A DNA stretch of 64,000 bases from Thermoplasmata archaeon (lineage in GTDB: Archaea > Thermoplasmatota > Thermoplasmata > Methanomassiliicoccales > Methanomethylophilaceae), in NCBI GenBank assembly GCA_015063125.1, contig SUTB01000001.1, positions 1 to 64,000 of the forward strand, written 5' to 3'. This document shows, in pieces, positions 1 through 64,000 of the stretch; position 1 is the stretch's first letter, and every line of letters begins with the position of its first letter. The notes under the pieces are model-generated. The model saw only the letters and a list, made by a program, of their open reading frames with translations. It did no database searches and was not told the origin of the DNA. A program made the position numbers and the translations under genes.

Positions 1-1533
1 GCCAACAAGGGCATAGAGGCGCTACAGAGCATGTCCCCCAAGACCGGAAGGATCGTGGACGGCGAAGCGGTAACCGAGGTGCCCGTTGAGGAGATAGCGA
101 TAGGTCAGATTGTAAGGGTCCTGCCAGGGGAATCCGTTCCCGTTGACGGAAAGGTCATAGCAGGAGAGACATCGATCGATCAGTCCGTGATCACCGGGGA
201 GTCGCTGCCAGTGGACAAGCTCGTAGGCGACAAGGTGTTCAGCGGAACCATCAATCAGATGGGATCGTTCGACATGGTCGTCGAGAAGACCTCTGACGAT
301 TCATCCTTCCAGAGGATGGTCGGTATGGTCTCCTCCGTGGATGCTGAGAAGACGCGTATGGTAAGGGTGGCAGACAAATGGGCCACTGCATTGGTGGCGA
401 TTGTCATGGTCCTTGCTGCTGCGACGTATCTCCTGACCAACGACGCCTACCGTGCAGTCACCGTGTGCATCGTATTCTGCCCGTGTGCTTTCATTCTCGC
501 CACTCCGACCGCAGTGGTCGCCACTATCGGAAACCTCGCAAAGCGTGGAGTCCTGGTCAGGGACGGGGATTCTTTGGAGAGGATGTCGACCGTCGACACC
601 GTCGCATTCGATAAGACCGGTACGATAACCGAAGGCAGACCGAAGGTCCTGGAAGTCTACTCAGCGGGCGATAATACCGAATTCATATCGGTCGTCTCAT
701 CTGCGGAATCGGGATCCGAGCATCCTCTTGCGAAGGCATTCGTATCGTTCGCGGACGAAAGAGGCGTCAAGCATTCGAGACCGGACACATTCAAGATGAC
801 CGCGGGACGCGGAATCGAGGCTACAGTCGCAGGCTCCAAGGTCCTCATCGGAAACGCAAGAATGATGGAGGAGGCCGCTATCACCATCCCGGCCGACGCA
901 TCAGAGCGTTCCGAGGGCCTTTACTCCCAAGGAAGCACCATCGTCTTCGTTTCCAAGGATGGAGCTTTCGCAGGTTTCGTAGCATTCTCAGATTCCATAC
1001 GTCCGACCTCCAGGGATACCGTAAACCAGCTCAGCTTCATGGGCATCGGATGTGTTCTGCTGACCGGTGATAATGTACGTGCGGCAGCCCACATGGCATC
1101 GGAAGCCGGAATCGGAGAGTACATATCCGAATGTACACCGGAGACGAAGGTATCTGTAATCGAGGACAAACAGAGCGAAGGCAGGAAGGTCTGCATGGTG
1201 GGAGACGGTGTGAACGATGCTCCCGCACTGAAGAAGGCATGGGTCGGCATCGCAATGGGCTCCACGGGAACAGATATCGCTGCGGATGCATCCGATATGG
1301 TCCTGGTCAAGGATGGACTAGAGTCGCTACCGCATCTGTTCGGTATCTCGAAGGAGATGATGAGGAAGGTCAGGTTCAACATAGCTTTCTCCATGTCCTG
1401 GAATTTCCTGGCTGTCGCGCTGTCCATGTTCGCCGTGCTGAACCCTGTCACTGGTGCACTCGTGCACAACGTCGGATCCGTGGCCGTAGTGGTCAATTCT
1501 GCCCTTCTGCTCATGTACGGAAAGAGAAAATGA
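1..1533 (+). CDS. Heavy-metal P-type ATPase (P1B), 5' end cut by window edge
   Basis: The reading frame is open from base 1, so the N-terminal metal-binding and first membrane part lies outside the window. What remains has the full catalytic core: the actuator motif TGES near base 193, the membrane metal-binding CPC near base 478, the phosphorylation motif DKTGT near base 610, the SEHPLA nucleotide-binding motif and the hinge GDGVNDAP near base 1202. The last two helices end in a HNVGS...VNSALLL stretch that resembles the TM8 signature of Zn/Cd/Co exporters more than the copper type seen in the second ATPase at 9743-11971. It should export a divalent heavy metal across the plasma membrane; the metal is inferred. 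The stop is TGA. Confidence 0.9.
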   Translation, partial: ANKGIEALQSMSPKTGRIVDGEAVTEVPVEEIAIGQIVRVLPGESVPVDGKVIAGETSIDQSVITGESLPVDKLVGDKVFSGTINQMGSFDMVVEKTSDDSSFQRMVGMVSSVDAEKTRMVRVADKWATALVAIVMVLAAATYLLTNDAYRAVTVCIVFCPCAFILATPTAVVATIGNLAKRGVLVRDGDSLERMSTVDTVAFDKTGTITEGRPKVLEVYSAGDNTEFISVVSSAESGSEHPLAKAFVSFADERGVKHSRPDTFKMTAGRGIEATVAGSKVLIGNARMMEEAAITIPADASERSEGLYSQGSTIVFVSKDGAFAGFVAFSDSIRPTSRDTVNQLSFMGIGCVLLTGDNVRAAAHMASEAGIGEYISECTPETKVSVIEDKQSEGRKVCMVGDGVNDAPALKKAWVGIAMGSTGTDIAADASDMVLVKDGLESLPHLFGISKEMMRKVRFNIAFSMSWNFLAVALSMFAVLNPVTGALVHNVGSVAVVVNSALLLMYGKRK

Positions 1534-1610
1534 CATCAAACCTAACAGAACAGGCCACCGGTCTTATAAACTGTAGGGAATGAGTTATATCCGAGAATGT
1601 ATGACCAATC

Positions 1611-2564
1611 ATGATTTGGATCGCGATATGTCTCATCGCAGGTGCCGTGATGCTCTACTTCGGATCGGAGTGGCTGGTCCGCGGAGCGAAAGGTCTGGCA
1701 TTGAATCTGGGAGTGGCACCGTTCGTCATCGGTCTCACCGTCTTGGCATTCGGTTCCTCAGCCCCCGAGGCCATAACTTCCATAGTGAGTACAAGCAATC
1801 CTCAGATCATAATAGGAAACGTGGTTGGCAGCAACATCGCCAATATCGGTCTGGCCATTGGATTGGCAGCCGTATTGGGCCCCATGGCAGCCATATACAA
1901 GGACATGAAGTTGGAGATTTGGGTTATGCTTCTGGCGAGTGTCCTTCTCTGCTGTCTGGGCCTTATCGGATCGGTGGGTTACATAGTCGGTATTCCACTC
2001 ATCCTTTCCCTGTTCGTGTTCCTCTATGTCGTCTTCAAGAAGAAGAAAGCGGACAAGGAAGGCCGTGCAGTCTATGAGGAGGAGGTCACCATCGACACCC
2101 TCAGAACACCGGTGCTCACATTATTGTGCGTGGTCGGTCTGGTGCTCTTGTATTTCGGTGCGAAGTACTTCATCGAGGGAGCTAAGGGCCTGGCCCAGAT
2201 CCTGGGCGCATCCGACTTGATAATCGGTCTGGTTGTCGTCGCAATCGGAACCTCGCTTCCCGAGATCTGCATCAGCCTTCTGGCGGCACGTCGCGGAGAG
2301 GCCGATCTGGCGGTAGCGAACATCGTTGGAAGCAACATATTCAACATACTGTTCGTGCTCGGCATCGGAGCATCGCTCGTCGATATCCCGATCTCTCAGT
2401 CGATGGTCGGATTCCACATGCCCATGATGCTGCTTCTCTCGGTTACCATGTTCCTGATAGTGCGCTTCAAGAACAGGATCGACAGGAGATCAGGATTCGT
2501 CCTTCTGGGCATATATGCTGTTTATTTCATAGCGATAGCCCTTAATCCGAGCCTGATGTTTTGA
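1611..2564 (+). CDS. Calcium/sodium exchanger, CaCA family (YrbG-like)
   Basis: A 317-residue, very hydrophobic protein of about ten membrane helices. It has the two inverted alpha-repeats of cation/Ca2+ exchangers, with GSSAPE near residue 48 and GTSLPE near residue 214, each followed by a VGSNI(A/F)NI segment. The two halves are joined by a short basic cytoplasmic loop (FKKKKADK). The length matches the prokaryotic YrbG branch. Such proteins exchange Ca2+ for Na+ or H+ at the plasma membrane. The stop directly abuts the stop of the convergent marker-8 gene, leaving no room for a separate terminator. Confidence 0.9.
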   Translation: MIWIAICLIAGAVMLYFGSEWLVRGAKGLALNLGVAPFVIGLTVLAFGSSAPEAITSIVSTSNPQIIIGNVVGSNIANIGLAIGLAAVLGPMAAIYKDMKLEIWVMLLASVLLCCLGLIGSVGYIVGIPLILSLFVFLYVVFKKKKADKEGRAVYEEEVTIDTLRTPVLTLLCVVGLVLLYFGAKYFIEGAKGLAQILGASDLIIGLVVVAIGTSLPEICISLLAARRGEADLAVANIVGSNIFNILFVLGIGASLVDIPISQSMVGFHMPMMLLLSVTMFLIVRFKNRIDRRSGFVLLGIYAVYFIAIALNPSLMF

Positions 2565-3407
2565 TCACTGCCAGTTGATCAGCGGCCTAGGCTCATCCTT
2601 GGGCTCGCCGTTGTAAGGTGCCCTGCCTATGGAAACGAGCTTGTCAAGGACCATCCTCTTGCCAGTATCGGTGACGCCGTAGATCTGAATCTTGTTGCCT
2701 GCCACCAGCACGTCCCGCGTCTCCGCTTCCCTTCTGATGGGTTGCGATGCGCAGGCGGTTATGATGTCGCAGTTATCGAACAGAACCTTCGCTCCTTTGC
2801 AGTTGGTGTGGCTGGTATGAACTCCTACTATAAGCGCACGGTCGCCGTAGATGTCCCTTATCCTCTTCGCATCATCGGCGATGGCTACCGTCACAGCGAA
2901 CTTATTGTATCCCTTGGAATCCGCAAGTGCGGTACCTTTGATCATGTCGAGAGGGACGGTATCTGGATCCAAGACATTGTCCCTTCCGACGGCATCGAGG
3001 ACCACTTGGAGAGGGGAGGTCTCCACCAGTCCCGAGATCCTTCCGCACAGGCCCTGGAGGAGAGCAGGTTCGGTGATGACCGCCGTACCGCACCCGTCCG
3101 CCGCAATTACCGCAGCGTCGATATCTCCTTTCTCCAAAGCCAGGCTCAGAATCTCGGACACACCGAAGGTCACATAGTCATCGGCACGTACGACTCTGTT
3201 CTCGGTGCAGAAACCGAAGTCCCTGATGCGGAATTCCACGTTCTCGCGTATCTTCTCCGGGGAAATGTCCTCCATACCGCAGAGCTTCTTGAACAGCGGG
3301 CAGAACTTGATCTCGGGCTGTCCGATCTCTGCAACCTCGCCGTCGATGATGACCACACGTGTCATCCCCAGCATATCGAAAACGTGTCTTCCGCCTTTGC
3401 CTGCCAT
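2565..3407 (-). CDS. Methanogenesis marker protein 8 (DUF2099 family)
   Basis: A 280-residue soluble protein that I match to methanogenesis marker 8 from its opening (HVFDMLGMTRVVIIDGEV), the following EIKFCPLFKKLCG segment and the cysteine-containing patches AADGCGTA and TSHTNCKGA. The family is almost confined to methanogens and has no settled biochemical role; the conserved cysteines suggest a metal or redox site, which is inference. It starts at an ATG and ends in TGA. It is convergent with the exchanger gene and divergent from the secreted protein at 3494, so the short gap 3408-3493 must hold both promoters. Confidence 0.75.
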   Translation of the reverse strand: MAGKGGRHVFDMLGMTRVVIIDGEVAEIGQPEIKFCPLFKKLCGMEDISPEKIRENVEFRIRDFGFCTENRVVRADDYVTFGVSEILSLALEKGDIDAAVIAADGCGTAVITEPALLQGLCGRISGLVETSPLQVVLDAVGRDNVLDPDTVPLDMIKGTALADSKGYNKFAVTVAIADDAKRIRDIYGDRALIVGVHTSHTNCKGAKVLFDNCDIITACASQPIRREAETRDVLVAGNKIQIYGVTDTGKRMVLDKLVSIGRAPYNGEPKDEPRPLINWQ

Positions 3408-3493
3408 TATATCGGGATGTCATCTGATTGCAGATTTAAAATCAGTCCATCGCATAGGTGAAACGGTAAAATACCGTTCATCGATTCAGTGGC

Positions 3494-4339
3494 ATGAAAA
3501 CATCAACCGCATTGACCGTGGCCGTTATCGCCGTGGTCGTATGTCTAGGATTCAACTACCTGACAAACTATGAGGTGGACAACACCGAGGACTACTCTCT
3601 TTTGGCATCCTCAGATCTCAACGAAGGATTGACAATCGAGTTGGTGGCCGGAGGTCACACTGAAATGGAGAAGACAACCGTGTTGACAAAGGTCTCCGGC
3701 AGCGATGTTACTGTGAGCATCGATGCAGAGGAGTCCTACATGACATCATTCAGTCTCTATTACTTCTCCCCCGATGTGTATCTGCCGATAGACTACACTG
3801 ATCCATCAGCCATTCCCGAAGGGGTTTCCGTCAATGTAGAGGGAGACCTGTACATCATAGACGGCTCATTCGAGCAGAGGCCGGGACAGATATTCGCATT
3901 CAATGACCTGTGGATCACCTATGATGGCGAGGAGGTATCGGATGTCGACGGATCCTATCAGCTGAAGGTCGAAGTCGACAGGGCGGGGACTCAAGTCCAC
4001 ATGGTGACAACCGAGGAGGTCTGGACAGAGGATGGAGAAGTCCAGGTGAAGGTTACTGCCGCCATGGAAGCAACGGGAACGGTCGATAAGGATGTGGCCC
4101 TCGCCACTGCCCTGGAAGTTTTCGATGAGGACATTTATCATGACTGCAGCAAAAAGGTGACCAACGGTAAGCTCGGAGGACTCAACGTCAAGATCTACAC
4201 CTTGAACGGTGAGAACTACAGGGACTACAAGCTCTACGTCTACAACGGTTACGTCCTGAAGTCCAAAGGTACGATCGTTTATGACGGAATCGAATACGAA
4301 CAGTACTTGGACACCAAGGTCTACATGCAACTGCTTTGA
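3494..4339 (+). CDS. Secreted or membrane-anchored protein of unknown function
   Basis: A 281-residue protein. The first 24 residues form a signal peptide or anchor (a short basic start MKTST, then a hydrophobic run to about residue 22). The rest is acidic, rich in Thr, Asp and Val, and looks like extracellular beta-sandwich sequence. There is no lipobox cysteine and no second membrane segment. I do not recognise the family. It probably faces the outside of the cell. A strong GC hairpin follows the stop at 4349-4370, so it is likely a single-gene transcript. Confidence 0.6.
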   Translation: MKTSTALTVAVIAVVVCLGFNYLTNYEVDNTEDYSLLASSDLNEGLTIELVAGGHTEMEKTTVLTKVSGSDVTVSIDAEESYMTSFSLYYFSPDVYLPIDYTDPSAIPEGVSVNVEGDLYIIDGSFEQRPGQIFAFNDLWITYDGEEVSDVDGSYQLKVEVDRAGTQVHMVTTEEVWTEDGEVQVKVTAAMEATGTVDKDVALATALEVFDEDIYHDCSKKVTNGKLGGLNVKIYTLNGENYRDYKLYVYNGYVLKSKGTIVYDGIEYEQYLDTKVYMQLL

Positions 4340-4348
4340 TCAAAACTT

Positions 4349-4370
4349 CCGCCGGGTCGGATCCCGGCGG
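4349..4370 (+). terminator. Hairpin terminator after the secreted-protein gene
   Basis: Perfect inverted repeat CCGCCGGG / CCCGGCGG with a six-base loop, nine bases after the TGA at 4339. There is no long T-run behind it. Confidence 0.6.
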
Positions 4371-4926
4371 ATCACTTCATCCATTTTCACAGGCACTGAC
4401 ATTCGCGCCATTATATTGTTCAATCTTCTAAGCCCCTGTTTATTATAGGAGCTGTGGAATCGGCTAGCACGGATTATCTCGGTCTGAGCGACGATGAGGT
4501 CAGCACACTGCTGTCCAAACTGACTTCGTGAGCCCAACGAGGTCAGTTCGGAGCGAATAGCTCTCATTGGATCGGCAGCATAGCAAACCGTCGTTCAACT
4601 CAATCGTCAACCTCTACAGTGAACGATTTGTTGGGATAGTACTCGATCTCGACGAAGCTTTCCCTGACCTTATCCGGGATTGTTCCAATCGAGTAGTTTG
4701 CCGGCCATGATTTCGAGGCTGAGGAAATAGAGAACAGGCTCAGATCATACGAAGAGAAATACCGTGATGATTATGAGATTGAGGACCCTGAAGCTGCTGA
4801 GCAGAAAGCCTGGGAAGAGTATCAGAAGGACAAGGTTGCCAGACAAGCTTTGAAAGAGAAGAATTCGTGAATTCTTCACGATAGCAATATCTGCCAATTC
4901 CATTTTTTCTAATATCAAGGTGAGGA
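4371..4926. other. Gene-poor stretch with coding relics
   Basis: No intact gene is visible. Short protein-like open pieces occur on both strands: on the plus strand a tail reading ESASTDYLGLSDDEVSTLL that stops near 4530; on the minus strand an open segment between 4770 and 4600 that reads GTIPDKVRESFVEIEYY before a TGA; and the plus-strand tail listed separately at 4709-4870. None has a convincing start. The mix of truncated frames next to a DUF3800 gene suggests decayed accessory DNA. Confidence 0.4.
4709..4870 (+). pseudogene. C-terminal remnant of a charged, coiled-coil-like protein
   Basis: The frame reads about 53 codons of typical protein composition (for example RSYEEKYRDDYEIEDPEAA, then many Lys/Glu/Gln) and ends in TGA at 4868-4870, 56 bases before the DUF3800 start. 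There is no start codon with a ribosome site; upstream the frame hits TAG near 4696. It is most simply the tail of a gene whose front has been lost. The part at 4709-4770 also overlaps a minus-strand open segment, so which strand was coding there is not certain. Confidence 0.35.
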
Positions 4927-5529
4927 ATGACTTCTACAGCATCTTTGGATGAATCCGGGAATGTTGGTTCCCAGGGCAGGTACTTTGTGTTATCAGCTCT
5001 GATTGTGAAGCGTACAAACGATCTGAACAAATCATTCAAAATTCTAGACGAGATGAGAAAGAAGAGGAACAGCGCCAAAGGCTCTGACCCTGAAGTGAAG
5101 TTCAGCAATTCCTATCCGGATGAAAGGATAAGGGTGCTTCAGTCACTGTCAGAGAGTTCTGTTTCCATTGTCTTCGTCGTTATCGATAAGAAGAAATCCA
5201 AGTTGTACAGCAATACGCACAACTGTGATTTGTATAAGGCAGCCATTAAAGAGATACTCCCTCTGGTCGGAAAGGCACTTACGACCAATGACGTTGCTCT
5301 GAATTTCGACGAGAATCTCTGCATCAGTATGAAGGATCTGATCGAGGCTGTGAACAACAACCTTCAGAACCGTAATGTCAAATCTGTGAAGAAAGTTAGA
5401 TCCTTAGCCGACAAAGCGGTGCAGCTAGCGGATTTCATTTCAGGATCTATCCGTGAGAAGTACGAAAACGACGATGAGCAGTATATGGCTGTAATCGAAG
5501 AGAAGATATCCATTGCCCATGAGACATAA
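4927..5529 (+). CDS. DUF3800 domain protein
   Basis: A 200-residue protein with the DUF3800 hallmarks: an N-terminal LDESGN motif at residues 7-12 with the following strand (YFVLSALIV), a central basic segment (EMRKKRNS) and a C-terminal QLADFISGSI motif whose Asp is normally conserved. DUF3800 proteins have an RNase H-like fold and are common in mobile or defence-rich regions, but their reaction is unknown. Flanking gene relics and the lower GC of the surrounding DNA suggest acquired DNA. The stop is TAA, followed at once by a long inverted repeat. Confidence 0.8.
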   Translation: MTSTASLDESGNVGSQGRYFVLSALIVKRTNDLNKSFKILDEMRKKRNSAKGSDPEVKFSNSYPDERIRVLQSLSESSVSIVFVVIDKKKSKLYSNTHNCDLYKAAIKEILPLVGKALTTNDVALNFDENLCISMKDLIEAVNNNLQNRNVKSVKKVRSLADKAVQLADFISGSIREKYENDDEQYMAVIEEKISIAHET

Positions 5530-5558
5530 TGGCTGCTCACTTGCAGCCGACTCATGGG
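5516..5558 (+). terminator. Two-tier hairpin at the end of the DUF3800 gene
   Basis: An outer stem CCCATGAG (5516-5523) / CTCATGGG (5551-5558) encloses an inner stem GGCTGC (5531-5536) / GCAGCC (5543-5548). The outer arm overlaps the last codons of the gene. Being symmetric, it could also act on transcripts arriving from the tRNA-Tyr side. Confidence 0.55.
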
Positions 5559-5752
5559 TCTTACTTGGATACGTATCCATTATCGTTTGTCATATTTAAA
5601 TTGAACTCGTTCTGTTTCGAATCATCAATACAAGATGCTTTAGAATTGTGGTTCGAATGAGGCTTCTCCATACTCTATTTGATTGGTTAACCGGATAAGA
5701 GGAATTCCCGACCGGTAAGTCGCCAAATTCCGAAGATGCTGGATAAGGATGG

Positions 5753-5861
5753 TCCCCACTCCCTGATTTGAACAGGGGACCTGCTGATTTCAGCGGCTGT
5801 ATCGGGTTTTACCGAAAACACTCTACAGTCAGCCGCTCTAGCCAGTCTGAGCTAAGTGGGG
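5753..5861 (-). tRNA. tRNA-Tyr (GTA) with a 34-nt intron
   Basis: On the minus strand the acceptor stem CCCCACT pairs with AGTGGGG, followed by A73 and an encoded CCA (5750-5752). C1-G72 is the archaeal tyrosine identity pair. The D arm, the anticodon stem GCTGA/TCAGC and the T arm are all present. The anticodon GTA lies at 5826-5824. The anticodon loop is interrupted after position 37 by bases 5822-5789, the usual archaeal intron site. The intron end can pair with the anticodon-arm region, as expected for a bulge-helix-bulge splice site. The matching tyrosyl-tRNA synthetase is at 24387-25466. Confidence 0.92.
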
Positions 5862-6019
5862 ACTTAGATTCGGGGATGCTTATACATTATAAAATAGTAT
5901 TGGTCTTGTTTCCAGAGCCAATTATTCTCCCAGAATCGTGCTTCATAATCATCGATATTCATGCAGAATATTGTTGTTTTCAGACTTAATAATTCGACGA
6001 GATCGATCCTAAAGATCGT

Positions 6020-6772
6020 TCATCTGAAGTACGAAAGATCCTCGGGACTGGTCTCTGCAAGCGCCTGAACCTCATCGTTGATCTGCTCCACCTGTTGGAT
6101 GTCTGCCTGCATCTCGGAAGTGTCCAATTCGATGCCGAGTATTTTGCATAGGACATCTACGACGCATTTGGCGCTCTTGTGATCGATGATAAATCCGGAG
6201 GTCTCTCCCATGATACATGCAGCATCTATGTCGTACTCATCGGCCATGACTAGGAACATCGCCGCAGCGCCTATGATCCCGCCCTGAGGCTCGTTGGCCT
6301 TGAACGTGACGCCGGCCTTCTCGAGCCTGGTCTTCAGCTTTGAGTCGTTGACCACCCCGAGGACCTGAGGTTCGGTAACGACCTGGCCCAATCCGTAGCC
6401 GCCCAGTGTGATGATCAGCTCAGGATCGTACTTCACGATCTTCTCGAAGATGAATTTGTTCAGTTCGAACTGTCCCTGAGGCGTCGAAGCCTGGAATTCT
6501 CCCTCTAGGAAGATGATGTCATGTCCGTTGACATCCTTCGCATACCAGAGCTCCTCTGAAGCGGGATACGCGATGCTCTCGTTGTCGACGAACACCTGCG
6601 GAGGGAGGTCGCTGGAGAGGATCGTGGCGAATCTCTTGGTCTCGAGTTTGTAGCTGATGAAATCAGCGGCTATCTTGCCCACGTTGCCGACACCCGGCAG
6701 TCCCTCGATGAAAATCACGTTATGGAAATCGGGCCTGCAGTCATAGGTGATCGTGTTTTCCATTCTCTCCAT
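6020..6772 (-). CDS. PAC2-family protein (proteasome assembly chaperone-like)
   Basis: About 250 residues. It has the PAC2 opening (FIEGLPGVGNVGKIAADFI), a central TLGGYGLGQV segment and a late AACIMGETSGF segment, all typical of archaeal PAC2 proteins related to eukaryotic proteasome-assembly chaperones. The last gene of the L44e-S27e-aIF2alpha-Nop10-PAC2 operon, it overlaps the end of nop10 by about 20-30 bases. Start choice: the ATG at 6772 (MERMEN) or at 6763 (MENTIT); the latter has GGAG at good spacing. A longer reading from 6817 has no support. The exact role in archaea is not established. Confidence 0.8.
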   Translation of the reverse strand: MERMENTITYDCRPDFHNVIFIEGLPGVGNVGKIAADFISYKLETKRFATILSSDLPPQVFVDNESIAYPASEELWYAKDVNGHDIIFLEGEFQASTPQGQFELNKFIFEKIVKYDPELIITLGGYGLGQVVTEPQVLGVVNDSKLKTRLEKAGVTFKANEPQGGIIGAAAMFLVMADEYDIDAACIMGETSGFIIDHKSAKCVVDVLCKILGIELDTSEMQADIQQVEQINDEVQALAETSPEDLSYFR

Positions 6773-6929
6773 ACTCCTGAATGATGGATCTGCGCCTGTA
6801 CTCTCCCATGCGGTCATCCGGGGAATACCTGGGGGGTACCGGACATACCGTGGGCTTGTGACAGTATTTGCATTCGGACAGAAGCGTGTATCTTCCGCAT
6901 TCGGCGCATTTGCGGATCTCGCTCTTCAT
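6741..6929 (-). CDS. nop10: Ribosome biogenesis protein Nop10
   Basis: A 62-residue protein with the Nop10 zinc ribbon (CAECGRYTL then CKYCHKPT) and the linear C-terminal part PPRYSPDDRMGEYRR that wraps around Cbf5. Nop10 is an H/ACA ribonucleoprotein subunit needed for RNA-guided pseudouridylation. I start at the ATG of MKSEIRK (6929), because the upstream residues MRASE are not conserved and would overlap the aIF2alpha stop. Its position between aIF2alpha and PAC2 is the common archaeal order. Confidence 0.9.
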   Translation of the reverse strand: MKSEIRKCAECGRYTLLSECKYCHKPTVCPVPPRYSPDDRMGEYRRRSIIQEYGENGKHDHL

Positions 6930-6930
6930 C

Positions 6931-7713
6931 TCACTTGCTCTCACGTTTCAGCACTGCTGTGCCGTCGTTCGACGTCAGTGAATCGATGGCCGTCGCGGTG
7001 ACAGCCTTCATGATGTCCTCGGCCTCTTTGTACTCGGCCGCATTGACCACGACTCTGTACCTGGGGCAACCTACGCAGGTTATCTCCACGGATGAGCCGT
7101 CCGCCGCCGCCAGTCCCTCCATGAGGGCGTTCTTGATGAGCTCCATGCCGTTGGGTGCCGATGAGCTCATCTCGAGGATTCCGTCGATCTGCACCGTGGG
7201 TGCCGCGACGTTCTCCTTGGCGACTTCCATAAATGTATCTACCCACTTGCCGCTGAACTCCGATGTGAAATCCTCGGGGTATGCGACAGCGGATTCAAAA
7301 GCACTGTAAAGTGTCTCGTAGGCCTCAAGCAGGTCGTTTCCGAACTGCTTGTAGGCCTTGTCGATGTCAATGTTCATCCTTTCAGCGACGATCTCGAGAA
7401 GCTTCTCTGCCTTCTTCTCGTTCTTCCACTGCTGGATTTTCTCCCTTTTCTGATGATCATTGACCGATTTTAAGGAAAGGTCGATGTGACCTTTTTGTGA
7501 ATCAACGCCCAGAACTTTGCAGACGATCTTTTGGCCTTCTCTGACGAAGTCCCTGATGTACTTAACCCAGCCAGTTGCGACATCCCTGACGTGAATGAAT
7601 CCTTCCCTGTCATCGTACTCGTCGAGAGTAACGAATGCTCCGAAGTTCTTCACGCTCTTAACGGTGCAGACTACAAGCTCACCGTTCTCGGGAAGGCCCC
7701 TGACCCTAGACAT
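6931..7713 (-). CDS. eif2a: Translation initiation factor aIF2 subunit alpha
   Basis: A 260-residue protein with three domains: an N-terminal S1/OB fold (residues about 10-85, NFGAFVTLDEYDDREGFIH, ending in GHIDLSLKSV), a central helical domain, and a C-terminal alpha/beta domain that binds the gamma subunit. It forms the heterotrimer that delivers initiator Met-tRNA to the small ribosomal subunit. Its start codon overlaps the S27e stop by one base, so the two are translationally coupled. The beta subunit lies elsewhere in the window at 54959-55594. Confidence 0.95.
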   Translation of the reverse strand: MSRVRGLPENGELVVCTVKSVKNFGAFVTLDEYDDREGFIHVRDVATGWVKYIRDFVREGQKIVCKVLGVDSQKGHIDLSLKSVNDHQKREKIQQWKNEKKAEKLLEIVAERMNIDIDKAYKQFGNDLLEAYETLYSAFESAVAYPEDFTSEFSGKWVDTFMEVAKENVAAPTVQIDGILEMSSSAPNGMELIKNALMEGLAAADGSSVEITCVGCPRYRVVVNAAEYKEAEDIMKAVTATAIDSLTSNDGTAVLKRESK

Positions 7714-7880
7714 CAGTTGACGACCTCAACGATTTCGCCCTTGATCTCGCCAACTCCGCCCTTGGGGACGATGAGTGTGGCTCCGCAGACGTGGCAGGTG
7801 ACCTTGGTCGCTGCCTTCTTGAATGCGATCTGCTCGTTCTCGCAGTCGGGACACTTGATTTTGATGAAATCTCCGGTCAT
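7713..7880 (-). CDS. rps27e: Ribosomal protein S27e (eS27)
   Basis: A 55-residue protein with one C4 zinc ribbon (CPDCENEQ and CHVCGATL) followed by the typical LIVPKGG tail. It is a small-subunit protein. A longer open frame upstream (to 8063) overlaps L44e and is not protein-like, so the ATG at 7880 is used. Five bases separate it from the L44e stop; its own stop overlaps the aIF2alpha start. Confidence 0.95.
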   Translation of the reverse strand: MTGDFIKIKCPDCENEQIAFKKAATKVTCHVCGATLIVPKGGVGEIKGEIVEVVN

Positions 7881-7885
7881 GATAA

Positions 7886-8164
7886 TCACTCCGTGAGCTC
7901 GAACTTCTTTGCGCGGATGCAAGGCGAGATGTTGGCCTTCTTGCACTGGGTGCATCTGTACCTGAGGTTGATCCTCTTGGTGGGCTTCTCCCTTCCTTCC
8001 GGCTTGGGCCTGGGGAATCCTCCGTAACCTGCGGTTACCTTTCTGAATCTCCTCTGTCCCCATTTGAGTTCGCTCGCCTTCTTCTTCTTGACCCTCTCCA
8101 CCTCTTGCTCGGTGTGGGCCTTGCAGGTAGGGCAGTATCTTTTGATTGTTCTGGGCATTTTCAT
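7886..8164 (-). CDS. rpl44e: Ribosomal protein L44e (eL42)
   Basis: A 92-residue, highly basic protein. It begins MKMPRTIKRYCPTCKAH, has the GGFPRPKPEGREKPTKR block, and ends in a second zinc knuckle (YRCTQCKKAN). It sits near the E-site of the large subunit. It is the first gene of the operon running to PAC2. On the minus strand a TATA-like TTTATATAA lies around 8206-8216, about 40-50 bases before the start. The upstream in-frame ATG at 8173 would add only MYT and is less likely. Confidence 0.95.
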   Translation of the reverse strand: MKMPRTIKRYCPTCKAHTEQEVERVKKKKASELKWGQRRFRKVTAGYGGFPRPKPEGREKPTKRINLRYRCTQCKKANISPCIRAKKFELTE

Positions 8165-8254
8165 GGTATACACCTTGAATTGAATCGGGCGACCTATTAT
8201 CGAAGTTATATAAAAACTTGATACCCCATTGGATGCGCGCGTATATAGGGTATT

Positions 8255-8986
8255 TTAGAGAAGGATGTTCGGACCGTCCGGATTCTGAGCGGCAAGGGCA
8301 TCTGCCATGCTGTAGACGCTTCCGTCAGGCTTGGCGATCAGTACATCGTAGGCGGTGTTGAGGAACAGTCCGTTCTCCACCACTCCGGGGATCCTGTCTA
8401 TGGCGGCCTCCAGGAAGAAGGGCTTGCTGATGGATTCGAACCTGCAGTCGTAGATGTAGTTGCCCCCGTCAGTGACGAACGGTTTGCCGTCCCTCATCCT
8501 GAGCTCGGGTTTGCATCCCTGCTGCTCCAGGGCGTGCTTGGTGTGCTGATGGCCGAACTGCAGGACCTCCACTGGGAGAGGTGCTTTGGTTCCGAGCACA
8601 TCTACGAGCTTGGAGTCGTCGGCGATGATGATCTCCTTGACGGTAGCGGCAGCCACGATCTTCTCTCTGAGGAGCGCTCCTCCGAGTCCTTTGATCAGCT
8701 GCATCTGGGGATCCACCTCGTCGGCTCCGTCGATGGTGATATCCAGGTGATCGATCTCATCCAGATCCACGACTTTGATGCCGAGGCTCTTCGCCAGTTC
8801 CTCGCTCTGCACGGAGGTTGCTGTGCAGGTGAGGTTGTACCCCTGCTTGACGAGCTCTCCGATCCTCTCGATCATGAACTTCGCGGTGGATCCGGTACCG
8901 AGTCCTACGAACATTCCGTCCTTGACGTATCTGTTCACAGCCTCCTCAGCCACCAGTTTCTTCATCGCGTTCGCGTCGAGGGTCAT
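8255..8986 (-). CDS. rpiA: Ribose-5-phosphate isomerase A
   Basis: A 243-residue enzyme interconverting ribose-5-phosphate and ribulose-5-phosphate. It has the RpiA motifs in order: GLGTGSTA (phosphate loop), DITIDGADEVD (catalytic acid), KGLGGALLREK (catalytic Lys region) and DGGNYIYDC. I use the ATG at 8986 (MTLDANAMKK); a GTG at 8995 would add three residues. In archaea it supplies ribose-5-phosphate for nucleotide synthesis. It ends in TAA and is transcribed alone, divergent from the Dph6 gene. Confidence 0.95.
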   Translation of the reverse strand: MTLDANAMKKLVAEEAVNRYVKDGMFVGLGTGSTAKFMIERIGELVKQGYNLTCTATSVQSEELAKSLGIKVVDLDEIDHLDITIDGADEVDPQMQLIKGLGGALLREKIVAAATVKEIIIADDSKLVDVLGTKAPLPVEVLQFGHQHTKHALEQQGCKPELRMRDGKPFVTDGGNYIYDCRFESISKPFFLEAAIDRIPGVVENGLFLNTAYDVLIAKPDGSVYSMADALAAQNPDGPNILL

Positions 8987-9085
8987 ATCAGTCACAAGCC
9001 CCCATGCCGACAGGAAGATAAATGATTATTGGGGCTCAGTAGATGAAGGCTCAAGTTTTATTATCGGACACTCGATGGAAGGTCC

Positions 9086-9814
9086 ATGAGGCTAGCATCC
9101 CTGTACTCGGGCGGGAAGGACTCCACGTTCTCGTTATATCTGGAGGAGCAGATGGGCCATGACGTGCCCTATCTGGTCAACATCATGCCCGAGGACAAGG
9201 CATCATGGATCTTCCATACTCCCAATCTGAATGTCGTCCCGCTTATGGCGGAGGCCATGGGCAAGGAGCTGATAACTGCACCTAGTACCGGCACGGAGGA
9301 GGGGGACATGGAAGGTCTGCATAATGCCCTCGAGGGATTGGATGTGGACGGCATAATCACAGGTGCGGTCTGGTCCGATTACCAGTGGGACAGGATGAAT
9401 CTCGTCTGCAACGACCTCGGCCTGAAGGTGTTCTCTCCGCTGTGGAGGAAGGATCAGGACATGGTCATGGATGCCTTCCTGCAATCAGGCATCAAGGCGA
9501 TAATCGTCGGGTGCTACGCAGAGGGCCTGGGCCAGGAATGGCTCGGCAGAGAGCTCAACGCCGAGACCGTGGCGGAGCTGAAGATGCTCCGCGAGAAGTT
9601 CGGGATAAGCATAATGGGGGAGGGCGGAGAGTATGAGTCCATGACCCTGGATTCCCCGATGCATTCCCACCCGCTGGAGATAGTCTCCTCCGAGATTTCC
9701 TGGAAGAGGGACAACGGTACCCTGAATGTCACATCGGCGAGATTACGCCAGCGATCTGGGTTTGAAACCCCTCATCCTCAGCGCGTTGGACACGACCGAT
9801 ATCGACGACAGTGA
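9086..9814 (+). CDS. dph6: Diphthine-ammonia ligase (Dph6 / DUF71 family)
   Basis: A 242-residue N-type ATP pyrophosphatase. The P-loop SGGKDS is at residues 8-13, followed by the family motifs TGTEEGD and GAVWSDYQ, with MGEGGEYES later. Dph6 carries out the last step of diphthamide formation, amidating diphthine on the conserved histidine of EF-2. EF-2 itself is at 58881-61166. The final 24 codons overlap the 3' end of copA on the other strand and look less conserved than the body, so the original C-terminus may have ended near SARL (about 9747). Confidence 0.85.
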
Positions 9815-11971
9815 CATCGCCGCAGCGGCTATCATCGGCATCACCATCACGAGGTCGGTGTATCCGAAGAGCACAGGAAGTCCCGCAGCGATCGGTATGC
9901 AGACCGCGTTGTAGAACAGTGCGAAGAACAGGTTCTGTTTCACGTTCTTCAGTGTCGCCCTTCCGATCTCCAATGCCGCAGGTACAGTCCTGAGGTCGTC
10001 GTTCATCAGAACGATGTCGGCAGATTCGATCGCTATATCGGTTCCTGAGCCGACCGCCATCCCCACATCCGATTGTGTGAGCGCAGGAGCATCGTTGATA
10101 CCGTCTCCAGTCATGGCCACGCGGGCCTGCTGAACCTGCAGCTTCTTGACGATGTCAAGCTTATCCTGGGGTCTGGTCTCAGCAACCACTTCCGTCAGTC
10201 CTGCCTGTTCCGCTATGACATCCGCGGTATCCTTGCGGTCTCCGGTGACCATCATGACTCTGACGCCCATGTCCTTGAGGTCTCTTATTGCAGCAGGGCT
10301 CTCGTCCCTTATGGGGTCGGAAACGACGATGGATCCTGATTGGATGCCGTCGATGGCCACGATGATTCCGGGGGAGTCCTGGAATTCGATTCCGTTTTCG
10401 GTCATCAGTGCTTCGTTGCCTATCTGTACATCATGACCGTCGACCCTGCAGTATATTCCTTGACCTGTGATGGCCTTGAAATCGGAATGCGGAGGAATCT
10501 CTATGTCGTTCTCCTTCGCGTAGTTGACTATCGCTTCGGCCAGAGGGTGCTCCGAATCGGATTCGGCAGCAGCCACAACGGAGATGAATTCCCTCTCGTC
10601 CTGTTCCGTTACGATCTTTGTGACCGTCGGGTGCCCTTTCGTTATAGTACCTGTCTTGTCCAGGATCACCGTGTCTATGTTGGCCGCAGCCTCTATCGAT
10701 GCGGCGGTCTTGAACAGTATCCCGTGTCTCGATCCATTCCCTGTGCCGATGACGATCGCCAACGGGGTCGCGAGACCGAGTGCGCAGGGACATGAAATGA
10801 CCAGAACGGAGATGGCAATCGTGAGACAGAATTCCAAGTCGTAACCCGCATCGGGAACGAACATCCCTGCCACGAACCATGCTATCGCCGACAGTGCCGC
10901 GATTACTATGACCGCAGGGACGAATACGGCTGCTACCCTATCCGCAACATGGGCCACGGGAGCCTTCGTTCCCTGCGCCATCTCCATCATCCTGGCTATT
11001 TGGAACAGAACGGTCTCTTCACCGGTTTTCTCGATTCTGATCTTCAGGCTTCCGTTACCGTTCACAGTGGCTCCGTAGACCACAGAATCTATTGTCTTGG
11101 AGACAGGGATTGATTCCCCTGTGAGCATGGATTCGTTCACCGCAGAGTTACCTTCGATGACGACTCCGTCCGCAGGTATGGACTCTCCCGGACGGACCAG
11201 GACGATATCCCCTACGATGAGCGATGAGGCCTCTACCTCGTACTCCTTGCCGTCCACGATGATCGTGGCCTTGCTGGGAGCTAGGGACAGCAGCTTCCTG
11301 AGGGAATCGTTTGTGTTATGCTTGGAGCGCGCCTCCATGTACTTCCCGACGCTGACTAGGGCGATGATCATGCCTGCGGAGTCGAAGCTCAGCATTATGT
11401 GCATGTGCTCATCGGTCATGAACGCCAATGCGGTGTAGTACAATCCCATCAGAAGCGATGCGGTGGTGCTCAGGGCGACAAGCGAATCCATGGTGGGGCT
11501 CTTGCTGAACAGTGCAGGATACCCTTTCTTGTAGAAGCGTCTGCCCGAGTACATTATCGGCAGGAAGATCGCTAGCTGTATGATGCAATCGACCCTCATG
11601 CCCCACGGGCTACCGAGAGCGGAAGACCAGGGCATCTCGAGGCCCAGCATCGGCCCCATTGCGATTATGCTCAGGGGTATGACGAAGAGTATGGAGATGA
11701 TGAGGTCCCTCTTCTGAATTCTGAGGGCCTCCAGCTCCTGCTGCTCAGCTCTCTCGCGATCGTCGCTGATCATCTGGTAGCCGGCAGAGGTGACCGCATC
11801 GGCCACCATCTCATCCGTAACCTTCGTCTCATCATAGGTCACCGTGGCGGTGTTGTTCCCGAAGTTGGCGACCACAGTCTGCACTCCGGGGATCTCGCCT
11901 ATGGCGCCCTCTATCCTGTTGGAGCAGGCGGCGCAGGTCATCCCGCCTATGCGGAACACACGTGTCTTCAT
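9743..11971 (-). CDS. copA: Copper-exporting P1B-type ATPase
   Basis: 742 residues. An N-terminal heavy-metal-associated domain (GGMTCAACS, residues about 8-16) precedes eight membrane helices, a TGES actuator motif, the CPC metal site (near residue 394), DKTGT, SEHPLA and GDGINDAP. Helix 7 carries FYN and helix 8 MSLSSISV, the pattern of Cu(I) pumps. Its start overlaps the stop of copZ by four bases (ATGA), so chaperone and pump are made together. It ends in TAA inside the tail of the convergent Dph6 gene. Confidence 0.95.
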
Positions 11972-12186
11972 GAGAACAGGCCGTGCTTGGCGGATGCCCT
12001 GAATCCGGCATCGACGACCGCACCGATGAGCTCCTCATCAGATGCACCGTCGTGCTCCACGACGGCCTTCCCTGCCTTGAGGTTCACATCCACGCTCTTG
12101 ACCTTGTCGAGTGCTGAAAGCTTCTCGTTGACCTTGGCAACGCAGCCCTCGCACATCATTCCTTCGATTTTCAATGTAGTCTTCAT
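11968..12186 (-). CDS. copZ: Copper chaperone CopZ
   Basis: A 72-residue single heavy-metal-associated domain: [15 protein letters not shown] with the MxCxxC site at residues 11-15, then the KVNEKLSAL helix and the [13 protein letters not shown] strand. It would carry Cu(I) in the cytoplasm and hand it to CopA, whose gene overlaps by four bases. It begins one base after the helicase stop on the same strand, so it may share that transcript or have a promoter inside the helicase gene's 5' neighbour. Confidence 0.9.
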
Positions 12187-12187
12187 C

Positions 12188-15100
12188 TCAAACCCTCTCT
12201 ATGGCATCGATTATGCCGGCGATCTCCTTGTCCGGATTCTTCCAGAATCCGGGAGTCCAGACCCTATGGATCTTCCATCCCCTGGATTCCAGGTACTTCT
12301 GCCTGTGGTAGTCCCTCTCCCTGGTGGAGTCGGACATCTCGTAGAGGCGGCTATCGCACTCGATACCGAGTATGTACCTGTCGTTCTGTTTGACGGCCAG
12401 GTCTATCTGGTATCCTCCGATACCGACGTTCCTCTCTACCGTGTAACCTTTCCTGAGCAATGCGTTGTAGACCTTGTCGGCTATGCGTCCGGAGTTGAAC
12501 TCCTCGGGCTCGGACCAACGCTGGTCACCGAAGGAATGGAGGATCGCATCCGCCAGATCCCTGTTGCCGCTGCTGATTGCATCAGCGTACTGGAGGTACT
12601 TCTTCAGCACGCGGGGACCATCGTTCTTGTTGTCCTCGACCTGGAGCTCCTTGGGCTCGAAGGACGATACGATGTAGATCTTCTTCTTCGCTCTCGAGAT
12701 AGCGACGTTGAGACGGTTCTCACCGCCGCGGTTGTTCAGCCAACCGAACCTCTGCATGAGCTTACCGTCGGCATTCTTCGCATATCCGATGGAGAAGATT
12801 ATGATGTCACGCTCATCTCCCTGCACACTCTCGATGTTCTTGATGAACAGACCTACATCCTCACCGTTGTCGAACCTCTTCATCTCGTTCGTGACGGTCT
12901 TACCGAACGCACCGTCCTTGGTGCACTCGTCATCGATCACATCGTTGATCAGATCCCTCTGGGATGCGTTGAATGTGATGATTCCGATGGTCTCGTCGTT
13001 CTTCCTCTCGTTGAATATGTGCTTCAGGAGCTCGACGACCTTGTTGGCCTCCGCTATGTTCGATTTGTTCTCCCACAGTCCGTCAACCCTGATGGTCTCT
13101 ATGGGCGGCTTGGGAGGATCTATGACGTTGGGGGAGACGTACAGCCTTCCTCCGTAGAACGCATAGTTGGAGAATGCGATGAGTTCCTCGTATTTCGACC
13201 TGTAATGGAAGTTCAGCAGGATGGAGTCGTACCTGGCCCTGGCAAGGTCCAGAAGGGACTCCTCTTCCAGCGCTGCGGATATGTCGTCGTCAAGGTCGTC
13301 CTCGTCGGAATCGTACTCGATCCTTCCGACTCCGAGGCTGGAGGGACGGAGCTGCTTGTGATCTCCGGCCACCACGACCTTCTTCGCACGGTAGATTGAG
13401 GGTATTCCCTTCTCCACGTACATCTGCGACGCCTCGTCGAAGATGAGCATATCGAACACACCCATCTCCAGCGGCAGTATCTCGGATACCACTTCAGGGG
13501 TCAGCAGCCATACGCGCACACCCTTGAAGAGCTCGTAGCCGTAGCGGTTGATGAACTTGTTGAGGTTCCATTTCCTCTTGGATTCGATGATCCTGTTGAT
13601 GTCCCCGCGCCTCTTGGACTCGGAGATGTACCTGAGGTTGTTCTGGAGGATCTCCTCCACCTTGTCCTTGCACATCAGGCGCTTCTCCTCCATCTTCCTG
13701 TCCATGTCGCGGATGATGCTGTCGAAGTCCCATATCTGCTGCATGATGTCTTTGTGCTCGGCATCGAACTTCATCAGGTGCTCGTTCAGCAGCCAGCTGT
13801 ACATCTTGTCGTTGCTGTCTGTGAACCTCATCTTAGTGGAATTGGAGATGGACAGTATATCCTCGCCGTAAAGCTTCTGGTCATCGTTCATTCTCTTGTA
13901 GACCGTGGACAGGGAAGCGAACTTCTCGTACTCGTCCAGTCCGTCGACGATCCTCCTGGGGTCGTCCATGAGATAGTTGAGCAGATGCTGGTTGTAGTTC
14001 TCGAAGTACTTCGAGGCCATGACAGTTGCCTCGCGGTTTACCTTGCCTTTGGAGAACAGCCTTCCCATGAATCCCTTGGAGTTGAAGTCCTTCATCTGCA
14101 TCTCCAGATCCATGAGGTCTGCCTTCATCTCCCCGATGTTGTATTCGGACAGGTCGGTCCTCATCTGAGTGATCCAGGGCAGGGATGATGACAGCGACAT
14201 GTAGTCGCTGAAGTTCCTCATCAGCGCTTCGTTGCCGAACGTCTTGTGCAGCTCGGTCACGACCGGGTACTTCAGGCCCAAGAGCTTGGGGTCGATATGG
14301 TCCTTCAGGACCTTGTACTCGCTGAACTGGCGTTCGTCCGCCAGATTGGTCTTCTCCATACCGTAGAGCTTGTAGGGTGCGATTCCGAAATCACCGGGAG
14401 TGTACATGGTGTCCGCTATGCGCGTGAGCATGTCCACATCGTCGTCGATGCTGTCCGATATCCTCTCGAGGTCGGTACCTCTCTTGGGAACTCCGGATGA
14501 GAGCATGACCTCCAGCTGTCTGTAGAACAGGTCCTTGTTTCCCACATCGTCGATCAGCAGGCAGTACTTGGACAGGTTTCCCAGACGTGAATAGACGACA
14601 TCTAGTGCGGTCTTCTTTTCGGAGACCATCAGGACGGTTTTTCCTTTCACCACGGCAGATGTGATCAGTCCGGTGATGACCTGCGACTTACCAGTTCCCG
14701 GGGGCCCCTGGACGACGATCTCGTCATCAGCATCGATCGCGGTGAGGATGTTCTCCTGAGCGCTGTTTAGCGAATTGATGTAGAACAGGTTCTTCTCCGA
14801 TGCCTGGATTCCCTTATTCTTGATCTCGTCGAATGACAGCGGGTCGGGCTTGTCCGACAGGAAATCGGTCTTGTCCAGGTTCTCGACCAGATCCATCAGG
14901 ATACCGTTGATCTCCTTGCCGGAGAGAATGGCATCGAAGTCCCTTTGGATAGAACTCGAGTATGTGGGGTACTTACCTACCACGATGTTGGGCACCAGTT
15001 CCATGTCCCCTGGCAGGTAGTCGGGGAACTCCCCGGCCTTGTAGTCGATGAACTCCATCGGCTCGGCGTTCTCGCACTTGATCTCGATGCCGTTCATCTT

Positions 15101-15913
15101 GAAGAAGTGGAGCGAGTCCTCGATGAATGTGTCCCCGTTGTATTCCTCCAGGATGTTGTTGGGGAGGGGCTTGTTCTGGCCTGTGGCCTTGATGTACGCC
15201 AGGATGAGCGTGTTGTTGTACATCGCATCGCGGGATGTATCGAATGTGAGCGTGATGGAACGGGCATCCTTCTCCAGTGTGACAGGGAAGAGCGCCATGG
15301 GTGCACGGATGTCGAAGTCGCCGTCGGGCATCTTACCCTGGACGAACGGGTATCCGATGTAGAGATCGTACTGTCCCTTCTCCCTCATCTCCCTGTTGAC
15401 CTCACGGATGACCTGGTTGAGGTGCTTGTAGACCTTCTCATCCTCCTTGCTGTTGGTGATGTCGCAGAGCTTCAGCACCCTCTTCTTTCCGAACAGCAGA
15501 CCGAGAACATCCTGGTCCGGGAGAGTCATGAGATCGAAGGTGTTCTTGACCGAGATCTTTCCCTGGTAGAGCAGACGGTTGCTCCTGCTTATGTTGATGA
15601 GCTTCTTCTCCAATTCCCTGAGGGTCTTGGCCGTGTCCGTTGCCAGATCGGATCCCTTGGCAGCCGTGACAGCGTACTTCCTGGTGATGGCCAGGAACCT
15701 TTCGCCATATACCTCGATGAACCTCTGGCCCACTCCCACGATGGCTACGAAATCCTCTATCTTCGTGGGTACGCGGTGTGCCATCTCCATGAGTGCCTCA
15801 TCGGGACAGACGTTCGGGATCCTTCCCGTTGCCATTCTGCCCTCTTCCCTGAGGCGCTCCCTCAGTTGGTACAGTTCGTCGTACAGCTGCTCTTCCAATC
15901 CCATAGAGGGCAT
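12188..15913 (-). CDS. Superfamily 1 helicase fused to HRDC-like and Vsr-like nuclease domains
   Basis: About 1241 residues. Order of parts: an HRDC-like helical segment (residues about 5-75, LYQLRERLREEGRMATGRIP), a DUF4011-like segment (ISRSNRLLYQG), Walker A GPPGTGKSQ (near 402), Walker B IFDEASQM (near 823) with GDHKQLRPSSLG, helicase motifs around VQGDERDIII and NVAISRAKKK, and a C-terminal endonuclease-like domain of the DUF559/Vsr type (GGYQIDLAVK, GIECDSR, RVWTPGFW). It should unwind or translocate on nucleic acid and cut it. Such fusions often occur in defence loci, but the true role here is unknown. I use the ATG at 15913, just after an AT-rich promoter-like stretch; a start at 16033 would overlap the divergent promoter. 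Confidence 0.85.
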   Translation of the reverse strand: MPSMGLEEQLYDELYQLRERLREEGRMATGRIPNVCPDEALMEMAHRVPTKIEDFVAIVGVGQRFIEVYGERFLAITRKYAVTAAKGSDLATDTAKTLRELEKKLINISRSNRLLYQGKISVKNTFDLMTLPDQDVLGLLFGKKRVLKLCDITNSKEDEKVYKHLNQVIREVNREMREKGQYDLYIGYPFVQGKMPDGDFDIRAPMALFPVTLEKDARSITLTFDTSRDAMYNNTLILAYIKATGQNKPLPNNILEEYNGDTFIEDSLHFFKMNGIEIKCENAEPMEFIDYKAGEFPDYLPGDMELVPNIVVGKYPTYSSSIQRDFDAILSGKEINGILMDLVENLDKTDFLSDKPDPLSFDEIKNKGIQASEKNLFYINSLNSAQENILTAIDADDEIVVQGPPGTGKSQVITGLITSAVVKGKTVLMVSEKKTALDVVYSRLGNLSKYCLLIDDVGNKDLFYRQLEVMLSSGVPKRGTDLERISDSIDDDVDMLTRIADTMYTPGDFGIAPYKLYGMEKTNLADERQFSEYKVLKDHIDPKLLGLKYPVVTELHKTFGNEALMRNFSDYMSLSSSLPWITQMRTDLSEYNIGEMKADLMDLEMQMKDFNSKGFMGRLFSKGKVNREATVMASKYFENYNQHLLNYLMDDPRRIVDGLDEYEKFASLSTVYKRMNDDQKLYGEDILSISNSTKMRFTDSNDKMYSWLLNEHLMKFDAEHKDIMQQIWDFDSIIRDMDRKMEEKRLMCKDKVEEILQNNLRYISESKRRGDINRIIESKRKWNLNKFINRYGYELFKGVRVWLLTPEVVSEILPLEMGVFDMLIFDEASQMYVEKGIPSIYRAKKVVVAGDHKQLRPSSLGVGRIEYDSDEDDLDDDISAALEEESLLDLARARYDSILLNFHYRSKYEELIAFSNYAFYGGRLYVSPNVIDPPKPPIETIRVDGLWENKSNIAEANKVVELLKHIFNERKNDETIGIITFNASQRDLINDVIDDECTKDGAFGKTVTNEMKRFDNGEDVGLFIKNIESVQGDERDIIIFSIGYAKNADGKLMQRFGWLNNRGGENRLNVAISRAKKKIYIVSSFEPKELQVEDNKNDGPRVLKKYLQYADAISSGNRDLADAILHSFGDQRWSEPEEFNSGRIADKVYNALLRKGYTVERNVGIGGYQIDLAVKQNDRYILGIECDSRLYEMSDSTRERDYHRQKYLESRGWKIHRVWTPGFWKNPDKEIAGIIDAIERV

Positions 15914-16035
15914 ATTATTTTCATTGTAGTAAAACAATGTCGCTTGGACAGGAAAATCTACCTTGATTTTTTTGTAAGGATGTTCAGCAGCGGACCTCTG
16001 CATCCAACTAAATATGCCGATTCCATCATCCACGT

Positions 16036-16422
16036 ATGCTGAGCACGGGAATCAAGGGTGCGCAATCGGTCGAGGTCACCGAGGACAACACAGCCATTTC
16101 TTTGGGTAGCGGGGACCTTCCCGTTTTCGCCACACCGGCCATGATCGCATTGATCGAGAAGACAGCTTCGCTCAGCGTCGCACCGTATCTCGATATCGGC
16201 ACATCGACAGTAGGCACCCATCTGGATGTGGCCCATTCTTCGGCGACACCGGTAGGGATGACCGTTGTCTGCGAGACAGAGCTCACGGAGATCGACAGGA
16301 GGAGACTGGTCTTCTCCGTCCGTGTATACGATTCCAAAGGCGAGGTCGGATCCGGAACCCATGAGAGGTTTATCGTAGATTCTGGGAAGTTCATGCAGAA
16401 GGCGGAGCTCAAGCGCTCTTGA
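16036..16422 (+). CDS. Hotdog-fold thioesterase (FlK-like)
   Basis: A 128-residue protein with the signature of the fluoroacetyl-CoA-thioesterase-like group: VFATPAMIALIEKTA (residues about 30-44), STVGTHLDVAH, then ATPVGM. These hydrolyse small acyl-CoA thioesters; the natural substrate cannot be read from sequence. It is divergent from the helicase gene and its last 14 bases overlap the end of the convergent MFS transporter gene. Confidence 0.8.
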   Translation: MLSTGIKGAQSVEVTEDNTAISLGSGDLPVFATPAMIALIEKTASLSVAPYLDIGTSTVGTHLDVAHSSATPVGMTVVCETELTEIDRRRLVFSVRVYDSKGEVGSGTHERFIVDSGKFMQKAELKRS

Positions 16423-17803
16423 CCTTCCTCTCGTCGATTATTATCGCAGTGATTATCGCCACTACCGATAGGATTATTCCGACGTACATGCAGAGCATGT
16501 AACCGTCCATGAAATCCTCAGGAGATATGAGGTCGACCGGAACCCCGATCGAACCTGAACCGTAGCTGACCATGGTCGCGAACAGTGCGGTACCGAACGA
16601 CCCTCCCACGTAGTACAGGAAGTTCGATATGGTCGAGGCCATGCCCTTCTCCTTCTCCGGGGACAGATCGACTATGCGGCTTGCAAGAGATGCCCCGCAT
16701 GATCCCCAGAATATTCCGCAGAGGAGCCCTATGGGGATGAAAGGCAGCCACCCCATATCTGGTCTGATCAGTGCATAGCCTACAGCCGATGCCAGCATGC
16801 TGACCGTGCATATTATCGACAGGTTGCGCCTGCCGTGGGTGTCTCCGTAATGTCCAGCAGGGATGCTGATGATGATCGTGAAGATGCTGGGGATCAGTAC
16901 GATGAATCCCGCCAACGTGTAGCTCATCTCCAGCTCTTTGATGAGGTAGAACGGGATCAGATAGGCGATTCCGACGTATGCGATGCTGGTCAGGAAGTAG
17001 GTCAGCATTGCCGAGTCCAATCTCCAGTCGCGGAACATGCTGACGTTGAGCATTGGGTAGGCAGCCTTCTTCTCCGCACGGACGAACAGTACAAGGGAGA
17101 CGATCGCAATCACGCCCAGCACCATGCAGATAGTCGCCTGTCCGTCCTTCGCGAACATCTCCACGATATAGACTGCGCAGACTATGGCGACGAAGAGCAG
17201 CGCACATCCGGTCAGGTCGAGCTTCGCACCTTTGACCGGGGTCTCATCGGGCAGTGCGCGGAATGCGAAGAGGATAGCGAATATCCCTATCGGGATGTTG
17301 ATGAAGAATGCCCAGTGCCAGGATAGCACATCGATGAGCACTCCCCCTACCGCGGGACCGGAGCAGAAGCCCACAGCTCCCGACAGCATCAGAACGCTCA
17401 TTCCGAGCCCTAGTTTGGTAGGCGGAAGGAACTTCACGCATACCATCGGGGCGACAGCTCCGAGCATAGCGGCTGCTATGCCCTGAACGGTCCTTGCGAA
17501 TATGAGGATCTCGAGATTCCATGACAGTCCGCATAATAGCGAAGAAGCCGCGAACAATCCGAATCCTATGATGAATATCCTCCTGATGTGCCCCATGTCG
17601 GCGATCCTGCCGAAGGTGAGCATCATACCGGCGATCATCATGAAGTATGTGACCGCCACCCAGGCAACTGCGTTGGCATCGGCTCCGAAGGATTCCGCTA
17701 TGGAAGGAAGGGCGATGTTGACGATACTGCTGTCCAGACCGTCCATGAAGACCGCAAAGGCCATCGCAAGGAGCGCCAACAGCTCTGCTCTGGTAAGGTT
17801 CAC
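16409..17803 (-). CDS. MFS drug transporter, DHA2 (EmrB/QacA) family
   Basis: A 464-residue integral membrane protein of about fourteen helices. The first helix reads FMDGLDSSIVNIALPSI, the family's motif D1. A GRIADMGHIRRIF motif A and a GAVGFCSGPAVGG motif C follow. It probably exports drugs or amphipathic compounds with proton exchange. It begins with GTG (17803). It lies 33 bases downstream of the TctA-type gene on the same strand, so the two may be co-transcribed. Confidence 0.9.
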   Translation of the reverse strand: MNLTRAELLALLAMAFAVFMDGLDSSIVNIALPSIAESFGADANAVAWVAVTYFMMIAGMMLTFGRIADMGHIRRIFIIGFGLFAASSLLCGLSWNLEILIFARTVQGIAAAMLGAVAPMVCVKFLPPTKLGLGMSVLMLSGAVGFCSGPAVGGVLIDVLSWHWAFFINIPIGIFAILFAFRALPDETPVKGAKLDLTGCALLFVAIVCAVYIVEMFAKDGQATICMVLGVIAIVSLVLFVRAEKKAAYPMLNVSMFRDWRLDSAMLTYFLTSIAYVGIAYLIPFYLIKELEMSYTLAGFIVLIPSIFTIIISIPAGHYGDTHGRRNLSIICTVSMLASAVGYALIRPDMGWLPFIPIGLLCGIFWGSCGASLASRIVDLSPEKEKGMASTISNFLYYVGGSFGTALFATMVSYGSGSIGVPVDLISPEDFMDGYMLCMYVGIILSVVAIITAIIIDERKVKSA

Positions 17804-17836
17804 GTTCCTGTTCTATCAATTGGATGTATATCAACA

Positions 17837-19096
17837 TTACATGATTAGCGACGGAAGTATCAGACAGCCGCAGAGGACGGTCTTACCCATGTCGTTTGAC
17901 ACAGGGATGAAACCGATGGCCAGTGCCACCCCCAAAACCACCAGTCCCCAGAATCCGGTGGATAAGGTTGTCATCCCAACGAGGAATGCGATGACCAGTT
18001 TGTTGATTCTTGTCATGTCCATCCTTTCCAAAAAGGAGGTCATGGCCCTTCCGCTCATGATTGTTAGATGATATCCGACAAGGGATGCTATCGCAGCAGA
18101 TACCAGCATCATGACAAGCGGTTCAGAGGCGAACCCTCCGATGGAATCTCCGAGGATGGTCCCTATCACGATTACCGTCCCGGAACGACCGCCCCCGGTC
18201 ACTGACAGGGTCACGAGGGACAGGACCGTGGTCACAGTACCTATCGAGGCTACAGTGGATATGAATCTCTCCGGCGTCCTATCCGGCATGAGCGTTGCGG
18301 ACACTGTGGCCCCCACGGTGGATGTGATGCCGGGGAACCAGCCGGCTATCGCCCCCATTATCACTCCCTTGAGTCCGGGAATAACTCCTACGGGATCTTT
18401 TCCAGCATCCTTTTGCGCAGGTATCCTGCCACCGGTATCCGCTTCCAGCATGACAGGCAGTCCGAATAATCCTGTCAGCATGGGCATCAGCAGGGTCCCC
18501 TCTCCCAGCAGACCAGTGCATGGTATCGGCAGCTCCATGACGGCATAACCTAGGATCCCGGATAGCACGAAAGCAGCCGTGCCGTAGAAAGCATGCCCTT
18601 TCCTCCATTCGTTCAGCAGCAGGATCCCCGATACGAAGATCAGGACGCTCTTAGTCATTCCGTTCAATAGATCGGAACCGCCCATTGACATCACAGCCTG
18701 CAGAGGTATCGCAAGCAGCACGGCAGAAGAACATCCGATCAGGCTTCCGATGGCGGCCGCACGGACCGCCCTCATGCCTTCCCCGGCAAGCAGCAGACGA
18801 TGTCCAGGCAATACAGATATGGCATCCTCTGCATCTGGAGCGCCTATGTACACGGATGGGACGAAGTCCACATAAGAATGGACCACCGACGCCGACATTA
18901 TGGTGCTGCAGATCGCAACTGGAACGTACTCGCTAGATATGATGCCGGAGAGTGTTTCCTGCAAAGGAGGTAGCGAGATAAGGAGTATCGTTGCGAGCGT
19001 GTTCACATGGATCCCGGGAACGAGTCCCGAGAAGAGTCCCATGGTGCATCCTATCAGGGAGAATACCGCTACGATCAATATCAGCGTCGGGTCCAC
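17837..19096 (-). CDS. TctA / DUF112-family membrane protein
   Basis: A 419-residue, very hydrophobic protein of about ten helices. The GLVPGIHVNT and PGITSTVGATVSA segments are the duplicated glycine-rich signature of the tripartite tricarboxylate transporter TctA family, in its stand-alone archaeal form. No TctB or TctC gene is nearby, so the substrate is unknown. It starts with GTG at 19096. Upstream lies the AT-rich regulatory stretch of the methylamine locus. Confidence 0.85.
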   Translation of the reverse strand: MDPTLILIVAVFSLIGCTMGLFSGLVPGIHVNTLATILLISLPPLQETLSGIISSEYVPVAICSTIMSASVVHSYVDFVPSVYIGAPDAEDAISVLPGHRLLLAGEGMRAVRAAAIGSLIGCSSAVLLAIPLQAVMSMGGSDLLNGMTKSVLIFVSGILLLNEWRKGHAFYGTAAFVLSGILGYAVMELPIPCTGLLGEGTLLMPMLTGLFGLPVMLEADTGGRIPAQKDAGKDPVGVIPGLKGVIMGAIAGWFPGITSTVGATVSATLMPDRTPERFISTVASIGTVTTVLSLVTLSVTGGGRSGTVIVIGTILGDSIGGFASEPLVMMLVSAAIASLVGYHLTIMSGRAMTSFLERMDMTRINKLVIAFLVGMTTLSTGFWGLVVLGVALAIGFIPVSNDMGKTVLCGCLILPSLIM

Positions 19097-19200
19097 GGAA
19101 GCTTTGAGTTCTCTTTATAGAATATATATCTAGTATGTAGAAGTCATGCTGACCATTTCTCTACATCTAACATTTTGAATGATTGTTCGTGTTAAAAAAT

Positions 19201-19232
19201 AAGGCCGGTCGTTAGGAGGTCCGACCAGCCTT
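19201..19232 (-). terminator. Hairpin with a T-run on the minus strand, no known upstream gene
   Basis: Stem AAGGC-c-GGTCG / CGACC-a-GCCTT around a ten-base loop. Read on the minus strand it is followed at once by ATTTTTTAAC, the layout of an intrinsic terminator. No minus-strand gene lies between here and the mtbC promoter region. Confidence 0.45.
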
Positions 19233-19300
19233 TGGGTGGTGTTAACGCGTTGTTTAGGCGAGTATTGATAATGAGTAGTCAATTAGTGTATAAATATTAT

Positions 19301-19472
19301 TTGATAAATCAATCTAATTTAATATCATATAATATTTATATTTTATTCTAAATTACTAATTACTATAAAAATAAAAAGTAAAATCATAATTTGATTAATC
19401 TTTATAACATCACATTTTCTAAAGTTATAGATTGATACGTCAAGCTATAAATAGAATTGATTGACATATCAA
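19301..19472 (+). promoter_or_regulatory. mtbC promoter with three TTGA-N4-TCAA operators
   Basis: Three copies of the same 12-base palindrome occur at 19301-19312 (spacer TAAA), 19432-19443 (TACG) and 19461-19472 (CATA). The TATA box TATAAATA (19446-19453) lies between the second and third copies. A start about 25 bases downstream of the TATA box would fall at or just after the third copy, so a bound dimer should block the promoter. The natural candidate binder is the MarR protein at 23115-23723, since the same palindrome lies directly behind that gene. Confidence 0.65.
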
Positions 19473-19478
19473 ATTGTA

Positions 19479-19493
19479 GAGTGCAAAGCACTC
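19479..19493 (+). other. Leader hairpin in the mtbC 5' untranslated region
   Basis: Perfect stem GAGTGC / GCACTC with loop AAA, lying between the predicted transcription start and the ribosome site GGAGG at 19513-19517. It may stabilise the message; function unknown. Confidence 0.45.
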
Positions 19494-19525
19494 GTTTGGA
19501 CACATCCAAAACGGAGGAATTACAA

Positions 19526-20167
19526 ATGGAAGAGTATGAAAAGATGCTGCATGACGCGATGGTGGGCTGCAAGGTCCCCGAGATACTCGGAGCAGTAGAC
19601 AAGTCTTTGGAAGCCGGAATGACACCCGTTGATATCATCAACGCTATGTCTGCAGGAATGTCCGATGTGGGCGTCCTGTTCGAGAGGGGAAAGCTGTTCC
19701 TGCCCCATGTTCTCTCTGCAGCGGCTGGAATGAACAAGACAATGGAGAAGCTTACGCCTTTACTCGAGAGCACAGGCGGATCATCAGGTCCGAAGGTCTC
19801 AGTTGTCATGGGTACTGTCGAGGGCGATGTCCACGACATCGGAAAGTCGATCACATCCACAATGCTTCAGTGCGCGGGATTCGAGATCCACGACCTCGGA
19901 AGGGATGTTCCTCTTGATAATTTCATAAAGGAGTGTAAGGACAACGGATGCACGATGTGCGGAATGTCCGCACTTATGACTACAACGATGACCGGAATGA
20001 AGGTCGTCATAGACAAACTCCAGCAGGAAGGAATCCGTGACAAGATCACGGTCATGGTCGGCGGAGCACCTGTTACTCAGGGTTATTGTGACAAGATCGG
20101 TGCAGACCTCTACGGAGAGTCTGCCTCCGAGACTACTCAGAAAGCAAAAGCATTGGTTAGTGATTGA
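19526..20167 (+). CDS. mtbC: Dimethylamine corrinoid protein MtbC
   Basis: A 213-residue protein with two parts: an N-terminal helical cap (residues 1-90) and a Rossmann B12 domain bearing the base-off motif as EGDVHDIGKS (His is the lower cobalt ligand), then GMSALMTTTM and GGAPVTQGY. It accepts the methyl group from dimethylamine via MtbB and passes it to the CoM methyltransferase. The start is the ATG at 19526, eight bases after GGAGG; a longer TTG reading from 19457 would begin inside the operator. mtbB follows with one base between. The assignment to MtbC rather than MtmC or MttC rests on that neighbour. Confidence 0.92.
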   Translation: MEEYEKMLHDAMVGCKVPEILGAVDKSLEAGMTPVDIINAMSAGMSDVGVLFERGKLFLPHVLSAAAGMNKTMEKLTPLLESTGGSSGPKVSVVMGTVEGDVHDIGKSITSTMLQCAGFEIHDLGRDVPLDNFIKECKDNGCTMCGMSALMTTTMTGMKVVIDKLQQEGIRDKITVMVGGAPVTQGYCDKIGADLYGESASETTQKAKALVSD

Positions 20168-20168
20168 A

Positions 20169-21578
20169 ATGACGGCAGAACACCGCATGCGTATGGGTGA
20201 CGGAGCCATCCAATGGATGACAAAGGAGCAGATACGCGCAGACGTAGAAGACGGAGTGAACAACGCAGTTGATTGTGCAGAGGTTCCCGCACTTACAGAG
20301 GACGACATCTCCCGCATCGTGGACATCATGTGCGAGAAAGGACGTACGGTCTCGGTTGAGCCTGGAGAGGAGGTTATCTTAACTCAGGACGGGGGAGAGT
20401 TGAAGCTACTCATGGACAACGGATCGTCAAGTCCCGCTCTTGAGATGAGTCGTACAGCTGCCATCCAGGTGCACGAGCGTGCTCTCGGAATGGATACCTT
20501 TGAGGTCGCATACTTCGACCCCAGCACAAAGCAGATTAAGCCTGTCATCGGAATGGAAATGGCCCACTGTCAGAATGTCATGGCCAACACCGTCATTCCG
20601 ATGTTGTACATGTTCATGCCCAATATCGGACTGTATTACCAGCCCACCGGACCATTCGGAAACCCTCCAGACCTTATGAGGGAGTTCAAGATCGATGAGG
20701 CCATGGAGGCCGGAGAGAATGCAAAGAATATGATGCGTGACGATATCGTCTACATCGGTGAGAGGATTCTCTCCACCGGAATGGATGGAATGGACTTTGA
20801 TACCACCGCTTCTGGAGGAGACCTGGACTTCGTGGGTTCACTCGAAGCAGTTGAGGAGATCCGTAAGACATACCCCGACGCAGACATACAGATGGGAATG
20901 TCCGCTGAGTCCGTTCTTGGAATCAACGGAATGTGCGAGTACAAGGGAATGCTGGCTGCAGGATTGTACCCCCACCAGCAGGTCAAGCTCGCTGAGGCCG
21001 CCGGAGTATCCACCTTCGGACCCGTCGTCAACACCAACTCTTCAAGATCCACGGCATGGAACGTCGCTCGTGCAGTCACGATGGTTAAGGAGTGCTCCAA
21101 AGTCTCCAAGATCCCGCTGCAGGTCAACATGGGAATGGGAGTGGGAGGAACCCCGATGTTCGAGACCCCTCCAATCGACGCCATCACCCGTGCCGACAAG
21201 TGTATGATCGAGATCGCTCACGTGGATGGACTTTAGGTCGGAGTGGGGGACCCCATGGGTCTGATTTCCCACTACACCAGTTCAGGTCTGGGCGGTATGC
21301 GTACCACCGGAGATTTAGTAGGAAGAGTCCAGCTTCGTAAGAAGTGTAAGATTTCCGAGTCCAAGAAGTATGTGATGGACAAGCTCGGAATCGGATATGA
21401 GGACCTTTCCGATGAGTGCTTCATGAGGAATTTCCGCGAGGAGCACGGAATGGGTGTCATCACCACCATCGGAGGAGCACCCTATGGAATGGAGGCTAAG
21501 TTCAACATCGAGGAAATGCTTGACATGGACATCGCATGTTGTAACCATCTCAGAGAGGTGGCTCGTCTCCACCGTTGA
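20169..21578 (+). CDS. mtbB: Dimethylamine methyltransferase MtbB, pyrrolysine-containing
   Basis: 469 residues read through a TAG codon at 21234-21236 (residue 356), in the context AHVDGL-TAG-VGVGDP. That is the known pyrrolysine position of MtbB. The upstream part (MRMGDGAIQWMTKEQI, GLYYQPTGPFGNPPDLM, MGMGVGGTPMFETPPID) and the downstream part (SSGLGGMRTTGDLV) both match MtbB, not the shorter MtmB or MttB. It moves a methyl group from dimethylamine to MtbC. The final stop is TGA. I start at the ATG at 20169, directly after the mtbC stop; residues before it in the same frame belong to mtbC. Confidence 0.96.
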
Positions 21579-21589
21579 TTAAACCTTTC

Positions 21590-21607
21590 AGCCGGGGAAT
21601 CCCGGCT
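21590..21607 (+). terminator. Hairpin between mtbB and the permease gene
   Basis: Stem AGCCGGG / CCCGGCT with loop GAAT, twelve bases after the mtbB stop, followed by TTCTC. With a co-directional gene only 17 bases further on, it may be a partial terminator or a 3'-end stabiliser that sets mtbCB apart from the permease. Confidence 0.5.
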
Positions 21608-21623
21608 TTCTCAAGGTGATAAC

Positions 21624-22652
21624 ATGACTGATATCGAAAGTATAATCAAGAAACAAAAGAGCAACCGTGTCAAATGGGGTTTCATCTGGGCCATCATCTG
21701 TGCGGTTCTCTGGGGTCTCGGTTACATTCCTCTGACAGTATTCTGGGGAGTGACCCCGTTCGCAGATCCCGAAGTGGACTACATCGCGGCTTCAGTCCTC
21801 ATCTCAGCTTTCCAGTCGATTGTATTCGGAATCGTTCTGGCACTCATCTGGGTTGCTGTCAATGGAAAGATCAAGGAAGTTGGAAAGACTGTCAAGAAAC
21901 TGGCAGTCTCCAAATGGCTGTTCACCGGAGCGATCTTCGGCGGACCCATGGCATTGTTGGGAACTGCACTGGCCATCGGATACATCGGAGGAGCTTTCGC
22001 TGCCTCGTTCACCCTGCTGTGTGCAGTAGTCGGAACAGTTCTCGGAAGGCTCGTTTACAAGGAGAAACTGTCCATCAAGACGATCGCAGGTATCATTCTG
22101 ATCCTGGTCGGTTGTGTGATCATCCTCGATCCTCAGGGAGTCATCGATGAGATCTCGGCCGGCGGATCCATCATCGGATACATCGGCGGAATCATGGCAG
22201 CGGTCGGATTCGGTACCGAGGGTATCTTCGCGTCCAGGGCAATCGATGTCACGGATTCCGATTCCAGTGTCATCGTCAAGTACATCAGCGAGTCCATCAT
22301 GTGGATCTGTATCGCATTCCCCATCTCGTTGGTGATCTTCCCCGGATTCGGCGACCTTCTGGTCTCTACCATCACCTCCTTCGACTTCATGTTCTGGATG
22401 GTGATCGCGGCGCTTTCTCTCGGAATGTGCTATGTAGCAATGTACAAGTGCTACCCTCTGATCGGAGTGGGACGTACCGTCAGTTTCACGGCATTCTACG
22501 TGCCTGTATCCATCGTTGCTCTCACCGTATTCCTCGGACAGTCGATCTCGATGTTCATCATAGTCGGTGCGATCATCGCGATCATCGGTATGTTCGTGAT
22601 GTACTGGGAGAAGGATTCCATGGCCGACTCCATGCGTGAGGGAGGCGAGTGA
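21624..22652 (+). CDS. EamA/DMT-family permease, candidate methylamine transporter
   Basis: A 342-residue protein with ten membrane helices in two homologous halves, opening ICAVLWGLGYIPLTVFWG, typical of the drug/metabolite transporter superfamily. It lies 46 bases downstream of mtbB and shares its direction and likely its transcript, so uptake of dimethylamine is an inference from context. The well-known methylamine permease family MttP is different. It is followed by two very small genes with almost no spacing. Confidence 0.75.
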   Translation: MTDIESIIKKQKSNRVKWGFIWAIICAVLWGLGYIPLTVFWGVTPFADPEVDYIAASVLISAFQSIVFGIVLALIWVAVNGKIKEVGKTVKKLAVSKWLFTGAIFGGPMALLGTALAIGYIGGAFAASFTLLCAVVGTVLGRLVYKEKLSIKTIAGIILILVGCVIILDPQGVIDEISAGGSIIGYIGGIMAAVGFGTEGIFASRAIDVTDSDSSVIVKYISESIMWICIAFPISLVIFPGFGDLLVSTITSFDFMFWMVIAALSLGMCYVAMYKCYPLIGVGRTVSFTAFYVPVSIVALTVFLGQSISMFIIVGAIIAIIGMFVMYWEKDSMADSMREGGE

Positions 22653-22653
22653 G

Positions 22654-22935
22654 ATGTCCTTGCCATTGAAGTCCGTTATGCTCACCTACCTGAAGGATGG
22701 CGAAGCACATTGGGATTACGAGCTGGTAGAGCGCCTCATGAACGAATCCGGTAAGAACTCGGAGTACTGGAAGTTCCAGTTCCGTTTCTGGCTGATGGAG
22801 TTCCTAGGCTGCGGTCTCATCACCGATGTTGGGTACGAAGAGGACGATGGAACCAAGTTCAAAGCAGAAAATGTGCTCTCGAAGTACAAGATCACTGATC
22901 TCGGACTCCAGAGAATCGAGACCATGCTGGAGTGA
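22654..22935 (+). CDS. Small winged-helix-like protein
   Basis: A 93-residue protein (MSLPLKSVMLTYLKDGEAHW...). A predicted helix-turn-helix is followed by a hairpin-like DVGYEEDDGTKF wing, and the end (KYKITDLGLQRIETMLE) looks like the end of a PadR or MarR winged helix. The start ATG lies one base after the permease stop, so it is translationally coupled. It may sense something for the methylamine operon; I cannot name a family with confidence. Confidence 0.55.
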   Translation: MSLPLKSVMLTYLKDGEAHWDYELVERLMNESGKNSEYWKFQFRFWLMEFLGCGLITDVGYEEDDGTKFKAENVLSKYKITDLGLQRIETMLE

Positions 22936-22939
22936 TATC

Positions 22940-23056
22940 ATGGGCGGAGAAGAGATATTCGCTTTCGATGGTGGATGGATCGCATTCATCGCAGTTGTTT
23001 TGATACTGGATGTCGCGATGTTCTACATAGGAAGGAAATTCACTAGGAAGATTTGA
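22940..23056 (+). CDS. 38-residue single-helix membrane protein
   Basis: An ATG four bases after the preceding stop opens MGGEEIFAFDGGWIAFI, then a hydrophobic helix (residues about 13-31) and a basic tail (GRKFTRKI), ending in TGA. The tight spacing, clean topology (acidic outside, basic inside) and a terminator hairpin 11 bases later support a real gene. It could be an accessory subunit of the permease; that is inference. Confidence 0.55.
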   Translation: MGGEEIFAFDGGWIAFIAVVLILDVAMFYIGRKFTRKI

Positions 23057-23067
23057 TCAAACCATTT

Positions 23068-23083
23068 GGCCCCTTCGGGGGCC
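23068..23083 (+). terminator. UUCG-loop terminator of the mtbCB-permease operon
   Basis: Stem GGCCCC / GGGGCC capped by TTCG; the flanks ATTTG and CAAAT extend the pairing past one bulge. It closes the operon before the MarR gene. Confidence 0.65.
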
Positions 23084-23114
23084 TCAAATTGTTTAGCTTA
23101 TCAGGCGGACAGGC

Positions 23115-23723
23115 ATGAATTCTTTACTATCGGAAAGAAATAATAACGGGCCAAGTGATACAGAACGTAACATGGCCGGCAATTCAGAGATATATTGGAA
23201 TTCGTACCTGCCCATATTCTTCGATAGGATGAGCATGGCCATGCGCGACCATATGACTGATTCAGTGGCAGATTACGGTTTAACCAGTGCCCATGCAGTG
23301 TACATGATTGCCATAAGCCTTGAAGGTCCGATGTCGCAGAAGGAGCTGTCCAAGTTTCTCGATATGGATCCGGCCAACACCAATCGTGTTGTCAAAGTAC
23401 TCAGGGACAAGGGTATGATCTATGATGATCGTGTGAGGGAGGATAGCCGCAACTACAAGATCCATCTCACCACGATAGGGAAGGAATTGGCGGAGAAGGC
23501 CATGAACGATACTTCTGAGTGGATGGAGGGCATAATGTCTGATATCCCGCTAGAGGACATCATGAACATGAGGAATACATTAATCAAAATCTTAGGTAAG
23601 ATGAATGTGGATCTTGAAGGTTACATGGCCTCAGAGTACACCAATCCATTTTACACATATTTGTCCACCAATCCTCCAAAAGATGGTTGGCTGTACCATA
23701 GGTCTAATTTATCTGAAGAGTGA
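23115..23723 (+). CDS. MarR-family regulator of the dimethylamine locus (putative)
   Basis: A 202-residue protein with a MarR winged helix (residues about 55-150): TSAHAVYMIAISLEGPMSQK, the recognition region MDPANTNRVVKVLRDKGMI and the wing DDRVREDSRNYKIHLT. It is longer than usual, with an N-terminal segment YWNSYLPIFFDRM and a C-terminal tail ending in NPFYTYL. Both extensions are shared with the second MarR protein at 28884-29531 and suggest a special subfamily. A copy of the mtbC operator lies three bases after its stop. It is the best candidate for the TTGA-N4-TCAA binder. Confidence 0.8.
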   Translation: MNSLLSERNNNGPSDTERNMAGNSEIYWNSYLPIFFDRMSMAMRDHMTDSVADYGLTSAHAVYMIAISLEGPMSQKELSKFLDMDPANTNRVVKVLRDKGMIYDDRVREDSRNYKIHLTTIGKELAEKAMNDTSEWMEGIMSDIPLEDIMNMRNTLIKILGKMNVDLEGYMASEYTNPFYTYLSTNPPKDGWLYHRSNLSEE

Positions 23724-23725
23724 TA

Positions 23726-23737
23726 TTGACTCGTCAA
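23726..23737 (+). promoter_or_regulatory. Fourth TTGA-N4-TCAA operator
   Basis: Sequence TTGACTCGTCAA, just upstream of the ribosome site of the flavoprotein gene. It links that gene to the mtbC regulon. Confidence 0.5.
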
Positions 23738-23754
23738 AAAGGAGGATTGACGTC

Positions 23755-24315
23755 ATGTCGAATATTGTGGTGATTTTTTCCAGCCCAAGAGCAGAAGGCA
23801 ATTCGTGCACTTTGGGCAAGGCAGTGATGGGAGGAGCTATGGGGCTTTCCATGAACACCATCAAGATCCACAGGCTGAATTCAATGTATTCGGTGCGTGG
23901 ATGTCAGAACTGCGACAGGTGCAGTGATGGATCCCCCTGCTACATAGAGGACGACATAAAACAGGTCCTCGAGGATATCAAGGAATGCGATTCTCTCATC
24001 ATATCGATGCCCATGTACTTCAACGGACCGTGTGCTCAGTTCAAGGTTCTGGAGGACAGGCTGTTCTCCCATATGACTCCCGATCTGAAGCCTCGTTATC
24101 CCGGAAAGAAGCTGGTCATCATCCTGACGCATGACGACAAGGAATGCGACGGCATCGCCGATATGGTCATGGTGCAGTTGAAGGATGTATTCGAGCGCAA
24201 GCTCGGTTTCAACATCATAGGCACCATCAACTACAGATGCGACCGCAACCGCAACTCCGCAGCATCCGATAAGGAGCTCTTGGACTACGCCACGAATCTC
24301 GGCAAGCAGTTGTGA
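23755..24315 (+). CDS. Flavodoxin-fold iron-sulfur flavoprotein-like reductase
   Basis: A 186-residue protein of the NADPH-dependent FMN reductase / iron-sulfur flavoprotein group. The FMN phosphate loop SSPRAEGNS is at residues 9-17, followed by the cysteine cluster CQNCDRCSDGSPC near residues 50-62, and ISMPMYFNGP around 84. The spacing suggests a 4Fe-4S cluster. It has a strong GGAGG ribosome site. Behind the MarR gene and an operator copy, it may serve redox upkeep of the corrinoid system; this is inference. Confidence 0.8.
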   Translation: MSNIVVIFSSPRAEGNSCTLGKAVMGGAMGLSMNTIKIHRLNSMYSVRGCQNCDRCSDGSPCYIEDDIKQVLEDIKECDSLIISMPMYFNGPCAQFKVLEDRLFSHMTPDLKPRYPGKKLVIILTHDDKECDGIADMVMVQLKDVFERKLGFNIIGTINYRCDRNRNSAASDKELLDYATNLGKQL

Positions 24316-24386
24316 AGGACAATACCGGTACACACTGTGTCCCGCCAACGCTTAATATAAGCGGACCGTTGCCACCTTTGATATTC

Positions 24387-25466
24387 ATGAATGTAGACGA
24401 AAGGCTGGCCTTGGTGACAAGGAACACCGAAGAGCTCGTGACCGAAGAGGAACTCCGTGCTCTCCTCACGGAGAAAGAGGAGCCCACGGCTTATATCGGA
24501 TTCGAACCTTCAGGAACGGTCCACTTAGGCTGGGTTCTCGTCGCGCAGAAGATCAGGGATCTCTGCGACGCAGGTTTCAAGGTCACCATCTTCTGGGCAG
24601 ATTGGCATGCGTACATCAATGACAAACTCGGCGGAGACATCGAGAACATCAGGACCTGCGCCAGGTACATGCAGGACTGTTTCATCGCGCTCGGTGTCCC
24701 CAAGGACAAGGTCGAATTCAAGTACGCCAGCGACCTGTGCTCGGAGATCGAGTACTGGGAGAAGGTCATCAAGGTCGCGAAGGTCACATCTCTCTCAAGG
24801 GTCAAGAGGGCCATGACGATCATGGGAAGGTCCGAGGACGAGGCAGAGGTCGACGCATCCAAGGTGCTGTACCCCATCCTCCAGGCCACAGACATATTCT
24901 TCCTGAACTGCGACGTCGCTTACGCCGGTATCGACCAGAGGAGGGCTCACATGCTCGCCAGGGACGCCGCCGATAAGCTCGGATGGAAGAAGCCCGTAGC
25001 ATTGCACACACCGCTGCTCCCCGGACTCAAGGGAGGCAACAGGATGGATCCCATCGAGAACAAGATGTCCAAGTCCAAGCCCGAGGGCAACATCACGATC
25101 CACGACAACAGGGACGACATTGCGAAGAAGATGAAGAAGGCGTACTGCCCCATGGACAAGCTCGACGCTGAGGGCAACGAGGAGGTCAACCCCGTCCTCA
25201 TGCTGTGCAAGTACATCATCATCCCCAGGAACGGATCCCTGTTCGTTGACCGCCCCGAGCAGTACGGCGGACCCGTCACATACAACTCCTACGAGGAGCT
25301 GGAGCAGGCATACTTCGACAAGAAGCTCTCGCCCTTCGACCTCAAGACCGGAGTAACCGACGGAATGGCCAAGACTCTGGAGCCTGTAGCGGAATACTTC
25401 GCAGCACACCCTGAGAACCGTGAGGCACTCGCCAAGGTCCTCGAGGGACTCACCAAACTCAGGTGA
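24387..25466 (+). CDS. tyrS: Tyrosyl-tRNA synthetase
   Basis: A 359-residue class I synthetase of the archaeal/eukaryotic type. The HIGH-equivalent is in GFEPSGTVHLGW (near residue 37) and KMSKS in IENKMSKSKPEGN (near 230). Tyrosine-binding residues lie in the AYAGIDQRRAHM segment. It charges tRNA-Tyr, whose intron-bearing gene is at 5753-5861. I start at MNVDERLALVTRN (24387); the 25 residues upstream in frame are not synthetase-like. Confidence 0.95.
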   Translation: MNVDERLALVTRNTEELVTEEELRALLTEKEEPTAYIGFEPSGTVHLGWVLVAQKIRDLCDAGFKVTIFWADWHAYINDKLGGDIENIRTCARYMQDCFIALGVPKDKVEFKYASDLCSEIEYWEKVIKVAKVTSLSRVKRAMTIMGRSEDEAEVDASKVLYPILQATDIFFLNCDVAYAGIDQRRAHMLARDAADKLGWKKPVALHTPLLPGLKGGNRMDPIENKMSKSKPEGNITIHDNRDDIAKKMKKAYCPMDKLDAEGNEEVNPVLMLCKYIIIPRNGSLFVDRPEQYGGPVTYNSYEELEQAYFDKKLSPFDLKTGVTDGMAKTLEPVAEYFAAHPENREALAKVLEGLTKLR

Positions 25467-25469
25467 GGA

Positions 25470-26465
25470 TCACAACTCTTTCTCAAGGAGGTCTTTGGTC
25501 TTCAAATCCCTGAAGACCTCCATTGTTCTTTTCATACAGATGAACAGCATGGCCTCGACATCCCCGATCCCGGAGAGTCCTGCCGCTCCACCGTGTCCCC
25601 CGCCGTCGGTGACCGTCTCCTTGCCGATACCCTGAACGATCTCCCCGAGGTGCAGTCCCTTGCGGACGACCTCCTGGGTAGCTCTGGAGCTTATCCTGAA
25701 GGTATCATCCCTCTGTGATCCGACGAAGACCACATCCGCCCCGGCGTTCATGATCGCCCTGCAGGATGATGCCTCGAAGCTCCCTCCGTACGCGGTGGCG
25801 ACGATGTAGTTCCCTACACGGTCGAACTTGGTCCTTTCGATGGCCTTGAGCATGGCGATCTTCTCGGACATGCTGACCGGAGCCACTGTGAAGTTGTAGG
25901 CCTCGTCCATGTCAATGTTGCAGCGCCTCATGAGGTCAGCAAAGGCCTCCAAGAGCCCCGGTTTGGCGAATTGGAAATGTCCGCTGTCCGTTATCATTCC
26001 GCCGATCAGCATGAGGGCCATATCACGGTCTATCGGGGTGTTGCTCTCATCGAGGATCTCTTTGATTATCTCGCAGCAGGATGTCCTCTTGTCATCGCAG
26101 TAGAAGTTGTACCCGTCCCATTTCCCGGTGGGGACGTGGTGATCTATGATGATGGCATCCTTGGGGATCTCAACCTCGGTCTCAAGCTGTTCCGGGGACG
26201 AGGTATCGACGATGACGACCTGATCGTATCTCGATATGTCGCAAGATTCCAGAATGGGCACGTCCATCTTCTCGACGACAAGCCTACTGATCCTGTCGAT
26301 GCCGTTACCGGCGAAGATGTCCGCCTCGGGGAAAGCCCTCTTCAGAGCATAAGCGGAGCCTATGGCATCCATATCCGCATTGCCGTGGACCAGGATGACC
26401 TTCCTCTTCCCTTTGAGTTTGTCCGCGATATCCCCGAACATGTCCGTGACATATCTAGGAATCAT
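25470..26465 (-). CDS. DHH-family phosphoesterase (NrnA-like)
   Basis: A 331-residue protein with the DHH core: HGNADMDAIGSA (metal-binding, residues about 27-38), the acidic IVDTSSPEQL segment, IIDHHVPTGKWDG with the DHH triad, and ITDSGHF. A DHHA1 domain follows, with GGGHGGAAG near the C-terminus. Such enzymes degrade short oligonucleotides, pAp or cyclic dinucleotides with Mn2+. It is convergent with tyrS, with three bases between the stop codons. Confidence 0.88.
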   Translation of the reverse strand: MIPRYVTDMFGDIADKLKGKRKVILVHGNADMDAIGSAYALKRAFPEADIFAGNGIDRISRLVVEKMDVPILESCDISRYDQVVIVDTSSPEQLETEVEIPKDAIIIDHHVPTGKWDGYNFYCDDKRTSCCEIIKEILDESNTPIDRDMALMLIGGMITDSGHFQFAKPGLLEAFADLMRRCNIDMDEAYNFTVAPVSMSEKIAMLKAIERTKFDRVGNYIVATAYGGSFEASSCRAIMNAGADVVFVGSQRDDTFRISSRATQEVVRKGLHLGEIVQGIGKETVTDGGGHGGAAGLSGIGDVEAMLFICMKRTMEVFRDLKTKDLLEKEL

Positions 26466-26502
26466 AAATAGGTTGACAGAAAGAGCCGTCGACTAAAATG
26501 AA

Positions 26503-26570
26503 GTCTAGACAATATTTTATACTTATATTGTTGTAACAATATTGTTAAGACAATATTGCTTATGCAATAT
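26503..26570 (+). promoter_or_regulatory. mttBC promoter with overlapping palindromes
   Basis: TATA-like TTTTATAC lies at 26515-26522. Over and behind it are three interlocking palindromes: ATATTGTT-gt-AACAATAT (26525-26542), CAATATTGT-taag-ACAATATTG (26537-26558) and TATTGC-ttat-GCAATA (26554-26569). CAATAT recurs at 26537, 26551 and 26565, exactly 14 bases apart, with another at 26510. A GTCTAGAC palindrome lies at 26503-26510. The array covers the expected transcription start. The binder is probably the MarR protein at 28884-29531. Confidence 0.6.
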
Positions 26571-26587
26571 AATCGGAGGCAAGGAAA

Positions 26588-28789
26588 ATGAAGAATCTGA
26601 AAGTGCAGGTCCTAAGCGAAGATGAGATGAGAGACATCCATGATGCGACCCTTAAGGTCCTGATGGAGCCAGGAATACTTGTGAACAACAAGGAAGCACG
26701 TGACATCTACCGTAAGGCAGGATGCACAGTGGATGACAACACCAGAATCGTCAAGATTCCCAAGGATGTCGTCGAGAACGCGATAAAGAACTGTCCTCCC
26801 GAGTTCACTATGTATAGCCGTGACGGTAGGCATAACGTAAGGATGGTATCCGACGGTTCAGTGGTCAACGATATGACCTTCGGTGTCGGAACCCGTATGA
26901 TAGATTACGTGGACCATGACGAGTTCAACTGTCGTGACAGCACACTCGAGGATATGGCTAGGATTTCAAAGCTGGTCGAGTCGTGCGACAATATAGATTG
27001 GTTCTGTTCACCCGTTTCAGCGATCGATCATGCTCTCGATCCCGTACGTTCTCTGAGGGAGGTCAAGGCGATTATCGCAAACTCTTCCAAACCTATGCTT
27101 CTCGATCCCGATCCAGGATTCATGCAGGAATACTTCGACATAGAGGTCGCATGCTACGGCGGGAACAAGAACAGGGCAATGAAAGAGCCCTTTTTCCTCG
27201 TCGGAGGATGCCCTTCAAGCCCTTTGCAGCTTGATGATGTCTTCTGTCAGCTCGCTATCAATGCGCCCGAGTATGGTATGCCCTTCATGTGTCTGAGCAT
27301 GGCAATGGGAGCAGCATCATCACCGATCTTCATCGCGGGAACCCTTGTCACCCACAATGCAGAGGTGCTCGCGGGAATCACACTCGTACAGCTCGCACAC
27401 CCTGGAGCTCTCACCTTCTACGGGTCATCCACCACATGTTTCGACTTCGTCAACGATGCTGCGCCCGTAGGATCGCCCGAGCTAGCGCTCATCAGCGCAT
27501 CTGTCGCACAGCTGGCACACTTCTACAAGATCCCCTCGATCGTCGCAGGAACCTAGTCCGATGCAAAGACTCCCAATGCACAGGCAGCACATGAGAAGAC
27601 CATCACCGGAATGATGCCCTCCCTCGCAGGAGCATCGAACATCTACGGCGCGGGAATGCTGGAGCTCGGAATGTCCTTCTCCCTGGAGCAGCTGGTCATC
27701 GACAACGATGTCATAGGCATGTTCAGATATGCGAAGAACGGAGTCGAGGTCAATGATGGGACTCTTGCATACAAGTCGATACGCGAGGTAGGAATCGGAA
27801 ACAACTTCCTCGATTACGAGGACACCATGCAACACATGGATCTCCCTTCCAAACCCGCCGTCATAGACAGGCGTATGTTCGATCCTTGGGCCGCTGATGG
27901 AAAGAAGGATACCGTGGACCTCGCTCACGAGATCGTTATGAGGATCCTAGAAGCACCCGTTGTAAGCCCGCTCTCATCCGAGGCAGAGGCGGCCATTGAT
28001 GCAATCATCACCAAGAAGTTCAAGGAGCTTGAGGAAGAGAATGCTAACAAGGTCGAGGAAGTCCACGAGTATAAGAAAAACGAGCAGGTTTCCGAAGCAG
28101 CTGTCGCATCAGTGAAGTACGAGACCAAGGACATCGGAGAAGAGGCACAGGCAGCATTCATCAAGAGGGCTTACGACGCTGTCGTTTCTTACAATGCCAA
28201 AGAGGCTAAGGCGGTTGCAGACGAGGCTGTCGCTGCGGGAGCCGATCTTCTATCCCTCATCCAGAAGGGATATACAGAGGGAATAAACGCCGTAGGCGCC
28301 AAATACGAAGCCAAGGAGGTATTCCTGCCTCAGATGATGGCCTCCGCCAAGGCCATGGATGTGGGAATGGAGGTCCTGTCCCCATACATCGGATCATCCT
28401 CCGATTCCGAAGGGCTCGGAAAGATCGTGATGTGCACCATCGAGGGAGACATCCACTCCATCGGTAAGGATATCGCAGCCATCCTGATGAAGGTCGCTGG
28501 ATTCGAGGTCATCAACCTCGGAAAAGATGTTCTGGTGACGGACATCGTTCAGGCTATCATAGACAATGATGCAGTAGCAGTCGGAACCTCAGCTCTGATG
28601 ACCTCTACGATGATCAACCAGAAGACCCTTGAGGATGCCCTCAGGTCCGCAGGAATCAGAGAAGGTCTCGTGACCAATGTTGGCGGGGCGCCCGTTACAC
28701 AGGGATGGGCAGACGAGATCGGCGCTGATATTTACGCTGAGACCGCGACTGAGGCTGCCAACAAGATGGCATCCGCTATGGTGGACTGA
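26588..28789 (+). CDS. mttBC: Trimethylamine methyltransferase fused to its corrinoid protein (MttB-MttC), pyrrolysine-containing
   Basis: One frame of 733 residues with TAG at 27554-27556 (residue 323), context SIVAGT-TAG-SDAKTPNAQ, the known pyrrolysine position of MttB. Residues 1 to about 500 are MttB (VGGCPSSPLQLDD, FYGSSTTCFDFVN, GASNIYGAGMLELGMS). A Lys/Glu-rich helical linker follows (KKFKELEEENANKVEEVHE), then a complete corrinoid protein from about residue 525, with its helical cap and the B12 motif EGDIHSIGKD near 620, plus GGAPVTQGW. There is no stop, start or ribosome site between the parts. GGAGG precedes the ATG by eight bases. Methyl transfer from trimethylamine to cobalamin would occur within one chain. 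Confidence 0.93.
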
Positions 28790-28883
28790 GAACGGTCATA
28801 AAACCCAACATTTGGCCCCTCGGCCTGTAATCGACCGGGGGGTCGACATTGTAAAATAAGGGGGAAATCATCCCTTGAAGCGC

Positions 28884-29531
28884 ATGAAAAAGCAGGAAGA
28901 GAAGAAGTCTGTTGTAGAATCCGACCACGGGATAGAGTATACGACTGCAACTAATATCCTAGAGGGAACGGAAGATCTGAACAACATGTATTGGAATTCT
29001 TTCCTGCCGATCTTCTTCGAGCGTATGACTTTCCTCATGAGGAAAGCGATGAACAAATCCCTTTCCCAATATGATCTGACCAGTTCACATGCTTTCTATC
29101 TGATCGCATTGAATCTTCAGGGCCCCCAGACACTTCTGGAATTATCTGATTTCCTGGATATCGATCCTGGGAACACCAACCGCGTCATCAGGTTGCTCAC
29201 AGAGATGGGGCTTGTCGACGACGACAGGGAATCCCCCAGGTCCAAGAAGTACCGTGTGTTCCTTACCGAGAAAGGCAAAGAGCTGAGCGAGCAGGTCATG
29301 CGCGATACAAACGCACAGATGAATGCTTACTTCGACGGGATATCGACAGAACGCGTTCAGGATCTCAGGACCACTCTGGTGGACATTCTGCAGAACGTCG
29401 ATCCTGAGTTCCGCACGTATGTCGATTCGAAGTACATCAATCCGTTCTATACATATCTGGGCGTCTTCACAAAGGACCTGGAGTTCACGGCTTATCCGCG
29501 TCGTGTCCGCGACGATAAGAAGTCCAACTGA
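28884..29531 (+). CDS. MarR-family regulator of the trimethylamine locus (putative)
   Basis: A 215-residue paralogue of the MarR protein at 23115-23723. It shares the N-terminal YWNSFLPIFFERM, the winged helix with IDPGNTNRVIRLLTEMGLV and DDDRESPRSKKYRVFLT, and the C-terminal INPFYTYLG. The N-terminus is highly charged (MKKQEEKKS). I prefer the ATG at 28884; a TTG at 28875 would add three residues. It follows mttBC in the same direction with a GC-rich hairpin-like stretch between, so it may be weakly co-transcribed and feed back on the mttBC promoter. Confidence 0.8.
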   Translation: MKKQEEKKSVVESDHGIEYTTATNILEGTEDLNNMYWNSFLPIFFERMTFLMRKAMNKSLSQYDLTSSHAFYLIALNLQGPQTLLELSDFLDIDPGNTNRVIRLLTEMGLVDDDRESPRSKKYRVFLTEKGKELSEQVMRDTNAQMNAYFDGISTERVQDLRTTLVDILQNVDPEFRTYVDSKYINPFYTYLGVFTKDLEFTAYPRRVRDDKKSN

Positions 29532-29539
29532 GAAAAGTA

Positions 29540-29556
29540 AGGGGGATGAACCCCCT
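29540..29556. terminator. Shared hairpin between convergent MarR and ABC permease genes
   Basis: AGGGGG / CCCCCT with loop ATGAA between the two stop codons. It can serve both directions. Confidence 0.55.
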
Positions 29557-29560
29557 GAAA

Positions 29561-30949
29561 TCATTTCTTGCGCTTGTTGCGTCCGGTCAGCTTTTCCACG
29601 TACTTGTTCTGCCCGAGTCCTGTGATGAGGATATCGGACTTGTACAGCCTGACGGTGATGAATATCGACACCAATGCGAACGCCGCCATGTAAACCAGAC
29701 CTGCCAGCACCAACGTCATGTCACCGTTGAGCAGTGCCTCCGGAGCCATCATGGGGTGGCTGAAAGGTATGACGAACAGCACAGCTTTGATGATGATGTT
29801 GGAGCCGTACCATCCTGAGAACATCGTGATGAACATGGGGATGATGGCAAGGATGCTAAGAGGCATGGTCATCGTCTGCGCCGATTTGTAGTTCTTCGCA
29901 AACGCTCCGAGGATCATGCATATTCCCAATGCGCATGCGATCGAGAGGAACATGGACAGTCCTATCAGTGCATAATCGGTGAGTCCGAGCGCCAGACCGA
30001 ACGACCCTATGTCTATTCCGCTGCCGCCCACGGCCATCGCTGTGACCGAACCGATGTAAAGCCCCATGCCGACCATGTAGGCCAATCCGAATATCAGTCC
30101 GACAGCCGCTGCTGCGATGATCTTACCGGTGACTATGGTGGTCCTGCTGATCGGCAGGGTCAGCAGCGTCTCCAGAGTCTTGTTCTCCTTCTCGGATCCC
30201 ATGGAGCTTATGACGATGCTTCCCACCATCATGATGATGATCATGATGATCATCGGGATGAACATGGTCTGACCTGTCAACGCCTCGCTGATGTCGGAGG
30301 GAGTGACGTCCTCGTAAGGCTCTCCGTTGATGTAGGTGACGGTATGCGATCCGTTCACAGGGGTCTTCAGGAAGTTGATGAATCCTGCATCCTCTCCGAG
30401 CATGAGGAAGGCCGAGAGGCTGCTGTTCATGTATTGGACGATGTACGACGTGGTGGTCGAGGACACGGTACCTCCGATCATTCCCGAGGGCTGGTAGAGG
30501 TAGTACTGGTAGATGTCTCCCTTCTCGTAGGGTCCTCCCTCGCCGGATGTGGCCGCATCCATGCTGTCCTCTATGTTCTTCTTGAAATCATCACCAAGGA
30601 CCAGGACCACTGAGGCTCCTGTGGATTCCATCTGTTCTAGGATGTTGCCTTTATCCATCTTGATGACGAAGTCCTCGACGTTGGAGGGGGTGATCCTCTT
30701 ATCGCCGCTGCTGAGGTAGAAGCTGATCAGGAAATCGTATGCATCCCATGAGCCGTATTCCGTCTCGATGTACTGGTCCTCGTAGTTCGCTATGCCTATG
30801 GTGGGCAGCACGGCGCTCTTCTGCACCTCTTCACCTATGAGTCCGCCCAGCCCTGCGAAGAGGACCATCATGATGATCACGGAAGCCACGGATCCGGGCG
30901 TGAGGAGTTCCTTGACCTCCTTCCTTACGATGTTGGATAGATCGCTCAT
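29561..30949 (-). CDS. ABC-2 type transporter permease (NatB-like)
   Basis: A 462-residue protein. One N-terminal membrane helix (residues about 22-40) is followed by a large extracellular loop of about 190 residues, then five to six helices including FIPMIIMIIIMMVGSIVISS. The motif SEKENKTLETLLTLP just after that helix is typical of ABC-2 exporters of the NatAB kind. The gene overlaps the ATPase gene upstream by four bases. Substrate unknown; sodium, a peptide or a drug are the family's usual cargo. Confidence 0.85.
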   Translation of the reverse strand: MSDLSNIVRKEVKELLTPGSVASVIIMMVLFAGLGGLIGEEVQKSAVLPTIGIANYEDQYIETEYGSWDAYDFLISFYLSSGDKRITPSNVEDFVIKMDKGNILEQMESTGASVVLVLGDDFKKNIEDSMDAATSGEGGPYEKGDIYQYYLYQPSGMIGGTVSSTTTSYIVQYMNSSLSAFLMLGEDAGFINFLKTPVNGSHTVTYINGEPYEDVTPSDISEALTGQTMFIPMIIMIIIMMVGSIVISSMGSEKENKTLETLLTLPISRTTIVTGKIIAAAAVGLIFGLAYMVGMGLYIGSVTAMAVGGSGIDIGSFGLALGLTDYALIGLSMFLSIACALGICMILGAFAKNYKSAQTMTMPLSILAIIPMFITMFSGWYGSNIIIKAVLFVIPFSHPMMAPEALLNGDMTLVLAGLVYMAAFALVSIFITVRLYKSDILITGLGQNKYVEKLTGRNKRKK

Positions 30950-31671
30950 GCTCCTTTCACCGCCGCTACGAACACCTCTTCGAGGTTGTCCTTTCCGTAT
31001 TTTTGCTTGAGCTCTTCAGGGGTTCCGACCTCGATCAGGTTCCCCTGATCGATCATACCTACTCTGTCGCACAGCATGTCCACTTCGAACATGTTGTGAG
31101 ATGACATGATGATGGTCACACCGCTCTTGGAGATCTTCCTTATGACCTCCCTGATCTCGTAGGCGTTGATGACATCCAGTCCGGACGTCACCTCGTCCAA
31201 TATGGCGAGCCTGGGGGATGTCATGATCGCCCTAGCGATGAGGAGTCTGCGCATCATTCCCTTGCTGTAGGTGTCGATCCTGTAGTCGATCTTGTCACCG
31301 AGATCGGCGAGGGCGATGCCCTTCTCCACCATCTCGTCCCTCTCCTTTCCAGAGACGAAGAATTCCGCTATGAACGTGAGGTATCTCCTGCCGGTCATGT
31401 CCTTGTACGCCCCGGCGTCCTCGGGCAAGTAGCTGATGAGCTCCCTGACGTCGTCGGACTCCTTGGTGACGTCTTTTCCATAGACCTGGATTGTCCCGGA
31501 GGTGATCTTGAGGATGGTTGATATCATCCTGAGGATGGTGGTCTTACCGGCACCGTTGTGGCCGATCAGACCGAACACCTCTCCTTCCTTAACCGTCAGC
31601 GAGACGCCGTGCACGGCTTCCCTCTGACCATACGTCTTACGGACATCCGTAAGGACGAGTGCATCTGTCAT
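30946..31671 (-). CDS. ABC transporter ATP-binding protein
   Basis: A 241-residue ATPase: Walker A GHNGAGKTT (residues about 37-45), Q-loop ISYLPEDAGAY, signature TYSKGMMRRLLIARA, Walker B LAILDEVTSGLD and switch His in IIMSSHN. The signature has YSKGM in place of LSGGQ, as is common in NatA-type exporters. It powers the permease encoded by the overlapping downstream gene. Confidence 0.93.
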   Translation of the reverse strand: MTDALVLTDVRKTYGQREAVHGVSLTVKEGEVFGLIGHNGAGKTTILRMISTILKITSGTIQVYGKDVTKESDDVRELISYLPEDAGAYKDMTGRRYLTFIAEFFVSGKERDEMVEKGIALADLGDKIDYRIDTYSKGMMRRLLIARAIMTSPRLAILDEVTSGLDVINAYEIREVIRKISKSGVTIIMSSHNMFEVDMLCDRVGMIDQGNLIEVGTPEELKQKYGKDNLEEVFVAAVKGA

Positions 31672-31705
31672 GCACGAATAATTATAGTGATGTTATAAGA
31701 AAAAT

Positions 31706-31730
31706 ATCCCGGAATGATCGATTCCGGGAT
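31706..31730 (-). terminator. Terminator of the exosome-prefoldin operon
   Basis: Ten-base perfect arms ATCCCGGAAT / ATTCCGGGAT with loop GATCG, 17 bases past the prefoldin stop. On the minus strand it is followed by ATTTTTCTT. Confidence 0.7.
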
Positions 31731-31746
31731 GAAATTGTTATCGGGT

Positions 31747-32094
31747 TTACTCTTGGGCGGTTCCCATGGCCTTGTTGATGGCCTCCTGCAGCGAGGTGTA
31801 CTTCTCCTTGAGAGAGGTTTCCTGGCGCTCCAGGGATCCGATCCTGACCTCGAGGGTCTCGATGGACTCGTCGAGCTCGGATTTGAGGGACTCCACGTCG
31901 TCGACCTTGATCATGAAGGCACCGGAGGTCCTGTAGACCGTTCCCGTGGACTTCTCCAGTTCGTCCTTGGTCTTCACGAGCTCGCGCCTGTTGGCATCCA
32001 TCTGCATCTTCTGCGATGTGACCGCCTGGAGTTGCTGCTGCACCTGCTGGAACTGGGTGATCTGGTTCTGAAGCTGTGGGCTTATTCCGTTCAT
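31747..32094 (-). CDS. pfdB: Prefoldin subunit beta
   Basis: A 115-residue protein: two long coiled-coil helices (residues about 5-50 and 72-112) joined by the beta-hairpin TGTVYRTSGAFMIKV. The beta subunits form the six-tentacled prefoldin with alpha subunits and hand unfolded proteins to the thermosome. I start at MNGISPQLQ (32094); the basic 16 residues upstream lie inside pcc1. It is the last gene of the exosome superoperon. Confidence 0.93.
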   Translation of the reverse strand: MNGISPQLQNQITQFQQVQQQLQAVTSQKMQMDANRRELVKTKDELEKSTGTVYRTSGAFMIKVDDVESLKSELDESIETLEVRIGSLERQETSLKEKYTSLQEAINKAMGTAQE

Positions 32095-32330
32095 TGGTTC
32101 ACCTTTGTCAGATTTCCTATGTCTTCTATCACGCGTACGCACTCGAGATACGAGTTGATCGCCGCCCTCATGGCTGTGGTGTCCGTGGCCCTGATGTGTA
32201 TCAGGGCCTCGTCACCCTTCAGTTCCACTTCGGTCTCCGTGCGGGGGAGTTCCCTCCCTGCCTCGGGGGAGATCGTGGGGACTGTGACCGACGCTATTCC
32301 GCCGGTCAGCCTGAGATCGGCCTCGATCAT
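32091..32330 (-). CDS. pcc1: KEOPS complex subunit Pcc1
   Basis: A 79-residue protein of mixed alpha/beta pattern with the Pcc1 C-terminal motif MRAAINSYLECVRVIED. Pcc1 is the dimerisation subunit of KEOPS, which makes threonylcarbamoyl-adenosine 37 in tRNAs reading ANN codons. It overlaps the prefoldin start by four bases and begins two bases after the rpo12 stop, a common archaeal arrangement. Confidence 0.82.
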   Translation of the reverse strand: MIEADLRLTGGIASVTVPTISPEAGRELPRTETEVELKGDEALIHIRATDTTAMRAAINSYLECVRVIEDIGNLTKVNQ

Positions 32331-32331
32331 C

Positions 32332-32472
32332 TCAATCGGTGCTGTAGACCTTCTTGTCGACAGGCCTGTCCTTCAAGAAGATCTGGTATCCGCACTTCTC
32401 GCACTGGAGTCCGAGGGAGTTGACGTTCTGGGGCTCGTTACACTTAGCACATCTGTATTCGCCTGCGCTCAT
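32332..32472 (-). CDS. rpoP: RNA polymerase subunit P (Rpo12)
   Basis: A 46-residue zinc-ribbon protein: MSAGEYRCAKCNEPQ, then LGLQCEKCGYQIFLKDRP, with two CxxC pairs and the basic tail of Rpb12-type subunits. It bridges large-subunit parts in the archaeal polymerase. It lies between L37Ae and Pcc1, as in many archaea. Confidence 0.9.
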   Translation of the reverse strand: MSAGEYRCAKCNEPQNVNSLGLQCEKCGYQIFLKDRPVDKKVYSTD

Positions 32473-32494
32473 TGTAATCACCGTTCAGATCGTC

Positions 32495-32746
32495 TCACTG
32501 CTCTGAGACCTGCGAGATGTCCTTCTTTGTGTCGGGGCTGTATGCTGCGGCTGCGAACTTTGTCTCGCAGCGGCTGCAGTACCAAATACCGGAGCTGACC
32601 CTCTTCACGTTCATGTGGTGGCAGACGGGGCACTCGTGCTTTCCCTTCTGCTGGGCCTCGATGGTCTTGATCCTGTTGCGTACGATAACTCCGTACCTTG
32701 CTCCGAACCTTCCGGAACTTCCTGCCTTCTCTGTTCTCTTTGACAT
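32495..32746 (-). CDS. rpl37ae: Ribosomal protein L37Ae (eL43)
   Basis: An 83-residue basic protein: MSKRTEKAGSSGRFGARYG at the start, then a C4 zinc ribbon CPVCHHMNVKR...WYCSRCETKFAA. A large-subunit protein. The ATG at 32746 is used; three extra residues (MKP) from 32755 would run into the Rrp42 gene end. Six bases separate it from that stop. Confidence 0.95.
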   Translation of the reverse strand: MSKRTEKAGSSGRFGARYGVIVRNRIKTIEAQQKGKHECPVCHHMNVKRVSSGIWYCSRCETKFAAAAYSPDTKKDISQVSEQ

Positions 32747-32751
32747 AGGTT

Positions 32752-33522
32752 TCACCCGATGAGTTTCCTGATCTCAGCACCCTTCTCAACAGCCCTGTCG
32801 AGACAGAGGCTGAGTTCGTCGAGTGTGATCGATCCGCATCCGCCTTTCTGCATGGCTCTGAAGTTGCCGATGTCGTCGGTCGTAACCGTCAGACGGGCGG
32901 TTGAAATCTGCTCTTCGTCGAAATTAGGGTCTACTATTAAAGTATTACCTATTTTGACCTCAGTGATGGATATGGGGGTGCATGTGATGGGCAGGGGCTT
33001 GTTCTCTCCCTTTCCGTACTGCTCTCCCGGGATGGTAGCCGACTTGAGTGCGCATACCGCAGCCAGGTTGGCAGCGTCGAACAGGTTGCCGTCATAGTCG
33101 AGGGCGTATATGTCGACGAAGCACATCCAGACCTCTTCTCCGGGTACGATGCACAGTGCCTCGACATCGACCATGCCTGACTCACGGATACCGCGGTCGA
33201 CGACACGGGCGAGCTCGATCGCATCCTCTCCGGGCGGTCCGGACTCGAATGTGGGGTGTGCCATGGGGATCAGCTCGGCACCGGTCGTGAGCACTCCGAT
33301 GTTGGGGGTGTCAGGGAACGGTGTTCCGGGGATGATCTTGACTCCGGCGATGACCTCGGTCTTTCCCATCTTGATCCTTGCGGATCCGTCTGCGCTCTCG
33401 ATGACATCGGTGACGATGCTGATGTCACGGACGTCGGTGACTCCGCGTCCGTCCAGTCTCTTGCCGTCGGCGATGAGCTTCATCATGTGGTCGCGCTTGA
33501 TCTCGGACATCATCTCGGTCAT
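32752..33522 (-). CDS. rrp42: Exosome subunit Rrp42
   Basis: A 256-residue RNase PH-fold protein ([50 protein letters not shown]). It lacks the phosphate-binding residues of its partner and alternates with Rrp41 in the hexameric ring that degrades and tails RNA. It overlaps rrp41 by four bases at its start (ATGA), so the pair is translationally coupled. Confidence 0.95.
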
Positions 33523-34259
33523 TCGGATGCCTCCTCTGCGTTCTTGGAGTAGCGTCTCTTCAGTGCGTCCACCTGGAGCTCATGGAGCTCGTGGCAGCCT
33601 GCGACGGCCATCTTGATTCCGTGGTCGAACTCCTCGCGTGTCATGTTTCCGTCCATCTGCAGGAGAACGATCTCGTCAGTGGAGGGGATGATCGCGATGG
33701 GCACATCCGCCTGTCCGTAGTTGTCCTCCTCCTTGTTGAGGTCCAGGAGGACGTGTCCGTCAGCCTTTCCGCATGCCAGTGCAGGGACGATGTCCCTCAT
33801 GGGGATACCTGCGTCGGCGAGTGCGACGGATGCCGCTGTGAGTCCTGCGCACCTTGTTCCTGCGTTAGCCTGCAGGATCTCGATGTAGACATCGATGGAT
33901 GCACGGGGGTAGAGCTCTGTGAGGACGACCTTCTCCAGTGCCTCGGAGATGATCTTGGAAATCTCGATGGACCTTCTGTCCGGTCCGGGCCTCTTCCTGT
34001 CGCTGACAGAGAAGGACTGCATGTTGTACTTGCACTGCACGATGGCCTTCGTAGGGTCCTGCAGGTGCCTGGGGTGGCATTCCCTGGGTCCGTAGACCGC
34101 TGCAAGGACCTTGTTCTTTCCAATCTCCACGTATGCGGACCCGTCCGCATTGTTGAGGACTCCTGCCTCAATCTTGAAGGGCCTGTGCTGGTCGGCGGTC
34201 CTTCCGTCGATCCTGAGGCCGTTATCGTCAACTAATACCATATCTGTGTGTCCGCTCAT
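33519..34259 (-). CDS. rrp41: Exosome subunit Rrp41 (catalytic)
   Basis: A 246-residue RNase PH-fold protein: [19 protein letters not shown], the phosphate-binding [20 protein letters not shown] and the catalytic acidic patch [17 protein letters not shown]. It is the active phosphorolytic subunit of the archaeal exosome. I start at the ATG of MSGHTDMV; a GTG six bases upstream (34265) sits at better spacing from GGGGG and overlaps rrp4, so it is a fair alternative. Confidence 0.95.
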
Positions 34260-34261
34260 GG

Positions 34262-34972
34262 TCACTCATCCCCCTCATCATATTCCTCGTCTTGAGGGAT
34301 CTTCTTCTCGATAAATTCTTTAATCCTGTCAGTCAGGTTGCTGCTCTGGGCGAGGTCCTCGATCATCTTGATCGCCTCGACTGCCACGTCAGCTTCCTCA
34401 TCCTCGCCGTCCACCCATATCCATCCGTTCTGTCCGACGGTGATACGGCAGTCGGTCATGTTCTTCAGCATGGAGATCATAGATCCGCTCTTGCCGATGA
34501 CCCTGGAGACCTTGGTGTGGGAGATCTTCACGAGCCTTCCGCCCTCGATCTTCCTCAGTCCCGAATCCTTCATCGTGACGGAGATCTTCTTGCTCTCGTC
34601 CACTGCGAGCACCTTCAGGAGCACAACGTTCCCGATGGTCAGGAACCTGGATGTGTCTCCGAACTCGACCTTCCAGGGTACTTCGCTCACATGCAGCGGT
34701 GCAGGGTAAGGTGCACCGATATCCACCAACCAGTTGGAGGGTCCGATGTCCACGATGACTCCGAAGACGGTGTCGCCGGATGTGGGCATGTATCCTCCCC
34801 TGAGGGGAATGACTCCGACAGTGTTCTGGAAGACATTCCTTACTCCCATAACGCTGGCGCGAACCTTGCCGTCCAGCACGTATGCGTTCTCTCCGGGCCT
34901 CATCCCCGTTCCGTCGAGGATGTCACCGGGCACGACAATCTGACGTGTCTGTCTGGCGTTTCTTTTTTCCAT
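34262..34972 (-). CDS. rrp4: Exosome RNA-binding subunit Rrp4
   Basis: A 236-residue cap subunit with three parts: an N-terminal domain ([20 protein letters not shown]), an S1 domain ([20 protein letters not shown]) and a KH domain ([18 protein letters not shown]). It sits on the Rrp41/Rrp42 ring and feeds RNA in. The acidic C-terminal tail ([10 protein letters not shown]) is typical. Confidence 0.95.
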
Positions 34973-34991
34973 TTTATCACTCTCGCGAATG

Positions 34992-35687
34992 TCAATTAAT
35001 CAATTTCACGGATGCAGAGCCCTTCGTTTTGTGCTTGAGCTTGTCCGTGATCTCTGTTATCAGGCCTGCAGGTATCTCCATGACGCCTATCCATGAACCG
35101 TCAGCGGTCCATTCTTCCTTCTCGACGATACCGTAGCTGATGATGTCATCGAAGCAGCGACCGTAATCGGCACCGTCCAGTTTGATGGCGATATGGGATT
35201 TCTCGAACCTTATGGGAAGGAGAGGTCTGAGGAGTTTCATAGCCTCGTCGATCTCCTTGTCCAGCGGTTTGAAGGGGTCCACGTGGAACTTGGCCTCCTC
35301 CAGCGCCAGCTGTATCCTCAGCGGCGGGTGGGGAGTCTTTGTCTGCGGGTTGATCGCATTTGCGGCGATGTAGGTGATTATCTGTTGCTTCTTGGCCTCC
35401 AGCATCTCCTTGCGCTGTTCTGCCGTGATTTGAATCTCACCCTTCTCGACGATCTTGCTCGCGATCTCCGCGACGTCCTCTGTCCCGAAGGCCTCCTTCA
35501 GTTTGTCCTCTGCCTGCTTGGTCCCCTTGCTTGCGTTCTTGAAGACCTCCTCCACTGCCATGTAGTCGACGATGTCGAAGGACTTTCCCTGTTTGATCAG
35601 GTCGAATACCTTGGGGTCTAGGAGGATCTCGAATGTCTCTCCGTGACTCTCAAGCTTCGCTGTGATCGCGTCATCAAGGCTGACCAT
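34992..35687 (-). CDS. sdo1: Ribosome assembly factor SBDS
   Basis: A 231-residue protein: an N-terminal domain (LESHGETFEILLDP, FDIVDYMAVEEVFKNASKGT), a three-helix middle domain (INPQTKTPHPPLRIQLAL) and a C-terminal ferredoxin-like domain. It takes part in release of aIF6 and maturation of the large subunit. It lies between psmA and rrp4, the normal archaeal position. Confidence 0.95.
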   Translation of the reverse strand: MVSLDDAITAKLESHGETFEILLDPKVFDLIKQGKSFDIVDYMAVEEVFKNASKGTKQAEDKLKEAFGTEDVAEIASKIVEKGEIQITAEQRKEMLEAKKQQIITYIAANAINPQTKTPHPPLRIQLALEEAKFHVDPFKPLDKEIDEAMKLLRPLLPIRFEKSHIAIKLDGADYGRCFDDIISYGIVEKEEWTADGSWIGVMEIPAGLITEITDKLKHKTKGSASVKLIN

Positions 35688-35696
35688 GTTCCTGCC

Positions 35697-36419
35697 TCAG
35701 GCCTTTTCCTTGGATTTCTTCAGCAGTGCCTCGATCTCAGATTCGGTCAGTCTCCTGAACCTCTTTCCGACCTCGGCAACACCGATCTCTGTGGTCTCGG
35801 CGCTGGGCTTCTCCTCGATGGCTGCCTCCAACGCCTTCAGTCCGAGCTTCAGTGCCACATTGGCGGTCATGTCGTCCTTGTATTCCTTCTCGAATACATC
35901 CATGACTGCGGGGCGTCCGCTTCCGATTCCGGTCGCTTTGTATGCGACAAGTGCTCCGGAGGGGTCGGTCTCGAAGAGGTGTACTCCGAGGTCATCCGTT
36001 CCAGCTACCAGGAGGGCTGTTCCGAAGGGACGTGCCCCGCCGTACTGGGTGAACTGCTGCTTGTAATCGCAGACCTTCTTGACGAGCATCTCGACGGAGA
36101 TGTTCTCGCCGTAGCTGACCCTGTGGACCTGGGCCTCATGCCTGGCCTGATCGACCAGCACCCTAGCGTCCGCAACGAGTCCAGAAGTCGCACATCCGAT
36201 GTAGTCATCGATATCGTGGATCTTCTCGGTGGATTTAGGCTCCAGGAGTTTGCTCATCGATCTCTTGTCGACGATGAGGGCCACTCCGCCTTTGTACTTC
36301 AGTCCGATGGTCGTGGAACCTTTCTTCACGGCCTCACGGGCGTACTCTACTTGGAAAAGTCTTCCGTCAGGGGAGAAAACTGTGATCCCCCTGTCATAAG
36401 CCATTTGTCCGGGTTGCAT
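35697..36419 (-). CDS. psmA: Proteasome subunit alpha
   Basis: A 240-residue alpha-type subunit with the N-terminal signature AYDRGITVFSPDGRLFQVEY (gate and first helix), then KGSTTIGLKYKGGVALIVD. It forms the outer rings of the 20S proteasome. I start at MQPGQMAYDRG (36419); the preceding in-frame residues MLPRKEKGAAI lie in the leader. It is the first gene of the long exosome operon. A PAC2 chaperone-like protein is encoded at 6020-6772. Confidence 0.95.
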   Translation of the reverse strand: MQPGQMAYDRGITVFSPDGRLFQVEYAREAVKKGSTTIGLKYKGGVALIVDKRSMSKLLEPKSTEKIHDIDDYIGCATSGLVADARVLVDQARHEAQVHRVSYGENISVEMLVKKVCDYKQQFTQYGGARPFGTALLVAGTDDLGVHLFETDPSGALVAYKATGIGSGRPAVMDVFEKEYKDDMTANVALKLGLKALEAAIEEKPSAETTEIGVAEVGKRFRRLTESEIEALLKKSKEKA

Positions 36420-36487
36420 AATTGCTGCTCCTTTTTCTTTACGCGGGAGCATTCTTAAAGTATTATAAAAGGAAGAGGTAGGAAGGT

Positions 36488-36790
36488 TCAGCGTTTCTTC
36501 TTCTGGGAGACCTTAAGTTCGGGATATTCCTCACGTATCTTCCTGAGAGTTCCTGATGTGATGAGGGATTCGCACCCCGGATAGGCTGCCTTCATGGCCT
36601 CCGTCACGGCCTCCTTCTCAGAGGGGTTGCATCTAACTACAGCCTTGCCTCCGAAGCTAGTGATGACGCGGAGATCGGGCATGAATTTCTCTAAGCTTGA
36701 CAATGCTGAGAGGACATCGGATCTCCCTGCGGATTCCGGCACTGTGTAGACGATGTAGCGCCTTCTTCCGCGGACGGCTTTCACGACCAT
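36488..36790 (-). CDS. rnp2: RNase P protein component 2 (Pop5)
   Basis: A 100-residue protein with the Pop5 pattern: a basic start (VRGRRRYIVYTV), a ferredoxin-like core and FGGKAVVRCNPSEKEAV, ending in a Lys-rich tail. Pop5 pairs with Rpp30 and activates the RNase P RNA that trims tRNA 5' ends. In many archaea it precedes psmA, as here. The frame is open for about 30 more codons upstream but without a usual start. Confidence 0.82.
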   Translation of the reverse strand: MVVKAVRGRRRYIVYTVPESAGRSDVLSALSSLEKFMPDLRVITSFGGKAVVRCNPSEKEAVTEAMKAAYPGCESLITSGTLRKIREEYPELKVSQKKKR

Positions 36791-37288
36791 GGACCAGGGT
36801 ACAACGTCCTCTTTCTTAACATCTTTCTCGTCGTCGCCACCACGGTCGATAATCGTTGTTTTCCTATTGTTTTTTAGCTCTTCCTAAATAATTTTAGGTC
36901 TTTAGATGGATGAATCATGTATCCATCATCAATCTGATAGCCAGACAAAAATTGTACGCAAAAAATCCCCATTTCCGCACTATTTAAAAATTATTTTAAC
37001 ATCACTTAATATGAAGATATAATTTTATTTCGCCTAAATACGAATTAAAATTCAAAATTTAACTAAAAATTTGGTAGCATTATCATAAAGGATGAGATAA
37101 ATTAATGTCAATAAAAGAAATGCTGGCACATGAAATAACAATTAATTTTTAGCAATTTTTTGATTTTAATCAAAAATCGACTTCGACGGTCTTTGTAATA
37201 ATTATTAAGAATATTTATCGCTTTCGTAAAAGCCCTTAATATACCAATAATTCATGCCTTAATTATTCCTTATACGGGAGGCAATGAT
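36791..37288. other. AT-rich intergenic region with the hdrA promoter
   Basis: No gene is visible in nearly 500 bases. It contains a near-perfect palindrome TTTTTGATT-tt-AATCAAAAA at 37157-37176, several TATA-like stretches (for example around 37210-37245) and an insignificant 15-codon ATG frame at 37104. The length and the palindrome suggest regulated expression of the hdrA-mvhDGA operon. Confidence 0.5.
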
Positions 37289-40200
37289 TTGACAAAATCG
37301 GCATTGGTTATCGGAGGAGGAATTGCGGGTATTCAAGCATCGCTTGATCTTGCAGACAGGGACATTCATGTCTACCTTGTGGAGAAAGACCCCACAATCG
37401 GTGGAATCATGTGCCGTCTCGACAAGACATTCCCTACGAATGATTGTTCCGCATGTATCCTCTCGCCTAAAATGGCGGATTGTAACGGACATCCCAACAT
37501 TGACGTTCTGACCTACCACGAGGTTCAGAAGGTCGAGGGTAAAGCAGGAGATTTCAAGGTGACTGTCCTCAAGAAGGCCAGGTACGTCAACCCCAACGAG
37601 TGTACCGGCTGTGGAGACTGTCTCGCAAAGTGTCCTGTTAAGAACATCCCCGACAAGTATGAGTTCGGGCTTACAACAAGGAAGGCAATCTACATCCCCC
37701 ACGCACAGGCTGTGCCCAGGGTTGCAGTTATCGACGCCAGCGTTTGCATGAAGATCAACAAAGACAAATGTGGAAACTGCGCCAAGGCTTGTGGAAAGGG
37801 CGCAATCCACTACGATGATAAGGATGAGCTCATCACACTCGAAGTCGGATCCATCATTTCTGCGATCGGATTCAAGGTATGGGACGCACACATCGCCAGC
37901 GAGTACGGATACGGCAGGTTCGCAAACGTCGTCACCGCCATCGAGTACGAGAGGATCATGTGCGCATCCGGACCTCACAGGGGTCACATCGTCTGCCCCT
38001 CCAACGGAGAGGCACCCAAGAAGATCGCCTACATCCAGTGCTGCGGATCCAGGTCCCAGAAGAAGGGATGGAAGAAGTACTGTTCTTCCGTCTGCTGTAT
38101 GTACGCGACAAAGCAGGCAATGATCACAAAGGAGCACGGAGATCTCCAGGAGGACATCTTCTTCATGGACATCAGGTCCTACGGAAAGGAGTTCGAGGCC
38201 TACATCGAGAGAGGCCAGAAGGAGTACGGAATCAACATGCACCGCGGTGCACGTGTCTCCAACATCGAGGAGGACCCCGAGACAAAGAAGCTGCTCATCA
38301 GCTACACCGACGACAACAACGATGGTGTAACAGAGGAGTTCGACATGGCAGTCCTCTCAATCGGTCTCACACCCCCCGAGGGAGCCGAGGAGTTCGCCCA
38401 GACACTTGGAATCGAGCTCAACGAGTACGGATTCTGTAAGACCACGGTCTTCCACCCCCTCGAGACAACCAGGCCCGGTATCTTCGTAACCGGAGCCTTC
38501 GCGGCACCCAAGGACATCCCCACATCCGTCGCCGAGGCATGCGGATCCTCCGCAAAGGCCGGAGCATGGATCGTCGGCAAGAACTTCGAGCCCTGCGCTC
38601 CCAAAGTCTACCCCGAGGAGAAGGAAGTCATCGGTATCGAGCCCAGGGTCGGAGTATGGGTCTGCCACTGCGGTATCAACATCGGATCAGTCGTTGATGT
38701 CCCCGCCGTCACAGAGTACGCGAAGACACTTCCCGGAGTCGTCATCTCCAGCGAGTCACAGTATGCATGTGCACAGGACTGTCTGGATGCGATTTCCACA
38801 GCAATCAAGGAGCACGACCTCAACAGAGTCGTCGTCGCATCCTGTACCCCCAGGACACACGAGCCCCTCTTCAGGGAGGCATGCAGGAACGGAGGACTGA
38901 ACAAGTACCTGTTCAACATGGCCAACATCCGTGACCAGTGCTCGTGGATCCACATGCACGCCCACGACGAGGCAACCGCAAAGGCAAAGGACCTTCTGAG
39001 GATGGCCATCGCAAAGGCATGCTTGCTCGAGCCTCTCGAGGGATCCGAGATCCCCGTCACCCAGGCAGCAGCCATCATCGGAGGAGGAATCACCGGAATG
39101 AACGCTGCACTCGACATCGCCGCACAGGGATTCCCTGTCCACCTCGTCGAGAGGGAGAAGGAACTCGGAGGATTCGCACGCAACTTCAACTTCAAGGAGG
39201 ATGGAGTTTCCGTTAAGGATTACCTCGCAGAGACAATCAAGAAAGTGCAGAACGAGAAGCTCATCACAGTCCACACCGGTGTTACCGTTAAGGACATCCC
39301 CGGATTCAAGGGTAACTTTGAGCTCCAGCTCAGCGACGGTACCAAGTACCCCGTCGGAGGAGTCCTCTTCGCCGTCGGAGCTGCCCAGTACCAGCCCACA
39401 GAGTACGGATTCGGAAACGATGAGAAGGTCACAACCCAGATCGCACTCGAGAAGAAACTCGAATCCGGAGACTTCAACGGAAAGGACGTTGTATTCGTCA
39501 GCTGTATCGGATCCAGGAACGACAAGGTCAAGTACTGTTCACGTGTCTGCTGCGCTTCCATGCTCCGCAACGCGATCAAGATCAAGTTGAAGGACCCCAC
39601 AGCGAATGTCACCATCATCCACAAGGACATCAGGACATACGGATTCCGTGAGGAGATGTACCTGAAGGCATGCCAGCTGGGAGTCAGGTTCCTTAGGTAC
39701 CCCGTCGAGGACGAGCTGCCCAAGTACAACGGAACCTACATCAACGCATACGACGCAACACTCGGAGAGGATCTCGACGTCCCCGTCGACACCCTGGTGC
39801 TCGCTACCGGTATCGCACCCCTCAGGGAGGAGAAGGAGGAGCTCGCCAAGATGGTCAAGGTCCCCATCTCCAAGGACGGTTACTACTTCGAGGCCCATCA
39901 GAAACTGAGGCCCGTCGACTTCGCAACTGAGGGAGTATACGTTGCAGGAACCGCACACTGGCCCAAGTTCATGGACGAGTGTATCGCTCAGGCATCCGGA
40001 GCAGCCTCCAGGATGCTGACCGTCATCTCCAAGTCCAAGTACATTTCCGAGGGTATCGTAGCTACCTCCAACCCCGACCGCTGTGACGGTTGCGGTGTCT
40101 GTGTAGGATGCTGTGATTACAACGCCATCTCGCTCGTCGAGCAGCCCAACGGAGCCTTCAAGAGTTTCGTCAACGCCGGTCTCTGTAAGGGATGCGGAAG

Positions 40201-40309
40201 CTGTGTCGCGTCCTGTCCTGCAGGTGCGATGGAGCAGAGAGGATTCAGGAACAAGCAGATCTGCGCTGAGATCGACGCATGTCTCGATTTCCCCGTAGGA
40301 GGTCAGTGA
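37289..40309 (+). CDS. hdrA: Heterodisulfide reductase subunit A, double-module form
   Basis: 1006 residues, far above the usual 650. Module 1 (residues 1 to about 440): FAD motif VIGGGIAGIQASLDLAD, DCSACILSPKM, and clusters in CTGCGDCLAKCP and CGNCAKACGKG. Module 2 (from about 455): the HdrA N-terminal CHCG domain, a second FAD motif IIGGGITGMNAALDIA (near 597), and two C-terminal ferredoxin clusters (CDGCGVCVGCC near 931, CKGCGSCVASCP near 967). Both modules hold a CxGSR...CS(S/R)VCC segment. HdrA carries out flavin-based electron bifurcation from H2 to ferredoxin and the CoM-CoB heterodisulfide. The start is TTG, with GGGAGG about six bases upstream. Confidence 0.93.
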   Translation: MTKSALVIGGGIAGIQASLDLADRDIHVYLVEKDPTIGGIMCRLDKTFPTNDCSACILSPKMADCNGHPNIDVLTYHEVQKVEGKAGDFKVTVLKKARYVNPNECTGCGDCLAKCPVKNIPDKYEFGLTTRKAIYIPHAQAVPRVAVIDASVCMKINKDKCGNCAKACGKGAIHYDDKDELITLEVGSIISAIGFKVWDAHIASEYGYGRFANVVTAIEYERIMCASGPHRGHIVCPSNGEAPKKIAYIQCCGSRSQKKGWKKYCSSVCCMYATKQAMITKEHGDLQEDIFFMDIRSYGKEFEAYIERGQKEYGINMHRGARVSNIEEDPETKKLLISYTDDNNDGVTEEFDMAVLSIGLTPPEGAEEFAQTLGIELNEYGFCKTTVFHPLETTRPGIFVTGAFAAPKDIPTSVAEACGSSAKAGAWIVGKNFEPCAPKVYPEEKEVIGIEPRVGVWVCHCGINIGSVVDVPAVTEYAKTLPGVVISSESQYACAQDCLDAISTAIKEHDLNRVVVASCTPRTHEPLFREACRNGGLNKYLFNMANIRDQCSWIHMHAHDEATAKAKDLLRMAIAKACLLEPLEGSEIPVTQAAAIIGGGITGMNAALDIAAQGFPVHLVEREKELGGFARNFNFKEDGVSVKDYLAETIKKVQNEKLITVHTGVTVKDIPGFKGNFELQLSDGTKYPVGGVLFAVGAAQYQPTEYGFGNDEKVTTQIALEKKLESGDFNGKDVVFVSCIGSRNDKVKYCSRVCCASMLRNAIKIKLKDPTANVTIIHKDIRTYGFREEMYLKACQLGVRFLRYPVEDELPKYNGTYINAYDATLGEDLDVPVDTLVLATGIAPLREEKEELAKMVKVPISKDGYYFEAHQKLRPVDFATEGVYVAGTAHWPKFMDECIAQASGAASRMLTVISKSKYISEGIVATSNPDRCDGCGVCVGCCDYNAISLVEQPNGAFKSFVNAGLCKGCGSCVASCPAGAMEQRGFRNKQICAEIDACLDFPVGGQ

Positions 40310-40310
40310 A

Positions 40311-40733
40311 ATGGCAGACTTTGAGCCAAGGATTGTAACATTCTGCTGCAACTGGTGTTCATACGCCGGTGCAGACGGAGCTGGAGTCGCAAGGCTTCAG
40401 ATGCCCACAAACTTCCGTATCATCAGGACAATGTGCTCCGCACGTGTCGACCCCGAGTTCGTTCTCAGGGCCTTCTCCAAGGGAGCAGACGGAGTCATGG
40501 TGCTCGGATGCCACCCTGCAGACTGCCACTACATCGGCGGTAACTACAGGGCCAGGAGAAGAATTGCTCTGCTGAGGATGGTCCTCGAGCAGTACGGTTT
40601 CGACCCCAAGAGACTCAAACTTGAGTGGGTCTCCGCATCAGAGGGAGAGAAATTCCAGAAGACAATCGTCGACTTCGTCGATGTGATCAAGCAGCTCGGA
40701 CCCACACCGCTCAAGAAAGAGGAGGCGAACTGA
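40311..40733 (+). CDS. mvhD: F420-non-reducing hydrogenase subunit D
   Basis: A 140-residue 2Fe-2S protein that passes electrons from the hydrogenase to HdrA: FCCNWCSYAGADGAG near the start, then VMVLGCHPADCHYIGGNY. It follows hdrA with one base between (TGAAATG), showing tight coupling. The C-terminus is slightly extended and charged. Confidence 0.95.
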   Translation: MADFEPRIVTFCCNWCSYAGADGAGVARLQMPTNFRIIRTMCSARVDPEFVLRAFSKGADGVMVLGCHPADCHYIGGNYRARRRIALLRMVLEQYGFDPKRLKLEWVSASEGEKFQKTIVDFVDVIKQLGPTPLKKEEAN

Positions 40734-40734
40734 T

Positions 40735-41934
40735 ATGGGATTCTTCGATAAGTTATTCAAGAAGGGAGAGAAGAAAGAGGAGCCTAAGGCAGCAAAGGCA
40801 GCCGCGGCACCCAAGGCAGCAGCTGCACCCGTCGCAGACGGACCCAAGGAGCCCATCGGACTCCAGGCAGCAGACCTTGGAGAGCTTCTCCCCGGAGCAC
40901 CTCCAGGAGGAAAGTTCAAGCTCGCTATCTACTGGGCAGCAGCCTGTGGAGGATGCGACGTTTCACTCCTCGACACAAACGAGAGGATCCTCACCATCGG
41001 TGACATGGCAGACATCGTAATGTGGCCTATCGCAGCCGACGGAAAGGAGAAGGACATCGAGGCAATGGAAGACGGAGAGATTCTCGTCTCCATCATCTCC
41101 GGAGCAGTAAGGAATTCCGAGAACGAGCACATGGTCAAGCTTCTGAGGAAGAAGTCCAAGGTCGTTGTCTCATACGGAACCTGTGCATGCTTCGGTGGAA
41201 GCCCCGCCCTTGCAAACCTCGTCCCCGGAGAGGGAAAGGAGATTCTGGAGTACGTCTACCAGAAGACTCCCACGACAGCCAACTTCCAGGCGGATTACCA
41301 CGCCGGTGCACCCGTTGTCCCCCAGACCTCATACCAGGCACCTGAGGGAGAGCTCACTCTGCCTGTGTTCTACGACACAGTCAAGACACTCGACCAGGTC
41401 ATCGACGTCGACTACTACGTCCCCGGATGTCCTCCCCTCCAGGAGTCCATCAGCGTCCTGCTCAAGGCAGTCGCGGACTTCGCTTACAGGGGAGTTCCCC
41501 TCCCGCCCAAGGGAGCCGAGATTGGAATCACCACCAAGACCCTGTGCGAGGAGTGCCCCAGGAAGAAGGAGAACCTCAGAATCGAGCACATCTACGAGCC
41601 CCACGAGATCGATGTCAAGCCCGACGTGTGCCTGATGGACCAGGGAATCCTGTGCCTCGGACCCGCAACAGTCGGCGGATGCGGTGCAAGGTGCACCAAG
41701 GTAGGCCAGCCCTGCCGTGGATGCTACGGACCCACATCCGATGTCCAGGAGCACGGAGCAAGTGTGTTCACAGCTATCGCTTCGATGTTCCCCATCCGCG
41801 AGGACGACGGAATTATCGGAGAGAGCGAGATCGTGAAGATCATGTCGGAAGTCAAGGACCCGCTCGGATACTTCTACGCATTCACTCTCGGTAAGTCATT
41901 GATTAGGAAAGCAGTTGTAGAAGGAGGTCAGTGA
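40735..41934 (+). CDS. mvhG: F420-non-reducing hydrogenase small subunit, with N-terminal extension
   Basis: 399 residues. The first 60 or so form an unusual extension: a basic start (FFDKLFKKGEKKEE) and an Ala/Lys/Pro-rich linker. The small-subunit core follows with WAAACGGCDVSLLDT (proximal cluster), SYGTCACFGGSP, VPGCPP, and C-terminal cysteine clusters (CEECPRKKENL, GGCGARCTKVGQPCRGC). It relays electrons from the NiFe site to MvhD. There is no twin-arginine signal, so it is cytoplasmic. Confidence 0.93.
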   Translation: MGFFDKLFKKGEKKEEPKAAKAAAAPKAAAAPVADGPKEPIGLQAADLGELLPGAPPGGKFKLAIYWAAACGGCDVSLLDTNERILTIGDMADIVMWPIAADGKEKDIEAMEDGEILVSIISGAVRNSENEHMVKLLRKKSKVVVSYGTCACFGGSPALANLVPGEGKEILEYVYQKTPTTANFQADYHAGAPVVPQTSYQAPEGELTLPVFYDTVKTLDQVIDVDYYVPGCPPLQESISVLLKAVADFAYRGVPLPPKGAEIGITTKTLCEECPRKKENLRIEHIYEPHEIDVKPDVCLMDQGILCLGPATVGGCGARCTKVGQPCRGCYGPTSDVQEHGASVFTAIASMFPIREDDGIIGESEIVKIMSEVKDPLGYFYAFTLGKSLIRKAVVEGGQ

Positions 41935-41935
41935 A

Positions 41936-43453
41936 ATGACAGGACCTATCATTTGGGACGAGAAGCAGAAGGTCACCGGAAACAAAGTGACCGTCGACCC
42001 CATCACACGTCTCGAGGGACACGGAAAGATCGAGATCTTCCTCGACGACAAGGGAGACGTTGCCAACGCATACTGGCAGGTTCCCGAGGTCAGGGGATTC
42101 GAGAGATTCTGCATCGGAAGGAAAGTAACAGAGCTCAACCAGATCACAGCAAGGCTGTGCGGAGTGTGCCCCGGAGCACACCACATGGCCTCGACAAAGG
42201 CGATTGACGGATGCTACAACACGAAGCCCACAGAGGTCGCGTACCTCCTCAGGGACACGTTCTACAACGCCCACTTCGTGCACAGCCACATCGCGCACTT
42301 CTATGCGCTGGCAGCACCCGACTTCGTCTGCGGACCCGCAGCACCTGCCGCGGAGAGGAACGTTCTCGGAGTCGTAGCCCGCGTAGGACTCGAACTCGGA
42401 GGAGCAGTCCTCAAGACACGTGCGGAGGCCCAGAAGGTTCAGGCTATCATCGGAGGAAAGCCCACTCACCCCGTGATGGGAGTTCCCGGTGGAGTCACCA
42501 CTGCTATCACAAAGGAGCAGCAGAAGGAGATCATCGGCTACGCTCAGGGAATGATCGACTTCGCAAAGACCTCTATGCAGGTCTTCAACGATGTCGTTCT
42601 CGGAAACAAGGAGTACATGGACATCGTCCTCAACCCCGACCTCTACTACAACGAGACATACCACATGGGACTCGTCAACGAGAGGGGACAGTTCGAGATC
42701 CACGACGGAAAGGTCAAGGTCGTCAACCAGAAGGGAGAGGACTGGGATCTTTACGACCCCTACGACTACCTCGACCACATCGGAGAGGCAGTCGAGCCCT
42801 GGTCCTACGAGAAGTTCCCCTACCTGAGGAAGCCCGGATACAAGGGACTCGTTCCCGGACCCGACAGTGGAATGTACAGAGCATCGCCCCTTTCCAGGCT
42901 CAACGTCGCGAAGGAGATGCCCACACCTCTCGCTCAGGAAGAGTTCGAGAAGTACAAGGGAATCCTCAAGGACGCTGGAGTCGAGGGACCCTGCCAGCAC
43001 ACACTGGTCACTCACTGGGCAAGGCTTATCGAGCTGCTCTGCTGCGCTGAGAAGTGTTTCGAGGACGCACAGTGCCCTGACCTGACCAGCAGCGACATCA
43101 AGCAGAAGGACATCCACGCCGGCGGACGCGGAGTAGGATGCGTCGAGGCTCCCCGCGGAACCCTGACACACGACTACACCTGTGACGAGAACGGTATTGT
43201 CACTGCATGTAACCTTGTCGTCGGAACGACCAACAACAACGGACCCATTTGTATGGACGTTGCCAAGGTCGCAAAGGGACTCATCCACAACTATGAGGTC
43301 TCCCCCGGTCTGCTGAACATGGTTGAGATGGCGTTCAGGGCATACGACCCCTGCAACTCCTGTGCAACCCACAGCCTGCCTGGACAGATGCCTTTGACAG
43401 CAGTCATCAGGAACTCTGACGGATCTGTCTACGACACGGTCACCAGGAACTGA
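41936..43453 (+). CDS. mvhA: F420-non-reducing hydrogenase large subunit
   Basis: A 505-residue NiFe-hydrogenase large subunit. The four nickel-binding cysteines are in RLCGVCPGAHH (residues about 73-83) and near the end in DPCNSCATH. The DPITRLEGHGKIEI opening is classical. A C-terminal extension after CATH would be removed during maturation. It oxidises H2 for the HdrA complex. It is the last gene of the operon, followed by a strong hairpin. Confidence 0.96.
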   Translation: MTGPIIWDEKQKVTGNKVTVDPITRLEGHGKIEIFLDDKGDVANAYWQVPEVRGFERFCIGRKVTELNQITARLCGVCPGAHHMASTKAIDGCYNTKPTEVAYLLRDTFYNAHFVHSHIAHFYALAAPDFVCGPAAPAAERNVLGVVARVGLELGGAVLKTRAEAQKVQAIIGGKPTHPVMGVPGGVTTAITKEQQKEIIGYAQGMIDFAKTSMQVFNDVVLGNKEYMDIVLNPDLYYNETYHMGLVNERGQFEIHDGKVKVVNQKGEDWDLYDPYDYLDHIGEAVEPWSYEKFPYLRKPGYKGLVPGPDSGMYRASPLSRLNVAKEMPTPLAQEEFEKYKGILKDAGVEGPCQHTLVTHWARLIELLCCAEKCFEDAQCPDLTSSDIKQKDIHAGGRGVGCVEAPRGTLTHDYTCDENGIVTACNLVVGTTNNNGPICMDVAKVAKGLIHNYEVSPGLLNMVEMAFRAYDPCNSCATHSLPGQMPLTAVIRNSDGSVYDTVTRN

Positions 43454-43464
43454 AAACAATAAAA

Positions 43465-43484
43465 GGGAGGGGGCAACCCCTCCC
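43465..43484 (+). terminator. Terminator of the hdrA-mvhDGA operon
   Basis: GGGAGGGG / CCCCTCCC with loop GCAA, eleven bases after the mvhA stop. Confidence 0.7.
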
Positions 43485-43531
43485 GCCCGCAAAACCACTT
43501 CTTACTTCTGCGTTTTGATTATTGAAAAAGA

Positions 43532-44326
43532 TCAACTGTACTTCGCACGGCTCTGAGGGCCCTGTTTGAATCTGGTGTTTTCCCTTCCGGATATCATGTT
43601 GTTCGATCTCTTTCCGAGATCTATGCCGTCCAGAAGATACAGGTGCGCATTGTCCAGATCCAACAGGTCACTGTTCAGAACAGGCCCCAGAAGATCCTCT
43701 CCGATGACGTTCACCGGAGAACCGCCAAGCATCCTGTTGAACGCAGGGACCACGATGAAGTTGCGAGGCAGCTTCTGATACTTCTCACCCTCTGTCTTGG
43801 CGAAGGTTCCCTTGAACCAGCACGGTTCTGTCATTTGCCTTCCGACACCGTCTCTGAACATGACCGCAGGGTGGTTGTGGCCTAAGATGAGGGTGTCGCA
43901 GTCCATGACTTCCTCCGAGGGCCACGTATGGCCGTGGATGAGCCCAAGATCATCTATCTTGAGACCGGTGGCAGGGCGTATCCTGACTTTCGACGGGAGG
44001 AATTCCTCAATCATCGTGTCGTGGTTGCCCCGCACAACATCTATGGAATTGAAGCGTTCGAACAGGCTCTCGAAGAAATCCGGAATCTCAGCATACTCCT
44101 GTTTCGTGGATCCGGGAACGGAGTCCTTGACGTCGCCTATGACCACAAGTCTGTTGATGTCATCATCGGCAGCATCCAGGATGGCCTGATGCATATCAGA
44201 GGTATGAGATGTGAGATGGAATCCTTTGGCTCTGAGATGGGATTCCAGACCGATGTGTAGGTCGGTGATCACAAGGCTGTTTCCGGCCTTGAGGGCGGGT
44301 ATGCCGTAGACCGGTTGAAGGTCCAT
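43532..44326 (-). CDS. Metallophosphoesterase (archaeal ICC-like)
   Basis: A 264-residue calcineurin-like phosphoesterase with metal motifs in order: ITDLHIGLE (DxH), VVIGDVKDS (GD), VRGNHDTM (GNH), LIHGHTWPSE and LILGHNHPA (GHxH). Substrate unknown; this archaeal family often sits near DNA-processing genes. I start at MDLQPVYGI; a GTG six bases upstream would overlap the preceding stop by four bases and is possible. Confidence 0.85.
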   Translation of the reverse strand: MDLQPVYGIPALKAGNSLVITDLHIGLESHLRAKGFHLTSHTSDMHQAILDAADDDINRLVVIGDVKDSVPGSTKQEYAEIPDFFESLFERFNSIDVVRGNHDTMIEEFLPSKVRIRPATGLKIDDLGLIHGHTWPSEEVMDCDTLILGHNHPAVMFRDGVGRQMTEPCWFKGTFAKTEGEKYQKLPRNFIVVPAFNRMLGGSPVNVIGEDLLGPVLNSDLLDLDNAHLYLLDGIDLGKRSNNMISGRENTRFKQGPQSRAKYS

Positions 44327-44328
44327 CT

Positions 44329-45717
44329 TCACCTCAGGTTGTCTCTCAGAACGTGGGGGATCTCCTCGATGATGTCGGTGGCCACCAGTCCGTAGGACTT
44401 GTCTTTGAAGGCATACTCTCCAGCTTTTCCAGACAGGAAGGCACCGAGCGATGCAGCCTCCATGCTGCTGAGTCCTTTTGACAGGAGTGCGGCGACGGCT
44501 CCTGAGAGGACGTCTCCGGTTCCTGCACCGGTCATCGCAGCGGTTCCGGATCTGTTGTACCTTGTCGCGTTACCGTTGGTGATGGTGTCCACATGGCCCT
44601 TGACGAGCAGCGTGACATTCATCAGCTGGGCGAGGGGCTCAGGGCCTCCGTACTGCGAGTCGAGTTTACGGAATTCTCCCTTGTGGGGGGTGAGGATCGT
44701 AGGTGTGGAGATCTCCATGCCGATGATGGCTGACAGCGCATCTGCATCGACGACCATAGGCGTCTTGCACTTCCTGACGAACTCTTTGACGGCCAGCATG
44801 GTGTCCGGGTCCTTTCCGATACCGGGTCCGATAAGGACAGCATCGTAATTCATGGATTCCGCCAGGAGCATATCGACCGATTCTGTGGTCAGGTGGTTCC
44901 CCGGAAGGGGAGTGATCATGAGGACAGGCGAATACGTCGCAGCGATGGATGCGACATTCTCCGGTGTGTAAAGCCTTACTATGTCCGCTCCGGTCCTGAG
45001 TGCTGAAAGGGAGCACATGACCGCAGCACCGTAGTAGGGTCCTCCTGCGATGATCATGAGCCTGCCGTTCTCTCCCTTGTGACTGTTCTCGTCCGGAACA
45101 GGGTATCTGAGGACATCCCCGGGTCCGATGAACTTCATGGCATCGACGGGGATGCCCACATCGGCAACAAGGATGTTCCCGCAGTTGTCATCGTTCATTC
45201 CGGTCTTGACATCGTGGAAGGTGATCGTAGTCCGGGGTACGATGGTGACATCGGATCCGAGTCCGGAAGGGACATCGACCGATACGATGGGGAGGCCTGA
45301 CGCATTCGCCTCCAGTATGAAACTTCTGTAGGGGTCCTTCACTTTGCCCCTGATTCCTGTGCCTAGAGCACAGTCCACTATGACATCCGCCTCGTTGAGA
45401 AGGCTTGAATTGTATTCCTCAACCCTGCACTGAAGCTTCGAGTATCTCTGCTTGGAGATCTCAGAGTGGATTGTGTTGGATTTCTTGAGGAGCGCTACGG
45501 TGACCATTGAAGGGTCCATGAGCAGCGCTGCGGCGAATCCGTCACCGCCGTTGTTTCCGGGACCGCAAACGAACAGTATGCGGCTCTGAGGATAATGTTC
45601 GATAAGGAAGCTGGAAACGACCTTCCCCGCGTTGTCCATCAGAGTGGATACGGGGATGCCCAAGGCTTCCGAGTTGGCATCGATCACTCTTGAATCAAGA
45701 CCGGATATCATTGACAT
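44329..45717 (-). CDS. nnr: Bifunctional NAD(P)HX epimerase / dehydratase
   Basis: A 462-residue fusion. The N-terminal half is the epimerase (LMDNAGKVVSSFL, VCGPGNNGGDGFAAA, SVDVPSGLGSDV). The C-terminal half is the ADP/ATP-dependent dehydratase (GRLMIIAGGPYYGAAVM, VLIGPGIG, ILTPHKGEF, GAGTGDVLSGAVAALL). It repairs hydrated NADH and NADPH. The ATG at 45717 shares a base with the SRP19 stop. An upstream in-frame stretch of 29 residues lies in SRP19 and is rejected. Confidence 0.95.
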   Translation of the reverse strand: MSMISGLDSRVIDANSEALGIPVSTLMDNAGKVVSSFLIEHYPQSRILFVCGPGNNGGDGFAAALLMDPSMVTVALLKKSNTIHSEISKQRYSKLQCRVEEYNSSLLNEADVIVDCALGTGIRGKVKDPYRSFILEANASGLPIVSVDVPSGLGSDVTIVPRTTITFHDVKTGMNDDNCGNILVADVGIPVDAMKFIGPGDVLRYPVPDENSHKGENGRLMIIAGGPYYGAAVMCSLSALRTGADIVRLYTPENVASIAATYSPVLMITPLPGNHLTTESVDMLLAESMNYDAVLIGPGIGKDPDTMLAVKEFVRKCKTPMVVDADALSAIIGMEISTPTILTPHKGEFRKLDSQYGGPEPLAQLMNVTLLVKGHVDTITNGNATRYNRSGTAAMTGAGTGDVLSGAVAALLSKGLSSMEAASLGAFLSGKAGEYAFKDKSYGLVATDIIEEIPHVLRDNLR

Positions 45718-46013
45718 CACCTTCCCTGGTTCTTCACCAGGACCTCTGCGATCTTGGGCAGAAGCTCGGTCTTGGACATGTCGGTCCTCTCCACTTTGAC
45801 GCATCCGTGCTTCTCACGGGGGAACTTGGGGTAGGACATGTCCTCGCGTATCTCGAATTCAAGATCCAAAATCATCGCACCCTTTGCGATGAGGTCGAGA
45901 TCAGGGTTAGGCACGCACAATTCCTTGGGCAGCCTCCTTCCCTGTGCCCTGGTCAGGTTAGCGTCGAAATACTCTGGCCATAGCGTAATCGCAACATCCG
46001 GATCGTATGTCAT
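45717..46013 (-). CDS. srp19: Signal recognition particle protein SRP19
   Basis: A 98-residue basic protein. ITLWPEYFDANLTRAQGRRL is the RNA-binding opening of SRP19, followed by LPKELCVPNPDLDLI. It helps fold SRP RNA so that SRP54 can bind. The stop overlaps the nnr start, so the two genes are coupled. Confidence 0.92.
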   Translation of the reverse strand: MTYDPDVAITLWPEYFDANLTRAQGRRLPKELCVPNPDLDLIAKGAMILDLEFEIREDMSYPKFPREKHGCVKVERTDMSKTELLPKIAEVLVKNQGR

Positions 46014-46075
46014 GGCTGTAGGATAGAAGTCGGACTAATAAGTATTTCCGAATTGTTGTTAGAAAAAGAAACATC

Positions 46076-46095
46076 CTTACCCCCAGAGGGGTAAG
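46076..46095 (-). terminator. Terminator of rps8e
   Basis: CTTACCCC / GGGGTAAG with loop CAGA, 22 bases beyond the S8e stop on the minus strand, followed there by GATGTTTCTTTTT. Confidence 0.65.
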
Positions 46096-46117
46096 TAAGT
46101 GGTTTGTGTCAATGTGA

Positions 46118-46498
46118 TTACTCGATGAGCACTGCGTTAATTGCTCCATCCTGGCCAGGCCTGGATGTGATGATGGCATCTCCGATCTCTGTGGAGATGG
46201 TGGCTCCCTTGTTCATGATGTTACGCTGAACATAGTTGGGATCCGAGGGGTTGGACTTAACGGTCAGGATCTTTGCCTTTGTGACCTTGTTAGTCTTCTT
46301 GTCCATTACATTTGCGTACTCTGTGCTGAGCATACCAACCTTGACACTTCCGCCCATTCCGCGATACTGCTTGAGATTCGTTGCACCGATCTTGGTGTAC
46401 TGCTTCTCTCTGCTGATCTCGAATTTTCTCTTTCCCTGACTGGGGACGAGTCTGCCTCCAGTGGGCTTTCTGTTGGATTTACCCTGCCAAAGTGCCAT
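46118..46498 (-). CDS. rps8e: Ribosomal protein S8e (eS8)
   Basis: A 126-residue basic protein: ALWQGKSNRKPTGGRLVPSQ, KRKFEISREKQYTKIG, VKSNPSDPNYVQRNIMNKGA. A small-subunit protein. TATA-like TTTATATA lies at about 46529-46536, 30-40 bases upstream, so the message has at most a short leader. Single-gene transcript with its own terminator. Confidence 0.95.
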   Translation of the reverse strand: MALWQGKSNRKPTGGRLVPSQGKRKFEISREKQYTKIGATNLKQYRGMGGSVKVGMLSTEYANVMDKKTNKVTKAKILTVKSNPSDPNYVQRNIMNKGATISTEIGDAIITSRPGQDGAINAVLIE

Positions 46499-46557
46499 AG
46501 TAATCGAGCCCTCTAATTATAGTGCTCTATATAAAAGTTATCAGAAATAAGATACCA

Positions 46558-46712
46558 GGAAGATCCGGGAGAGATGAATCTCCCGGCGAAACCCCGAATG
46601 TCCAGAGAGATTGTCGATGATGACCGATCTCGCCATCGGCCACGAGACACAGAGTGGTTGAACTGGACATCCTCGAGTCTCTACCCCATTGGATGGGTGT
46701 AGCACTATCTGA
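46558..46712. ncRNA. Candidate structured RNA, identity unknown
   Basis: Three stable hairpins follow one another in a gene-free stretch: CCGGGAGA / TCTCCCGG (46565-46586); a 73-base element closed by ATGTCCAG / CTGGACAT (46598-46605 with 46663-46670) holding an inner CCGAT / ATCGG stem; and CTACCCCAT / ATGGGTGTAG with one bulge (46681-46702). A plus-strand TATA box TATATAAA at about 46529-46536 would start a transcript near 46558. A minus-strand TATA-like TAGTTAAATAG near 46722-46735 is also possible. It does not fold as a tRNA and I see no clear C/D or H/ACA boxes. Confidence 0.4.
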
Positions 46713-46813
46713 TTGCATTCTATTTAACTATACCTATAGGGGGTATTGGTTGTGCATAAAAAATCAGAATTCTTGTGCGCTACCAGTATTTATCAGCAAA
46801 CCGATTTCCAGTC

Positions 46814-47365
46814 ATGGAATTGATATTCCTGAATGAATCCGATGCCGAATCCATCTCGGAGTACATCCACGATATGTGGGTGGACACGTATGCTCCAATC
46901 ATCAAGGGCGGAAGGCAGCACGCCGAGGACATATTCGACGATTGGGTCGGCCCGGGGAGGATCAGGAAGGATATGTCAATGGGCCATTTCTACGCATACC
47001 CTGTCAAGGACGGGCGGATCCTGGGCCTGATGTCCGCCGGCAAGGAAGGCGACGAACTATTCATCAGCAAGGTCTACATCGCTCCTGAGCACAGGGGCGA
47101 GGGTTACGGCAGCGAAGCTGTGAAGCTGGTATTGGATTACGGTAGGGCCAGGGCCTGCAAGAGAGCTGTTCTGGAAGTGAATCCCAAGAACGAGAATGCA
47201 AAGAGATTCTATTCGGGATTGGGATTCAAGAAAGTGGGCGTCAGAGAATACGAGAGCGGTGCTTACACAGATCTGATGGTCGTCGCAGGTCGACGGCCAT
47301 CAGTTGTGAAGTTCATTCTTTGTGGAGCATCATCACATCGACGACCTTTCCGCCGTCCACAGTGA
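46814..47365 (+). CDS. GNAT-family N-acetyltransferase
   Basis: A 183-residue protein. The acetyl-CoA-binding motif is VYIAPEHRGEGYGSEAV (near residues 85-101), followed by VNPKNENAKRFYSGLGFKKVG, the classical last part of the fold. The final 50 or so bases overlap the 3' end of the convergent phosphodiesterase gene, where the sequence (RRPSVVKFILCG) is unlikely to be conserved. The start is MELIFLNESDA (46814). Acceptor substrate unknown. Confidence 0.85.
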   Translation: MELIFLNESDAESISEYIHDMWVDTYAPIIKGGRQHAEDIFDDWVGPGRIRKDMSMGHFYAYPVKDGRILGLMSAGKEGDELFISKVYIAPEHRGEGYGSEAVKLVLDYGRARACKRAVLEVNPKNENAKRFYSGLGFKKVGVREYESGAYTDLMVVAGRRPSVVKFILCGASSHRRPFRRPQ

Positions 47366-47954
47366 TGATCGCGCTGTAACCGTCCTTTGCAGGACCGGGG
47401 TTGACGAAGACCGTTCCGTCGATCTCCTTGCATCCGATCGCTTCATGGATGTGTCCGGACATCGCCAGAATAGGTTTGTACTCATCGACGATCTTCTTGA
47501 TAGCAGGGCACCCGACGTGCGCTCCGGAGGGAATCTCATCCAGGATTCCATAGGAAGGTGCGTGAGTCATGAGGATCATACCCTTCGAGGATATCGGTTT
47601 CAGACTGTCGTATATCTCGTCCTCCTCCAGTTCAAAAGGCGAATCGAAGGGACTCCTGTTCCCGCCGCCCAGCCCAACTAGGTCGTATCCGTCGATGACG
47701 GTCCTCTTTTTGTGCATGTCTATGGCGATATCTCCGATCTTGGACGGCATGTCCCTTGCATCGCAGTTGCCCGGAAGGACATACACCTTTCCCTTGATCT
47801 TGGAGAGAAGCTCGACCGCTTCGTCGGCCGTGCCCATGTCCGTGACGTCGCCTAGATGGATGACGAAGTCCACCTTGTGCTCTTCGATCTCCTCGTTGAT
47901 CCAATCCAGAGCCGATGCGTTCTGATGGAGGTCTGTGATCAGTAGGAATTTCAT
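47313..47954 (-). CDS. Metallophosphoesterase of the MJ0936/YfcE type
   Basis: A 213-residue phosphodiesterase-like protein: ITDLHQNASALDWI, VIHLGDVTDMG, VLPGNCDARD (GNC instead of the usual GNH/GNCD variants), MTHAPSYG and MSGHIHEA. It binds two metal ions. Natural substrate unknown; relatives cleave cyclic or bis-phosphodiesters in vitro. Confidence 0.85.
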   Translation of the reverse strand: MKFLLITDLHQNASALDWINEEIEEHKVDFVIHLGDVTDMGTADEAVELLSKIKGKVYVLPGNCDARDMPSKIGDIAIDMHKKRTVIDGYDLVGLGGGNRSPFDSPFELEEDEIYDSLKPISSKGMILMTHAPSYGILDEIPSGAHVGCPAIKKIVDEYKPILAMSGHIHEAIGCKEIDGTVFVNPGPAKDGYSAIITVDGGKVVDVMMLHKE

Positions 47955-47978
47955 GATACGTAATCAGGAGTTCCGTAA

Positions 47979-49010
47979 TTAATCATTCTGGGGATACTCT
48001 TCCTGTAGCTGTTCTTCCCACTCGTAGATATCTAGGTCGGCAGTTTGGAAGAATCTGGGCTGCACCTTCGGTTTGTCCTTGATGCGTATCCTCATGAAGA
48101 AGCCTTCATCCCCGTACAAACGGAGGTACAGGCCCTCGCTGGCCTGTTCGAATGAATGGTAGTTGAGAGGGAAACCGGTACCGTACGGGCGGGTCTTCAG
48201 ATCCTCATCGACGCTGATCCTGATCCTGTTCTCGCCTCTCCACTTCTTGGAGGTGAGCAGCAGGGATCTCTTGCCGTCGTGGACTGTGGCTGTGTACAGG
48301 GCCTCGATCGGGCAGTCTAGACCAGTTACATACCATTTGCTCATGTCCATTCCTAGGAGGGGATAGACCTCCTCCGTGTAGATGTACGCCCCGGGCCCGG
48401 AGGACAGCAATGCATCCGTGGCCTCTATGCCTCCTCTGAGCTTCGAGCCCATACTTTCCTCACGGACGTCCCTCTGGATAAGGAAGAGCGTGAAGAGGAG
48501 ATAGATGAAGACCGATGAAAGGTTGTACACTGCAAGCAGCATCAGATCGACTTCCAGGCTTAAGATGGCGATGATGAGGATCATGAAACTGGCGGCCAGA
48601 TTAAGAATCATCATGGTTATGCTGACGTATATCAGACGGGTCACACTGTGTTCGTCTCCGATGAAACAGTGAATTCCGCTCACCATCATGACGAGATCCA
48701 TGAAGAACAGGATGGCCATACCGGGTGCTTCCATCAATTCGGGGATCAAGGTCCCCATTTCAATCACCGGGATGCAGACTGCAATCGTCAGTATAGCGAA
48801 CCTCGGCGGCCTGTTTATGTAGCGTATGACAAGGATTGCGGGGATAATGTACGCGAGTGATGCCCACTCTGTGGTGATATCGAACACTTCCTTCGGGACG
48901 ATTATCAGGATCAGTGTCGCGACGAAGATGGACAGACAGCCAATGGCTATCAGGACAAGCAACACCTTGGGGAGTACGGACATATGTCTGCCAATCTTGC
49001 TCCTGTTCAT
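47979..49010 (-). CDS. Membrane protein with C-terminal soluble domain, unknown
   Basis: A 343-residue protein: about six to seven N-terminal membrane helices (residues 12 to about 190), then a soluble C-terminal domain of some 150 residues with alternating basic and aromatic residues (RIRISVDEDLKTRPYG, FFMRIRIKDKPKVQP). I do not recognise a family. It has the same layout as the next gene upstream and follows it closely, so the two probably arose by duplication and form an operon. Confidence 0.6.
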   Translation of the reverse strand: MNRSKIGRHMSVLPKVLLVLIAIGCLSIFVATLILIIVPKEVFDITTEWASLAYIIPAILVIRYINRPPRFAILTIAVCIPVIEMGTLIPELMEAPGMAILFFMDLVMMVSGIHCFIGDEHSVTRLIYVSITMMILNLAASFMILIIAILSLEVDLMLLAVYNLSSVFIYLLFTLFLIQRDVREESMGSKLRGGIEATDALLSSGPGAYIYTEEVYPLLGMDMSKWYVTGLDCPIEALYTATVHDGKRSLLLTSKKWRGENRIRISVDEDLKTRPYGTGFPLNYHSFEQASEGLYLRLYGDEGFFMRIRIKDKPKVQPRFFQTADLDIYEWEEQLQEEYPQND

Positions 49011-49018
49011 CCCGTTGT

Positions 49019-49975
49019 TCAGGATCTCGCCCCCTTGCTGAGACCGACTATGAAGTCGGTACCGTCTTTGCCGTACATGTGGAGGACGTTACCCTCTCTG
49101 CGAACAACGTCCACCTTTATCCTGTTGGCGTGTATGATGGAACCTGGGTTGGAAGAGATGGTCAGATATATGCCGTCATGCCCTTTCCATATCTGTGCGG
49201 TCACGTTCGCCTCCATGGTATTCCCGGTGATGGTGAACGTCATCTCACGGTCGACTGGGCCGTCGTTGTTCCTTATCCAAAGATTTCCGTCGCGGTTCAG
49301 GAGATTCTCCGCTACAATAGGGTTGATATGTGCATCGTCATCCATGCGGTAGTTCTCGCGTATGCGGGTCAGGTGGGTGACTATCCGGCCTTCCGATGTT
49401 CCATAACGAATGAACTCCGTATCTAGCAAGATGAGCAGCACCAGGTACATTATGCACTCTACGAACCTTGTATTGGTGTCAATATATGGTGTGAAGGGCA
49501 GTATGCTCTGGGATCCATTGGCGACCAGCATGAGCAGATCGATCATTGCGAGTATGATGGATGTGATTGACATGGACAGGCGCCTGATGACCCTTCCCAT
49601 GCAGAAGGATGCACCGGTGTACATCAGGTTAATCGCCAGCAATATCATGACACAGTTGATGGCCGCGGGCACCATGTCATCGAAGTCCAATATATCTAAT
49701 CTCAGGGCAAAACGGGACAATCCTAGGGAAACCGCATAGAGTCCTATGCATCTTATCAGGTCTCTTCTTCCGACAATGATGATGAACAGTCCTGAAATGG
49801 TCATAATAATGTGTGCGATGACAATCAGCGAGGAAGGTTCGATGGAGACGTAGACGTCTTTGTAGAGGAGGTATCCTCCGTATGCTAACAAGAGAATCCC
49901 CATGGCTATGCCTAGGGCATAGGGTAGAATCTTGAAGGCTTTGAGAGCTCTCATTCTCCAATTCCGTTTATCCAT
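49019..49975 (-). CDS. Membrane protein, likely paralogue of the downstream gene
   Basis: A 318-residue protein with about six N-terminal helices (ILPYALGIAMGILLLAYGG onward) and a soluble C-terminal domain from about residue 200 (MTFTITGNTMEANVTAQIW, IKVDVVRREGNVLHMYG). The layout matches the neighbouring membrane protein. The start is the ATG of MDKRNWRMRAL (49975); a longer frame to 50053 has little support. The gap to the next gene is eight bases. No known function. Confidence 0.6.
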   Translation of the reverse strand: MDKRNWRMRALKAFKILPYALGIAMGILLLAYGGYLLYKDVYVSIEPSSLIVIAHIIMTISGLFIIIVGRRDLIRCIGLYAVSLGLSRFALRLDILDFDDMVPAAINCVMILLAINLMYTGASFCMGRVIRRLSMSITSIILAMIDLLMLVANGSQSILPFTPYIDTNTRFVECIMYLVLLILLDTEFIRYGTSEGRIVTHLTRIRENYRMDDDAHINPIVAENLLNRDGNLWIRNNDGPVDREMTFTITGNTMEANVTAQIWKGHDGIYLTISSNPGSIIHANRIKVDVVRREGNVLHMYGKDGTDFIVGLSKGARS

Positions 49976-50079
49976 CGGACCACTTGTTGCGGAGAGGAAT
50001 AGCGATGATTCTAAAAGTTGTTTGCGGAAGAACGGCCGACAGCCTAGGGTCATTTGTCAGATAGAAGAGGTGAGAATGG

Positions 50080-50162
50080 CGTGGAGGACGTGATTTGAAC
50101 ACGCGAGCGCATAGCGCACTAGCTTAGCAGGCTGGCGCCTTACCGGGCTGGGCCACCTCCAC
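50080..50162 (-). tRNA. tRNA-Ser (GCT)
   Basis: On the minus strand the acceptor GTGGAGG pairs with CCTCCAC, with G73 and an encoded CCA (50077-50079). The anticodon loop reads CTGCTAA, anticodon GCT. A long class II variable arm with stem GCGC-tat-GCGC identifies a serine tRNA. The anticodon stem has one C-A mismatch. No intron. Confidence 0.93.
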
Positions 50163-50350
50163 TTGTATTCTGGGGAATGATATATCTCTAATAAAGGTTT
50201 GGTCGCATCACTAATTCTCTTCTTACTTATATTATAGAAAAGATGATTATTGGAGAGGATGCCTATCCAATCAGAATAAGCTGTGAAATAGAAGATGGAA
50301 TGTTATTTTTGGATAGTATCATGAACCTTTGAAACTCCCTGTCCTCAATG

Positions 50351-50627
50351 TTTTTATAATATGTGAAAATAGGGGGGGTTGCGCGATGAGGCGGCGACCA
50401 TCCAGTGGTTGTCCGGACCGATTTGCGATGATGATCAACCCCTAAGATTTGAGGGAAAAGAAGTCTGTCAGGAATTCTTATATACTCCCTCAGATTACAC
50501 GGGGTTGCGCGATGCGACGTCAGGTCGACTCCCAGAGTCACTGGCGGTCAAGTCACGATCCACGTATATGGCTCGGGAGCCTCCATATAGGCTTATATAC
50601 TTGAGCAATATACAGGGGAATGCGCGG
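50351..50627 (+). promoter_or_regulatory. Three tandem 16S rRNA promoters
   Basis: The same unit occurs three times: a TATA box (TTTATAAT at 50353; CTTATATACT at 50477 and 50592), then 22-24 bases on a start region GGGGTTGCGCGATG (50375-50388, 50501-50514) or GGGGAATGCGCGG (50615-50627). TATA-to-G spacing fits archaeal initiation at the G run. The units are 126 and 114 bases apart, all pointing to the 16S gene. The rest of 50163-50835 shows no gene. Confidence 0.75.
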
Positions 50628-50702
50628 TCCGATATGGCCGCAATCATGGAGAATCATGATCCCCGACAGGGAAACACCATCCTGTCGTGCTCTCATGAAT
50701 TC

Positions 50703-50793
50703 TGACGTTCGATGCTACGAATGTTCCGTTAGACGGAATATTCGAAAGAGTGTGCCGTTTAGCGGGACAGCGGTGAAACATGGTAAACTGCCA
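50703..50793 (+). other. 5' half of the 16S processing stem
   Basis: TGACGTTCGATGCTACG (50703-50719) is exactly complementary to 52415-52431. CATGGTAA-a-CTGCCA (50779-50793) pairs with 52393-52407 apart from one mismatch. GTTTAG around 50757 can pair with CTAAAC at 52410-52415. This leader-trailer helix excises the pre-16S RNA. Confidence 0.85.
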
Positions 50794-50835
50794 GTTTCAA
50801 TTTCATCCATCAGAGACGAAATAAGTCAATGATTT

Positions 50836-52306
<1,471 letters not shown>

Positions 52307-52311
52307 ACGCA

Positions 52312-52333
52312 GGGATGGGGTTCGCCCCATCCC
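52312..52333 (+). terminator. UUCG hairpin just after the 16S gene
   Basis: GGGATGGGG / CCCCATCCC capped by TTCG, starting six bases past the 16S end but inside the processing helix. As the 3' processing arm at 52393-52431 must be transcribed too, it cannot stop all transcripts. It may protect or pause the 3' end. Confidence 0.5.
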
Positions 52334-52392
52334 TCTCAAAATTAACGCGTAACAATTGCAAGGAAATTCGTAAAGGATTTCCCGCAATTCCT

Positions 52393-52431
52393 TGGCAGCT
52401 TACCATGCACTAAACGTAGCATCGAACGTCA
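52393..52431 (+). other. 3' half of the 16S processing stem
   Basis: TGGCAGCTTACCATG (52393-52407) and CGTAGCATCGAACGTCA (52415-52431) complement the leader segments at 50779-50793 and 50703-50719. It ends 24 bases before the next protein start. Confidence 0.85.
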
Positions 52432-52455
52432 CTTCATTTCTATCAGGTACTTTCA

Positions 52456-52929
52456 ATGACAATCGTTGTTTATTCCTCTAAAACAGGTTCTTCAAAGAAA
52501 TACGCAGAGGCCTTCGCTTCTAAGAAAGGTTATTTGTGCTATTCGGTCAAGGACGAATACGATCCGAATGAGATGATCGTGTTCTTCGGATGGCTGAGAG
52601 GACCTGCAATAGTGGGAATAGACAAGATCAACAAGCAGAGGCTCCTGGCCGTGGCATCCGTCTCCCTGGAAGAAACTCCGGAGTTCGGGTGGGCAAAGGT
52701 CAAGGACCAGAACAGCATCAATGTCCCGTTCTATCATCTGAGGGGATGGATCGACCGCAAGAAGCTGAACATCTTCGATAGGCTCTTCTTCGATTTCCTC
52801 TGCGCATTCTACAAGCTGAGGGGACTCGATGATCGCACAGGCCCATTGTTCGATGCTATGATGAATGGCGGCAGCTTCTATGACGAATCTGGTCTGGAGC
52901 CGCTTTTCCTGTTCACAGAGAACAGATGA
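52456..52929 (+). CDS. Flavodoxin-domain protein
   Basis: A 157-residue protein opening MTIVVYSSKTGSSKKYAEAF, a flavodoxin FMN phosphate loop (SSKTGSS). The next strand-loop (IVFFGWLRGPAIVG) is typical of the HemG-like Flavodoxin_5 group. The late part (LFFDFLCAFYKLRGLDDRTG) is helical. Probably an electron carrier or small-molecule reductase of the cytoplasm. It is convergent with the UAG-interrupted flavoprotein gene; the stop codons are one base apart. Confidence 0.78.
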   Translation: MTIVVYSSKTGSSKKYAEAFASKKGYLCYSVKDEYDPNEMIVFFGWLRGPAIVGIDKINKQRLLAVASVSLEETPEFGWAKVKDQNSINVPFYHLRGWIDRKKLNIFDRLFFDFLCAFYKLRGLDDRTGPLFDAMMNGGSFYDESGLEPLFLFTENR

Positions 52930-52930
52930 T

Positions 52931-53560
52931 TTACCTTTTGGCGATGGAAACCCCCATCGAGAATGCTTTCTTCAGCTCCTCGGGGAACACTTTCTCCCTT
53001 CTCTCGATTCTCTCTTCTGCATTGAAGAACGTCCAGCTGAATTTGCTGTAGTCGTTGACCTGCATAGTGTTTCCGGATATCAGGGTCTGGGTGGGACCAA
53101 TGAACCTTTCGATGGTTGCCTTGTAACCGTTAATTTTGTCCATATACATCGTGTCATCTGCGTTGCTGGTCATCACGAGCATAACTGGGATGAAATGGTC
53201 GTTGCAGCATGGCCTTTCCAGGTTATACGTGAGGTACGGGAAGATCAGCCTCTAGTAGAAGAGTTTGAATTCGGCACACAGGTCTCCAAAATAGTTGGGA
53301 GCACCCATTATCAGTCCGTCAGCGGTCTTTATCGAATCCAAAACGGGTTTCAATGCATCCTTGAAGATACATTCCCCTTCATGATCCTTCCTCTTGCATC
53401 CGAAGCAGGAGACACAGCCGGAGATTCCTCCCAGCTTGTAGAGGTCGTACTTCTCCACGGTCGCCCCTTCCGATTCAGCTCCTTTCACAGCCTCTTGGAC
53501 GAGCATGTCCGTATTCCAGTTCTTGCGCGGGCTACCGTTGATTGCAACGATTTTGGTCAT
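52931..53560 (-). CDS. Iron-sulfur flavoprotein-like reductase with an in-frame UAG
   Basis: Reading through TAG at 53254-53252 (residue 103) gives a complete 209-residue protein of the NADPH-dependent FMN reductase / ISF group: VAINGSPRKNWNTDML (FMN loop), CVSCFGCKRKDHEGEC (cluster cysteines), MGAPNYFGDLCAEFKLFY-TAG-RLIFPYLTY, and a normal C-terminal half ending in TAA. Both halves keep one frame and protein-like codons with no other defect. Relatives usually have a charged residue such as Glu at that point (a GAG to TAG change), so it is either a pyrrolysine protein or a fresh nonsense mutant. Confidence 0.7.
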
Positions 53561-53629
53561 GGTTGAAGGTTAGTCAGTATTCAGAATTAATCTTTCGTCC
53601 TAACACGGATTTATAAGAATTGATGATGG

Positions 53630-53702
53630 TAGTCCCGTCCGGGTTCGAACCGGAGTCGCCGGCTCCAAAGGCCGGCATGATTGACCACTACACTACGGGA
53701 CT
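53630..53702 (-). tRNA. tRNA-Gln (TTG)
   Basis: On the minus strand the acceptor AGTCCCG pairs with CGGGACT, then A73 and an encoded CCA (53627-53629). The anticodon stem CCGGC/GCCGG holds the loop CTTTGGA, anticodon TTG. T loop TTCGAAC. 73 bases, no intron. Confidence 0.94.
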
Positions 53703-53729
53703 CTGTGTCCAGATGATACAGTTGTCTTA

Positions 53730-54959
53730 TTACAACCTTTGTCCGAACAGATATGTGGGTCTGCAATCGGTGACCTCGATGTCGACGAAGGTTCCGAGCG
53801 GGATGTCCTCCCTGATGACTACTGGACGGTAATACTCGGTGCGGACTATGGTTCCCTCCTTGCCCACTTCTGTCGCTAAAGCTCTGAATCTCTGACCGAT
53901 GAGCCTTTTGTTCACTTCGTACTCCACTGAATTCTTCAGCTCTGTCAGTTCGGTGGATCTCTCTTTGAGTATTCTGCCGTGGAGCTGTTCCATGGAGGCA
54001 GCTTCGGTACCCGGTCTCGATGAGAATCTCGTGATGTTGAGGGTATCTGCGTGAAGATCCTTTATGAGCATCTTGGTCTTCTCATGATCCTCATCAGTCT
54101 CTCCGGGGAAGCCGGTTATGATATCTGTGGCGATGCTGATTTCTGGTATGCTGGCACGTAGGGTGTCAACCAATTCCATGAACGTCTCTGCGGTGTATCC
54201 TCTGTGCATGTTCTTGAGCACAGTATCGCTTCCGCTCTGAACCGGGATATGCAGGAATCTGTACATCCTGCTGTCATCCATAGTCTCTATGAGGCCGTCG
54301 ACGATCTTCTTCAGATGGTTGGGGTTCATCATGCCTATGCGCACCCTGTAATCTCCATCTTTCTGTAGCATCGAACGAATCAACGAAGGCAGATCAGTCT
54401 TACTGTCCGCACCATAGCAGGCGGTGTCCTGAGCGGTTATGAGGACCTCCTTGGCTCCGTCATCAATGAATCTGTTGAATTCCGAAACAAGCTCATTCTC
54501 AGGGTAGCTCTGAAGCCTCCCTCTCGCGAACTTGGTGATGCAATAAGTGCAATTGCCCAAGCATCCCTGAGCTATCGGCAGAATGGCATCCGTCCCTTCA
54601 TGCACTGCAAGAGGAGGCCCGGCTATTCCGTATCTGTCAGCGACCTCCTTGGCGAAACGATGGTAGTCAGAAGGCGCCAGAACGATGGATTCTGGAAGGC
54701 GTATCTCGACCCTCTTGGGCTGAACCTTAGCCATGCATCCGGTGACGATGACCTCCTTCTTCATCTTCTTGAGCTCGGAGATCCTCGAGAGCATGTGCTT
54801 CTCGGTGGTCTCTACAACTGTGCAGGTATTCAGGATGACTATGTCCGCGTCTTCCGGCGAGGATGCCTCCTGGTAACCCATGGACGCCATGTCGCGGGAG
54901 AGCTTGCGCCCTTCCCCGTAGTTCATCGTACAGCCGTACGATTCAACGTAGTACTTCAT
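53730..54959 (-). CDS. tRNA methylthiotransferase (MtaB/CDKAL1 type)
   Basis: A 409-residue radical SAM enzyme. The N-terminal UPF0004 domain has its three cluster cysteines in SYGCTMNYGE, LNTCTVVE and VTGCMAK. The radical SAM site is GCLGNCTYC (near residue 131). A TRAM domain closes the chain (about 350-409). It adds a methylthio group to threonylcarbamoyl-adenosine 37 of tRNAs, the base made by KEOPS (Pcc1 is at 32091-32330). The ATG at 54959 shares a base with the aIF2beta stop. It ends in TAA. Confidence 0.9.
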   Translation of the reverse strand: MKYYVESYGCTMNYGEGRKLSRDMASMGYQEASSPEDADIVILNTCTVVETTEKHMLSRISELKKMKKEVIVTGCMAKVQPKRVEIRLPESIVLAPSDYHRFAKEVADRYGIAGPPLAVHEGTDAILPIAQGCLGNCTYCITKFARGRLQSYPENELVSEFNRFIDDGAKEVLITAQDTACYGADSKTDLPSLIRSMLQKDGDYRVRIGMMNPNHLKKIVDGLIETMDDSRMYRFLHIPVQSGSDTVLKNMHRGYTAETFMELVDTLRASIPEISIATDIITGFPGETDEDHEKTKMLIKDLHADTLNITRFSSRPGTEAASMEQLHGRILKERSTELTELKNSVEYEVNKRLIGQRFRALATEVGKEGTIVRTEYYRPVVIREDIPLGTFVDIEVTDCRPTYLFGQRL

Positions 54960-55594
54960 CAGCGGGTGCAGGGCTCGGTGGTGGGGACTGCGAAAGCGGT
55001 CTTGGCCGAGATCTTGGTGATCTTCGCGTGGACCGTTGCGCCCTTGACTGTTCCGGGAACGACGACCAGGTAGTCGAAGACCTTTCCGACCCCATCGCCC
55101 TTCTTTCCAACATCGGAGATTGTGACCTCGATGATGTCGCCTTCCCTGATGGTGTTGGCGGTGTCGGCCTTGACGGATTTCCTGACGGTGATGGGCCTGC
55201 GTGCACCGCATGCCTCGCACTCGAGCATCAGTGTCCTTCCGTCCTTGGTCATCTTGGTGTCGGGCAGGCCGCACTCGGAACATATAACATAGGTCTCGGT
55301 GTACATTTGGATCTTGTCGTTGATCTGCTGGGGACCGATCTTGGCTTTGAAAACAGCCCTGCGTCCCTCAATGTTTCCGGGGGTTCCCAGTTCCTTGAGC
55401 ATGAACTGGAGCAGGTGCTGGGGATCCCTCCTCAGCTTGTCGGTGATATCGATGAAGTTCCTCAGAACTGTGATCTTTCCCTCTTGGAGGACATCCATCT
55501 CAGGGAGTTCGAACCTCTCGTGGTTCTCGATCGTCTCAGGACAGGCAATTTTTGCTCTGTCGAGCAATGCCAAGTAATCATCGTCTCCGGCCAT
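54959..55594 (-). CDS. eif2b: Translation initiation factor aIF2 subunit beta with TRAM domain
   Basis: A 211-residue protein. Residues 1 to about 135 are normal aIF2beta: FELPEMDVLQEGKITVLRNF, the helical core RRDPQHLLQFMLKELGT, and the zinc ribbon (VICSECGLPDT, LECEACGARRP). Residues about 145-205 form an added TRAM domain (REGDIIEVTISDVGKKGDG, then TVKGATVHAKITKI) as in several euryarchaea. The start is MAGDDDYLALL (55594). The TRAM domain may add RNA binding. TATA-like CTTTATAAG lies near 55632 on the minus strand. Confidence 0.92.
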   Translation of the reverse strand: MAGDDDYLALLDRAKIACPETIENHERFELPEMDVLQEGKITVLRNFIDITDKLRRDPQHLLQFMLKELGTPGNIEGRRAVFKAKIGPQQINDKIQMYTETYVICSECGLPDTKMTKDGRTLMLECEACGARRPITVRKSVKADTANTIREGDIIEVTISDVGKKGDGVGKVFDYLVVVPGTVKGATVHAKITKISAKTAFAVPTTEPCTR

Positions 55595-55800
55595 GTTATA
55601 CACCTTGGGTTGGGCTATTGGGGGTTTACTTATAAAGGTTTACATACGCGCGCGTCTGAGCTATATGAGTCGAAATATCGCGAATCCTCATCGTTTTTTG
55701 CTCTGAAACGGCGGACTTTGAAGAGAGTATGTGCGAACTTTCCTATCCACCCCTCCCCAAATATTTTAGATAGGAGCGACATTGGGGCGTGAGTGAGATT

Positions 55801-57678
55801 ATGGGTGACCAAAAGGACATTACCGATATGAGTTTCGAAGAGTTCTTTTCCGAGTCCAAGACCAAGGCGGAAAGAGAGGCCAACAGGAAGGCTGAAGCAG
55901 TCAAGAAGGCCAATCCTGAGGCCGTGCCTGCGACTGGACGCGGATTCATCGGATCCGGTCCGAAGATCAACTTCAACAACGGCAAGTTCTTGCTTTACGT
56001 CCCCAGATACAAAGGTCTAGAGAACGATCGCTTCAACGTTGCGGTGGAGTTCGGGGACAACGTCATCCCGATGCACCGCCTCGAGTCGGTCAAACAGGGA
56101 GGGGGAAGAGTCACACGCCCTTCGACAGTGGATCTCACTCCTGCCGAGGTCACTCCCATGGACGACTTCACCATAACCATCGACGGCGAGAAGGCGTTCG
56201 TCAACAAGGCCCACCCCATCTCATTCTACAACAGCGTCGGATCCCCGGTCGTCAGGCCGATGGGAGAGGTCACCGCAGTGGCCAGGGCCGGTGCTGAACT
56301 GAAGCTGTTCAAGACGGAGCTCCTGGAGAGCACCGTGAAGAACGGTCTGTCCATCTTCAAGCTCAATGTTCTGGTGTCCGGTACCGCCAAGGTCGAGGGC
56401 ATTTCCGAGGTGCCTCCAGAGGAGGAGGTCAAGGAGGTTCCCAAACCGGAACCCGAGCCTGAGGTCAAGGAGGTTCCCAAGAAGAAGCCCTCCAAGAAGG
56501 CAGCCAAGGGAGAGTTCACCTTGTCGCAGCCATCGGCCGATGCCGATGTCATCTACGACGGGGAGAGGCTTCCTCTGTACGCTGAGAAACCGATCATGTC
56601 CGTATCTGTCACCGGATGCGAGCCTTCCGAATGCATCGTCCGTGCCGTGGGCAAGGACGGGGAGATCCTGAACACGTCCGCAGCCGCGCAGATGTATGTG
56701 GACACCGGCAAGTATGGTGGCCCCGTGGCGGTCACATTGGAGAAAGGCAGCAAGAAGCTCGCTTCGTCCAAATACTTCATCATCCCCGGGTTCAGCTGCC
56801 AGTATGCTGGAAAGGGAGACATCACAGACGATCTGCAGGTGTCCTACAACGTGTTCGGTGAGAAGGGAACCAAGGATGTATCCTCGGAGGACCCGTACAC
56901 CTTCACATACGACGGAATGACCTTCAAGGTCGTCTGGTGCGTGCCCTACGTCACATATGACATCGGTAACGGTCCACAGCCCTTCGACACCGTGGACGTG
57001 GATGTCCTGGAGCTCAAGGACAAGATGACGGTCACAGTGCGCGGAGCTAGGAAGAAGGCAGTCTTCTTCGGAGGCGTCACAGGAAAGAAGAAGGACGTGA
57101 CCCCTGACTGGGAAGAGGAGAGCTACGACATCGATCTCCAGCCCATCATCGATGAGGTCATGGCGGCACCGTCGTCCACCTTCTGCTTCTACATCACGGT
57201 CAATTCCTTCCCCAACAGGAAGTTCATGACCATCAAGAACCCCGTAAGGATCAGCGCCAAATTCGAGGAGGGCAACATCGTAGCCGAGCTCGACCCCTCC
57301 GTCAAGGACTGCGTATGCCGTCTCTACAAGATCGACAAGTCGGTCCAAGAGGTGCCCATAACATTGGATAATCCTAATGTGCCAGTATCTCAGGATGTAA
57401 TCGAGGCCGAGGTCATCGAGATGTACAAGGGACAGCCTCGTACGACCATAGTCGTCATGGTTCGCACACTGCCCTTCCTGATCAAGGATTCGATGGGCGA
57501 CAAGTGGATGTACGTCTCCAAGGACAAGCGCATCCCACTCCCCGGAGAGCTCTACAAGGACGGACAGCCCGACACCGCCGCCATCAGGTCATGGCATGAG
57601 AGGATCGTCAGGATGAACCCCGAGCTCAAGGGCGTGACGTCCGAGATGATATTGAAGGCCTTCAAGGACTTCGAATGA
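55801..57678 (+). CDS. Large conserved-looking protein of unknown function
   Basis: 625 residues, soluble, no signal peptide. Parts: a charged N-terminus (residues 1-45, many Lys/Glu), a beta-rich region to about 200, a Pro/Glu/Lys hinge (PPEEEVKEVPKPEPEPEVKE), then a long beta-rich region with Ig-like spacing, and a helical C-terminus (WHERIVRMNPELKGVTSEM). It looks like a multi-domain scaffold or binding protein. I recognise no family. The start is the ATG at 55801; GTG at 55789 would add four residues. A short GGGGG/CCCCC hairpin follows at 57686-57698. Confidence 0.6.
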   Translation: MGDQKDITDMSFEEFFSESKTKAEREANRKAEAVKKANPEAVPATGRGFIGSGPKINFNNGKFLLYVPRYKGLENDRFNVAVEFGDNVIPMHRLESVKQGGGRVTRPSTVDLTPAEVTPMDDFTITIDGEKAFVNKAHPISFYNSVGSPVVRPMGEVTAVARAGAELKLFKTELLESTVKNGLSIFKLNVLVSGTAKVEGISEVPPEEEVKEVPKPEPEPEVKEVPKKKPSKKAAKGEFTLSQPSADADVIYDGERLPLYAEKPIMSVSVTGCEPSECIVRAVGKDGEILNTSAAAQMYVDTGKYGGPVAVTLEKGSKKLASSKYFIIPGFSCQYAGKGDITDDLQVSYNVFGEKGTKDVSSEDPYTFTYDGMTFKVVWCVPYVTYDIGNGPQPFDTVDVDVLELKDKMTVTVRGARKKAVFFGGVTGKKKDVTPDWEEESYDIDLQPIIDEVMAAPSSTFCFYITVNSFPNRKFMTIKNPVRISAKFEEGNIVAELDPSVKDCVCRLYKIDKSVQEVPITLDNPNVPVSQDVIEAEVIEMYKGQPRTTIVVMVRTLPFLIKDSMGDKWMYVSKDKRIPLPGELYKDGQPDTAAIRSWHERIVRMNPELKGVTSEMILKAFKDFE

Positions 57679-57843
57679 AAACCACGGGGGATTCCCCCTC
57701 TTTTCTATTATATACACGCGACTTCACGCGTGCTACTTATTAAATACCACTTGTGGCTACGCAGATTGCTTTGAGTACATCCTATGGAGGATGACCAACG
57801 CACTCATGATCAATTGGAATCGCAAGGTTCTGAAGGTGAAATT

Positions 57844-58272
57844 ATGGGAAATGGCTTGTACACAGCAAGAAAAATGAAGACGGACCGTCAGAAGTTCCGC
57901 TGGTTAGACAGGGGATACAAGAAGAGGGTCCTCAAGCTCAGGGAGAAGTCCGATCCTCTCGAGGGATCCGCCCAGGGCCGTGGAATCGTACTGGAGAAAG
58001 TCGGAATCGAGGCTAAGCAGCCCAACTCCGCTATCCGTAAGTGCGTGAAAGTCCAGCTCATCAAGAACGGACGTCAGATCACAGCTTTCGCTGTGGGAGA
58101 CGGTGCTATCAACTTCATCGATGAGCACGACGAGGTTATGATCGAAGGTATCGGAGGAAGGATGGGTAGGTCCTACGGAGATATCCCCGGAGTCCGTTAC
58201 AAGGTTATCAAGGTCAACAACGTGTCCCTCGACGAAATGGTCAGGGGAAGGATCGACAAGCCTGTTAGGTGA
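57844..58272 (+). CDS. rps12: Ribosomal protein S12 (uS12)
   Basis: A 142-residue basic protein: [19 protein letters not shown] at the start, then [21 protein letters not shown] (decoding-site loop), [14 protein letters not shown]. It is the first gene of the S12-S7-EF2-EF1A-S10 operon. I start at the ATG of MGNGLY, seven bases after GGTGA; twenty upstream in-frame residues are not part of S12. A TATA-like TATTATATACA lies near 57707-57717, giving a leader of about 110 bases. Confidence 0.95.
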
Positions 58273-58277
58273 TTACC

Positions 58278-58862
58278 ATGGCAGACGAGATCATCACACA
58301 GAAGGCCCTCATGTTCGGCAAGTACGACTCCACAGAGGTCGTCGTCAACGACGGAGGACTCGCAAAATACATCGACCTTACGCCCACCAACGTGCCCCAC
58401 TCCGGTGGAAAGCACGCCAACAGGTGGTTCGGAAAGTCCAAGCTCAGCATCGTCGAGAGGCTCATCAACAACATCATGAGGACCGAGAAGTACACCGGAA
58501 AGAAGATGAAGGCGTACAAGGCGGTCTCCCAGGCCTTCGACATCGTCGCAGCAAAGACCAAGAAGAACCCCATCCAGGTCCTCGTCGAGGCTCTGGAGAA
58601 CGCAGCACCCCGTGAGGAAGTCACAAGGCTGCAGTTCGGTGGAATCTCCGTGCCCAAGGCAGTGGATGTCTCTCCCCAGAGGAGGCTCGACATCGCCCTG
58701 CGCAACCTGAGCACAGGAGTCGTCAACGCTTCGTCCAAGAACAAGAAGCCCATCTACGAGTGCCTTGCAGACGAGATCATGCTCGCTGCCAAGGGTGACA
58801 TGACATCGTTCTCGGTCGCCAAGAAAGAGGAGATCGAGAGGGTCGCTCAGTCCGCTAGGTGA
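58278..58862 (+). CDS. rps7: Ribosomal protein S7 (uS7)
   Basis: A 194-residue protein that organises the 3' domain of 16S rRNA: HANRWFGKSKLSIVERLIN, KKNPIQVLVEALENAAPREE, VDVSPQRRLDIALRNL. The start is MADEIITQK (58278), five bases after the S12 stop. It ends in TGA, 18 bases before EF-2. Confidence 0.96.
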   Translation: MADEIITQKALMFGKYDSTEVVVNDGGLAKYIDLTPTNVPHSGGKHANRWFGKSKLSIVERLINNIMRTEKYTGKKMKAYKAVSQAFDIVAAKTKKNPIQVLVEALENAAPREEVTRLQFGGISVPKAVDVSPQRRLDIALRNLSTGVVNASSKNKKPIYECLADEIMLAAKGDMTSFSVAKKEEIERVAQSAR

Positions 58863-58880
58863 TTCTCCAGGTGAGTGAAC

Positions 58881-61166
58881 ATGGGACGCAGAGAAGACAA
58901 CGCAAAGAAAGCAGTAGAGCTGATGAAGGACCAGACCCTCATCAGGAACCTCGGAACTGCCGCTCATATCGACCACGGAAAGACAACCTTCTCCGACAAC
59001 CTGATCGCAGGAGCCGGAATGATGTCCTCCGAGACAGCAGGAGAGCAGCGTCTGCTCGACTACGATGAGCAGGAAGCAGCAAGGGGAATCACCATCAACG
59101 CAGCATCCGCTGCAATGGTCGTTCCTTACAGGGAGCCCAAGACGGGAGAGCTGAAGCACTACCTCGTTAACCTCATCGACACACCCGGACACGTCGACTT
59201 CGGTGGAGACGTTACCAGGGCAATGAGGGCACTGGACGGAGTATACATCCTCTGTTGTGCAGTCGAGGGAATCATGCCCCAGACAGAGACTGTCATCAGG
59301 CAGGCAATGAAGGAGCGTGTCAGACCCATGCTGTTCATCAACAAGGTCGACAGGGCCATCGTCGAGCAGCAGCTGACCCCCAAGATGATGATCGACAAGT
59401 TCTCGAAGATCATCACACAGTTCAACCAGAAGATCATGGACATCCTGCCCGCACCCCTCAACAAGGAGTGGCAGGTCAGCCTTCAGGACGGAACCGTCGC
59501 ACTGGGATCCGCCTACAACAACTGGGCAGTCTCAATCCCCTACCTCAGCAGGCCTGAGGTCAACAAGAGGGCCATGGACCTTTGTCCCGAACTGAAGGAC
59601 CAGCTCGCATCCAAGCCCTTCAATCTCAACACGGTCTTCGACCTGTGTGCTCAGGAGGGCGGACAGGAGAAGCTCGCCAAGATCATCCCCATCGCAGATG
59701 TCGCATTGGAGATGGCAATCAACCACATCCCCAACCCGACCGAGGCACAGAAGGTCCGTATCCCCACCATCTGGAAGGGAGACCTCAACTCCGATCTCGG
59801 AAAGCAGATGCTGAACTGCGACCCCAACGGAGAGGTCGCACTGATGGTCACCAAGATCATCATGGACAAGCAGGCTGGAGAGATCGCTATCGGAAGGCTG
59901 TTCTCTGGAACCGTCAAGAAGGGAATGACCCTTTATGTATCCGGAATGCCCGCACCCCAGCGTGTCCAGACCGTCGCACTGATGGTCGGAGCAGACAGGA
60001 CACCCATCGAAGAGTGTAAGGCCGGAAACATCGTCGCGGTCACCGGACTGAAGGACGCAATCGCAGGATCCACCGTGTCCACACTGAAGGACATGGAGCC
60101 CTTCGAGAAGATGACTCACTACTCCGAGCCCGTCATCACAAAGGCCATCGAGGCCAAGAGCATGGCGGACCTGCCCAAACTGGTCGAGGTTCTGAGGGTC
60201 ATCGCAAAGGCCGACCCCTCGCTGAGCATCGAGATCAACAACGAGACCGGGGAGCACCTCATGTCCGGAATGGGAGAGCTGCACCTCGAGATCACTGAGT
60301 ACAGGATCGTCAACGAACAGGGTGTCGACATCGTCTCCTCGCCTCCTATCGTGGTCTACCAGGAGTCCGTCAAGGGACCCAACCCGAACGAGTTCGAGGG
60401 TAAGTCACCCAACAAGCACAACAAGTTCTACTTCATCGTGGAGCCCCTCGAGGACGGCGTCAAAGAGGCCATTCGCAAGGGAGAGATCGACACAGAGGCC
60501 AAGATCAAGGATCCCAAGGAGCTCGCAAAGGTCCTCGTCGACTGCGGAATGGACGTCGACCAGGCCAAGGGAGTTGTCGGATTCAAGAACAACAATGTTC
60601 TGATCGACTGCACCAAGGGTATCCAGTACCTCCACGAGACAATGGAGCTCGTGAAGCAGGCCTTCGAAGAGGCCATGATGAGGGGACCTCTCGCAAACGA
60701 GAAGGTCGCCGGACTCAAAGTCAAACTCATGGATGCAAAACTCCACGAGGATACCATCCACAGAGGACCCGCTCAGATCATCCCTGCAGTCAGGGACGGT
60801 ATCTACGGAGCAATGTGCCAGGCAGGAAGAATCCTGCTCGAGCCCATGCAGAAGGTCTTCATCAGCGTTCCCCCGGATTACATGGGAGGCGCAGTCAACC
60901 TGATCAACCAGCGCCGCGGTACCATCCTCGAGATGGGACAGGACGGAGCAGACTCGACCGTGACAGCAATCTGTCCTGTCGCCGACATGTTCGGATTCTC
61001 ATCCGATATCCGTGGAAGCACACAGGGACGTGCGATCTGGTCGATCGAGAACGCTGGATTCGAAAAGCTCGTGCCCGAATTGCAGAAGAAAGTGGTCACA
61101 GAGATCAGGACCCGTAAGGGACTCAACCCTGAACCCTATGACGACAAGTATTACTCAGGGCTCTAA
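58881..61166 (+). CDS. fusA: Elongation factor EF-2
   Basis: A 761-residue translocase. G domain: AAHIDHGKTT (residues about 28-37), RGITINAASAAM, DTPGHVDF, NKVDRAI. Then domains II-V. The diphthamide loop reads KLHEDTIHRGPAQ; the histidine to be modified is codon 60759-60761 (residue 627). Dph6, the last enzyme of that pathway, is encoded at 9086-9814. The start is the ATG at 58881; the upstream GTG would add two residues. It ends in TAA. Confidence 0.97.
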   Translation: MGRREDNAKKAVELMKDQTLIRNLGTAAHIDHGKTTFSDNLIAGAGMMSSETAGEQRLLDYDEQEAARGITINAASAAMVVPYREPKTGELKHYLVNLIDTPGHVDFGGDVTRAMRALDGVYILCCAVEGIMPQTETVIRQAMKERVRPMLFINKVDRAIVEQQLTPKMMIDKFSKIITQFNQKIMDILPAPLNKEWQVSLQDGTVALGSAYNNWAVSIPYLSRPEVNKRAMDLCPELKDQLASKPFNLNTVFDLCAQEGGQEKLAKIIPIADVALEMAINHIPNPTEAQKVRIPTIWKGDLNSDLGKQMLNCDPNGEVALMVTKIIMDKQAGEIAIGRLFSGTVKKGMTLYVSGMPAPQRVQTVALMVGADRTPIEECKAGNIVAVTGLKDAIAGSTVSTLKDMEPFEKMTHYSEPVITKAIEAKSMADLPKLVEVLRVIAKADPSLSIEINNETGEHLMSGMGELHLEITEYRIVNEQGVDIVSSPPIVVYQESVKGPNPNEFEGKSPNKHNKFYFIVEPLEDGVKEAIRKGEIDTEAKIKDPKELAKVLVDCGMDVDQAKGVVGFKNNNVLIDCTKGIQYLHETMELVKQAFEEAMMRGPLANEKVAGLKVKLMDAKLHEDTIHRGPAQIIPAVRDGIYGAMCQAGRILLEPMQKVFISVPPDYMGGAVNLINQRRGTILEMGQDGADSTVTAICPVADMFGFSSDIRGSTQGRAIWSIENAGFEKLVPELQKKVVTEIRTRKGLNPEPYDDKYYSGL

Positions 61167-61223
61167 ACCTTTTAATATGAAACTAGTTTACGCATAAAAT
61201 AAGATTCCATTGGAGGAACAAAT

Positions 61224-62489
61224 ATGGCAGAGAAAGAACACATGAATCTGGTCATCATCGGACACGTCGACCACGGAAAATCCACCCTCACAGGAAGGAT
61301 CCTGCTCGAGACCGGTGCAATCGACCCCCACTTAGTCGAGAAGTACAAGAAAGAGGCAGAGGAGAAGGGAAAGGGATCCTTCTACTTCGCATGGGTCATG
61401 GACGGACTCAAAGAGGAGAGGGAGAGAGGAGTTACCATCGATGTCGCTCACAAGAAGTTCTACACAGACAAGTACTACTTCACCGTCATCGACGCTCCCG
61501 GACACCGTGACTTCGTCAAGAACATGATCACCGGAACATCCCAGGCAGATGCAGCAGTCATCACCTGTTCCGCTATCGAGGGACCCCAGGCTCAGACAAA
61601 GGAGCACGTCTTCCTCGCAACCACCCTCGGTGTCAAGCAGATCATCGTCGCCATCAACAAGATGGACGCTGTGAAGTACGACGAGGCCAAGTACAACGAG
61701 GCCAAAGAGGCAATGACCAAGCTGATGAAGATGGTCGGTGTCAAGACAGATGAGGTCCCCTTCATCCCCGTATCCGCATACGAGGGAGACAACGTCAAGA
61801 CCGCATCCCCCAACACCCCCTGGTACAAGGGACCCACACTCATCGCAGCACTCGACAACCTTAAGGTTCCCGAGAAGCACACAGAGAAGCCCCTCAGGCT
61901 GCCCGTTCAGGACGTCTACACTATCACCGGTATCGGAACCGTTCCTGTCGGACGTGTCGAGACTGGAGTTCTCAAGCCCAACATGGATGTCATCTTCAAC
62001 CCCTCCAACGTGAAGGGAAAGATCAAGACCATCGAGATGCACCACGAGCAGCTGCCCCAGGCACTGCCCGGAGACAACGTTGGATTCAACGTCGGTGGAG
62101 TCGCAAAGAACGACATCAAGAGGGGAGACGTCGCAGGACCTCTCGACAGCCCTCCGTCTGTTGCTAAGTCCTTCACAGCACAGATCGTCGTCCTGAACCA
62201 CCCCTCCGTCATCACAGTCGGATACACACCCGTGTTCCACTGCCACACCACCCAGACCGCATGCAGGTTCGTTGAGCTCATCAAGACCATCGACCCCAAG
62301 TCTGGACAGGCAAAGCAGGAGCACCCCGACTTCCTGAAGACCGGAGACATCGCAATCGTCAAGGTCGAGCCCACAAAGCCCATGGTCGTCGAGACCGCTA
62401 AGGACTTCCCGCCTCTCGGAAGGTTCGCCATCCGTGACATGGGACAGACCGTGGCTGCCGGAATGTGCATTGAAGTCCAAAAGGCTTGA
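61224..62489 (+). CDS. tuf: Elongation factor EF-1 alpha (aEF1A)
   Basis: A 421-residue GTPase that brings aminoacyl-tRNA to the ribosome: GHVDHGKST (residues 13-21), [22 protein letters not shown], and the domain II/III segments. GGAGG precedes the start by nine bases. The 57-base gap after EF-2 includes a TTTTAATATG stretch that may be an extra promoter. Confidence 0.97.
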
Positions 62490-62500
62490 AAGTGATTCCG

Positions 62501-62815
62501 ATGTCACAGCGCGCAAGAATCTCTCTCAGCGGAACCGACCCCGCAAAGGTCGACAGTGTCTGCGCCCAGATCAAGGGAATCTCCCAGAGGACTGGAGTGG
62601 ACATCCGCGGACCCGTCCCCCTTCCCACCAAGAAGCTGAAGGTTCCTTGCAGGAAGAGCCCCGACGGAGAGGGAAGCGAGACATGGGATCGCTGGGAAAT
62701 GCGCATTCACAAGAGGCTCATCGATCTGGATGCCGACGAGCGTGCCCTCAGGCAGCTCATGAGGATCCAGGTGCCCGATGGAGTCAACATTGAGATTGTG
62801 CTCCGCAGCGCTTGA
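62501..62815 (+). CDS. rps10: Ribosomal protein S10 (uS10)
   Basis: A 104-residue protein: [58 protein letters not shown] small-subunit protein, last gene of the operon. The start is MSQRARI (62501). A strong hairpin with a T-rich tail follows. Confidence 0.96.
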
Positions 62816-62830
62816 ACAACAAACCCTTAC

Positions 62831-62848
62831 GAGGGGGTTCGCCCCCTC
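62831..62848 (+). terminator. Terminator of the S12-S10 operon
   Basis: GAGGGGG / CCCCCTC capped by TTCG, 15 bases after the S10 stop, followed by ATTACCTTCTATTTTTCCC. Confidence 0.75.
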
Positions 62849-62934
62849 ATTACCTTCTATTTTTCCCTTTGATTTGACGTCTGGATGGGCTGACCATAAG
62901 GTTTATATCCATTATTCAAATAGGGGGGATTACT

Positions 62935-63007
62935 GGGCAGTTAGATCAGCTGGAAGATCGCCTGCTTTGCAAGCAGGAGGTCGTGGGTTCAAATCCCACA
63001 CTGTCCA
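62935..63007 (+). tRNA. tRNA-Ala (TGC)
   Basis: The acceptor GGGCAGT pairs with ACTGTCC, with A73. The anticodon stem CCTGC/GCAGG holds loop TTTGCAA, anticodon TGC. T loop TTCAAAT. CCA is not encoded (CTT follows), unlike the other three tRNAs in the window. TATA-like TTTATATCC lies 26-34 bases upstream. Confidence 0.95.
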
Positions 63008-63647
63008 CTTATTCCATCAAAAGTGACTTGAGCGCAGGCTATAACCTATAAATTTTGGAAACAAAAAACATAGCTAACGCTAAAGATAAGTCAAAAAAAG
63101 AACAGTTTGTATAGTTCAGACCCTTCTCACAGCCCAGACATCATGTTATTCTACGATTATACGCATGAAACGCAAATCTCGGTACCGCTTTTCGATTATC
63201 GTACTGTACTGCGTTATGTTATCTCTCGATCGACATCCGGAAGGATGTGATCACGATGGGTTCAACGATTATTTCCCGTACGATTTCTGGCGAAGTGTGA
63301 TCCGATCTAGTACCGTATTTGAATGAAGAATCACAAAGTATGTTATTATCCCTATCGTCAATCTGCCCGCAGGGCAGCTTATGAACGGGTCAATTTATTG
63401 ACCCGTGAGTCACTTTTGATTGGGCGGTGTTATTCCATCAAAAGTGACCCGCAAAGGTTACATTGTCATCGATTTCAGCAATGTCCACCATTTTTGCGGT
63501 TCTGTCCACCTTTTTTCTGTGTCTGTCCACCAGTCACAGTTGGCCCATTGTCCGCTCGTTATCGTAACTCCCCTCTCCGGTGGGGTTAAGGGGGGTTTCG
63601 GAAAGGGTTTCATCAGAGGCATCGGACCAGGTCTTGCGGACCGCATC
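63008..63647. repeat. Repeat-rich, gene-free stretch behind tRNA-Ala
   Basis: A 19-base direct repeat, TTATTCCATCAAAAGTGAC, lies at 63009-63027 (two bases after the tRNA) and 63430-63448. Its core also occurs inverted (GTCACTTTTGAT, 63409-63420), forming a 12-base-arm hairpin with the second copy. Just before is ACGGGTCAA-ttta-TTGACCCGT (63385-63406), and CTGCCC-gca-GGGCAG near 63363. The middle, 63028-63360, shows no coding. This looks like the scar of an integrated element next to a tRNA gene. Confidence 0.5.
63482..63531 (+). repeat. Three TGTCCACC repeats at 21-base steps
   Basis: TGTCCACC at 63482-63489, 63503-63510 and 63524-63531. The step is exactly two helical turns. The spacers are T-rich and not alike. 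Confidence 0.6.
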
Positions 63648-64000
63648 ATGGCGAGGATGCGCGGAGAGGAGACCGACGGGTACTCCGAGGGGACCAAGGA
63701 CTGGCTGACATCCCACGAGTTCAGGATGCTGAACCAGGAGAAGTACATCGGGCGCAGCAGATCGATAGACATCGGCTCCGAGGACACGGATAAGCTGTGG
63801 GACGCCTACTACAGGCTCGTGGACAACGGGCTGATCGAAGAGATCGAGGACCTGAGGCTGTTCTGGTCCAAGGGGGAGTCGGTGTCCAAAGCGGGACAGT
63901 CGAGCTGCCTGATGAGGACGGTGATCATGAACAGGGGGTTCCTGGACGACAGGGTCTCGAAGGAGGTCCTCGATTACTGCCTCTTGCACGAGCTGGCGAA
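63648..64000 (+). CDS. SprT/YgjP-like metallopeptidase-related protein, 3' end cut by window edge
   Basis: The plus frame is clearly protein-coding: ARMRGEETDGYSEGTKDWL, NQEKYIGRSRSIDIGSEDTD, a FWSKGESVSKAGQSSC stretch, and DYCLLHELA at the very end. HELA preceded by DYCLL resembles the HExxH zinc site of YgjP/SprT-type metallopeptidases (YVVVHELAH), but the second His lies off the window. The ATG at 63648 is the first in a good context. The frame is open much further upstream through repeat DNA (for example GGFGKGFIRGIGPGLADRI), so the true start, or a truncation of the gene front, is unresolved. Confidence 0.5.
   Translation, partial: MARMRGEETDGYSEGTKDWLTSHEFRMLNQEKYIGRSRSIDIGSEDTDKLWDAYYRLVDNGLIEEIEDLRLFWSKGESVSKAGQSSCLMRTVIMNRGFLDDRVSKEVLDYCLLHELA

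Follow-up and report, generated by a model that had tools for sequence, protein, structure and literature searches.

A fusion of the trimethylamine methyltransferase MttB with the corrinoid protein MttC across a predicted pyrrolysine codon in an accessory cassette of a Thermoplasmata archaeon

Positions 26588–28789 (+ strand) of the 64,000-nucleotide stretch of contig SUTB01000001.1 analysed here (the window) form a single 733-residue reading frame in which a TAG at residue 323 is the only internal stop and which terminates in TGA. As judged from its sequence, the gene is confirmed as a genuine MttB–MttC fusion, with a predicted pyrrolysine codon in its frame. Its product is probably (a rough probability of 0.8) a single-chain trimethylamine (TMA), or close tertiary amine, corrinoid methyltransferase in which a flexible linker joins a pyrrolysine (Pyl)-containing MttB to its own MttC-type domain, and would constitute a second TMA system carried in an accessory cassette. 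A preliminary description of this DNA had proposed one frame running from MttB through UAG323 and a charged linker into a full B12-binding protein with a DIHSIGK motif, and translation, Pfam and the PYLIS_3 element bear this out. The layout of the gene is as follows.

26575–26579, + strand: GGAGG ribosome-binding site before the ATG of the fusion (sequence)
26588–28789, + strand: mttBC fusion gene, 733 residues, with Pyl323 (translation, Pfam, NCBIfam)
26588–28027, + strand: MttB domain, residues 1–480, of the TIM-barrel trimethylamine:corrinoid methyltransferase type (PF06253, TIGR02369, TM-score of 0.95 to 7xcl_A)
27554–27556, + strand: TAG very likely read as pyrrolysine, residue 323, equivalent to Pyl334 of Methanosarcina barkeri (alignment, PYLIS_3)
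27554–27653, + strand: PYLIS_3 RNA element of mttB genes, RF02510, 64.5 bits (Rfam)
28028–28156, + strand: linker, residues 481–523, the end of a long helix followed by disorder at about residues 490–517, 41% charged (model, composition)
28157–28786, + strand: MttC-type corrinoid domain, residues 524–733, a helical cap and a Rossmann B12 core (Pfam, alignment, model)
28448–28468, + strand: DIHSIGK cobalt-ligand motif with Asp621 and His623, the third member of the triad being Thr674 (motif, alignment; triad according to PMC9842639)

Comparison of the fusion with Pfam produced hits to MTTB over residues 5–480 (2.6e-79), B12-binding_2 over residues 526–597 (1.8e-15) and B12-binding over residues 611–723 (3.9e-19); matches to both PF02607 and PF02310 correspond to a cap plus a Rossmann B12 domain with the DxHxxG motif. 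The MttB half scores 567.7 bits with the NCBIfam family TIGR02369 (trimeth_pyl), above the cut-off of 525, and the corrinoid half scores 210.4 bits with TIGR02370 (pyl_corrinoid), just below the cut-off of 215.3. In trees the corrinoid half clusters with MttC-type and not with MtbC-type proteins. A CoM methyltransferase domain (MtaA/MtbA-type MT2) is absent from the Pfam and NCBIfam matches of the fusion. GC3 is even along the gene, and between 28040 and 28160, where a stop or frameshift would have undone the proposed frame, the window sequence contains no stop, frameshift or in-frame ATG and its GC3 is coding-like. The corrinoid half is not free-standing, being joined to MttB and lacking a credible start of its own. 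An annotation pipeline that halts at UAG would report a truncated MttB and, apart from it, an open reading frame of 392 residues in place of the one gene.

Several features of the DNA indicate that pyrrolysine is very likely inserted at residue 323. This residue aligns to Pyl334 of M. barkeri MttB (7xcl), and the PYLIS_3 match, which begins at the TAG itself and exceeds the gathering score of 38, argues that the codon is no chance stop. PYLIS_2 is present in the adjacent mtbB, and mttB and mtbB, both pyrrolysine genes, are the only TAG-terminated frames among the 51 window frames of at least 150 residues. PylS is encoded in the genome (260 bits, cut-off 178). The true stops of the 51 long frames are TGA in 40 and TAA in nine, with no TAG, the two remaining TAG triplets being the pyrrolysine codons.

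The active-site residues of M. barkeri MttB and the ligand triad of MttC have been defined (PMC9842639), and nearly all are retained here: the MttB half keeps Gly99, Met238, Pyl323, Tyr353 and Gly361 (Gly110, Met249, Pyl334, Tyr364 and Gly372 in M. barkeri) and the corrinoid half keeps Asp621, His623 and Thr674. Thr111, which makes a hydrogen bond to the corrinoid in M. barkeri, is replaced by Val100, as it is in several unfused relatives. At positions that are at least 95% conserved in the unfused proteins the MttB half shows no departures, and the corrinoid half shows nine, mostly conservative, against a median of one for unfused MttC. In a folded model of the fusion (pLDDT 85.9) the MttB fold ends in a long helix that reaches about residue 498, an adjoining disordered segment has pLDDT below 50 at residues 490–508, and the helical cap and the Rossmann core complete the chain. 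Its halves superpose on 7xcl (TM-score 0.95 for MttB) and on the MttC of 7xcn (7xcn_N; TM-score 0.92). No solved structure among the Foldseek matches listed is the same fusion; 9yce (MtgB) is also among the matches. Among the best structure matches, methionine synthase MetH is the one whose Foldseek alignment spans both halves, with a poor superposition. MetH is likewise a single polypeptide in which linkers connect TIM-barrel methyl-donor modules with a cap:B12 module, but it uses other methyl donors and another acceptor, has several barrels and an activation domain, and is unrelated in function.

The closest characterized counterpart is the M. barkeri pair (7XCL, 7XCM and 7XCN; PMC9842639), which shares both folds, the Pyl site, the triad and the 1:1 use of the two proteins with the fusion, at identities of 46% for MttB and 45–46% for MttC in structural alignment. 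The M. barkeri proteins are separate polypeptides in a 6:6 complex, in agreement with the earlier statement that mttB and mttC are separate in classical systems, whereas in the fusion about 43 linker residues join the two halves into a single chain. The suggestion that fusion forces a 1:1 stoichiometry does not hold, since the native MttB–MttC complex of M. barkeri is already 6:6 (PMC9842639) and nothing would change in this respect. Archaeal fusions of a corrinoid or corrinoid-like protein to a methyltransferase also occur in MtsD, MtsF and MtsH of Methanosarcina and in MtrAH of Asgard archaea. In MtsD, MtsF and MtsH a corrinoid domain is fused to a CoM methyltransferase. To our knowledge, neither the Mts proteins nor MtrAH contain pyrrolysine. 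The MtrAH fusion belongs to other protein families (PMC11291895). For the order Methanomassiliicoccales, mttB and mttC have been treated as separate genes (PMC5688252) or MttBC has been named with no mention of fusion (PMC8727293; PMC4153887), and no report of an MttB–MttC fusion was found in the literature searched. The parts, the chemistry and the idea of a fused carrier are thus already known, and the points of interest are the rarity of the fusion, its probable repeated origin, its exchange at strain level and its dependence on UAG.

The genome of the window (G000) also contains a canonical mtbC-mtbB-mttB-mttC-permease operon (C4, about 87–91.6 kb), which encodes the same enzyme families and has the same Pyl codon but differs in that mttB and mttC are separate and in that the permease is not that of the cassette. 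The canonical MttB and MttC are 43 and 56% identical to the respective halves of the fusion, and in the MttB tree the window MttB half falls outside the canonical MttB clade, with a split supported at 100/100. Because this genome has a complete, separate mttB and mttC, the fusion is additional and the cell has a source of MttC that needs no UAG readthrough. The claim that without pyrrolysine neither activity would be made therefore stands for the fusion gene, which has no credible internal start, and fails for the cell.

The fusion lies in one of two neighbouring accessory segments that are absent from a conspecific genome (G077).

19154–24325, no strand: accessory segment A, replaced by 5 bp in G077
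19526–20167: mtbC, segment A
20187–21578: mtbB with Pyl, segment A
21624–22652: EamA permease, segment A
22636–22935: orf99, segment A
23115–23723: MarR-type regulator, segment A
about 23755–24315: FMN reductase, segment A
26443–29569, no strand: accessory segment B, the fusion gene and a regulator, replaced by 99 bp in G077
26523–26572, + strand: a cluster of three overlapping palindromes of the ATATTGTTGTAACAATAT type, immediately upstream of the fusion (four matches against 0.09 expected by shuffling)
28875–29531, + strand: MarR-type regulator directly downstream of the fusion, a paralogue of that at 23115–23723

The G077 sequence is about 99% identical to the window on both sides of the two gaps. 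At another site (C1, about 602 kb) G077 has a cassette of broadly similar composition, whose fusion is 55% identical to that of the window, and G000 has the matching empty site (C7:34285–34298, 12 bp against about 8.6 kb). The two cassettes share about 71% DNA identity over mtbC-mtbB-permease. Each site may reflect a gain or a loss, but the fact that each genome lacks the cassette of the other, together with the low identity of the two, favours horizontal exchange; no target-site duplication was seen at the cassette sites. Orthology of the window and G077 fusions is ruled out by their 55% identity, compared with 99% in the flanks, and by their different sites. The AT-rich palindromes occur nowhere else in the window, and the array may be an operator of the adjacent MarR-type regulator.

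In related cassettes of the family the mttB of this clade is unfused; many of them also hold a non-Pyl mttB, and some have an mttC of their own as a separate gene. Those of G045 (RUG10898) and G034 resemble the window cassette in their MarR regulator, mtbC, mtbB, EamA permease, orf99 and same-clade Pyl-mttB, but their mttB is unfused and followed by a non-Pyl mttB. The product of orf99 (99 residues) has no Pfam or NCBIfam match and is encoded next to the EamA permease in many relatives' cassettes at 31–51% identity; relatives of the MarR-type regulators of both segments also accompany such cassettes in other genomes. Cassette MtbB (20187–21578) and its RUG10898 counterpart are 86% identical, against 70% for the MttB halves, so the cassette genes may differ in history. 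Non-Pyl MttB paralogues follow the Pyl mttB immediately at L050:9368–10873 and L086:10583–12115, the L050 copy scoring 568 bits with TIGR02369. At L054:8394–9992 in G077 an MttB-like gene (33% identical) adjoins its own mttC; its only in-frame TAG comes early, at residue 47 of the open frame, with none at the catalytic position.

A search of MttB proteins of the order for C-terminal B12-binding domains had been proposed. The fusion does not mark the lineage: among the matches listed, at the top of which a fusion would rank, true fusions are found in only three of the 147 genomes of the order (the window genome, G077 and G040), and the fusion differs between two conspecific genomes. Apparent full-length matches are often two genes with intervening stops, so that open-frame length alone does not prove fusion. 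No further case is among the listed matches in 390 sampled Thermoplasmatota and 299 Pseudomonadota genomes, and of the 313 plasmid records that contain an MttB-like match not one covers 80% of the query.

The unfused G045 protein is the sister of the window fusion in the MttB tree (support 100/97), and the G077 and G040 fusions group with the unfused protein of G034 (support 100/100). A single fusion clade is rejected for the MttB half (195 log units worse, p-AU 1.5e-62), which implies that fusion happened twice, or that it happened once and the corrinoid half was later lost. The corrinoid tree places G077 and G040 among free-standing mttC genes that belong to another group (99/98); it gives the window copy no position and does not reject one clade of fusions (p-AU 0.28). 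The examined parts of the G034 and G045 cassettes contain no mttC, as losses would predict. Two fusions are the preferred reading, over a single one with two or more subsequent losses of that half. Suitable starting points for fusion are common, since loss of one stop would join mttB and mttC in G079, G023 and G108: at L023 (G079), L032 (G023) and L028 (G108) the two genes share a frame and are separated by one TGA and at most a few codons, the G079 junction reading GGVQ-TGA-ATGACC. The chances are about even for the fuller proposal that the fusion arose at least twice independently in one archaeal family, each time within the Pyl-MttB clade that belongs to an accessory mtb/mtt cassette, that conspecific strains hold alternative cassettes at different sites and that synthesis of a whole corrinoid protein has come to lie behind one UAG.

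We infer the protein product, substrate, mechanism and advantage of the fusion as follows. By analogy with M. barkeri, Pyl323 in the TIM barrel would bind the amine and position a methyl group for attack by the Co(I) that the tethered corrinoid domain carries. This domain would then hand the methyl group to a separate MtbA-type CoM methyltransferase and be re-reduced by RamA; the genome encodes a CoM methyltransferase of the MtaA/MtbA family and two reactivases of the RACo/RamA type. The linker would raise the local concentration of the acceptor, and fusion would make synthesis of the corrinoid domain dependent on UAG readthrough. Since MttC of M. barkeri contacts chiefly the dimerization loop on the adjacent MttB subunit (PMC9842639), transfer in the fusion may take place within one chain or across the dimer, and the linker may allow both. 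The corrinoid domain must presumably still leave to meet MtbA and RamA, which the disordered linker would permit, and the earlier picture of a B12 domain that swings while tethered is plausible in the light of the model.

The substrate is most likely TMA, to judge from the residues compared above, and possibly another methylated amine. A real fusion acting on such an amine, with a built-in acceptor that avoids sharing the canonical MttC, is rather unlikely as the overall explanation. It would accord with the separate paralogue clade and its 100/100 split from canonical MttB, with the cassette having its own permease and MarR regulator, and with the non-Pyl MttB paralogue that directly follows the fusion in the G077 cassette. 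Non-Pyl MttB proteins are known quaternary-amine methyltransferases. Such a paralogue (568 bits) also passes the TIGR02369 cut-off, so that passing it is no proof of a TMA substrate. On the other hand, the active-site residues examined are all but one as in TMA-specific MttB, and the same cassette contains a Pyl mtbB, whose substrate dimethylamine is what demethylation of TMA yields.

The remaining alternatives concern the gene itself. Release of the corrinoid domain as a second product, through an internal start or protease cleavage, is quite improbable: the linker is disordered and between the G077 and G040 copies is unconstrained, with free replacements (pN about 0.5), and an in-frame GTG occurs at 28112 in the linker region, yet this GTG has no Shine–Dalgarno motif, whereas GGAGG precedes the starts of the fusion gene and mtbC, no ATG is found near the domain boundary and the linker measures 46–50 residues by a uniform count in all three fusions (about 43 by the window domain bounds). 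That the corrinoid half is decaying in a degenerate extra copy that is being lost is likewise quite improbable. Its end branches in the corrinoid tree are long (0.85 in the window and 0.54 and 0.49 in the other fusions, against a median of 0.10 for unfused MttC) and it has the nine departures at near-invariant positions noted above, but these are mostly conservative, triad and motif are intact, there are no stops and dN/dS is about 0.1–0.3; between G077 and G040 it is about 0.10 for MttB and 0.11 for MttC, values that are approximate because dS is near saturation. One possible reason for the faster evolution of the corrinoid half is that tethering relaxes the need of the carrier to find its partner. 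An assembly or base-calling error that erased a stop between adjacent genes is scarcely credible. The window copy is known from one assembly only and several relatives (e.g. G079) have mttB and mttC in frame a single stop apart, but the window gene has a 43-residue linker with coding-like GC3 and its domain boundary retains no trace of a start codon or ribosome-binding site. The genomes G077 and G040, one of which is a single 1.66-Mb contig, hold full-length fusions that are laid out alike and have linkers of similar length, which further argues against an isolated assembly error as the source of this architecture.

The fusion would represent a natural single-chain form of an enzyme and carrier pair hitherto studied as a two-protein complex. 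One gene would thus allow methyl transfer, tethering and UAG readthrough to be studied together, with the conspecific strains as matched material. The TMA-demethylating capacity of gut-type methanogens may lie partly on exchangeable cassettes, which would bear on proposals to use gut-type archaea against TMA-linked cardiovascular risk (PMC10673518).
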